Source: Alphaproteobacteria bacterium
GTDB taxonomy: Bacteria > Pseudomonadota > Alphaproteobacteria > Rs-D84
Assembly (NCBI GenBank): GCA_017427405.1
Contig: JAFRSV010000008.1
Span: 1-38,632 of the forward strand
Direction: 5' to 3'
Length of the DNA: 38,632 nucleotides
Below are positions 1-38,632 of this stretch, piece by piece. The notes beneath the pieces are model-generated. The model was not told the origin of the DNA and searched no databases. It saw only the letters and a program-made list of their open reading frames with translations. The translations under genes and the position numbers were made by a program. Within the stretch, counting starts at the first letter, position 1; each line of letters opens with the position of its first letter.

Positions 1-1
1 C

Positions 2-358
2 GGTGAATCGACCGGTGGTGCGTATTATTCAGATTATGACTATGGCGCACTTGACTATGTTCCCGGCGCGGATGGTATGAGTGAAATGGAGGTTGTATCA
101 ACACTGCGCCATGATATTCAGGCATTGGATGAACAAATCGCAACGTGTGAACGCAAGCGCAAGGGCTGGGTCGCGGCGACGGTTGTTGGCGGTGTTGGTG
201 TTGCGGCGACGGGGATTGCGGCAATCGTGCAGCATAACAAGATTCAAGATAAAAAGTCGGAACTGGATCGCGTGCAAAAAGATGTTAAAGAAGCAGGTAG
301 TCAGGTTTCAGAGGCAAAGCGCGAATTGGATAAATTACAGCCAAAAAAGGGAAATTAA
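2..358 (+). CDS. Membrane/coiled-coil protein, 5' partial
   Basis: The frame is open to the left edge of the window, so the true start lies outside; an internal ATG at 77 is only a fallback. The visible C-terminal part (about 118 residues) has a Tyr/Asp/Gly-rich stretch, a short helix containing the Cys of 'ATCERKRKGW', a hydrophobic Gly/Val/Ala-rich membrane segment, then a charged Lys/Glu/Gln coiled coil ending in KKGN. The same order (Cys-x-x-Lys-x-x-Gly-Trp, membrane helix, coiled coil) occurs in the next gene, so the two are paralogues in tandem. The stop codon ends one base before the next ATG, so they are almost certainly co-transcribed. I do not recognise the family. A cell-envelope role is inferred from the membrane helix only. 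Confidence 0.75.
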   Translation, partial: GESTGGAYYSDYDYGALDYVPGADGMSEMEVVSTLRHDIQALDEQIATCERKRKGWVAATVVGGVGVAATGIAAIVQHNKIQDKKSELDRVQKDVKEAGSQVSEAKRELDKLQPKKGN

Positions 359-359
359 A

Positions 360-1751
360 ATGAAAAAGATAATATCATTTGTTGGTCTGTTTGCGGTTTT
401 TGGTGTGGGTATTGGTGATGCACACGGTGTCGCAATGAGTGCCCAGGTTCGCCGGTTGCTGCAAGAAAAGCAGGAAAAGATAGAGCAACTTGAAAAATGC
501 GAAGGAAAAAAGCAAGGATGGATGATTGCGGGAATATCGACGATTGGTCTGACCGCGGTTGGTGTCGGTGTGAACATTGCCCAGGCATCAAAGAGCAACA
601 GATTGTCATCCGAAATCGAAATGGAAAAAAGCACATTGGAACGCCATCAAAATGATTTGAATCGGATACAAAATGATATTGCCGCGGAACGCGCAAAACA
701 GGCGAAAGATGAACAACAAACGCAAAAAGATGATAACAATTTACCTAAATATATTCCGGCGGGTGGTGGTAAATATGATGATTATAGATTGACCTGTGAT
801 ACGGTTAGGTTCACTTTTGATAAAGTCGATGATTATAGAGTGGTGTTGGCAAGTTTGAATGCCGAATGTCAACGCGTTATGAAAAGAAATATGGTGAACT
901 TGACTGAATTGAGACTTGGTGGTTCAGATGCTAGCAAAGTTGTTTTCGAATGTTCAGGGTATAAAGAAAGTATAACATGTGAATCGGATGGTGGAATTGT
1001 CTTGAATGGTGGGATCATCGGGCAACCATGTGCCGAAGGTATTGAAAATATTGCAAATTCGAAATTTACTGGTGTGTGGACACGTGATGATAATGGACAG
1101 TATACTTGTAATGCAACCGCAAATGACAATTTGCCTATACCGTGTGTATGTAAAAAAACGGAAGGTGGGAATGGGGTGGTTAACCCAGAGAAAATCGGAA
1201 AAAAAGGAGAACAAACGGAATGTAAAGAAGGGCAAGTTCGTATTGGTGGAAAGGGTGCGTGTGTAAAAGTAGATCATGTAATAGCGCATGGTTACGATAA
1301 TACTGTGTGCAAATGCAAGGATGGTAGTGCGAATTGTACATTAGTAAAAGATGAGAAAGGTTCGTCTGTGTGTCAGTATGGAGAAGGAGCGGGCGAGAAG
1401 TGTAGTTGTGTAGAGAAGAAACCGTCATCACCAGAAAAACCGGCAAGTCCAACATATCAGTTACCATCGTATGGTATGGATGATTATTTGAAGTCTCAGG
1501 CATCGAAGAAGGCGGAAGAGAAACCGGCAAGTCCAACATATCAGTTGTCATCGTATGGTATGGATGATTATTTGAAGTCTCAGGCATCGAAGAAGGCGGA
1601 AGAGAAACCGGCAAGTCCAACATATCAGTTACCATCGTATGGTATGGATGATTATTTGAAGTCTCAAGAATCTAAGAAACAAGCAGAGGAAAAACAGCCC
1701 GTGGCTCAGGGTTATGAGAATCCTTTTAGAATTGGGTTGCCGGATAAATAA
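360..1751 (+). CDS. Secreted/membrane coiled-coil protein with C-terminal repeats
   Basis: 463 residues starting at the ATG at 360, preceded by an AAGGGA ribosome site; the frame continues upstream but that part overlaps the previous gene and is not used. Residues 1-22 look like a signal peptide (MKKIISFVGLFAVFGVG...). A coiled coil with 'KCEGKKQGW' follows, then a hydrophobic Gly/Ile/Val segment, a second coiled coil to about residue 130, a Cys-rich central region (more than ten Cys, many in C-x-C or C-K-C pairs), and three 28-residue repeats of the type EKPASPTYQLPSYGMDDYLK near the C terminus. The N-terminal half is homologous to the preceding gene product. The Cys content suggests disulfides in the periplasm or outside the cell. 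No enzyme motif is visible and the family is not recognised. A strong hairpin terminator follows the stop. Confidence 0.8.
   Translation: MKKIISFVGLFAVFGVGIGDAHGVAMSAQVRRLLQEKQEKIEQLEKCEGKKQGWMIAGISTIGLTAVGVGVNIAQASKSNRLSSEIEMEKSTLERHQNDLNRIQNDIAAERAKQAKDEQQTQKDDNNLPKYIPAGGGKYDDYRLTCDTVRFTFDKVDDYRVVLASLNAECQRVMKRNMVNLTELRLGGSDASKVVFECSGYKESITCESDGGIVLNGGIIGQPCAEGIENIANSKFTGVWTRDDNGQYTCNATANDNLPIPCVCKKTEGGNGVVNPEKIGKKGEQTECKEGQVRIGGKGACVKVDHVIAHGYDNTVCKCKDGSANCTLVKDEKGSSVCQYGEGAGEKCSCVEKKPSSPEKPASPTYQLPSYGMDDYLKSQASKKAEEKPASPTYQLSSYGMDDYLKSQASKKAEEKPASPTYQLPSYGMDDYLKSQESKKQAEEKQPVAQGYENPFRIGLPDK
1434..1685 (+). repeat. Three in-frame 84-bp tandem repeats
   Basis: Three copies start at 1434, 1518 and 1602. 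Copies 1 and 2 are nearly identical at DNA level; the third has drifted at its end (SQESKKQ in place of SQASKK). Each encodes 28 residues with the core PASPTYQL-(P/S)-SYGMDDYLKSQ. The near identity points to recent duplication or slippage, so copy number may vary between strains. Confidence 0.9.
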
Positions 1752-1758
1752 TGTTGAT

Positions 1759-1786
1759 TAATCCCCGCGGTGGCGGGGATTTTTGT
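1759..1786 (+). terminator. Rho-independent terminator
   Basis: A perfect 8-bp stem, ATCCCCGC (1761-1768) with GCGGGGAT (1773-1780), loop GGTG, followed by TTTTTG. It sits 9 bases after the stop of the repeat protein and closes this two-gene unit. Confidence 0.85.
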
Positions 1787-1819
1787 TGGGGGCTCATACC
1801 TTACTTAACTTATTTTATC

Positions 1820-2140
1820 GTCATACCGCGGAAACGCGGTATCCCATCGTCACAGTTGAAACCACAAGATCCCGGCCTTCGCCGGGATGACGAATCTCTG
1901 CAACCCCGCGGAGATCCCGGCCTTCGCCGGGATGACAAAGAAAATATACGGGATGACGGGAAACTACCCCACCGCCTTTCGGCGGTCCCCCCCTTCACAC
2001 AGTGAAGGGGATTACTTTTTCACGGCCCAGAATAGGGCCAGCAGCCATCCAATAGTTCCCCTCCATTGGAGGGGTGGCGCCGAACGGCGACGGGGTGGGG
2101 GTAAAAATCAAAAAAGCATTATTTCTATTACCCCCACCTC
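1820..2140. repeat. Cluster of intergenic palindromic repeats
   Basis: The 500-base gap between the terminator at 1786 and the gene ending at 2288 is filled with hairpins: ATACCGCG-GAAA-CGCGGTAT (1823-1842); two copies of ATCCCGGC-CTTC-GCCGGGAT (1869-1888 and 1914-1933), each followed by GAC; ACCGCC-TTTC-GGCGGT (1971-1986); CCCCTTCAC-ACA-GTGAAGGGG (1990-2010); CCCCTCC-ATT-GGAGGGG (2058-2074); and an 11-bp inverted repeat GGTGGGGGTAA (2094-2104) with TTACCCCCACC (2128-2138). This is typical of REP-like or non-autonomous palindromic elements dispersed through a genome. No gene is supported inside; open frames here come from the repeats. Confidence 0.8.
2012..2053 (-). pseudogene. 3' fragment of a duplicated superinfection-immunity-like gene
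   Basis: On the minus strand these 42 bases read IGWLLALFWAVKK followed by TAA. This is exactly the C terminus of the intact gene at 2288-2494. The DNA copies differ only at synonymous positions (for example CTG for CTC, GCC for GCG, AAA-AAG for AAG-AAA), so the fragment descends from a second functional copy, not from a recent duplication of the 3' end. Similarity stops abruptly at about 2054, where the palindromic repeats begin. Confidence 0.7.
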
Positions 2141-2287
2141 CCGGCTTCGCCGTACTCCTCCGGAACCCACCCACGAAAAATGTTTCACATTTTCCGCGGG
2201 GCCCGGGGGAGGAGAACTTGTCGCTCTGGAAAATGACGCGCGCGAATGCGCCCGCACTAAACACTTACACTAACACTTTCCACTAAT

Positions 2288-2494
2288 TTATTTCTTCACC
2301 GCCCAGAATAGGGCGAGCAGCCATCCGATGCCGGTCCATCCAAATACCCATGATGCAACGCGGATGCGCATGGCATCCGCCTTGCCTTTATCATTTTTTG
2401 CGGCCAAATACGCCGGTGCAAGTATAATTGCACACAGCGCGAGTCCCGCCACAATATATTTGATTATTAAAATTTGTTCAGGGCTCAGTGCCAT
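2288..2494 (-). CDS. Small membrane protein, superinfection immunity (Imm_superinfect)-like
   Basis: 68 residues with two membrane helices: residues about 9-30 (IIKYIVAGLALCAIILAPAY) and the C-terminal GWTGIGWLLALFWAV. The second helix, with the GW-T-G-W-x-x-A-x-x-WA pattern, matches the family named after phage T4 Imm, widespread in bacterial chromosomes; in T4, Imm blocks injection of DNA by a second phage. The chromosomal role is unknown. The start codon lies 3 bases after the enolase stop, with GGAAAG inside the enolase 3' end as ribosome site, so translation is probably coupled to eno. A truncated second copy lies at 2012-2053. Moderate confidence in family, low in function. Confidence 0.7.
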   Translation of the reverse strand: MALSPEQILIIKYIVAGLALCAIILAPAYLAAKNDKGKADAMRIRVASWVFGWTGIGWLLALFWAVKK

Positions 2495-2497
2495 TTT

Positions 2498-7077
<4,580 letters not shown>

Positions 7078-7084
7078 GTGTTAG

Positions 7085-7114
7085 TGTGGGCGCAAACGCG
7101 CCCACATTTTTTTT
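7085..7114 (+). terminator. Terminator of the autotransporter gene
   Basis: TGTGGGCGC (7085-7093) pairs with GCGCCCACA (7098-7106) around AAAC and is followed by eight T residues. It is preceded by GTGTTAGTG, the short motif that recurs beside other terminators in this window. Confidence 0.9.
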
Positions 7115-7135
7115 ATTGATTACTGACACTAATTA

Positions 7136-7585
7136 TTAAAACGGGATATCGTCGCCGATTTCGGAAATTGAAATTTCTTCGGCCGGTGCAGGTGCCGCGG
7201 CGGGCGTGGAACCCGACATTGAATCAACCGATTTCGCCCCCGATAGAATAACCATTGTGCCACTGAATTGATTTAATACAACCTCGGTCGTATAAGTATC
7301 AACGCCTTGTTGATTTTGCCATTTGCGTGTGCGAAGCGTGCCTTCGATGTAAAGTTTTGTTCCCTTTTGCAACATGCGTTCGGCAACTTCGACCAAATTA
7401 GGACTAAAAATCACGATACGGTGCCATTCGGTTTGTTCCTTTTGTTCGCCACTTTGGCGGTCGCGCCAACGGTCAGATGTTGCAAGTGAAAAACTTACCA
7501 CCTTTTGTCCGCTTTGCATTGTACGAACCTGGGGGTCTTGCCCGATATTACCAACCAAGATTACTTTATTTATACTGCCTGCCAT
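7136..7585 (-). CDS. ssb: Single-stranded DNA-binding protein
   Basis: 149 residues. The N-terminal OB fold (residues 4-110) has the family sequence [16 protein letters not shown], the ATSDRWRD strand, the TEWHRIVIF strand and the [13 protein letters not shown] strand, including aromatic residues that stack on ssDNA. A short Ala/Pro/Ser linker leads to the acidic tip DDIPF, which binds partner proteins of replication and repair. Length is slightly short but within range. Start chosen at 7585 with AAAGGA upstream. A TTGACA hexamer (minus strand, 7642-7637) could be its -35, but the matching -10 is weak. Confidence 0.97.
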
Positions 7586-7651
7586 TTTATATCCTTTTGT
7601 TTAATATGGTTTTATTGGAGCAAGAATTCGTGGCAATGTCAAGAGAAAGTG

Positions 7652-7720
7652 GGTTAGTGTGGGCGCGGTGCGCACAATTTCTTTTTTCACTGACCACTAA
7701 CCACTTGCACTAACACTTCT
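7652..7720. repeat. TTAGTG-type repeats around a hairpin between ssb and rho
   Basis: GTGGGTTAGTG at the left and its reverse-orientation relatives ACCACTAACCACTTGCACTAACACTT at the right (7692-7717) flank a GC-rich hairpin-forming stretch (TGTGGGCGCGGTGCGCACA). The arrangement is the same family as the tandem repeats at 17752 and 18336 but lies upstream of two divergent genes, not after a gene. Confidence 0.6.
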
Positions 7721-7722
7721 AC

Positions 7723-7750
7723 TTGACTTTTTGATAAAAATGTGTAATAA
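7723..7750 (+). promoter_or_regulatory. Promoter of rho
   Basis: TTGACT at 7723-7728, 16-base spacer, TAATAA at 7745-7750. The start codon of rho is 64 bases downstream of the -10, leaving a leader of roughly 55 bases. Confidence 0.65.
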
Positions 7751-7813
7751 TGGATGCCGAAGTAGGTTGTGGCGCGTTCTGTGTCACAGATTTTCCAAAA
7801 AAAGGACTTTTTA

Positions 7814-9082
7814 ATGCATATAAATGAAATAAAGGCCAAGTCGCCACAACAACTGTTGAAAATGGCGGAAGATATGGGCATCGAAGAAGCGTCGCAATTA
7901 AATGTGCAACAATTGCGCTTTGCGGTTATGCGCGGGTTTGCGGCGGATAAAAAAATTACACTTATTGGTGACGGCGTTCTTGAACGTTTACAGGATGGTT
8001 TTGGTTTCCTGCGTGCGCCGGAAAGTAATTATTTGGCCGGGCCGGACGATTTGTATGTGTCGCCAGATTTAATCAAAAAGTATGGGTTAAAAACTGGCGA
8101 TTATGTCGAAGGGCAAATTCAGGCACCACAAAACGAATCTGAACGGTATTTTGCGTTGGAAACAATTGAACGCGTGAACGGTGATGACCCAGAAAAATTG
8201 CGGCATCGGGTGTCTTTTGATGATATGACCCCGCTTTATCCGGATGAACAATTAAAGATGGAGGTTATAGGTGACACGGACAAGGGACGCAATTTGTCCG
8301 CGCGTGTTATCGACCTTATATCGCCGACGGGACGTGGGCAACGTTCGCTTATTGTTGCACCACCACGTACGGGTAAGACTGTTATGTTGCAAAATATTGC
8401 ACATTCCATCGCAACCAATTATCCAGAGGTTAAATTGATTGTGTTGCTTATTGACGAACGGCCCGAAGAAGTGACCGATATGCAACGCAGTGTCAAGGGC
8501 GAGGTTATATCTTCGACATTCGATGAACCGGCAACGCGACATATTCAGGTTGCCGAAATGGTTATCGAAAAGGCAAAACGTTTGGTAGAGGCCGGTCAAG
8601 ATGTTGTGATTTTGCTTGATTCCATTACGCGGTTGGGACGCGCATATAATACATTTGTTCCGTCCAGCGGCAAGGTTTTAACCGGTGGTGTCGACGCGTA
8701 CGCGTTGCAACGGCCAAAACGGTTCTTTGGCGCGGCACGTAATATCGAAGGCGGGGGCAGTTTGACGATTATCGCGACCGCACTTGTCGATACGGGTTCC
8801 AAGATGGACGAGGTTATTTTTGAAGAATTCAAAGGAACGGGTAATAGTGAAATTATACTTGACCGGAAACTTTCCGATAAACGTGTTTATCCGGCGATTG
8901 ATATTACCAAGTCCGGCACGCGCAAGGAAGATTTGCTGGTGGGCAAGGAATTACTATCGAAAATGTATGTGTTGCGCCGAATTATCAATCCGATGGGAAC
9001 GCTGGAGGCGATGGAATTCTTGCTTGATAAATTACGACTTACCAAGACGAATGATGATTTCTTTAATTCCATGAATCAATAA
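7814..9082 (+). CDS. rho: Transcription termination factor Rho
   Basis: 422 residues, the usual length. The start is the ATG at 7814 with AAAGGA about 9 bases upstream; an in-frame ATG at 7769 has no ribosome site. Rho is a hexameric RNA-dependent ATPase that ends transcription at unstructured C-rich RNA. Seen in order: the N-terminal Rho helix bundle ([15 protein letters not shown]), the cold-shock-like RNA-binding fold with '[21 protein letters not shown]', the P-loop (APPRTGKT), the Walker B region ([14 protein letters not shown]), the Q-loop [23 protein letters not shown] and the R-loop SGTRKEDLL. All expected residues appear intact. It has its own promoter and a strong terminator. Confidence 0.98.
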
Positions 9083-9088
9083 TAGATG

Positions 9089-9113
9089 CGCACCGTTTGG
9101 TGCGTTTCTTTTT
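9089..9113 (+). terminator. Terminator of rho
   Basis: CGCACC (9089-9094), loop GTTT, GGTGCG (9099-9104), followed by TTTCTTTTT. It starts 6 bases after the rho stop codon. Confidence 0.85.
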
Positions 9114-9127
9114 AGGGAAAAACAAAA

Positions 9128-9352
9128 ATGCAAAAGTATTTGATAATCGCCGTTTGTGCGATGGTTTTGGGTGCGTATTTCTTTGGCGCGCGAATTGCAC
9201 GTGAAAAATGTGCGGTCCGTGGTGCAAACGCGCAAACAAATGAAATTATAAACAATGTAAATGTGGTAAGGGTGGCAAATGAAAAAACTGTTCATACCGG
9301 TGTGCGCGATATTCGTGACATCTTGCGACGGAAATATACCATTGCGGAATAA
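9128..9352 (+). CDS. Small membrane-anchored protein, Rz (i-spanin)-like
   Basis: 74 residues: an N-terminal membrane helix (residues 4-22, LIIAVCAMVLGAYFFGARI) followed by a polar helical region with Asn, Arg, Lys and Glu. The 3' third overlaps, in another frame, the start of a predicted lipoprotein (9279-9482). A type II membrane protein overlapping a small lipoprotein gene is the hallmark of the phage lysis pair Rz/Rz1, in which the two proteins bridge inner and outer membranes. It is shorter than lambda Rz (153 residues) and no holin or endolysin is nearby, so the identity is an inference from architecture. It might equally be a chromosomal envelope pair. AGGG at about 9114 is a weak ribosome site. 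Confidence 0.6.
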   Translation: MQKYLIIAVCAMVLGAYFFGARIAREKCAVRGANAQTNEIINNVNVVRVANEKTVHTGVRDIRDILRRKYTIAE

Positions 9353-9482
9353 ATCGGCGGCGGAAGTATGCCCGTGCGAATTTATATATGGGCGCGCATC
9401 CGATTGGGATACAATAAGTGATGATTTAGTACGAAATATATACCGGCATAATTTGATTTGTGAATCAATGCGGGGGAAATGA
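9279..9482 (+). CDS. Small lipoprotein overlapping the previous gene, Rz1 (o-spanin)-like
   Basis: 67 residues starting at the ATG at 9279, with a strong AAGGGTGG ribosome site that lies inside the upstream gene. Residues 1-16 form a lipoprotein signal (MKKLFIPVCAIFVTSC) with a lipobox-like V-T-S-C. The mature part has two further Cys in a C-x-C motif and one near the C terminus. The first 74 bases are read in a different frame by the upstream membrane protein. It ends 3 bases before the stop of the convergent gene, with no terminator between. See the upstream entry for the spanin argument. Confidence 0.6.
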   Translation: MKKLFIPVCAIFVTSCDGNIPLRNKSAAEVCPCEFIYGRASDWDTISDDLVRNIYRHNLICESMRGK

Positions 9483-9485
9483 TAA

Positions 9486-10424
9486 TTATTCACTATAATA
9501 TTCAATCATTGCGGCGGCGGCATCATGGATGCGCTGCATATTTTGTTCATACGCATCACAGTCGCGTGATATACGTGAACGGTATGCATCGCGCATATTT
9601 GATGCCATCGATGCACAATTGCGCAGGTGCGCGACACAGTATTCGTGGCCGGTAAGGAAAACATTTTGACCCTGAATTCGTTCTTCGGGCGTTGGCCAAT
9701 CGATGTCGATTGCGTTTTCAAGTCGCATCCATGAATTTTCGCCGACGTACCTGCCCACGCGTTCCATCCAGTATTCGTTCATTTCTGCGTCTGTCCACTG
9801 ACCCCCGCCGCGCAGGCGAATTATTTGCAATGTCATTTCGTTGATTTCATCTTGGTATTTTGAATCGATTTGTGTAAGACGTGCACTGCAATAACAACGA
9901 TTATATGCCGTGTTTTCGCGGGCACAGTAATTATCCATGCATTCGGTATAACCCGCAAGGCAACGCGTTGTTGGAACATCGTATGTGACGGTCACCGTTT
10001 CGGTTGTGTCGGCGGTGACGCGTGCGTTTTCCCGCGCGGTGCGCGGCGCAACACGGCGCATGTTTTTAGGGGCGGTGTTTTGGTTTGTTGCCGCGCGTGC
10101 GACAACACGGCGGGTTGAATTTTGGCTTGGCGCGTTCGCACCCGTTGCGGCGCGGGCCGTGGTTGCACCGGGCGCCGGGCGTGGAACAACGCGACGTGGT
10201 TCGGATGCGCGCTTGGTCTTAACAACAACATCAATTGGGTTGTTTGTCATTAGAACACTGGTCCCCGGGTTCAAATCGGTACGCATTTGATTATTCATAT
10301 ACGGGTACATATATGCGTATGCGTTCGGGTCAACATACATTGCCGGCTTTCGCACGGCGGCGGTGGCAACCGTGGCACATACGGCAAAGCAGGGCGCGAT
10401 AAAGAGCCGTATAATCCTTTCCAT
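9486..10424 (-). CDS. Secreted Cys-containing protein with Pro/Arg/Ala-rich linker
   Basis: 312 residues. Signal peptide at residues 1-22 (RLFIAPCFAVCATVATA). Residues about 30-60 are rich in Tyr, Met and Asn (NAYAYMYPYMNNQM). Residues 70-150 form a low-complexity Ala/Arg/Pro/Thr linker. The C-terminal domain begins with CLAGYTECMDNYCARENTAY and continues with a C-Y-C pair and later Cys pairs (HEYCVAHLRNCAS, RDCDAYEQ), suggesting disulfides in the periplasm or on the surface. I recognise no enzymatic motif and do not know the family. The gene converges on the spanin-like pair and reads away from the radical SAM operon. Confidence 0.75.
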   Translation of the reverse strand: MERIIRLFIAPCFAVCATVATAAVRKPAMYVDPNAYAYMYPYMNNQMRTDLNPGTSVLMTNNPIDVVVKTKRASEPRRVVPRPAPGATTARAATGANAPSQNSTRRVVARAATNQNTAPKNMRRVAPRTARENARVTADTTETVTVTYDVPTTRCLAGYTECMDNYCARENTAYNRCYCSARLTQIDSKYQDEINEMTLQIIRLRGGGQWTDAEMNEYWMERVGRYVGENSWMRLENAIDIDWPTPEERIQGQNVFLTGHEYCVAHLRNCASMASNMRDAYRSRISRDCDAYEQNMQRIHDAAAAMIEYYSE

Positions 10425-10467
10425 ATTTTCAGTTTAATAAAAATACCCGCGCCAAGGCAATAAGAAA

Positions 10468-10510
10468 TTTGTTGACAAACACAAAAATTATAGTATTATT
10501 TGTCAACAAA
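10468..10510 (+). promoter_or_regulatory. Promoter enclosed by a perfect 12-bp dyad (likely operator)
   Basis: TTTGTTGACAAA (10468-10479) and TTTGTCAACAAA (10499-10510) are exact inverted repeats, centres 31 bp apart (about three helical turns). The left arm contains the -35 TTGACA (10472-10477). TATTAT (10494-10499), 16 bases further, serves as -10, and the right arm lies over the transcription start. A protein bound here would block RNA polymerase. The right arm also carries the AAAGG ribosome site, so an RNA hairpin hiding it is an alternative. Confidence 0.75.
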
Positions 10511-10518
10511 GGTTAAAA

Positions 10519-11361
10519 ATGAATGGAATTTTTGCGTTTTCTTTTAAAATAACAAATTGGTGTAATTTGCGCTGTGCGCATTGTTGTGAAAATTCAGGCA
10601 AAACAAACCCACCTAATTTTATGCCACTTGACAAAATAGAGCGATATTTGGGTGAAATTCAAAACTTGCCGTACAATATATCTGAATACATTGTCATTGG
10701 TGGTGGCGAAGGTATGGCACCGTATTTTTTTAAGAATATAAAGTATATTCCAAGTGCGTTAAATTTGGTTTTCAGGGCAGGTAAGATTCCAACAATCAAA
10801 ACAAATGGAACATGGGGTGCGTCGGCTGATAAACGAAATTTAATACTTGGAACTTTGGCAAATGCCGCATATTCTGCGGATATTTTGATTACATTGGACA
10901 TATCGGTGGACGAATTTCATGATAATACCATGGCGGTTGCAGATTTGATTAGTGGTATTTTATCGAATGATTATATAATGGCAACTATAAGACCGGTTTT
11001 AGTTGGGTTTAATACAAATGGTTCGGCAAACGCGTTAAAGAAATTAAAAGCCGAATTAAATAATCGTAAAATTGGTGTCGATGAATTGCCAAATGGTGAT
11101 TTTGGGGTGTATAATGAGCGCGGAACAGGTATCCGTGTCCCTGTGGATTATTCAGGTGCAATTCATAATTTGGGGCGTGCAGTTGAAAATCGTGTGTATA
11201 CTTCGACGGATTCTCCGACAACACCATATGTAAATTGTGTTCAAATTGATAATAATGACAAAGTCATTTTAAATTATTTATATTCAGAAAAAATTTCTGG
11301 GTGTGGATTAAAAACAGTGATAAAAAGATTAATTGAAAGAGCGGCTGAACATGGTGCATGA
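10519..11361 (+). CDS. Radical SAM enzyme of unknown substrate
   Basis: 280 residues. The cluster-binding motif C-x3-C-x2-C is at Cys15, Cys19 and Cys22 (ITNWCNLRCAHCC), giving a [4Fe-4S] cluster that cleaves S-adenosylmethionine to start radical chemistry. The SAM-binding GGE segment reads VIGGGEGMAPYF, with Gly for the usual Pro. 'LDISVDEFHDN' matches the conserved strand after the SAM site. No SPASM/twitch cluster is obvious; isolated Cys near the C terminus (YVNC, SGCG) could hold one iron but do not form a clear motif. The next gene starts 11 bases before this stop, implying a functional partnership. The gene sits directly behind the dyad promoter with a very short leader. Confidence 0.88.
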   Translation: MNGIFAFSFKITNWCNLRCAHCCENSGKTNPPNFMPLDKIERYLGEIQNLPYNISEYIVIGGGEGMAPYFFKNIKYIPSALNLVFRAGKIPTIKTNGTWGASADKRNLILGTLANAAYSADILITLDISVDEFHDNTMAVADLISGILSNDYIMATIRPVLVGFNTNGSANALKKLKAELNNRKIGVDELPNGDFGVYNERGTGIRVPVDYSGAIHNLGRAVENRVYTSTDSPTTPYVNCVQIDNNDKVILNYLYSEKISGCGLKTVIKRLIERAAEHGA

Positions 11362-12556
11362 TGATGTAAATGAAATTTTTATAGAACTTGGTGAAACGCC
11401 AAATATTTATGGCGATACTGACGCATTTATTTGGGGAAATGTATCGGATTCAGTGGCGGGACAAGTGCAATCGTTGTCTGAAGTTATTACAGAATGGTAT
11501 TTGTTTGATTCAAGTTGTCAAAAAGATATCAAAACATTCTTATTGGCCGAAGAAATTGCCGATGTTTTTACCGAAAAAGATTTTATGGATTTGATTTGTG
11601 GTACCGCATATTTGAATGAAAATTTGCTGCTTTTCATTAGTATTAAATTGCCGTTCAAAATTACAATAGAAAGGTTACGTGGATTAAATGCGTGCGTGAA
11701 AAAACAAAATCCAAATGCACGGATGATAGAAAAGTTAGAGATCAATGAAAAAATCAAAGAATTGGTAAAAAAAAATATGGATATACGTGCACAAAATCTT
11801 AGAGATCAAAGACGAAAATATCGTGAAAGCCATCGTGATGAAATAAATAGCCAGAAACGTAAATATTATGCAGAACATAGCGAAGCGATAAAGGAACGTA
11901 ACCATTTATATTATGCCAAAAATAAAGAAAAAATATTGAAACAAATTATGCAATATCGTTTGATGAACAAAGAACAAGTTTTAAAATCGAAACGCGAATA
12001 TTGGGCAAGGCATAAAGAAAGACTTAATGAACAAAAACGTTTGCATTATCGTAAAAATAGACCGGTGCAACTTGAAAGAAAAAAACGTTATCGTGACACG
12101 CATAAAGAGCAAGCACATATGTATTATGTAGAGAACATTGACCGTATTTCGGCAAAGGCACGCGAACGGTATTTGACAGATAAAGAAAAGAAATTAGACC
12201 AAAGAAAAGAGTATCACGAAAAAAATAGAGAACGAGAAAATAAACGTGCTAAAGAAAGATACGAACGTATCAAGGCCGCCAAAGAGGTTTGTGCAGTGTA
12301 TTTATTTTTACTGAAACTGAAAAAGGAAAATATGGAACTGTATTTGACACTTTATAAAAAAGGTCGGGATCCGATTACAAGTTTGGTAAAAACATGTGCG
12401 GCATTACAGCATATGGATATTAATTTGTGTCCTTTGGCAGATTGTGCAAAAGTGGATAAAGATGTGTGTCAAAAATGTAGTGCATCAAATGTTTTTTTTG
12501 TTCCTGGGGCGATGGGAAAAATTAAAGATTTTGTCGAAATATTGAAAGCACGATAA
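11351..12556 (+). CDS. Tyr/Lys/Arg-rich repeat protein with C-terminal Cys motif
   Basis: 401 residues from the ATG at 11351; an in-frame TTG at 11333 would add six residues. Residues 1-130 are a globular acidic region. Residues about 145-310 contain roughly eleven 13- to 15-residue repeats of the type (K/R)xxYYxxxKExI, for example KRKYYAEHSEAIKER and KREYWARHKERLNEQ, very basic and surely helical. The C-terminal 90 residues include C-P-L-A-D-C and C-Q-K-C, a likely zinc or cluster site. Similar Tyr-Lys repeats occur in phage and giant-virus proteins of unknown role. The overlap with the radical SAM gene suggests that this protein is its substrate or partner; that is inference. A bidirectional terminator follows. 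Confidence 0.75.
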   Translation: MVHDDVNEIFIELGETPNIYGDTDAFIWGNVSDSVAGQVQSLSEVITEWYLFDSSCQKDIKTFLLAEEIADVFTEKDFMDLICGTAYLNENLLLFISIKLPFKITIERLRGLNACVKKQNPNARMIEKLEINEKIKELVKKNMDIRAQNLRDQRRKYRESHRDEINSQKRKYYAEHSEAIKERNHLYYAKNKEKILKQIMQYRLMNKEQVLKSKREYWARHKERLNEQKRLHYRKNRPVQLERKKRYRDTHKEQAHMYYVENIDRISAKARERYLTDKEKKLDQRKEYHEKNRERENKRAKERYERIKAAKEVCAVYLFLLKLKKENMELYLTLYKKGRDPITSLVKTCAALQHMDINLCPLADCAKVDKDVCQKCSASNVFFVPGAMGKIKDFVEILKAR

Positions 12557-12582
12557 AAACCGAAACAGATGTTTCGGTTTTT
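12555..12582. terminator. Bidirectional terminator between convergent genes
   Basis: AAAAACCGAAAC (12555-12566), loop AGAT, GTTTCGGTTTTT (12571-12582). It carries A and T tracts on both sides and so can serve the repeat protein on plus and the small membrane gene on minus. Confidence 0.88.
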
Positions 12583-12584
12583 AA

Positions 12585-12839
12585 TTATTTGGATTGTTGT
12601 TTTTTTGCCAAGGCCATCAAACCTGCGCCGGCCGCTATGCTGAGTGCACCTTCCCACCATAAATTGTTGGTGGATTTGATATCTTCTTGGAACGTTGCGT
12701 TTTCTGTGGGATTTATGACGCTGTTTCGTGAAGGTGCGTTTACATAATCTTGTTCAGTGCTTGCAACGATATATTCCATACCAAGGCCAAGGACAATAAG
12801 TGTTCCGCCCATGAAACGTAAAGCTTTATCTTTTTCCAT
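12585..12839 (-). CDS. Small two-helix membrane protein
   Basis: 84 residues with hydrophobic helices at residues about 9-26 (FMGGTLIVLGLGMEYIVA) and 62-76 (WEGALSIAAGAGLMAL), joined by a polar loop rich in Asn, Thr and Glu; basic C terminus. AAAGGAG ribosome site. It has the same length and the same helix-loop-helix plan as the product of the gene immediately upstream (12856-13110), so the two may be diverged paralogues in one operon. Unrecognised family. Confidence 0.65.
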   Translation of the reverse strand: MEKDKALRFMGGTLIVLGLGMEYIVASTEQDYVNAPSRNSVINPTENATFQEDIKSTNNLWWEGALSIAAGAGLMALAKKQQSK

Positions 12840-12855
12840 TTTCTACTCCTTTTGT

Positions 12856-13110
12856 TTATTTTTCTTTTGATTTGTTTGTAAGGCCCATGCCAGCGATCAT
12901 AGCAATCGCCCCGAAAAGTCCCAAGGCAACATGTTTTGGGTTGGTTGGGAAAAATTCTCTTATTATTGCCTGTTTTTCTGAAACGGGCTTTTTTGTTTCT
13001 TTTTGGGCCAAATTGTCACCGCCAATTCTAAGTCCGGTCCAAATCATGGTGGCGGCACCACATGTAATAAGCAGTGCACCACATAATTTTGTTCGGTTAT
13101 CTTTTTTCAT
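12856..13110 (-). CDS. Small two-helix membrane protein, possible paralogue of its neighbour
   Basis: 84 residues: basic N terminus, hydrophobic helix at about 10-27 (CGALLITCGAATMIWTGL), polar loop with many Lys and Glu, second helix at about 61-76 (ALGLFGAIAMIAGMGL), then basic residues. It lies 16 bases upstream of the other 84-residue membrane gene on the same strand. AAGAG serves as a weak ribosome site. Positive ends on both sides suggest that both termini face the cytoplasm. No family recognised. Confidence 0.65.
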   Translation of the reverse strand: MKKDNRTKLCGALLITCGAATMIWTGLRIGGDNLAQKETKKPVSEKQAIIREFFPTNPKHVALGLFGAIAMIAGMGLTNKSKEK

Positions 13111-13228
13111 ATTTTGCTCTTTTTTATCAAGTTACTCACAATGTAATACAAAACAGACAAATTGTCAAGTGATTATTAAAAAAATTTTAAATCTTCATAA
13201 AAATAATGATTTTTAGGATTTTTTTCGG

Positions 13229-13234
13229 TATAAT
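13229..13234 (+). promoter_or_regulatory. -10 element of the tolC-mac operon
   Basis: A perfect TATAAT 21 bases before the start codon of the TolC-like gene, so the leader is only about 15 bases. No good -35 is seen at the expected distance. Confidence 0.45.
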
Positions 13235-13255
13235 GTATCATCAGGAGAGATTTGA

Positions 13256-14599
13256 ATGAAGGGGATTTTTTTCGCAATTATGCTGATTTTGCCGGCTTTT
13301 GCGATGGCGGATGATGATTGTGCCACGCGTCGCGATGTGCCGGACGGCGTTCAATCATTGCAAGATGTTATAAAACTTGGGCTTTGTCGGAATCCGCAAA
13401 CGGCGGCGGCGTATGCATCTTTGCGGGCAAGTCATTTTAATAAAAATGCCGGGTATGCCAATTATTTGCCAAGTGTTAGTGCCGGCGTTAATGCAAGCAA
13501 GAATTTTGCACAAAGTTCCGATACATTACATCCGAATTATGATTGGGGTTATGGTGCGTCGATTTCCGCATCTTATTTGATATTTGATTTTGGTAAAAGG
13601 ACCGCCGATATGAATCAGATGATTGCCGCGTATCGCGCCGCCGGGTTTGATTTTAGTTCGACCGTGCAAAATTTTGTTTATGGTTTGGTTGGTTCTTATT
13701 ATGAATTATTAAATGCGGACGCGGACGTGGAATCGGCGCGGTCCGCCCTGACGGTGGCACAGACCGCGTATGACACGGCGAATAAAAAGTTCAAGGCCGG
13801 TGCGGTTGCGCGTGCCGATGTGTTAAAGGCGGAAACGACGCTTGCCGGTGCAAAATTGTCATTGGAACGTTCAAAGAATAATCGTGAAATTACCAAGGGA
13901 ACACTGCTTACCAAACTTTCGTTTCCGGCGGACGGCGATATAACAATTGCGGATATGTCGTCAAGTTTTGGAACAGAGGCGGAAAATGAAAGTATCGATA
14001 AACTGTTAAAGGTTGCGCGTGAAAAACGTCCCGATTTGTTAAAAGCGGCGGCGAATAAAGATGCCGCGTGGCATAAAAGGAATTCGGCATTTTTGCGGAA
14101 TTTGCCATCAATTTCGGCATCGGGTTCCGTGTCTTGGGGTGATGATAGTTTGGGTGATGTGTTTAGTCCGAATTCGAACAAAATAAATGGTTCGATTGGT
14201 ATTCGTGCATCGATGCCGATTTTTGCGGGATTTGCGAATATGTATGGCCTGCGCGCGGCCGAGGCAGATTATGATCGCGCCAAATATAATGAACAACAAA
14301 CGGCGAATGCCGCGGAATTAGATGTTTTTACCGCATACAATAACTATAAAACCGCGCAGAAAGTTTTGGAACAGACGAACGCATTGTTAAAATCTGCAAC
14401 TGAATCAGAAAAAGTGACAAGCGGTATGTACAAGGTTGGACGCGCAACGATGCTTGATTGGCAAACGGCGCAATCAGAATTGGTGTCGGCGCAAAGGCAA
14501 AACAACGCGGCAAAATATGATTTGTTTATTAAACGGGCGGCGGTGGCGTTGGCCATTGGCGATTTGAAATCTGAACTAGAAGGAAACAAAGATGAATAA
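13256..14599 (+). CDS. TolC-family outer membrane efflux protein
   Basis: 447 residues, normal for the family. Residues 1-18 are a signal peptide (GIFFAIMLILPAFAMA). Two duplicated halves follow, each with long heptad-rich helices and a strand pair: 'NYLPSVSAGVNASKNF' and 'FDFGKRTADMNQ' in the first, 'NLPSISASGSVSWGDDS' and 'PIFAGFANMYGLRAAEADYDRA' in the second. These are the hallmarks of TolC trimers, which form a channel-tunnel through the outer membrane and periplasm. AGGAGA lies 7 bases before the ATG. It is the first gene of a four-gene exporter operon; its stop overlaps the start of the adaptor gene by 8 bases. The substrate cannot be told from sequence. Confidence 0.93.
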   Translation: MKGIFFAIMLILPAFAMADDDCATRRDVPDGVQSLQDVIKLGLCRNPQTAAAYASLRASHFNKNAGYANYLPSVSAGVNASKNFAQSSDTLHPNYDWGYGASISASYLIFDFGKRTADMNQMIAAYRAAGFDFSSTVQNFVYGLVGSYYELLNADADVESARSALTVAQTAYDTANKKFKAGAVARADVLKAETTLAGAKLSLERSKNNREITKGTLLTKLSFPADGDITIADMSSSFGTEAENESIDKLLKVAREKRPDLLKAAANKDAAWHKRNSAFLRNLPSISASGSVSWGDDSLGDVFSPNSNKINGSIGIRASMPIFAGFANMYGLRAAEADYDRAKYNEQQTANAAELDVFTAYNNYKTAQKVLEQTNALLKSATESEKVTSGMYKVGRATMLDWQTAQSELVSAQRQNNAAKYDLFIKRAAVALAIGDLKSELEGNKDE

Positions 14600-15782
14600 A
14601 AAAAATTGGGTGCGGCGACATAAATGGTGGTGCATTGCGGGCGTGGTGACGCTTGTTATGCTTTATGCGTTTTTTGGAACGGCGGCCAAGGTTGCCAAGA
14701 AAGATTTTGTGACAATGGATATTATGCGTGGTAATTTGTCGCAAACCGTAACGGCAACTGGCGAAATTCAACCGGTAAATACGGTCAATGTTGGTTCGCA
14801 AGTTTCGGGGACAATTTCGGAAATTTTTGTTGACTATAATTCCACTGTTAAAAAAGGCGACCGGTTGTTGGAAATTGAACCGTCGGTGTTAAAGGCATCA
14901 GTGGACGAAGCCGAAGCGTCGTTGGAATCCGCAAAATCGCAATTGAATTTGGCGGAAAGCAATTATAATCGCAATAAATCACTTTATGATTCGGGCTATA
15001 TCGCGCGTGCGGAAATGGAACAATCGCAATCAACATATGAACAAGCATTGCAATCGGTCAAACGTATGCAATCACAATATGATAGGGCGGTGACGAATCT
15101 TTCGTATGCAACGATTGTGTCGCCGGTTGACGGCACGGTTATTTCGCGCAAGGTGGATAAAGGTCAAACGGTTGCGGCATCTTTCCAAACGCCAGATTTA
15201 TTCGAAATTGCCGAAGATTTAACAAAAATGCAAATTGAAACATCGGTATCCGAAGCCGACATTGGTGTTATAAAACAGGGACAAAATGTGAACTTTACGG
15301 TTGATGCGTATCCTGGGCAAACATTTAATGGTTTCGTCCGCCAGGTTCGACTTTCGCCGACAACGACATCGAATGTTGTGGTTTATACGGTTGTTATTGA
15401 TGTTGATAATTCTGATTTGCGCCTTATGCCCGGGATGACGGCGTTTGTGACGATTATTGTGAATGCGGCGCGTGATACGTGGAAAGTGCAAAATTCCGCA
15501 CTTTTGTTGCGCAGTTTTGATGGTATTGTGGAAGTGGTGGATGAAAACATTACGCCGGCGAATCATTTGGCGGTTAAACGTGGGTCAAATGTTGTCTTGG
15601 TCCCGTATACCAAGGGTTTGGTGACCGCGACCGAAACACAAATTATATCTGATGAAATAGAAGAGGGCGACAAAGTTATAATCGGATATATGGGACAGCA
15701 GAAAAAATCAAGCACCAGCCGGACCAGTAATAATCGTGGTGGTATGATGGGTGGCGCGCCGGGCGGTGGACGACCATTGTAA
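14592..15782 (+). CDS. MacA-like periplasmic adaptor (HlyD/RND-type membrane fusion protein)
   Basis: 396 residues. An N-terminal membrane anchor at residues about 14-30 (WCIAGVVTLVMLYAFFG) is followed by the first half of the lipoyl domain (TVTATGEIQPVNTVNVGSQ), a long coiled-coil hairpin (about 95-170), the second lipoyl half (IVSPVDGTVISRKVDKGQTV), a beta-barrel domain and a C-terminal domain. It ends in a Gly/Ser/Arg-rich tail (GGMMGGAPGGGRPL). MacA-type adaptors join the inner-membrane ABC permease to TolC and stimulate the ATPase. The start overlaps the tolC stop. With the next two genes it forms a complete tripartite exporter. Confidence 0.92.
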   Translation: MNKKNWVRRHKWWCIAGVVTLVMLYAFFGTAAKVAKKDFVTMDIMRGNLSQTVTATGEIQPVNTVNVGSQVSGTISEIFVDYNSTVKKGDRLLEIEPSVLKASVDEAEASLESAKSQLNLAESNYNRNKSLYDSGYIARAEMEQSQSTYEQALQSVKRMQSQYDRAVTNLSYATIVSPVDGTVISRKVDKGQTVAASFQTPDLFEIAEDLTKMQIETSVSEADIGVIKQGQNVNFTVDAYPGQTFNGFVRQVRLSPTTTSNVVVYTVVIDVDNSDLRLMPGMTAFVTIIVNAARDTWKVQNSALLLRSFDGIVEVVDENITPANHLAVKRGSNVVLVPYTKGLVTATETQIISDEIEEGDKVIIGYMGQQKKSSTSRTSNNRGGMMGGAPGGGRPL

Positions 15783-15791
15783 AGGACACGT

Positions 15792-16538
15792 ATGAAAAAA
15801 ACACCGGTTATTTCACTGAAAAAAATCTGTAAAAGTTTTCCGCTTGAAATCGGGGGGCTGCAACAAGTTTTGTTTGACAACACCTTTGACATTATGCCGG
15901 GCGAATTTGTTGCAATTATGGGGCCGTCGGGCAGTGGAAAGTCAACATGCATGAATATAATTGGTGCATTGGATACGCCGTCTTCGGGTGTATATGAACT
16001 TTATGGCAAAGATATAACGACACTTTATCCCGATGAATTGGCCAAGGTGCGCAATGAATATATCGGCTTTGTTTTTCAAAATTTTAACCTGTTGCCAAAG
16101 CGAAACATTTTGGACAATGTGATGTTACCACTGATGTATCGTGGATTGCCGATGCATGAAAGAATTGGTCGCGCGCGCGAAATGTTAAAACTTGTTGATT
16201 TGGTAAATTTTGAAACATATTTGCCGACGCAACTTTCGGGCGGGATGAAACAGCGCGTCGCGATTGCGCGTGCATTGGCGGGTGACCCAAAAATTATACT
16301 TGCGGACGAACCGACGGGCGCGCTTGATTCCAAAATGGGGAATGAAATTTTAAAATTTTTCAAAAAATTAAATAATGATTTGGGAATAACCATTGTCATG
16401 ATTACGCACGAATTTGAAATCGCAAGTTATGCAAGTCGTGTGATTCATATCTATGACGGGCATATAACATACGATGGGCCGATTCCAAAGAATGAATCGG
16501 TGCTGCTTAAATCCGAACAAAAGGCGCGCAAAAAATGA
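15792..16538 (+). CDS. ABC exporter ATP-binding subunit (MacB/LolD-type)
   Basis: 248 residues, a single ABC ATPase domain. Walker A is GPSGSGKST, the Q-loop is FVFQNFNLLPKR, the signature is LSGGMKQRVAIARAL, Walker B is IILADEPTGALDS and the H-loop His is in VMITHEFE. 'NLLP...NVMLPLMYRG' and 'EPTGALDS' are typical of the MacB/LolD/FtsE branch. GGACACGT upstream provides a ribosome site. In E. coli MacB this domain is fused to the permease; here it is a separate gene whose last 4 bases overlap the permease start. It probably powers export of a peptide, lipoprotein-related or drug substrate across the envelope through TolC. Confidence 0.94.
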   Translation: MKKTPVISLKKICKSFPLEIGGLQQVLFDNTFDIMPGEFVAIMGPSGSGKSTCMNIIGALDTPSSGVYELYGKDITTLYPDELAKVRNEYIGFVFQNFNLLPKRNILDNVMLPLMYRGLPMHERIGRAREMLKLVDLVNFETYLPTQLSGGMKQRVAIARALAGDPKIILADEPTGALDSKMGNEILKFFKKLNNDLGITIVMITHEFEIASYASRVIHIYDGHITYDGPIPKNESVLLKSEQKARKK

Positions 16539-17752
16539 CATTCTATGATATTGCACACGAATCTTGGCTGTCGATTTCGGGGAACAAAATGCGGTCTTTT
16601 TTGACGGTGCTTGGGATTGTTATCGGAATTATGGCGGTGGTGGTTATGGTTGCGGTCGGCGAAACGGTTCAGCAATCAATCACCGACCAATTTTCATCAC
16701 TTGGGACAAATACGATTATGATTCGCGCAGGTGCGGCGCAAAGCGCGGGTGTGCGCAGTGGTAATCGTATGACACTTACATTGGACGATGTTGATTTTAT
16801 TGCGCGCCTGCCCGATGTTGCGGCGGTGTCCCCGGTTGAAAACAGCAGTGCCCAGGTTGTATATGGAAATAAGAATTGGTCCACGTCTATGGTTGGTGTG
16901 TATCCGGGTTATGCGACCGTGCAAAACATAGAAATGGAACACGGCGCGTTCTTTGAAATGAATGCGGTCAAAACGGCGGCAACATACGCGGTAATTGGAC
17001 CGGAAACGGCCGAAGAATTGGGTATGCCAAAAAATCCGGTGGGTGAAATAATCCGTGTGCGTAATACCCCAATGACCGTTATTGGTGTCACCAAGGCCAA
17101 AGGTGCGGCGGGCATGGGGTCCCAGGATGATATGGTGATAATTCCGATTACCACACTTAAAAAACGGCTTGCGGGGTCGCGGTTTCCGAATGCCGTCCAG
17201 ATGATTTCGTTAAAACTTTACCAAGATTCCGATAATAATATCGCCACGGACCAAATAACTGCGCTTTTGCGGGAACGGCATAAATTAAAAGATAACGCCC
17301 CGGATGACTTTCAAATAACCGACATGAAACAGGTTATGGAAACGATGAACACGGTCAGCAGTTATTTGACATTATTGCTTGTTGCGATTGCGGCGGTGTC
17401 ACTTTTGGTTGGGTCGATTGGAATTATGAACATGATGTTGGTGTCCGTTGCGGAACGCACGCGTGAAATCGGAATTCGCAAGGCGATTGGGGCCCAAGAA
17501 AGCACGATTATCACGCAATTTTTGTCTGAATCAATAATGATTTCGTTTATCGGTTCAATGTTTGGTTTGATACTTGGCGTCGGATTGTCGCAGGGCGTTG
17601 GGCGGTTTGTGTTGGGCTATAATGTGCCGTTTAGTATTTGGCCGGTTATCGTTTCAATTTCAGTTGCGGTTTTTGTCGGGTTGGTATCCGGTGTGATGCC
17701 CGCAATAAAGGCCGCAAAACTAAATCCGATTGATAGTTTAAGGTATGAGTAG
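16535..17752 (+). CDS. ABC exporter permease (MacB/FtsX-type)
   Basis: 405 residues. The first membrane helix (about 20-45, 'SFLTVLGIVIGIMAVVVMVAVG') is followed by a large periplasmic domain (residues about 50-275) and three C-terminal helices (LTLLLVAIAAVSLLVGSIGIM, ISFIGSMFGLILGVGL, WPVIVSISVAVFVGLVSGV). 'MLVSVAERTREIGIRKAIGA' is the diagnostic cytoplasmic loop of the MacB/FtsX family, and the C terminus KAAKLNPIDSLRYE is the classic ending. Together with the preceding ATPase it equals a split MacB. The operon ends here, followed directly by 19-bp tandem repeats and a terminator. Confidence 0.94.
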   Translation: MTFYDIAHESWLSISGNKMRSFLTVLGIVIGIMAVVVMVAVGETVQQSITDQFSSLGTNTIMIRAGAAQSAGVRSGNRMTLTLDDVDFIARLPDVAAVSPVENSSAQVVYGNKNWSTSMVGVYPGYATVQNIEMEHGAFFEMNAVKTAATYAVIGPETAEELGMPKNPVGEIIRVRNTPMTVIGVTKAKGAAGMGSQDDMVIIPITTLKKRLAGSRFPNAVQMISLKLYQDSDNNIATDQITALLRERHKLKDNAPDDFQITDMKQVMETMNTVSSYLTLLLVAIAAVSLLVGSIGIMNMMLVSVAERTREIGIRKAIGAQESTIITQFLSESIMISFIGSMFGLILGVGLSQGVGRFVLGYNVPFSIWPVIVSISVAVFVGLVSGVMPAIKAAKLNPIDSLRYE

Positions 17753-17808
17753 TGGTTAGTGTAAGTGTTAGTGGTTAGTGTAAGTGTTAGTGGTTAGTGT
17801 TGGTGTTA
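17752..17808 (+). repeat. Three 19-bp tandem repeats after the exporter operon
   Basis: GTGGTTAGTGTAAGTGTTA at 17752-17770 and 17771-17789, and a variant with TGG for AAG at 17790-17808. They fill the space between the permease stop and the terminator hairpin. Related motifs occur at 2251-2285, 7081, 7652-7720, 18336-18374 and 36973. Confidence 0.9.
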
Positions 17809-17811
17809 GTG

Positions 17812-17840
17812 CGGGCGCAAATGCGCCCGTTGATTGATTA
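17812..17840 (+). terminator. Terminator of the tolC-mac operon
   Basis: CGGGCGC (17812-17818), loop AAAT, GCGCCCG (17823-17829), followed by a T-rich stretch. The hairpin directly follows the third 19-bp repeat; the same GGCGC-AAAT-GCGCC core is reused at 18314. Confidence 0.75.
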
Positions 17841-17847
17841 TATTTTT

Positions 17848-18234
17848 TTATTTGCCTTTCGTATAGTATTTGGCTTTTTCATGTTCGAATGTCAGGTTTC
17901 TTATAACCTGATCACCATCCATAATTAGGGTGTCGCCCGGAAATATAAAGGAAAGAATATGGTCGCGGTTGTTACTCTTTATAGTCATATTATTATTTAA
18001 ATTAAAGCGCATATGATAATCGTTAGCATTTTTATCTGTTGCCGCCACATATTTAGATGCACCATTGCCAGCCGCGTTGCCCTGATCCAGTGTTGTTCGT
18101 ATAACATAGACGGTGTCCACACCTTTTGGGTAAGATAATTCATAGTTGTAATCTGTTTCGCCATTTTGTTTATTTTTACATCCGGCGAGTAATAGCATCA
18201 ATATCATTGCATAAAGTTTATTTTGATTTTTCAT
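17848..18234 (-). CDS. Small lipoprotein of unknown function
   Basis: 128 residues. N-terminal lipoprotein signal with the lipobox LLAGC (MKNQNKLYAMILMLLLAGC). The mature part is polar, with beta-strand-like stretches (DTVYVIRTTLDQG, DYHMRFNLNNNMTIKS, DHILSFIFPGDTLIMDGD). AAGAAGG upstream is the ribosome site. It converges on the exporter operon, with the repeat and terminator between. Anchored in the outer or inner membrane by its lipid; function unknown. Confidence 0.75.
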   Translation of the reverse strand: MKNQNKLYAMILMLLLAGCKNKQNGETDYNYELSYPKGVDTVYVIRTTLDQGNAAGNGASKYVAATDKNANDYHMRFNLNNNMTIKSNNRDHILSFIFPGDTLIMDGDQVIRNLTFEHEKAKYYTKGK

Positions 18235-18313
18235 TTTTTTGCCTTCTTGTTTGTTTTAACATAACACAAAAAAACAAACTTATCAAGCGTTTTTGCAAAA
18301 ATATATTTATACA

Positions 18314-18374
18314 AAACGGCGCAAATGCGCCGTTTCACTAGCACTAACCACTAACACTTACACTAACCACTAAC
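18314..18374 (-). terminator. Repeat-plus-hairpin terminator after the flavodoxin gene
   Basis: On the minus strand the flavodoxin stop is followed by GTTAGTGGTTAGTGTAAG and related repeats (18336-18374), then AAACGGCGC-ATTT-GCGCCGTTT (18335-18314) and TTGTA. The layout, repeats then the same hairpin core, is the mirror of the 17752-17840 module. Confidence 0.8.
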
Positions 18375-18851
18375 TCACATCCACTTTTTTGCCCATTCGC
18401 GTAATGCTTCGGGGGACAGGCCGGTGTCCAGGCGGGCACCGCGTTCAACGCGTGCGTCGGGTGCAAGTTTCTGCATATTTTTGCCGGCGTCGCCAATTGG
18501 GCTGCCCCCGGATGTGGCGAACGGAACAATTGTTTTGTTCGCAAAATCATAAGATTCCATAAATGTGTCGATGATTGACGGTTCGCGATACCACCATATT
18601 GGGAACCCGACAAAAATCGTTTCGTATTTTGAAAGGTCCGGGATTTTCTTTGCAATTTTTGGGCGACACGCGCGGTTGTTCATTTCCGTCGTTGTCCGGC
18701 TTAGTTTATTTGTCCAATCAAGGTCATCGGTTGTGTATTTTTCCGTCGGCACAATTTCAAACAAATCGGCACCAATCGCCGCCGCCAAATCTTCGGCCAG
18801 TCCACGCGTTGTTTCGGTTGCACTAAAATACGCAACAAGTGTTTTTTTCAT
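18375..18851 (-). CDS. Flavodoxin family protein
   Basis: 158 residues from the ATG at 18849-18851 with AAAGGAG 6 bases upstream; an upstream extension to 18899 lacks a ribosome site. Seen: the phosphate-binding loop TLVAYFSATETTRGLAE near the N terminus, the FMN-stacking region IFVGFPIWWYREPSIIDTF and 'TIVPFATSGGSPIGDAGKNM'. This is the pattern of the flavodoxin_4-type family: small cytoplasmic FMN proteins, often of unknown electron partner, of about 150-180 residues. It lies upstream of the repeat-type terminator and shares its orientation with the Nudix gene 64 bases away. Confidence 0.9.
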   Translation of the reverse strand: MKKTLVAYFSATETTRGLAEDLAAAIGADLFEIVPTEKYTTDDLDWTNKLSRTTTEMNNRACRPKIAKKIPDLSKYETIFVGFPIWWYREPSIIDTFMESYDFANKTIVPFATSGGSPIGDAGKNMQKLAPDARVERGARLDTGLSPEALREWAKKWM

Positions 18852-18914
18852 GGTTTCTCCTTTTCTTGTTTCCATGTGAATTATATAGTGCGCCCGCATC
18901 GAAATGCAAAAGGA

Positions 18915-19319
18915 TTATATTCGGGGGTGTGCGGTAAGGAATTTTTTTGCCGATAGCAATAATGGACTTGGCAAATTATCAAGCGAAAACCATCTCCATT
19001 CGGCGCACTTGGCAGGTTCCATTAGTTTTGGTATCGCCGTAACGCTGTCCGTACGATAGTGCAGGGTGATATAGTGCGCGTCTGGATAAATGTCATTTGT
19101 AATGCAAACAAACCGGAATTTTTCGGATGGAATTATTATGCCGGTTTCTTCGCGCAGTTCACGTGCAGCACAATCTGCGGGTTCTTCGTTCAGTTCAAGT
19201 TTGCCGCCCGGTGCCGCCCATGTGCCAAAACCATGCGTTGAAAGTCGCCGCCCAAGCAACACTTGCCCCGCCGGATTAAAAATCCAACAACCAATTCCAA
19301 CACGTGGGTTTTTGCCCAT
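18915..19319 (-). CDS. Nudix hydrolase
   Basis: 134 residues. The Nudix box runs G-G-K-L-E-L-N-E-E...RELREETGI (residues about 38-60), with the metal-binding R-E-x-x-E-E intact. Upstream 'LLGRRLSTHGFGTWAAPGG' and downstream 'WRWFSLDNLP' are usual for nucleotide-cleaning Nudix enzymes of the MutT/NUDT15 type, which hydrolyse nucleoside triphosphates or dinucleotides to monophosphates. The exact substrate is not deducible. GGACAAAAAATG gives a ribosome site. A plausible promoter precedes it at 19371-19344. Confidence 0.92.
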   Translation of the reverse strand: MGKNPRVGIGCWIFNPAGQVLLGRRLSTHGFGTWAAPGGKLELNEEPADCAARELREETGIIIPSEKFRFVCITNDIYPDAHYITLHYRTDSVTAIPKLMEPAKCAEWRWFSLDNLPSPLLLSAKKFLTAHPRI

Positions 19320-19343
19320 TTTTTGTCCTTTTTATTAAAATTT

Positions 19344-19371
19344 ATGTTATTGCAAACTGTAAAATTGTCAA
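19344..19371 (-). promoter_or_regulatory. Promoter of the Nudix gene
   Basis: On the minus strand a perfect TTGACA (19371-19366), a 16-base spacer and TAACAT (19349-19344), about 25 bases before the start codon. Confidence 0.5.
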
Positions 19372-19451
19372 TATATTTTCGGAATTTATAAAATAATGGA
19401 CAAATGCTTTTTTGTGTGCTATACAGCCAATGAGTAAAGAAGGTTTACGTG

Positions 19452-20750
19452 ATGGCCTATGACAAAATTGATGATATCAATAGTATTCTTTGTAGTGTTC
19501 ATATGGCGGCGACCGGCAAAATGTCGTGCAAATCAGCCAGGCGTTTTTTGATGGGGCGTAATATAGAAATTGTTTGTAATTTGGCATTGGGTAGTTATAA
19601 AAAGTTATTAAATGTGGCCCCTGAAAAATCAATAGGGTGTAATTATATTTTGCATTTGTTGCTTTGGGTGTTGCAATATCAAGATCGTTCGGAAATGCTA
19701 TCGAAAATATCAAATGAAAATATTGAAAAATTAAAAAATGCGATATTATTTGTAAAAGGATACACGTGCCCAGAATCAGGCCCCGATAAGTCAGAAGCAA
19801 AAAAATTAACCAAAGAGTATCATACGCAAAACCAAAAATTGAGTTTACCCCCAGACCAAAGAAGTAAAAATACCACCGCACGCTATTCAGATCTTATTAG
19901 GTACAAAGTTGCAGAAATTTGGCCTGATGTTGTTGCACAGTTGGATGAATGGCTGGGGGTGATAGATAATTATCAAAATGGTGTCGTTGTGGCCCAAGAA
20001 AAAATAAACGAACCGGTTTCAAAAAAAACCGAAGAAGCAATAGGAGTAAAAGAAATGCCAGAAATTGAACAAATATCGGTCCCAGAAAATAAGGTTGATG
20101 CTGATAAAAGTCTTTTGAGTATGGCGGAATTGGCGGTGGAACTTGGGTTGCTAAATGTTAAAGCGCTTTTTAATAAATTTCAATGGTGTAAAAAACAAGG
20201 GCTAACTATTGATAAAGATTGGTTTGTTGGGTTGGGTGGTCGGAAAGGTAAATTCTTTAAGGTTGAACATTTGCCCGAATTAAAAGAAATCTTAAAACCA
20301 ACCAAAAAGAAAGGGCGTCCGTCAAAATCAAATGGAATGTCACAAAAAGTGGCCAATAAGGGAGCAGGGCAAATTATACCTGTTGAGAAAGAAGATGGCC
20401 CCGTAGTGGTTGAAACAAAATCACCGGCAGATGCACCTGTGACGGAACGTCCGATAAATTTGGTTGATGTCAAAGGGTTTGAAGCATATTTAGCAAAATT
20501 GATTCAGATGAAAGAAAGGGCTGGGGACACATTGGAAGAAGCAGAAAGTGAATACAATGATTTACACACAAGGTTACAAACCGCAGAAAATAAAAAGGTC
20601 GATGCCCAAAAGAGATTTGATGAATTGAACGCTTTGGTTACGGAAGGGACAAGTTTGCTGAATGAGTTTACAAATGCAGAAAAAGCTTTTGATAGTAGCA
20701 GGGCAAAAGTAATAGATTTTTTGAACGCAAATAACACTTGCGTTAAGTAA
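19452..20750 (+). CDS. Putative DNA-binding protein with coiled-coil C terminus
   Basis: 432 residues from the ATG at 19452 (a GTG directly before it at 19449 is also possible), with GAAGG upstream. Not recognised as a known family. Residues 1-170 are a helical globular region with several Cys. At about 222-280 a stretch resembles a helix-turn-helix followed by a phage-Rha/Bro-like wing (SMAELAVELGLLNVKALFNK...GKFFKVEHLPELKEIL). Then comes a basic AT-hook-like KKKGRPSKSNG. The C-terminal 90 residues are a long coiled coil (KLIQMKERAGDTLEEAESEY...). It stands just before the tRNA-Pro, outside the att repeat, so it is host-side by position, although its base composition is as AT-rich as the island. 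It could be a remnant of an older insertion or a nucleoid/regulatory protein. Confidence 0.6.
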   Translation: MAYDKIDDINSILCSVHMAATGKMSCKSARRFLMGRNIEIVCNLALGSYKKLLNVAPEKSIGCNYILHLLLWVLQYQDRSEMLSKISNENIEKLKNAILFVKGYTCPESGPDKSEAKKLTKEYHTQNQKLSLPPDQRSKNTTARYSDLIRYKVAEIWPDVVAQLDEWLGVIDNYQNGVVVAQEKINEPVSKKTEEAIGVKEMPEIEQISVPENKVDADKSLLSMAELAVELGLLNVKALFNKFQWCKKQGLTIDKDWFVGLGGRKGKFFKVEHLPELKEILKPTKKKGRPSKSNGMSQKVANKGAGQIIPVEKEDGPVVVETKSPADAPVTERPINLVDVKGFEAYLAKLIQMKERAGDTLEEAESEYNDLHTRLQTAENKKVDAQKRFDELNALVTEGTSLLNEFTNAEKAFDSSRAKVIDFLNANNTCVK

Positions 20751-20776
20751 AAAATAATATATAATTTGTGGCACAT

Positions 20777-20853
20777 CGGGGCGTAGCTCAGTCTGGTAGA
20801 GTACTTGCTTTGGGAGCAAGGTGTCGAAGGTTCGAATCCTTTCGCCCCGACCA
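20777..20853 (+). tRNA. tRNA-Pro (anticodon TGG)
   Basis: 77 bases with encoded CCA. Acceptor stem CGGGGCG/CGCCCCG is perfect; the anticodon stem-loop CTTGC-TTTGGGA-GCAAG gives anticodon TGG; the T arm contains GGTTCGAATCC. The 3' end is the integration site of the element that follows. Confidence 0.97.
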
Positions 20854-20854
20854 G
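20838..20854 (+). other. attL, direct repeat in the tRNA 3' end
   Basis: CCTTTCGCCCCGACCAG, covering the T-arm/acceptor 3' strand and CCA. An exact 17-base copy is at 31376-31392. Insertion leaves the tRNA gene intact, as is usual for tyrosine integrases. Confidence 0.9.
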
Positions 20855-20868
20855 AATTAAAATGTTAG

Positions 20869-20897
20869 AAATCCAACACTTTTGTTGGATTTTTATT
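20869..20897 (+). terminator. Terminator downstream of tRNA-Pro, supplied by the element
   Basis: AAATCCAACA (20869-20878), loop CTTT, TGTTGGATTT (20883-20892), then TTATTTTT. It lies inside the element, 15 bases after the tRNA, and so replaces the host terminator that insertion moved away. Confidence 0.88.
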
Positions 20898-21000
20898 TTT
20901 TAGATTGGTCCCGACCAAAAAACACTAAAAACCAGGGGAATCTAACACTTTTTATTTTCACTTTCATCAAAAAACAATAAAAAACAACGGGGTGAAAACA

Positions 21001-22572
21001 ATGGTTAAAAAGTGTATGTCATATTGTAATACCGACAAATATATCAAGTTGCGGAACAATATTTTTTATTTTACAATGGAATTACCAAGAAAAAATGGTA
21101 AAAGACGGTTCTTTTGTAAATCGTTACATACCTATAATTATTATGAAGCACGGGAAAAGGCAAAAATAATGGTGGAAAAGATACACAATTTTGACACTAA
21201 AAAATTTATAAATGAAATCAATACGTTATTAGATTTGACCATTTTTGATTATGATACCGTTGGTGGTGGTAATTATGGATTTGCAGCACGTAGGGTATCA
21301 CCAAAAAACAACTTGGACTTGTTGGAACATTGGGTTAAATTAAATTCACAAAAGGATTTGGTGCAATTGGACCAATTAACCCCTGGGGAAAAAATTATAT
21401 ATAACCAATTTAACTTTTTTTCATCACAGGTATTGGACATCCTTAAAGACATCCAAGGGAAACAGTTAAATCAACAACCAATTCAACCAAAACCGATAAA
21501 AGATTATACCATTCGGGAAATTTTGGAATCAATGCTTAAAACAACGGGTGTTTCTGAACCACAAAAAGACCGTAAATTTCATATAACCCAAAAGAATTTG
21601 GAACAAATAAATATGAATATTGATTCAAATTATACTGATTTTTACAAACCAAACGTAATTCAAGACCTGTGTGATATCATAAGAAAAAATGCTAAAATAA
21701 ATGGTGATTCAAAACGTAAACATGTAAGATATATCAAAGAACTTATAACACACGCGAACGTTCTTGAACCGGATGTATATAAAACTAACTTATTGAATTT
21801 ATTACCTAAATTTGATAAAACCCCAAAATCTGAAAAGAATCCACATTTTCCGTATTCTGACGAACAATTATTAAAAATGTTCGACCCAACACAACCAGAA
21901 CACACTTATTTTAAGAAAAATCCAGATCAATTTTGGGTATGTATGATTGCACTATTTACAGGGTCAAGATTAAATGCAGTTGTAACATTACAATATGATG
22001 ACATTATTAAAAAAGACGGGATTGATTGTATTCAATTCATTGAAAATCACCCATTAAAAAAATTAAAAACCGAAGCATCGGAACGTATTGTTCCAATACC
22101 AAAACAATTATTAGATATGGGTTTTGTTCAATATTTTCAAAACCAGAAACAAAAATTAAAAAAGACGGGTTCCGATTTTATATTTCCAAAATGTCAAACC
22201 AAAAACGGCACTTTTAACGGAAAAGTTGTTGGACGTGGTGTATTATCATTTTTAACCGAAATTGGTATCAGGGGGTCAAATGATAAAAAGTTAGATTTTC
22301 ATTCGTTCCGCAAAAACGCGAGTTTAAGATTACAAAATGCAGGTGTAATCCAATCTTTTATAAATGATATTATTGGTTGGGAAGGAACCAACACAATGGA
22401 AAAATCCTATTCAAACTACACAATACCACAAATCAAAGAACAGGCAGATAAATTAAAATATGACTTTTTACAACCACATTTTGATAAATGGACGGAAATA
22501 ATGAAAAAAGTAAAATGTAGTAAAAAAAGACGTTCGGGAACTGGGAAAAGTGGGAACAAAGGGAATAAATGA
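21001..22572 (+). CDS. Tyrosine recombinase (integrase)
   Basis: 523 residues from the ATG at 21001, which has CGGGGTG 6 bases upstream; a GTG at 20992 overlaps that site. The C-terminal catalytic domain shows Arg323 in LFTGSRLNAVV (box I), His434 and Arg437 in HSFRKNASLRL (box II), Trp460 in IIGWEG where many members have His, and the nucleophile Tyr470 in EKSYSNY. The long N-terminal part (about 300 residues) contains an Arm-type/SAM-like DNA-binding region. Position next to the tRNA att site and orientation away from it are typical. It excises and integrates the element at tRNA-Pro. Length is above the usual 380-420 because of an extended N terminus. The C-terminal tail is basic (SKKRRSGTGKSGNKGNK). 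Confidence 0.93.
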   Translation: MVKKCMSYCNTDKYIKLRNNIFYFTMELPRKNGKRRFFCKSLHTYNYYEAREKAKIMVEKIHNFDTKKFINEINTLLDLTIFDYDTVGGGNYGFAARRVSPKNNLDLLEHWVKLNSQKDLVQLDQLTPGEKIIYNQFNFFSSQVLDILKDIQGKQLNQQPIQPKPIKDYTIREILESMLKTTGVSEPQKDRKFHITQKNLEQINMNIDSNYTDFYKPNVIQDLCDIIRKNAKINGDSKRKHVRYIKELITHANVLEPDVYKTNLLNLLPKFDKTPKSEKNPHFPYSDEQLLKMFDPTQPEHTYFKKNPDQFWVCMIALFTGSRLNAVVTLQYDDIIKKDGIDCIQFIENHPLKKLKTEASERIVPIPKQLLDMGFVQYFQNQKQKLKKTGSDFIFPKCQTKNGTFNGKVVGRGVLSFLTEIGIRGSNDKKLDFHSFRKNASLRLQNAGVIQSFINDIIGWEGTNTMEKSYSNYTIPQIKEQADKLKYDFLQPHFDKWTEIMKKVKCSKKRRSGTGKSGNKGNK

Positions 22573-22744
22573 TTCAAATTTAATTCCAGATTTGTCGAAC
22601 CATAAACAATAATAAATTACCCTTAAAAAAGTGTTCCAAGGTATCCAGTGTCAAATTTTAATGGTTTCTGTATGGTTCTATATGGGTCCGAAACGAAGAA
22701 TTTACGATTTTTTTCTAACAAACCAGCCCAGAAACAATAAAAAT

Positions 22745-22773
22745 TTGACTTTTTTGTTAAAATGTGATATAAT
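22745..22773 (+). promoter_or_regulatory. Strong promoter directing a very short transcript
   Basis: TTGACT (22745-22750), 17-base spacer, TATAAT (22768-22773). A hairpin with ten T residues follows within 55 bases, so transcripts from here would mostly end before the ATPase gene. Confidence 0.75.
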
Positions 22774-22786
22774 TCTTGGCAACAAA

Positions 22787-22828
22787 GGGGAATTTAATTA
22801 AATTTTAATTAACCCCTGTTTTTTTTTT
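22787..22828 (+). terminator. Attenuator-like hairpin between two promoters
   Basis: GGGG (22787-22790) pairs with CCCC (22813-22816); the inner TTAATTAA blocks pair as an AT-rich stem with a small bulge; ten T residues follow (22819-22828). It lies just after the predicted start of transcription from the 22745 promoter. Confidence 0.65.
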
Positions 22829-22839
22829 ACAAAAAATGA

Positions 22840-22845
22840 TATAAT
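22840..22845 (+). promoter_or_regulatory. Second -10 element, upstream of the ATPase gene
   Basis: TATAAT in the context GATATAATAGGCTTG, closely resembling the first -10 context GATATAATTCTTGG. The -35 region is weak (TGTTTT within the T tract). It is the likely start for the ATPase/nuclease mRNA. Confidence 0.5.
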
Positions 22846-22902
22846 AGGCTTGTCAAGTAAAAAAAATACATTATCATACAATGGAACAATAGGATTTTTA
22901 CG

Positions 22903-24201
22903 ATGAAAATAACCCTGAAAAATGTTGGCTATATCAAAAAAGCAGATATAACTCTGAATGGGTTAAATGTTATAGCGGGACCTAATGGGACAGGTAAAAG
23001 CACGGTTGGCAAAACCGTTTATACCATAATTAAGTCCGTTAGCAATAGCAAAAGAATTGTTTTTGAAAACCGCAGAATGCTTGTAGAAAGTATGTGCAGA
23101 ACATTGTTTTATAGTATTCAAAACAATTTGCAAAAATCTGATGCTAAATCAAGAAATCACGATGTAAGTATTTTATTAGAACGTTTTAATGCTAGTTTTG
23201 CAGAAACTTTGGTAAGATTGTTAAAAGAAGATAACTATTCCGAAGCACATAGGATAATTATTGCTCAAATCAATTTAATTGATACATTTTTAACTTTGGA
23301 TGAAAAAAGCAAGTTATCTGCAAAAAAATCATTAAATGACTTAATGGGTGTTTTTACAGACATATCAGAACAGGAAGAAATCAAAAATTCTTTGGAATTT
23401 ATGTATAACCAAATGTTCAGATTTCAAGTTAATAATTTAGGAACTCACGCTACGTCAGAAGTGGTACTTGATAATAATGGCGATAAATTGTTGGAATATA
23501 AAATTTCCAATAATGCAAATGTGTTACCATTTTCTGAACGTTTGTCGATAAAAATTAACGAAACTCTGAAACAACGTATTTTACCAGAAGTTACTTTCAT
23601 AGAAACACCTTTATTATTACAGGTGGCAAATGCCATTAATATACCGTATTATTGGAAAGATCTTTTAGATAAATTGAAGGTAAATTTCCAAAAAACACAG
23701 AATACCCTGTGTAAATCTGTATATAAAGATTTGTCTGATTTATTAAAAGGTGAATTGGTTTATATACCCGACAAACAGGATTTTTTCTTTGTACCTGCTA
23801 ATACAGATAATAATTTATATGTTGGCAATATGGCATCTGGTGAAAAAATGTTTGGTATTTTACAAAAGATGGCAAGATACGGCATGTTGTCATCTGACCA
23901 CATGTTCATTTTTGACGAACCAGAAAATCATTTACATCCAGAATGGCAAGTTAAATTAGCAGAATTGTTAATAACCTTACTTGAAAATGATGTTTCGGTC
24001 CTTTTAACAACACACAGTTCAATACTTATAAATGCTTTGCAAGAGTTTGCTCATGCAAAAAAACTGGAATCAAAGGTCAATTTCTACTTTGCCGACTTAA
24101 AAAAAGGCATAATAGATAACGTGGAAAATTTTGCTGAAAAAGAGGACGTGATATTCAAATCTTTTTATGATGCAGAAAATTTATTACCGGATATAGATTA
24201 A
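22903..24201 (+). CDS. AAA ATPase (OLD/RecF-like ABC type), first gene of a two-gene system
   Basis: 432 residues. Walker A GPNGTGKST at 26-34 near the N terminus; a long helical insertion; an ABC-type signature NMASGEKM (about 307-314); Walker B with Asp338-Glu339 in MFIFDEPENHLHPEWQ; and an H-loop His371 in LLTTHSS. This is the AAA_15/AAA_21 layout found in OLD, Septu PtuA, PARIS AriA and retron ATPases. No Toprim domain follows, and the protein ends about 60 residues after the H-loop. The stop overlaps the next start by one base (TAATG). In the named systems the ATPase senses phage or damaged DNA and controls a nuclease partner; that role is inferred here from architecture and island context. 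Confidence 0.88.
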   Translation: MKITLKNVGYIKKADITLNGLNVIAGPNGTGKSTVGKTVYTIIKSVSNSKRIVFENRRMLVESMCRTLFYSIQNNLQKSDAKSRNHDVSILLERFNASFAETLVRLLKEDNYSEAHRIIIAQINLIDTFLTLDEKSKLSAKKSLNDLMGVFTDISEQEEIKNSLEFMYNQMFRFQVNNLGTHATSEVVLDNNGDKLLEYKISNNANVLPFSERLSIKINETLKQRILPEVTFIETPLLLQVANAINIPYYWKDLLDKLKVNFQKTQNTLCKSVYKDLSDLLKGELVYIPDKQDFFFVPANTDNNLYVGNMASGEKMFGILQKMARYGMLSSDHMFIFDEPENHLHPEWQVKLAELLITLLENDVSVLLTTHSSILINALQEFAHAKKLESKVNFYFADLKKGIIDNVENFAEKEDVIFKSFYDAENLLPDID

Positions 24202-24734
24202 TGTTAGAAAAATCTGAATCATTACCAAGGAAAAAATGCACGCATTGTTCATTATGTGAACGTTGTTGTGCAGAAAACACGGAACGTGGATGGGAATGCA
24301 AGGACGCTAATTCTACACCACTTTTGAAACAAAAAATTTTTATTCAAGGTAAAGAGTTGTGTGGTAAATCAAACCCAGACGTTGATTGTATATATAAATA
24401 TAATGGTAAAGACTTGTTGGTTATAGAAATAAAAGCCCAACCAATTAAAAACATAGACCCAAAAGAATTACTAAATAAAATAAATTCGGTATATTCTAAT
24501 CTTGGGAATATGTCTTTAAACGCTTTTATTTTACAAATATCATCTAAACTAAATTCTAACAAGGCACCACATCAGTTGTTGTTGCATTGTCAGACAATGT
24601 TTAAAAGTATCGGCATTAATATAAACAAAGACATAATGTATAGCAGAAAACCAGAACTGAAACATATTCGTAATAAGTTTAAAGTTATTAAATGTAAAAA
24701 ATTAACTGAAGAAGAGATTTCGTCTATGTTATAG
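24201..24734 (+). CDS. Zinc-finger / PD-(D/E)XK-like partner of the ATPase
   Basis: 177 residues. The N terminus carries a dense Cys cluster, KKCTHCSLCERCC, with further Cys at 'GWECK', 'ELCGK' and 'VDCIY', a probable zinc-binding knuckle. It is followed by D60-V-D62 and VIEIKAQP with Glu76-x-Lys78, the D...E-x-K pattern of the PD-(D/E)XK nuclease fold on consecutive strands, then an amphipathic helix region. Translation is coupled to the ATPase. Septu pairs an ATPase with an HNH nuclease and PARIS with a Toprim protein; a PD-(D/E)XK partner with a Cys-cluster is not one I recognise. The catalytic assignment rests on the short motif only. Confidence 0.6.
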   Translation: MLEKSESLPRKKCTHCSLCERCCAENTERGWECKDANSTPLLKQKIFIQGKELCGKSNPDVDCIYKYNGKDLLVIEIKAQPIKNIDPKELLNKINSVYSNLGNMSLNAFILQISSKLNSNKAPHQLLLHCQTMFKSIGININKDIMYSRKPELKHIRNKFKVIKCKKLTEEEISSML

Positions 24735-24770
24735 TTTGAGTATTATTAAAAACCGACACAGAATATACAA

Positions 24771-25412
24771 TTACTTTTTTACGTGCTTTTGAAATGACAT
24801 TTGGTGCAAATCAGAAATTAAATTTTTACCTTTATAATTTTTTTCAAATTTATAAAATGATTCAATTTGTTTAATAAAATCACCAATATCAACAGCCCAA
24901 ACATAATTATTTTTATCAAAAACATCAAATACAATAACATCGACTTCTTTACGATGTTTTTTTATCCATTTATACACCGTTTCAAAATCAATATATAAAA
25001 ACGTATTGTTGGATGCTATTTCGTGTATTTCCCGAATAGATAAAAACACACTAAAAAATTTATTACCATCACCTATTGTAATTTTTGGCACAACATTCAC
25101 ATTTTTCATATACAAATAATCAGTATTTTTGCAATCTGGTAATTTTATAATACTTTTGTCGTTTGTTCCAGGGGGATAAATAGCACCAACTGGGATTAAC
25201 ATTTCAGAGTACACCAACACGGATAAAAAATACATTAAACTTTCTGAATCCTTAAATGTTATAAATTCGGATAAAGCACTGGACAACGTTCCATCAAAAT
25301 AATCGGCATGTTTTTCTTTGTGAATAATACAGTAATCAAACTCATATTCAAAATCTTTGAAATGATTTTCATCCATTACATACATTGGTAAAGATTTTTT
25401 TAAATTTGACAT
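24771..25412 (-). CDS. Unknown protein, third gene of the GIY-YIG operon
   Basis: 213 residues starting 3 bases after the GIY-YIG gene stop, so co-transcribed and probably coupled. Mixed alpha/beta with many aromatic residues. The segment 'MYFLSVLVYSEMLIPVGAIYPPG' and the later 'FFSVFLSIREIHEI', 'FLYIDFETVYKWIKK' and 'VDVIVFDVFDKNNYVWAVDIGDFI' loosely recall the SseB N-terminal fold, but I cannot assign it with confidence. No nuclease, ATPase or membrane motif is visible. An immunity or accessory role to the two upstream GIY-YIG proteins is a guess from position. It converges on the ATPase/nuclease operon with 36 bases between and no clear terminator. Confidence 0.65.
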   Translation of the reverse strand: MSNLKKSLPMYVMDENHFKDFEYEFDYCIIHKEKHADYFDGTLSSALSEFITFKDSESLMYFLSVLVYSEMLIPVGAIYPPGTNDKSIIKLPDCKNTDYLYMKNVNVVPKITIGDGNKFFSVFLSIREIHEIASNNTFLYIDFETVYKWIKKHRKEVDVIVFDVFDKNNYVWAVDIGDFIKQIESFYKFEKNYKGKNLISDLHQMSFQKHVKK

Positions 25413-25415
25413 ACT

Positions 25416-26348
25416 CTAATTATCATTATAACCAAAATCCCGAGTTTTTAAAACTTCTTTCCAATAATTTTCACGTTCTAGTGCTTTGGTTTTCCCTAAC
25501 TCTGTCTTTGGGAATATTTCCATTATACTATATTGAAAGTTATCCTTAATATATTTAATCCCTTTTGTTTTGACTAATTCTTTTAATTTTTTATTTGGAT
25601 AATCCTTGTTTGTGTCATCATAACCTTTATTCAGATAAACAGACCAACGGCCATAAATTCCATTGTTTCCTGTTGCAGAACCTATGTATTGTTTCCCTGT
25701 ATTCATATCTGTTAACACATATACACCAAACACATTACTTAAATTCTCTTTCCAATCTCTGCTGTCTATCACTCGTTTCAAAGAATTATAATCTTTTCTA
25801 ACGTTTTCATATCCAGTAAACTTTTCTTCCATATTTAAATATGGTTCTGGTAAAATTTCTGACACAACAACACTATTTATAACATCATCTGATGTATAAT
25901 AAAACTGTTGGGGCTTGTTTGTGAAATTAACCACTAAACGACCATTAAATGATTCAAACTCTTTTAATTTTTTTGCGTTAGCATACCTGAAGTGTTCGTG
26001 TTTTACTTCATTAAAACCGTCTGCGTTTAAATCAATAATTTGGTAAGCACCTATAAATAACCATTTATGAGTATCTATTTCTATAAATTCAAAAACAACA
26101 TCTTCTAAACTTAACCGTTTCTTTTTTCCTGAACCCATAGACAATATAGCTTGGTCAAGAAACTTATCCTTATTCAGATACATTGTTTTAAAATCACGTA
26201 TCTTTCTTACTTTCTTGCCATGTTCCTGAACTTCATCTTGCCAAGATATATTAAACCTTAATTTACGTCGTTTGGTTGGGTAATTATTTTCAAAATTATT
26301 CTTATTAAGTCCGAATAAGATGTCAACTAGATGTAATTCAGTATTCAT
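25416..26348 (-). CDS. GIY-YIG nuclease family protein
   Basis: 310 residues from the ATG at 26346-26348 with AAAGGG upstream; an extension to 26405 would overlap the previous gene and is not used. The N-terminal 190 residues form a beta-rich domain of unknown function. The C-terminal domain begins GVYVLTDMNTGKQYIGSA, the GIY...YIG pair, followed by GIYGRWSVYL with the catalytic Arg, then 'YSIMEIFPKTE' and ALERENYWKEVL with the metal-binding Glu. All core residues of the superfamily are present. Such proteins act in restriction, repair or homing; no methyltransferase is nearby. It lies between a T5orf172-RAMA gene (10 bases upstream) and an unknown gene (3 bases downstream), all in one operon. 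Confidence 0.85.
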   Translation of the reverse strand: MNTELHLVDILFGLNKNNFENNYPTKRRKLRFNISWQDEVQEHGKKVRKIRDFKTMYLNKDKFLDQAILSMGSGKKKRLSLEDVVFEFIEIDTHKWLFIGAYQIIDLNADGFNEVKHEHFRYANAKKLKEFESFNGRLVVNFTNKPQQFYYTSDDVINSVVVSEILPEPYLNMEEKFTGYENVRKDYNSLKRVIDSRDWKENLSNVFGVYVLTDMNTGKQYIGSATGNNGIYGRWSVYLNKGYDDTNKDYPNKKLKELVKTKGIKYIKDNFQYSIMEIFPKTELGKTKALERENYWKEVLKTRDFGYNDN

Positions 26349-26358
26349 ATTATACCCT

Positions 26359-26988
26359 TTAATCGTTTGATTCTGGATATGGATAAGTTTCATCATAAAT
26401 ATCACGTAAATTTTTATTATTATAAGTCCAGTATTGACCTGGTTGAACGTAATACGGTAAATCCAATAATTCCTTTGTTAAAGCACTTAATGCGTATTCT
26501 TTATCATTATATAATACCTTTTTAGGACCAATAACACTAATTTTAATATCTGGGTCTTTAACATAAAACAGCTCCGAACCAACAGGTATTCCCATTTCTT
26601 CAAAATTAAATTGTGGTCTGTGAAATTGTTTAGCAGCGGATTTTTCTGCATCAGATATATTACGAAACAAAGCATCTTGAACAGTATTTGTTATTTCACT
26701 TGTTGAAAATTCCTTTAATAAAGGGATAACTTGGTCTGGTGCAACATTAAAAAATTCACGTTTTGGGTTAACCCGTTTATCCCGAAAAGCATTATGAATA
26801 ATTTGTTCGATTGTTGTGCAATCTTTAACTTCACCTGCCCACAAACATTGAAAAGGGAACGGAACACCAGTTGAATATAATTCAGACATTCTGGCATTCA
26901 AATCTTTACGTTGTGTTTTTCCAATTTTTATTAAATTTGGCATACCTTCATTAGCCAACACATAAACAATATTATATTTATCAGCCAT
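26359..26988 (-). CDS. T5orf172 (GIY-YIG type) nuclease-RAMA domain fusion
   Basis: 209 residues. Residues 6-90 match the T5orf172/MUG113 branch of GIY-YIG: NIVYVLANEGMPNLIKIGKT with the Y-V...I-K-I-G-K-T pair, 'DLNARMSELYSTGVPFPF' with the conserved Arg, and 'IIHNAFRDKRVNPKREFF' with conserved His/Arg/Glu. Residues about 128-205 match RAMA (restriction enzyme adenine methylase associated): MGIPVGSELFYV, 'VLYNDKEYALSALTKELL' and YWTYNNKNLRDI. RAMA is thought to recognise modified DNA, so the fusion looks like a modification-dependent nuclease or a sensor. First gene of the operon, with a good promoter upstream at 27041-27013 and AAAGGGA as ribosome site. Confidence 0.85.
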   Translation of the reverse strand: MADKYNIVYVLANEGMPNLIKIGKTQRKDLNARMSELYSTGVPFPFQCLWAGEVKDCTTIEQIIHNAFRDKRVNPKREFFNVAPDQVIPLLKEFSTSEITNTVQDALFRNISDAEKSAAKQFHRPQFNFEEMGIPVGSELFYVKDPDIKISVIGPKKVLYNDKEYALSALTKELLDLPYYVQPGQYWTYNNKNLRDIYDETYPYPESND

Positions 26989-27012
26989 AATACATCCCTT
27001 TGTTATGATTAT

Positions 27013-27041
27013 ATTTTAATATACTTTGGGACTCGATTCAA
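27013..27041 (-). promoter_or_regulatory. Promoter of the GIY-YIG operon
   Basis: On the minus strand TTGAAT (27041-27036), 17-base spacer, TAAAAT (27018-27013), about 25 bases before the start of the T5orf172-RAMA gene. Confidence 0.65.
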
Positions 27042-27081
27042 TCCCATTTTGCATAAAAATATGATTTTTTACTTATTAGGG

Positions 27082-27110
27082 TTTACATTTTATTGTTCAC
27101 CCTTTATAAT
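27082..27110 (+). promoter_or_regulatory. Promoter of the small membrane protein gene
   Basis: TTTACA (27082-27087), 17-base spacer, TATAAT (27105-27110), 27 bases before the ATG at 27138. It is divergent from the GIY-YIG operon promoter. Confidence 0.7.
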
Positions 27111-27137
27111 GTATTTCACATAAACAAGGTAAAACAG

Positions 27138-27710
27138 ATGAAAAAAATTGTATTTATGGTCTTTTTGGTCTTTAATACCCTGTGTGCAAATGCTCAGGAC
27201 GGATTTACTTTTTCACAAAATATCAGTAAATTGAAAAATTTAGATTTACATAATAACGACACAGAGTTTACCCAAGAACAAAAGGAACAAAAACAAGTCA
27301 AAGTTTCTTTTTATAATACACTGTATAAAACCTGTATTGATAATGGCAAACAAAGAATTAAACAAAAACAACCACTTGATAACGAAACACTTTATATGCT
27401 TGAAAAAGTGTGTGATTGTTATACTTTGACTATGATGGACAAAGTTGACTGGAAAAAATTAAAAAATATGACAGGAAACGAAATTGATTCTTACCTGGCG
27501 ACTTTCCATACAGAAGTCAAAGATGAATGTAGTGAAAGATTTAAAGATAGACCTGTTTATCAAGATAATAACACAAAAAATACAACACCTGAAAATATAA
27601 AAAACAAAGTCGATAACATAACGGGAAAAATTTTAGCGGGAATAATTTTTTCTTTAATTTTTACCCTGATAGCATGGTTGATAAGTAAAGCCATTAAAAC
27701 AGATAAATAA
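27138..27710 (+). CDS. Secreted/tail-anchored protein of the island
   Basis: 190 residues starting at the ATG at 27138 (AAGGT upstream). Residues 1-18 form a signal peptide (KKIVFMVFLVFNTLCANA). The central part is helical and charged with four Cys (YKTCIDNG, KVCDCYTL, DECSERF). A single hydrophobic helix lies near the C terminus (ILAGIIFSLIFTLIAWLI) followed by Lys residues, so the bulk should be periplasmic with the tail anchored in the inner membrane. The family is not recognised. It has its own promoter. As island cargo it could be an envelope-level exclusion factor, but nothing in the sequence proves this. Confidence 0.7.
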   Translation: MKKIVFMVFLVFNTLCANAQDGFTFSQNISKLKNLDLHNNDTEFTQEQKEQKQVKVSFYNTLYKTCIDNGKQRIKQKQPLDNETLYMLEKVCDCYTLTMMDKVDWKKLKNMTGNEIDSYLATFHTEVKDECSERFKDRPVYQDNNTKNTTPENIKNKVDNITGKILAGIIFSLIFTLIAWLISKAIKTDK

Positions 27711-27737
27711 AATTGTAATAAATTTCATTTTTTAGTA

Positions 27738-27812
27738 TGCGACAGGGTATTTTTGTATTATAATAGTAATAATAATGGGGTGTTGTGTAAATTTTCAGAC
27801 ACCCTGTTTTTT
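27738..27812 (+). promoter_or_regulatory. Promoter plus hairpin: predicted 40-base terminated transcript
   Basis: The promoter repeat TGCGACAG...GTATTATAAT (27738-27764) is followed by GGGTGT (27778-27783) pairing with ACACCC (27799-27804) and then TGTTTTTT. Transcription starting near 27771 would end at about 27812. An almost identical promoter copy at 27827 drives the next gene. Confidence 0.65.
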
Positions 27813-27826
27813 ATTAAATACCCGTT

Positions 27827-27853
27827 TGCGACAGTGTTTTTAAGTATTATAAT
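27827..27853 (+). promoter_or_regulatory. Second copy of the 27-bp promoter repeat
   Basis: TGCGACAGTG...GTATTATAAT, matching 27738-27764 at most positions, with -10 TATAAT at 27848-27853 and TTGCGA (27826-27831) as -35. It lies 32 bases before the 65-residue gene. Confidence 0.7.
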
Positions 27854-27885
27854 CTATTCGCAGAAGCAGAGTATAGGTAGCGAAA

Positions 27886-28083
27886 ATGAAAAAAATAATG
27901 TATGCAAAACAAAGTGGGAATCAGGTCAGTTTATATGATAGTTCCAATCGTGAATATTGTCGGGTTAATGGTAAATTAGTATCTTATAATTCGGATTTTG
28001 TTATCACCACAGGTGGAATTTTTAGCACCAATAACCACGTTTATGATTCAAATGGTAAATGGGTGCGTGATGTTCAAAAATAA
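27886..28083 (+). CDS. Small protein of unknown function
   Basis: 65 residues, MKKIMYAKQSGNQVSLYDSS and so on, with AGGTAG upstream. Predicted beta-rich, with short strand-turn repeats ending in Asp-Ser-Asn or Asn-Gly (LYDSSNREYCRVNGKLVSY, VYDSNGKWVRDV), recalling KWG/YD-type beta modules. No signal peptide and one Cys. Preceded by a convincing promoter, which supports it as a real gene despite its size. Function unknown. Confidence 0.6.
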   Translation: MKKIMYAKQSGNQVSLYDSSNREYCRVNGKLVSYNSDFVITTGGIFSTNNHVYDSNGKWVRDVQK

Positions 28084-28093
28084 TAATTATTAT

Positions 28094-28570
28094 TTATAAA
28101 TAAAACAACATTTCAGACGAAAAGATACGATATGAGTTGACGTGGAATTTATTATCAGATTCCAATTCTTTGACGTTATAATCATTCAAATGGAATCTGG
28201 TGTATTCAATAGGTTGAATTTCCATTACATTATCATCCAAATTCATATATTTTAATGTTTTGTCCACGGCAGTTTGTAATTCTTGGTCGGTATATTGAAA
28301 AGCCCACAACAAAAGATTCCAATGATAAATATGAAATTTGCCTTTTTCAACAAAAGCAATAAAATGAACCGGTTTTTTATTCCAATGACGACCAACCAAT
28401 TCTTTTTCAAACCTTTTAACAATTATTTTAAGATATTCCGTTGCTTGTTCAAATCCGTAATGTTTTCGGTTAAAAGGTAAATCAACAACCAAATAATGAC
28501 TAAAATACTTATCATTTAACCATTCTGATACTTGTTTTTGAACAATTTCGGTTTTTTCTGTATTTATCAT
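28094..28570 (-). CDS. Possible HUH Rep-like protein
   Basis: 158 residues. Order seen: strand SHYLVVDLPFN, helix ATEYLKIIVKRFEKEL, strand VHFIAFVEKG, then KFHIYHWNLLLW, in which H-x2-H precedes a hydrophobic strand, and later 'YTRFHLNDYNVKELESD' with a Tyr-containing helix. This order resembles the small rolling-circle Rep/HUH fold (strand, helix, strand with His pair, Tyr helix), although the classical H-U-H spacing is not exact. Alternatively it is an uncharacterised island protein. It lies next to a 470-base non-coding stretch with strong dyads that could be an origin. Confidence 0.4.
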   Translation of the reverse strand: MINTEKTEIVQKQVSEWLNDKYFSHYLVVDLPFNRKHYGFEQATEYLKIIVKRFEKELVGRHWNKKPVHFIAFVEKGKFHIYHWNLLLWAFQYTDQELQTAVDKTLKYMNLDDNVMEIQPIEYTRFHLNDYNVKELESDNKFHVNSYRIFSSEMLFYL

Positions 28571-29043
28571 ACCATCACCTTTTACATTCTGATATGGCTA
28601 GATTTAATGAAACGACTTTGACCAATATAATTTATAATCAGATTAAATAACTTTTATCGGTGCTTAAAATTTTAACTAGGACGTTTTTAACAAATCCCAG
28701 TAAAAATAACACCGATGTCCAACAATTATTTTACTGTAACCATGGTGAGTCCACATATAAAATAATGTCGTTTTATATACGAATTTTACCAGTTGGAACA
28801 AAACCTAGTAGAAAACGTATACGTTGTCGAACTTCCACACGTTATAAAGCATTTTTTTATCAACCCGGGTAAAAACGGTTGGTTTATGAATTTGAAATGA
28901 CGTCTGTTTCAAATGTCAAAAACACCGTGTATAAAGTAGAAGTCCCCGGGGGTGTTCCACCCCCGGATGTATAGAACTGTGATTTTAATAAAAATATTCA
29001 TATATATTTTTATATTCACGGGAAAAACGGGAATTCGGAAATT
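28571..29043. other. Non-coding region with dyads, candidate origin or control region
   Basis: No convincing gene in 470 bases. It holds a perfect 12-bp palindrome AACGTATACGTT (28814-28825) and a very strong hairpin CCGGGGGTG-TTC-CACCCCCGG (28946-28966) that has no T tract on either side and is therefore not a typical terminator. It lies between the possible Rep-like gene and the DUF927 gene, which both read away from the origin-like DNA on the same strand order. An origin or packaging site is one possibility. Confidence 0.4.
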
Positions 29044-30987
29044 TTACACGTTTTCTGTTCGTGTATCCAAAAAATCATCCCCGAAAACACGCGTTATATC
29101 AAACACATATACTCCACGATAGATACCGTCTTTATCAATTCGTCGTTTTTGTGTATAACGGTCTTTGGAATTACCTGGGTTAATCCACCCAAGTTTTACC
29201 AATTCTTTAACCGCCCAAGAAGCATCAAGCCCATGAATTACATCTGTTTTGAAACGTTCAGGTGTAACCCATTGTTCACGACCTTGCAAAGACCACTCAC
29301 TGAAATATGGTGAAATTTTATATGCAGGGTCTTTTTCGAAGAAAAGTCGAACCTGTTGTTTGAGTTTGTCCAAATCTGACATTCGTTCTGGATTATTATT
29401 CCATTCGTTAAACAATTGGCGAATGGCATCTGTTGCAGAACCTTTTTTCCAACCAGTAATTCCCCATTCGGTTGCTTTTTCACCTGCAAAACCGACCAAA
29501 GCAAAACGATTTAGTGCTCGATTAGCAAGCCCACTAAGGTTATGCCCAAAATACACTTTTTGTTCTGTCAAATATTTATCAAATTCGTGCTGGGTTTTTA
29601 TTGGATGTTCAACCAAAAAATGCAAAAATATCAACAATGGCGAACCATAATATTTTTTCGTTTGTGATATAAAATATTCTGCAAAATCGGCACTGTTTGT
29701 AAAATCGTGAATATTGTCAAAAATACCATATTTTGAATTTTCTGATGTTGCCGGAATACTTAAACATCGAACTTCCTGACCATTTTTTGTGGTTTTATGT
29801 CCAGTTCGCATGTGTGATTCAAGATCTAATTCGCCCGTAGACAAGAACAAATTCAACCATTTTTTTACGCTCTTTGGTGCACCCCTTGAACTTGAACGAA
29901 TCTTTCCAAGTCCATTTGCAAGCATGTATATTGTATCACCAATATCTGAACTGTCGGCTTGACCAATTTCATCCAATACTAATAAAAGGTCGTTATGATT
30001 TTCGGCAACAGATTCTAAACCGTTACTTGTGGCACGCCAGTTCTGCATATAATCAGGACTACCGCAAACAGATGTTGCAACCCTTAATAATGTCGTTTTA
30101 CCACAAGACGACTGACCATAAAAGTGAAATCCACCACCCTCAAGCCCACACAATTTTAATAATGGTGCTGCAAAAGCACAACTGACGGCAAAAATCAATC
30201 TTTTGTTTCCTTCACAATATTTTCCAATATTTTCTATCCAAGGTGCTAAACCGTTTTTACTTTCAAACCCAGCCGATGCTTTTATATTAAAATATGCATC
30301 GTCATTTTTACCAATTGGCAGACCAGGCAATCCAAAACATTTATTATGCCACCCTGTTTGGGTCACTTCTGTTACTGTTCTTATCGTTCCAGATTCTTTA
30401 AAAAAATCTGTTAATTTTTCACCGTTACGAATTCGCAACCCACGTTTTGCAAGGATTGTTACACAATCTTGACCACAAGGGACTTTGCCCAAAAACGAAT
30501 TTAATCGAACAATCGCATTTTGTCCTTGTCCGGCTAAATTTGTAAAATGAACCAAAAAACCCCAATTATCATTATCTGTATCATGTATATTTGCCACTAT
30601 ATAAAGATACCCGGATATTCTGCTTAACGAATAAAACGGTTTCATGTCTGGCTTGGTAATATGCACGACATGATATAAACCACCAGACAAAATCATAAAA
30701 TCTTTTGGAACTCCAACCCCATAAATCATATCCTGGACGTGTCGGTTGAATTTGAATTCTTCTTCCGTAAAAACGATATGATTTTTATTAAAATTATTTG
30801 GATTTATGGGGACCAATTGATTTGTCTGTTCATCAGCAGATGGTTTGTTTACTAAAACCGGTTCAATCGATATTTCTGTCGGCTGAATCGATTTTTTGCT
30901 TTCAACAAGTTCCGTATTCAATACATCAACATTAAAATTCAATGGTTGTTGCAAACCTAAGTTTTGCGTAATATCCATACTTTGCAT
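29044..30987 (-). CDS. DUF927 helicase/primase-type ATPase
   Basis: 647 residues; start at the ATG at 30985-30987 with a good GAGGT site 8 bases upstream. N-terminal 90 residues are low-complexity. From about 100 a DUF927 domain: 'GVGVPKDFMILSGGLYHV', 'VTEVTQTGWHN', then the P-loop GQSSCGKTT (291-299, Lys297), Walker B LLLVLDEIGQ (Asp339-Glu340) and 'LSTGELDLESHMR'. A C-terminal winged-helix-like region (about 570-640) follows. DUF927 proteins occur in integrative elements, plasmids and phages, and are thought to be replicative helicases like SF3/primase-linked ATPases. Here it is the only replication ATPase of the island and probably allows its replication after excision. Confidence 0.85.
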   Translation of the reverse strand: MQSMDITQNLGLQQPLNFNVDVLNTELVESKKSIQPTEISIEPVLVNKPSADEQTNQLVPINPNNFNKNHIVFTEEEFKFNRHVQDMIYGVGVPKDFMILSGGLYHVVHITKPDMKPFYSLSRISGYLYIVANIHDTDNDNWGFLVHFTNLAGQGQNAIVRLNSFLGKVPCGQDCVTILAKRGLRIRNGEKLTDFFKESGTIRTVTEVTQTGWHNKCFGLPGLPIGKNDDAYFNIKASAGFESKNGLAPWIENIGKYCEGNKRLIFAVSCAFAAPLLKLCGLEGGGFHFYGQSSCGKTTLLRVATSVCGSPDYMQNWRATSNGLESVAENHNDLLLVLDEIGQADSSDIGDTIYMLANGLGKIRSSSRGAPKSVKKWLNLFLSTGELDLESHMRTGHKTTKNGQEVRCLSIPATSENSKYGIFDNIHDFTNSADFAEYFISQTKKYYGSPLLIFLHFLVEHPIKTQHEFDKYLTEQKVYFGHNLSGLANRALNRFALVGFAGEKATEWGITGWKKGSATDAIRQLFNEWNNNPERMSDLDKLKQQVRLFFEKDPAYKISPYFSEWSLQGREQWVTPERFKTDVIHGLDASWAVKELVKLGWINPGNSKDRYTQKRRIDKDGIYRGVYVFDITRVFGDDFLDTRTENV

Positions 30988-31375
30988 GATATCTACCTCA
31001 TTTTATACAATTACATTTTAGGCATAAAAAACACCGTCGCTTTTTGCGAATTTTGTAATTTATACCAGTTAATAAAAAATAGATTAGATCTCTTGCCTTA
31101 CCGTATGGTCCATTTCGCGTCCCCAGTTATCGGCTTCGAACACCCATAGTGGTTATAAATTCCACTCTGTCCTAGTATATATAGGTAAAAAATCCAAAAT
31201 TTCAAGTCCCAAAGACAAAAAATTTAACAAAACCCGTTTACATTATTAAAAAAATGGATTATAATCAGATTAACAAGAAAGTGTGATACAAAGTGTATGA
31301 CATTTTAACAAAGTTGGGAAAAGTAGAACTTAAAAAAGGTTAGTTTTCTGGGGTTTTACAAAAAATGACCGGTTC
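30988..31375. other. Non-coding right end of the element
   Basis: About 390 AT-rich bases between the DUF927 start and attR. I see no gene. Upstream of the DUF927 gene, on its strand, there are several AT-rich -10-like stretches but no clear promoter. The last 100 bases could hold integrase arm sites; no repeats long enough to name them are visible. Confidence 0.5.
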
Positions 31376-31392
31376 CCTTTCGCCCCGACCAG
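31376..31392 (+). other. attR, direct repeat of the tRNA-Pro 3' end
   Basis: CCTTTCGCCCCGACCAG, identical to 20838-20854 over 17 bases. It marks the right end of the element. Confidence 0.9.
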
Positions 31393-31394
31393 GT

Positions 31395-31437
31395 TTAACA
31401 AAAAAATACCACCGAAATGGTGGTATTTTTTTGTTAA
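31395..31437. terminator. Perfect 19-bp hairpin terminator just after attR
   Basis: TTAACAAAAAAATACCACC (31395-31413) pairs fully with its complement (31419-31437) around GAAAT. The A7 and T7 tracts allow termination in both directions. It occupies the same distance after the tRNA end as the terminator at 20869, so it probably served the tRNA before the present element inserted. Confidence 0.88.
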
Positions 31438-31573
31438 ATTATGGTGGAACTGTGAATTCAAACGACAAAAAATTTGTCAATGTTCGAATCTTTCCCTCGG
31501 CACGGGTGCCTGCGGGGCATTCGTGACGGTTCGCCGGCATCCATATTTGGATGCACGGCTTGCTTACTCATTG
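31438..31573. other. Short remnant between two tRNA-end copies
   Basis: About 135 bases without a gene. It contains GTTCGAATCTTTCCCTCGG (31482-31500), recalling the T arm of the tRNA, and a CATCCATATTTGGATG palindrome (31538-31553). It looks like what is left of an older insertion at tRNA-Pro. Confidence 0.45.
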
Positions 31574-31613
31574 TCGCCCCGACCAGAAATTTAAATCGGC
31601 GTGTGGCCGATTT
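31574..31613 (+). other. Third copy of the tRNA end with its own terminator
   Basis: TCGCCCCGACCAG (31574-31586) repeats 13 bases of the att core; AAATCGGC-GTGTG-GCCGATTT (31593-31613) follows at the usual distance. This is probably the native end of the tRNA-Pro locus, separated from the tRNA by two successive insertions. Confidence 0.7.
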
Positions 31614-31657
31614 TAATTTGTGTCTTGGGAATGCCGTGGCGATATTCCAAGTTTAAT

Positions 31658-32179
31658 TTAATCAATTATACCACATGCAATGCGTGCGCCACCGCCGCCC
31701 AGTGTCGCGGGCGTATCACTGTAATTATCACCGCCCGCATGAATCATAATTGAGCGGTTTTTAATCTCTTGGACTTTTAAATTTTGGATACTAAAAGACA
31801 CGTTAACGGTGCCATCCATGGGCACGGTAAGGACCGGCAGGTCGCCTTTGTGCCCATCGGCTTGATTGGGACCCATATGATGGCCGGTTTTTCCAGGGTC
31901 ATAGTGACCACCGGCACTGAGGGCGGGTTGCAAATTCCCGTTGGCATCGATATCTGGGGCGCAATTGGGGTTTTCGTGAATATGAAAACCATGCTCGCCC
32001 GATGGCAGATTATGCAAGTTGACGTTTACTAACATTCCATTTGGGGTGTCCGTAAAAGAAATTTCGCCTATTTTTTGGCCTGTGCCAGACATAGTGGTTA
32101 AATAAATATCTGAATGTGCACTGGGTTGATAATTATTGCAACCAGTTAATAATAACGAATATATCAAAATTTTTTTCAT
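31658..32179 (-). CDS. sodC: Cu/Zn superoxide dismutase, lipoprotein
   Basis: 173 residues. Lipoprotein signal MKKILIYSLLLTGC gives an envelope-anchored enzyme. Copper and zinc ligands are in place: GFHIHE (two His), the GGHYDP segment with the bridging His, 'HHMG' and the zinc His/Asp in 'QADGHKGDLP', the copper His in IMIHAGGDNYSD and the electrostatic-loop Arg in GGGGARIACGII. The two Cys of the conserved disulfide are visible (NPNC and IAC). It destroys superoxide outside the cytoplasm, commonly a host-interaction trait. Ribosome site GGAAGGA. Its 3' end faces the island remnant. Length is normal for bacterial SodC. Confidence 0.95.
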   Translation of the reverse strand: MKKILIYSLLLTGCNNYQPSAHSDIYLTTMSGTGQKIGEISFTDTPNGMLVNVNLHNLPSGEHGFHIHENPNCAPDIDANGNLQPALSAGGHYDPGKTGHHMGPNQADGHKGDLPVLTVPMDGTVNVSFSIQNLKVQEIKNRSIMIHAGGDNYSDTPATLGGGGARIACGIID

Positions 32180-32335
32180 GTGCGTCCTTCCACGTATTGG
32201 TTAAGTATGCCCGTTGTGACAACTATTGATGAAACGCGTATTTTTTGCAAAAGGAATGTTTTCAAAAACGTCGTTTCAAAACTGGGGCGGAAATTTCAGA
32301 AGATTTTGTGTAACAAATTGTTTTAATTCTTTGCT

Positions 32336-33022
32336 TTAATCGTTTGAATTCACAATATATTTTATTGCATAATTTGCCGCGGCCAGGCCGAATGTTCCGG
32401 TGACGGTTATGATTGATCCCATATTTTTGTCGGGTGTTTTTTGGGGTGCCGGGGGTTCAGTCGAAAACACAACCGGAAAATCGCCCAGGTCCCGTTCGCG
32501 GACCAATTTTCGAATTTGTCGTGCCAGCGGGCAGGCAACCGTTTTTGAAAGTTTGGCTATTTTAACCTGGGCTGGGTCGGTTTTGCGTGCCGCGCCCATT
32601 GATGATATAAAGGGGATACCATTTTGTTCGCACCATTCGTAAAGTGCAATTTTGGACGCGATTGTGTCGATGGCGTCGATGACAAAGTCGGGACGCATGG
32701 GGGGCAGGGTGCCGGCATCGAAAAAAATGCCCAATTCGGTGACATGGATGTCCGGGGAAATCGCGGCAATTCGTTCGCGGGCAGCCCTTGTTTTCTTGTG
32801 ACCAAATGTGTTTTGTGTAGCAAACAGTTGCCGGTTGATATTTGACTCTTCGATTTTGTCGAAATCGACCAAAATTATGTGTCCGATACCCGAACGGGCC
32901 AATGCTTCGATGGCAAAAGAACCGACCGCGCCACACCCGACGACCATCACGGTTGCGTGTTGCAGTTTTTCTAAATTTTCTTCGCCGATTAACAGGCGGC
33001 ATCTGTGTAATCTATCCGGCAT
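32336..33022 (-). CDS. tcdA: tRNA threonylcarbamoyladenosine dehydratase (TcdA)
   Basis: 228 residues, an E1-like/ThiF fold. Nucleotide-binding VVGCGAVGSFAIEALARSGI near the N terminus, then 'ILVDFDKIEESNINRQLFA' (the E1 N-R-Q motif), 'DFVIDAIDTIASK', SSMGAARKTDP and the Cys-containing 'TVACPLARQIRKLVRERDL'. In E. coli TcdA/CsdL uses ATP to cyclise t6A37 of ANN-reading tRNAs to ct6A. It is slightly shorter than the E. coli protein (268). The start overlaps the tatD stop by 11 bases, so the two are one operon. Other E1-like enzymes (MoeB/ThiF) are less likely because the zinc Cys pairs are absent. Confidence 0.9.
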   Translation of the reverse strand: MPDRLHRCRLLIGEENLEKLQHATVMVVGCGAVGSFAIEALARSGIGHIILVDFDKIEESNINRQLFATQNTFGHKKTRAARERIAAISPDIHVTELGIFFDAGTLPPMRPDFVIDAIDTIASKIALYEWCEQNGIPFISSMGAARKTDPAQVKIAKLSKTVACPLARQIRKLVRERDLGDFPVVFSTEPPAPQKTPDKNMGSIITVTGTFGLAAANYAIKYIVNSND

Positions 33023-33752
33023 AGTTTATAACCCCCGTGAAATTTTTGTTGATTTGTTCGTTTAATTCGTGTGCGTCGCATTCGCGCAGTTTTGCAATTT
33101 CATGCGTGGCGGTCGCCAAAATTTCGGCTTGGACGGACGGCGCGTCGGAATCACTTTCAACCAAGATTTTATCCAACGGTGCAATTTTTGCCGTGTCGGC
33201 AACGTGGTCACCCCGCGCCCCGTATGAAAAATATGTGTTATATTCCGCAAGTGCGGTTATAATTGCCGTGTTCCCGCCGAACGCGTGTGCGATAATCGGA
33301 ATGTGGGGGTGGTGGTCCTTTAGTATATGCAAAACTTTGTCCCATGCGCCGACACAGTGTATGTGCGCGGGGCGATTCATTTCAATTGCAATTTCAATTT
33401 GTTGTGCAAAAAATTCGATTTGCCGGTCAATGTCTGGGTGATATTTATCAATTCCAATTTCGCCAACCATAATTTGTGGATTTGACAACAGGATTTCGCG
33501 CATGCAATCCGCCCAATCGGGGGGTGCGGAATCAATATACCATGGGTGAATACCGATACAGATGCGCGTGCGGTCGTCCGCAATTTGGACAAGTTTTTGC
33601 CAATCGGCCGTGGTTGTTGCATTACAAACCTGGGCGGCGACGTTGTCGGCGGGCGCAGAAAAAATATGACAATGTGCATCTGTATATTTCATGCCTTTTA
33701 ATATAATATGGTGTGCGCCCCCTTGCAACAAAGTTTTTGTGTATTTATTCAT
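33012..33752 (-). CDS. TatD-family metal-dependent hydrolase
   Basis: 246 residues from the ATG at 33752, preceded by AAGG. An internal ATG at 33692 (MKYTDAHCH) fits the family start better but has its purine-rich site only one base away, so the start is uncertain. Metal ligands of the TIM-barrel amidohydrolase are seen: DAHCH, the bridging Glu in MVGEIGID, His in PAHIHCVGAW, His in IIAHAFGG and Asp in LVESDSDAP. 'CIGIHPWYI' is typical of TatD. Proteins of this family act as DNases or on unknown phosphoester/amide substrates in the cytoplasm. Co-transcribed with tcdA. Confidence 0.88.
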   Translation of the reverse strand: MNKYTKTLLQGGAHHIILKGMKYTDAHCHIFSAPADNVAAQVCNATTTADWQKLVQIADDRTRICIGIHPWYIDSAPPDWADCMREILLSNPQIMVGEIGIDKYHPDIDRQIEFFAQQIEIAIEMNRPAHIHCVGAWDKVLHILKDHHPHIPIIAHAFGGNTAIITALAEYNTYFSYGARGDHVADTAKIAPLDKILVESDSDAPSVQAEILATATHEIAKLRECDAHELNEQINKNFTGVINYAG

Positions 33753-33753
33753 G

Positions 33754-33782
33754 TTGCCTTGAATTTCAAAATGTGATAAAAT
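33754..33782 (+). promoter_or_regulatory. Promoter of the DUF308 gene
   Basis: TTGCCT (33754-33759), 17-base spacer, TAAAAT (33777-33782), 27 bases before the ATG. It overlaps the start region of the divergent tatD gene. Confidence 0.5.
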
Positions 33783-33809
33783 TCGTTACGAAATTAAAAC
33801 GAGGTAGAA

Positions 33810-34439
33810 ATGCAAAAAGGTTTTGAACCGGGGTCCCGTCGTCAAAAGATAGGAGAGGTTATAAAGCGGATTTATCGTAATACCGCACCACTTTTGGTGG
33901 GCGAAGCGATTTTGTTCACAGTTGCCGGCATTTTAATGTTGATGCGTCCGATAGAGTTCCTGGGGATGTTGACATTTATAATTGGTGCGGGGTTGGTTGT
34001 GTTTGGGTTGTATCGCGTTAGTATGGTTTTTGTTTCAAACCTTGGGTTTAGTGTCAGTGCATACGATGTGTTTTTTGGACTGGTGACTTTGATTTTGGGT
34101 GTGGTGTTTTGTGTTTATCCAAACGATGCGGCGGTTGGGTTAATCTATGTCTTTGTGGTGCTGTTTTTGTTGAACGCGTTGCGAATGCTGTTTTTTGCGA
34201 TAAATATGTTGCGTATAGGGTTTGGTTATTATCGCGTGGATTTGATTGCATCAATTATAATGTTGGTTTTATCAGGGGGATTATTAGTATTTCCGGAAAT
34301 CGCCGGGGCCATGATGGTGATATGTTTGGCAATATATTTGTTCGTTTATGCGGCCATAGACGTGTATATGTTCCTTAAATTATTGAATTTACACCATCAA
34401 ATTAGGGCGGGGCGGAAAAATATATTGAAAAATCCATAG
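33810..34439 (+). CDS. HdeD-like/DUF308 membrane protein
   Basis: 209 residues, GAGGT ribosome site. A basic N terminus (GSRRQKIGEVIKRIYRN) is followed by six hydrophobic helices in three pairs, each pair with the short hairpin loop of the DUF308 repeat: LLVGEAILFTVAGILMLMRP, FLGMLTFIIGAGLVVFGLYR, 'VFFGLVTLILGVVFCVYP', 'LIYVFVVLFLLNALRMLF', 'LIASIIMLVLSGGLLVFPE' and 'AGAMMVICLAIYLFVYAAID'. The 'G...P' helix ends are typical of HdeD, an inner-membrane protein linked with acid resistance in E. coli. The C-terminal tail is basic. The role here is unknown. The hisS promoter lies in its last codons. Confidence 0.85.
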   Translation: MQKGFEPGSRRQKIGEVIKRIYRNTAPLLVGEAILFTVAGILMLMRPIEFLGMLTFIIGAGLVVFGLYRVSMVFVSNLGFSVSAYDVFFGLVTLILGVVFCVYPNDAAVGLIYVFVVLFLLNALRMLFFAINMLRIGFGYYRVDLIASIIMLVLSGGLLVFPEIAGAMMVICLAIYLFVYAAIDVYMFLKLLNLHHQIRAGRKNILKNP

Positions 34440-34453
34440 GGTTTATGTATAAT
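34425..34453 (+). promoter_or_regulatory. Promoter of hisS-prfA
   Basis: TTGAAA (34425-34430), 17-base spacer, TATAAT (34448-34453) with a TG extension just before it. It leaves a leader of about 135 bases before hisS, containing a CACGCCCG-TTCGGGTGTG hairpin and GGGC-AAAT-GCCC; neither is followed by a clean T tract. Confidence 0.7.
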
Positions 34454-34595
34454 CGTTGCATGATGATACATAAAGTGTTCTTTTTGGCGCGCCATCACGC
34501 CCGTTCGGGTGTGTGTTATTAGCCATGTTTTTTTAGAAAAATCAATGGGCAAATGCCCGGTCAACCATGTAAAATAATAGAATAGGGGAAATAAG

Positions 34596-35906
34596 ATGGA
34601 TTTGAAACCAACAAAACCTTTATCGGGATTTATAGAATTATTACCGGCGCAACAACGTTGCTTTGACGAATGCGCCCGCCGGATGCAGGAAGTTTTACGC
34701 ATTGCGGGATTTTCTTTGTTGGATTTGCCAGCCATAGAGCGAGCCGAAGTTTTGTCTGACAAAGACAATTGGGATGAGATTGAAACGCAAATGTTTTTGT
34801 TTCAGTATGGTGACACGAAAATGGGATTGCGGTATGACGGAACGGTCGGGCTTTCGCGTTTTGTTGCGGGTCATTTGAATGATTTGGTTTTTCCATTTAG
34901 GGCAAGCCAGTTTTCAAAACGCTATCGTGGTGAACGGCGTCAGCGTGGGCGTTATCGTGAATTTTATCAAATGGACATGGATATTATGGGTATTAATACT
35001 TTGTCCATAAATTATGATGCGGAAATTATATCGGTAATTCAACAAACACTGAATTCTGTGTCGGAATTTATTGGCGATAATTATGTTAGGATTGGATCGC
35101 GACCATTTTGGGATGCGCTGTTTGATTATTTGAAACTTGATTCTAAGCAAAGGAAAGAGGTATTTGTGCTTGTTGACAAACGCGATAAAATGGGTGAAGA
35201 AGAATTTGCTTTGGGGCTTAGTGATACGCTTAAAAATAAAAAAGTTGAAAACGAAATAAAATCAGTGTTTATTAGTGGTTATGAAAAGTTTTTAAACAAA
35301 TCTGATAAGTTAGATGCTGCGATTTCAGAACTTACCGGTTTTATGGAAAAGTTGAAACAATTCGGTGTAAAAAATGCTGAAATCGATTTGTCTATTGCGC
35401 GCGGTTTGGCATATTATACGGGGCTTGTTTTCGAGTTTAAATTGACAGATCATCCAGAGTTGCAAACTGCGGCTGGCGGTGGTCGTTATGCGGACTTGGT
35501 TGAAAAGTTTAGCAAGACCAAAATAATAGGGGTTGGCGCGGCAATCGGGTTTTCGCGAATCTTTGTTGCTTTGATGGAATCTGGTGCTATTGATTTGTCG
35601 CGGTGGCAGCGGCCGATTGATGTTGCTGTCCTTGTTATGGGCGATGATAACTTGCAATATGCACTGACGGTGGAAAGTGCTTTGCGGGCGGCAAAAATAC
35701 CGTCTGTTGCGTATTTAGATACGGACAAAAAGTTCAAAAATCAAATTGAGTATGCCGATAAAATTATGGCTAAATACAGTATGATAATTGGCGAAGATGA
35801 AGTTAAAAATAAGCAAGTGTCGGTAAAAGATATGGCAACGGGCGAACAACAAACTTTGTCGGTCGCGGACGCGATTAAATTGGTGACCGGGGGCGCAAAA
35901 AAATGA
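34596..35906 (+). CDS. hisS: Histidine-tRNA ligase
   Basis: 436 residues, AGGGGAAA upstream. Class II synthetase: motif 1 region at about 30-60, motif 2 [20 protein letters not shown] at about 108-127, the HisA histidine-binding segment [14 protein letters not shown], and motif 3 [10 protein letters not shown] followed by [13 protein letters not shown]-terminal anticodon-binding domain ([10 protein letters not shown] to the end, residues about 340-430) follows. Motif 2 has Arg where most bacterial enzymes have Pro (E-R-R-Q instead of E-R-P-Q), a small deviation. It charges tRNA-His in the cytoplasm. The stop overlaps the prfA start by 4 bases. Confidence 0.95.
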
Positions 35907-36967
35907 TAATCGATCAAAAATTATTAGACATAAAAAAACGCGCCACCGATATTCAGGCACAAATGAATTCGGGTGATGTGTCGGGTGCAGAATTGACGAA
36001 ATTGTCCAAGGAATATTCGCATGTGGCGGAAATTTTGCCGTTGGTGGATGAATATTTTGCGACAAAGCAGGGCATAGCTGATGCGACCGAAATGCAACAT
36101 GATGCGGAACTTCGTGATATTGCGGCGGAACAATTGGAAAACCTTAAACACGCCTTGCCTGATATAGAAAAACGATTACAGATTGCCTTGTTGCCGCGGG
36201 ACGATACGGATGATAATAGTGCAATTATGGAAATTCGCGCGGGGGTGGGGGGCGAAGAATCCGCGCTGTTTGCCGGCGATTTGTTTAATCAATATAAATC
36301 CTATGCGTTGCGGCACGGGTGGAAAATTGAAATTATCGAAGAAAATGCGACGTCACTGCGCGGGTACAAGGAAATTATATTCAAAATCGATGGTGACGGC
36401 GTTTATGCGCGTATGAAATTTGAATCCGGTATTCATCGGGTGCAACGCGTTCCGGAAACCGAGGCGGGCGGTCGTATCCATACCAGTGCGGTTTCGGTTG
36501 CCGTTATGCCCGAAGCGGCGGATATCGATGTCGCAATCGAAGAAAAAGATATCCGTATCGATGTTTTTCGCGCATCGGGTGCGGGCGGGCAACATGTGAA
36601 CAAGACCGATAGTGCGGTGCGTATCACCCATTTCCCGACAGGAATCGTTGTGACGTGCCAGAACGAACGTAGCCAGATTCAAAACAAGGCGACCGCCATG
36701 GCGGTTTTGCGGTCAAAACTGTACGAAAAACAAAGGGCAGAGCAAGATGCGGCGCGTACCAGTTCGCGGCGCAGTATGGTTGGTTCTGGCGACCGCAGCG
36801 AGAAAATTCGCACCTATAATTTCCCGGAACAGCGTGTGACGGACCATCGTATTAAATTAACACTTTATAAATTAGATGATATTTTGGCGGGTGGCGAAGG
36901 TTTGGATGAAATGATTGATGCACTTATTGCGGCGGACCAATTGGAACGTTTGGCGGCGATGGAATAG
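35903..36967 (+). CDS. prfA: Peptide chain release factor 1
   Basis: 354 residues, normal length. The codon-recognition P-x-T motif reads P-E-T in '[15 protein letters not shown]'; its GGRIHTS context is RF1 and not RF2 (which has S-P-F). The GGQ catalytic loop is at 228-230 in [18 protein letters not shown], where Gln is methylated by PrmC in bacteria. '[16 protein letters not shown]' is the typical C-terminal domain. RF1 releases peptides at UAA and UAG. The start overlaps the hisS stop (ATGA), giving translational coupling. No prmC is seen downstream; instead a single TTAGTGTAAG motif and then the convergent gene follow. Confidence 0.97.
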
Positions 36968-37020
36968 GGGCAGATTAGTGTAAGCGGTTTGTATTTTGTG
37001 GGGTTTTATTGGGGTGTTTG

Positions 37021-37869
37021 TTAATCTGGCAATAGCCACAATAAACAAAAATCGTCGTCGCCTTCGTGTCCGGTTTCGTGCTTGTAACACTCTTTTTTCT
37101 TTTGTTTGGTTTGGACAAGTGTGTCAATTTGGCCTTGGGCGTGTCCAAAGGCGCCAATAACCGTGTCAGTGGCGGTGATAAGGGCGTCGGTTGGGTTGAA
37201 TACTTCCAAATTTTCGCCGGTAATCGGTGTGTTCGCGGTAAGGTTTGTATTTTGAATCGCATTTTTTAAAACGCGTGGACTTATGGTGTCGTTGTTTGTG
37301 GCGGTTCCTACGAGTGCGGCGCCGGCTATTTGTGCGGTGGTGGGGTTGGAAATTTGGCTCATGTCTAATGTGTGCATGGAATAATATGTAGTATTGGTGT
37401 CATACTTGCCGTATCCTGCAAAACGCCAGATTTGGGCGGTGCCGTCATATATCCATGTTGATGGGGTGTTGGCAATCCATACGGACCCATCTGTTGTTGT
37501 GGTCAATGCGTTATTTTGATAATACATCGGTTTGGCGTCGAGTGAGTTTACTTTCAGCGTGCTTGCACCGGCGGTTGATGTTTTGGTTGGGGTTATTATA
37601 ACCATTAACCCGTCAACGAGTTCGTTGATACCACTGATTGTGACTTCTTTGGTTGTCGTGGCGGCATCAGTGGTCGATTTGCCGGCAAAAACGGTCGACG
37701 TATTCGAAAGCGGTGCACCATTTACCGTGTGTGATGCAAGCGTGCTTATTTCGTGGTCAACATATGCCTTGGACGCAACTGTTTTATAGTCCGTGTCTGT
37801 TGCGGCGAATGCGTGTGTAGTGATGATACTTGCGACCAAGTATGCGTAATAGATGTTTGTTGGTTTCAT
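37021..37869 (-). CDS. Secreted protein, tail-fibre-like sequence
   Basis: 282 residues from the ATG at 37867-37869 with GAGGGA upstream; an upstream extension to 38022 reads through the structured leader and is rejected. Signal peptide at 1-22 (YYAYLVASIITTHAFA). The mature part is rich in Thr, Asn, Ala and Ser with many short strand patterns. 'STLKVNSLDAKPMYYQNN' and 'SVWIANTPSTWIYDGTAQIWRFAG' recall phage tail-fibre or collar proteins, in which a carrier strand repeats; as a chromosomal gene it is more likely a surface protein. The C terminus is odd: a Lys-rich stretch, then C-Y-K-H-E-T-G-H, acidic residues, and CLLWLLPD. Family not recognised. Confidence 0.7.
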   Translation of the reverse strand: MKPTNIYYAYLVASIITTHAFAATDTDYKTVASKAYVDHEISTLASHTVNGAPLSNTSTVFAGKSTTDAATTTKEVTISGINELVDGLMVIITPTKTSTAGASTLKVNSLDAKPMYYQNNALTTTTDGSVWIANTPSTWIYDGTAQIWRFAGYGKYDTNTTYYSMHTLDMSQISNPTTAQIAGAALVGTATNNDTISPRVLKNAIQNTNLTANTPITGENLEVFNPTDALITATDTVIGAFGHAQGQIDTLVQTKQKKKECYKHETGHEGDDDFCLLWLLPD

Positions 37870-37905
37870 TTTTTCCCTCTGTATAAAAAACCATCGCCAT
37901 GACGT

Positions 37906-37989
37906 GACAGCGAAACTGTCGGGGTGGTAAGAAAAATCGTTAGCACATCGATTCCCGCCGGTTTGCCCGACGGCACGGCACCCCGACAG
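37906..37989 (-). ncRNA. Candidate structured leader RNA (three-way junction)
   Basis: In the minus-strand leader of the secreted protein gene, CTGTCGGGGTG (37989-37979) pairs exactly with CACCCCGACAG (37926-37916). Inside are CCGTCGG-GCAAA-CCGGCGG and AATCG...CGATT, giving a closing stem and two arms. The 3' strand GACAG can alternatively pair with CTGTC at 37910-37906, so two exclusive structures exist 35 to 40 bases before the ribosome site. It does not match a riboswitch class I know. Confidence 0.5.
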
Positions 37990-38016
37990 ATTTTTGCCAG
38001 TGGGTGGTTTGTTTTG

Positions 38017-38048
38017 GTGCAAAACATGAATTTTATGCTGTTTTGCAC
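38017..38048. promoter_or_regulatory. 10-bp inverted repeat, candidate operator
   Basis: GTGCAAAACA (38017-38026) and TGTTTTGCAC (38039-38048), separated by 12 bases. On the minus strand the spacer contains CATAAAAT, a possible -10 for the leader RNA and the secreted protein gene. Confidence 0.5.
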
Positions 38049-38442
38049 AATGTGCTATTTTTTGGGGTTTCTTACGACCCTAAACCGGATCTTTCGGCTC
38101 CGCAACTATCCTAGCATGAAACGTAATTTTTATGCAAGGGGTATTTTTATAAAAAGATATTTTTTATAAAAAACAAGCCAAATTCGTGGTGTTGTTATGT
38201 GCACTAAGGGGCACAAACAAAGCAGGGTGGTTTTCCCTGGGGTTGATGATTTTTGGTTGTTGTGTTGTTTTTTTGTTCGGCGATGTTTTAATTCTGTTTG
38301 TTTTTTATACAAAATTTGTTAAAAACAAAATTGATAAAAAATATTTTGTTATTAAAATAATGTTTTGTTTATACAGATTTTATTTAATTTTTTTATGTTG
38401 TGTAAAAACGTGGCAGGGCGGTGGTTTTTTGTGAATATACAA
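38049..38442. other. T-rich non-coding stretch
   Basis: About 390 bases with no supported gene. Hydrophobic reading frames here come from runs of T. A GGGT...ACCC hairpin near 38078-38092 and a CGGATC...CTCCG stem near 38090-38106 are visible, possibly the 5' part of the same leader. Confidence 0.4.
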
Positions 38443-38470
38443 AAGGCGCATAATATATATTATGTATAGT
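38443..38470 (+). other. dif-like XerC/XerD site
   Basis: Left arm AAGGCGCATAA, centre TATATA, right arm TTATGTATAGT. The 28-base layout and the core CGCATAA-6-TTATGT agree with the proteobacterial dif site. The middle is a perfect palindrome CATAATATATATTATG. The outer part of the XerD-side arm (ATAGT) departs from the usual TAAAT, so it could be a diverged or element-borne dif. Confidence 0.55.
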
Positions 38471-38505
38471 TTTATATGCTGGCGCATGATAAAACTATAC
38501 ATAAT
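38459..38505. repeat. 17-bp perfect inverted repeat next to the dif-like site
   Basis: ATTATGTATAGTTTTAT (38459-38475) and ATAAAACTATACATAAT (38489-38505), 13-base loop containing GGCGCATG. The left arm is the right half of the dif-like site, so the adjacent repeat carries the same half-site in opposite orientation. Confidence 0.85.
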
Positions 38506-38632
38506 ATGGGTGGAAAATGTTTTAGGTTTGTGGTGCAGAAATCCGTTTTATATTCTGGCGCATGATAAAAACTATACATAATATGGGTGGAAAATGTTTT
38601 AGGTTTGTGGTCCAGAAATCCGTTTTATATTC
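38479..38632 (+). repeat. 76-bp tandem repeats running off the window
   Basis: Two units start with CTGGCGCATGATAAAA at 38479 and 38555; the second has one extra A and the window ends as it is completed. The units are almost identical (one further change, GTGCAG to GTCCAG), with the same ACTATACATAATATGGG and AAATCCGTTTTATATTC segments. No variable spacer exists. Confidence 0.9.

Follow-up and report, generated by a model that had tools for sequence, protein, structure and literature searches.

What does a two-gene unit made of an ABC-type ATPase and a small cysteine-containing protein do on an alphaproteobacterial mobile island, and is the pairing itself new? The question is raised by a 38,632-nucleotide stretch of DNA (hereafter, the window), which is part of contig 7 of a source genome of 1.06 Mb in 16 contigs. 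A sequence-only reading had placed the two open reading frames at 22903-24201 and 24201-24734 with an overlap of one base, and both ORFs were found exactly there, the junction reading ...gattaATG with TAATG as the overlapping stop and start. The features on which the analysis rests are as follows:

20777..20853, + strand: tRNA-Pro (TGG), the integration site of the element (tRNA call)
20838..20854, + strand: attL, a 17-bp direct repeat equal to the 3' end of tRNA-Pro
20992..22572, + strand: tyrosine recombinase (integrase; Pfam Phage_integrase, 1e-12)
22573..22902, + strand: intergenic region 5' of the pair, with the best sigma-70-like site at 22745-22773 (11/12 match)
22903..24201, + strand: gene A, OLD/ABC-type ATPase of 432 aa, proposed sensor and regulator (ORF read)
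24201..24734, + strand: gene B, Cys-type PD-(D/E)XK-like effector of 177 aa, proposed nuclease (ORF read)
24255..24299, + strand: codons C19 to C33 of gene B, with C19, C22 and C33 of a proposed metal site (23/23 Cys-type rows)
24384..24434, + strand: codons D62 to K78 of gene B, with the putative catalytic residues D62...E76-x-K78 (conservation)
24693-24695, + strand: C165 of gene B, fourth cysteine of the proposed metal site (23/23 Cys-type rows)
31376..31392, + strand: attR, the second copy of the 17-bp repeat

Gene A has all the features of an OLD/ABC ATPase that had been read from its sequence, namely Walker A, a signature-like motif, Walker B and an H-loop, and these are nearly invariant. 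Among 38 aligned relatives (alignment A4, with L055, L062 and L065-L068 left out), the Walker A residues G26, G31 and K32, G313 and K315 of the signature-like SGxK, D338 and E339 of Walker B and the H-loop His371 are each found in 38/38 rows, and S312 in 37/38. The 432-aa product matches AAA_21 (7.6e-17) and AAA_15 (1.9e-16) in Pfam, with no Toprim family among its 13 matches. In PADLOC, where matches are given without a cut-off, the best model is HEC-02A (2.7e-26), and further matches include two PD-T4-4_A models (6.1e-25 over residues 1-380, and 2.5e-21), HEC-02B (4.8e-17) and, over the ATPase domain, GajA models (6.7e-13).

In the effector, the three putative catalytic residues D62, E76 and K78 are invariant (36/36 rows of alignment A3, which excludes L039, L040, L055, L058, L060, L061, L066 and L068; three partners with E-x-T are among those absent and thus lie outside this count). 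Across the same rows, C33 is conserved in 34/36 and C165 in 35/36, with C19 and C22 present in 21/36, and all four cysteines are found in 23/23 rows of the Cys-type alignment. The motif first proposed for the small protein comprised C13, C16, C19, C22, C23, D60, D62, E76 and K78; all of these residues are present, but D60 (2/36), C13 (3/36), C16 (3/36) and C23 (2/36) are poorly conserved, leaving D62, E76 and K78 as the part that stands throughout. An AlphaFold2 model of the effector (pLDDT 78.6) places strands at the motif (residues 63-67 and 71-78) and is compatible with the restriction-endonuclease core that had been suggested, although the fold search backs a PD-(D/E)XK core weakly. Its rows include EcoO109I, McrC, DdmD and Can2, many of the rows being enzymes that we take to be of the PD-(D/E)XK class; rows for Rag GTPases were discounted, in our judgement, as a common alpha/beta arrangement. 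The fold search against viral models gave nothing below 0.001 and one PD-(D/E)XK nuclease at 0.07.

Searches with the Cys-type effector yielded no match above the cut-off in Pfam or NCBIfam and no convincing match in PADLOC or, for the window pair, in PHROGs; relatives of the effector were searched in Pfam and PADLOC. Weak library matches comprise Pus10 (0.013) for the effector and alpha-kinase (0.0023, L013), Cas8b (0.0032, L027) and PDC-M15A (0.0033, L044) for its relatives. Among PDB sequences, the effector alone retrieved Shedu at 0.79 together with two ribosomal proteins, and its profile retrieved Sir2 chains only, at 0.36. With the effector alone as query, there was no match among plasmids, one weak match among phages (coverage 24%, E 0.2), no confirmed match among viral contigs and only the window's own copy in a 398-genome sample of the phylum. 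The ATPase as a single query likewise found no relative among viral contigs, where its profile gave eight short C-terminal matches; full-length distant ATPases are few among plasmids and phages, with five plasmid records and one phage record, and the partners were read by eye in four of these. No paper on the Cys-type effector was recognised among the literature matches listed, the coverage of which extends to neither subscription papers nor preprints.

The pair resides on an integrated element of about 10.5 kb between the att repeats; in Rfam the only match was the tRNA. The element has a G+C content of 28-31% from 21 to 29 kb and of 36% up to 31 kb, and the remaining window is mostly at 42-49%, with a few 1-kb steps at 33-41%. 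In the sister species G521 (L100), the two flanks meet directly at this tRNA, with 92.7% and 97.3% identity and an overlap at the repeat; this locus is the empty site of the element. In genome G471, a related element adjoins tRNA-Gly, and its sequence is 91-98% identical to the intergenic region 22573..22902 from 22623 onward, where sigma-70-like sites are not enriched (11 against a mean of 12.5 in shuffled sequences). The DNA 3' of the pair in G471 differs from that of the window.

Several side observations concern the cargo and surroundings of the element. Beyond the pair in G471, a different 240-aa ORF (L008, 108-830) replaces the GIY-YIG genes of the window; from its IEVT stretch, noticed by eye, it is perhaps another nuclease. 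The window itself has, on the minus strand at 25416-26988, a UzuA-like GIY-YIG gene (PADLOC, 1.8e-47) beside a T5orf172 gene matching PDC-S57 (7.3e-71), which form a candidate second defence locus on the element. Also on the minus strand, at 29044-30987, is a gene for a DUF927 protein (4.4e-68) that partly resembles Cch1, an SCC helicase (at 3e-19, well short of the cut-off), and is perhaps the replication protein of the element. In another sister species, G447 (L098, 1692-5604), about 1.5 kb of different DNA is found at the same tRNA-Pro, and the counterpart of the window's DNA beyond attR contains a further insertion of 2 kb. Just beyond attR, at 31393-31640, short stretches, some of them matching both strands, recur at many places in the genus; a 600-base query around them matches 112/157 genus genomes (E<=0.001), mostly in pieces of 30-60 bases, and they are possibly dispersed palindromic repeats.

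Recurrence of the pair in other genomes, which the earlier reading had left to be surveyed, was confirmed. The first ATPase searches within the genus gave nine pairs including that of the window (8/97 genomes), and 62 loci were retrieved when the genome collection was scanned with a profile. Long matches were obtained at 43 of these and examined, and the other 19 (L069-L087), which are short matches around Walker B with E-values of 1e-7 to 6e-4, were set aside; L039 lies at a contig edge, which leaves 42 loci, and at these the reading was confined to the downstream side. A small downstream gene that overlaps the ATPase gene or follows within about 25 bases was found at 41/42 loci, the exception being L068. 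Of the partners, 38/42 (including that of L040, truncated by the contig end) contain the strict motif D-x(10-14)-hydrophobic-E-x-K, as compared with 1/36 control ORFs of 140-230 aa and 4/40 flanking ORFs; with a looser motif the counts are 39/42, 4/36 and 13/40. In the Endomicrobia partners L058, L060 and L061, the aspartate and glutamate are kept and E-x-T replaces E-x-K; a lysine a few residues further on may stand in, or these enzymes may be inactive.

The association also holds from the side of the effector, with an ATPase gene adjoining 12/13 effector loci, nine of those 12 being rows used to build the effector profile. Of the four new loci in this search, L019, L021 and L088 have the ATPase; the remaining one, L089, is a match of 50 residues that contains a stop. 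By eye, the distant plasmid and phage relatives L004, L006 and L007 have a D...EFK partner, and the partner of the distant plasmid relative L005 is PD-T4-4_B (3.6e-93). Cys-type and other partners are related according to hhalign (96.4%, E 1.4e-9, with the motif aligned). Distances between ATPases correlate with those between their partners (Mantel r 0.905 for 33 pairs; none of 5000 permutations as high), and dN/dS is below 1 for both genes in eight partly non-independent pairs (0.03-0.25 for the ATPase, 0.07-0.55 for the effector). Recurrence and co-divergence, together with the att repeats and the empty site, lend good support to the original description of the locus as a two-gene unit of an ATPase and a D...ExK protein on a mobile island.

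The Cys-type branch occurs in Alphaproteobacteria with small genomes and also in metagenome bins that carry the names Rickettsiales, Elusimicrobium and Fibrimonadales, where bin errors are possible. The effector profile has a patchy occurrence, with 10/157 genomes in the genus, 12/191 in a sample of the order (including two from beyond the genus, of which L089 is weak) and 3/385 in a sample of the class. The genome of the window possesses a second pair (L003, 918-2763, minus strand) with an ATPase 38% identical to the first; by eye, this pair lies near a tyrosine-recombinase-like ORF. In the ATPase tree of 38 rows, a single Cys-type group was not recovered: Cys-type partners fall into two groups of 13 rows (99/99) and eight rows (96/92), the latter joining three Endomicrobia (99/96). 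Among named relatives, L026 is the closest to the ATPase (99% identity); it belongs to the bin 'uncultured Alphaproteobacteria bacterium isolate Red_deer_3_mag_193'. The window clusters with bins named Elusimicrobium and Fibrimonadales, which suggests a transfer of the pair between phyla, provided that these bins are correct.

Two close pairs diverge unequally across the gene junction. Between the window and L026, dS is 0.17 for the ATPase and 0.67 for the effector, and between L033 and L034 it is 0.53 for the ATPase and 0.02 for the effector. The divergence thus shifts at the A/B junction in both directions (window vs L026 and L099; L033 vs L034), for which sliding identity was also run. From these sequence comparisons, it looks as if the sensor and effector genes had been exchanged separately, and the interchangeability of sensor and effector thereby becomes testable.

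We further surveyed the flanks of 20 Cys-type loci other than the window (108 ORFs). Among the matches listed (the first 25 out of totals of 101 and 225 families; for the control, all 18 families), Pfam families include ResIII (6), Resolvase (4) and Phage_integrase (2), plus housekeeping genes, and the PADLOC matches include restriction and methylase models of types I, II, IIG and III. Models of either kind were absent from the PADLOC matches of 133 control ORFs. These ORFs come from preset, arbitrarily chosen stretches of contig 1 in 20 genus genomes; three of the stretches do not exist and one (L113) lacks an ORF of 110 aa. This control is imperfectly matched, as several Cys-type loci come from other groups. 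The PADLOC model mad3 matches four ORFs in the flanks and four in the control.

The recurrent motif-bearing partner, the co-divergence of both genes, dN/dS below 1, the restriction genes in the flanks of relatives and the att repeats with their empty site together argue for a phage-defence module. The pair is probably such a module of a mobile element, composed of an OLD-ABC ATPase and a PD-(D/E)XK nuclease and acting through abortive infection by RNA cleavage. The product of gene A would dimerise as an ABC-type ATPase, sense infection and hold or license the product of gene B, a small nuclease predicted to be metal-dependent, with D62, E76 and K78 as catalytic residues. A four-cysteine site, probably for zinc, would be formed by C19, C22, C33 and C165 and clasp the N- and C-terminal parts of this protein. 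Upon infection, the ATPase would activate the nuclease, which would cut host RNA, most likely tRNA or rRNA, and the resulting stop of translation would abort the infection. We infer this last part by analogy with WonAB, where, according to the available text of its description (PMC12137116), both genes are needed and translation is inhibited while genomic DNA remains intact, with rRNA or tRNA suggested as the target.

An alternative that we consider somewhat unlikely keeps the same module but has the nuclease cut DNA, either the phage genome or the host chromosome, as a restriction-type or suicidal DNase. The PD-(D/E)XK fold acts mostly on DNA, the rows of the effector fold search contain the DNA enzymes EcoO109I, McrC and DdmD as well as the nuclease Can2, and type I and III restriction genes adjoin relatives of the pair. 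Against it stand the intact DNA of WonAB noted above and, in the accessible parts of two further sources, the cleavage of tRNA by the PARIS effector AriB (PMC12839542) and the reported cleavage of tRNA-Tyr by Septu (PMC13096335). It is very unlikely that the pair is a toxin-antitoxin module that stabilises the integrative element, with the ATPase as antitoxin: the location on such an element, the overlap of genes A and B and the deposition of PARIS AriA chains as 'AriA antitoxin' would fit, but WonA, as far as its description is available (PMC12137116), is required for the toxicity of its effector rather than a mere neutraliser, and the flanks of relatives contain restriction genes. That the pair serves housekeeping or DNA repair and has no role in defence, in the manner of Rad50/SbcC with a partner nuclease, is hardly credible, given the patchy occurrence within the genus, the location within a low-G+C integrated element and the different cargo 3' of the pair in a sister species.

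Beyond the preferred reading as an RNA-cleaving defence module, one can conceive of the Cys-type pair as a distinct unnamed defence system, which we regard as quite unlikely. Its ATPase would open or sense the four-cysteine zinc clasp, infection-induced ATPase cycling or a change of metal or redox state would switch the clasped nuclease on, and the sensor and nuclease genes would swap at their junction; if true, this exchange would diversify specificity. The residues singled out by the analysis are D62, E76, K78, C19, C22, C33 and C165 of the effector and K32 and E339 of the ATPase.

The comparison with named systems separates the two genes. No HEC-02 model matches the effector, in contrast to HEC-02A as the top PADLOC match of the ATPase, and the literature search found no paper on HEC-02. 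Among the Pfam, PADLOC and NCBIfam matches of the effector, there is no HNH, Toprim or helicase model (E<=1 for HNH and Toprim). Gabija combines GajA, with a fused Toprim domain, and the helicase GajB, whereas the ATPase of the window has no Toprim match and its downstream gene no helicase match. In Septu, PtuB is an HNH nuclease, and the window's partner is instead PD-(D/E)XK-like. The same difference separates the pair from PARIS, whose effector AriB is a Toprim protein in the available text (PMC12839542). PD-T4-4 of E. coli, listed with a PD(D/E)XK nuclease in the portion of the source available (PMC10952713), resembles the pair in its A component, but the effector of the window has no PD-T4-4_B match (PADLOC, E<=1). 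Among 10 related partners (PADLOC, E<=10), only that of L005 matches PD-T4-4_B, and the Cys-type profile aligns with this partner at 3.5% in hhalign; judged from these profile comparisons, membership in PD-T4-4 fails on the B component.

Close described counterparts are WonAB and related pairs. According to the accessible text (PMC12137116), WonAB from the WASA-1 prophage of Vibrio cholerae consists of an OLD-type ABC ATPase and a PD-(D/E)xK effector and is placed in a larger uncharacterised family. Compared by description only, it shares with our pair the order of an ATPase gene and a small effector gene, PD-(D/E)xK in WonB and putatively so here, in a two-gene operon on a mobile element; WonB is a 16.1-kDa protein with the catalytic residue K71, and a cysteine site is not mentioned in that text. 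The same source states that homologues of the 'OLD-ABC ATPase + novel REase' (Krishnan et al. 2020) encompass all WonAB homologues detected, and this system, as portrayed in the available parts of citing papers (PMC12137116, PMC12409358), has the same pairing and the same predicted fold class. OLD-ABCs paired with PD-(D/E)XK REases are also described as dyads in the available text of PMC12839542. Since WonAB, PD-T4-4 and these dyads have already been reported, the kind of system is known, and the novelty that the sequence-only reading had ascribed to the pair holds for the effector branch only. By its sequence features, the Cys-type branch looks like an unlabelled part of the known, only lately recognised group of OLD-ABC ATPases with PD-(D/E)XK partners, and this poorly characterised group thereby gains an effector branch that carries no label in the libraries used.
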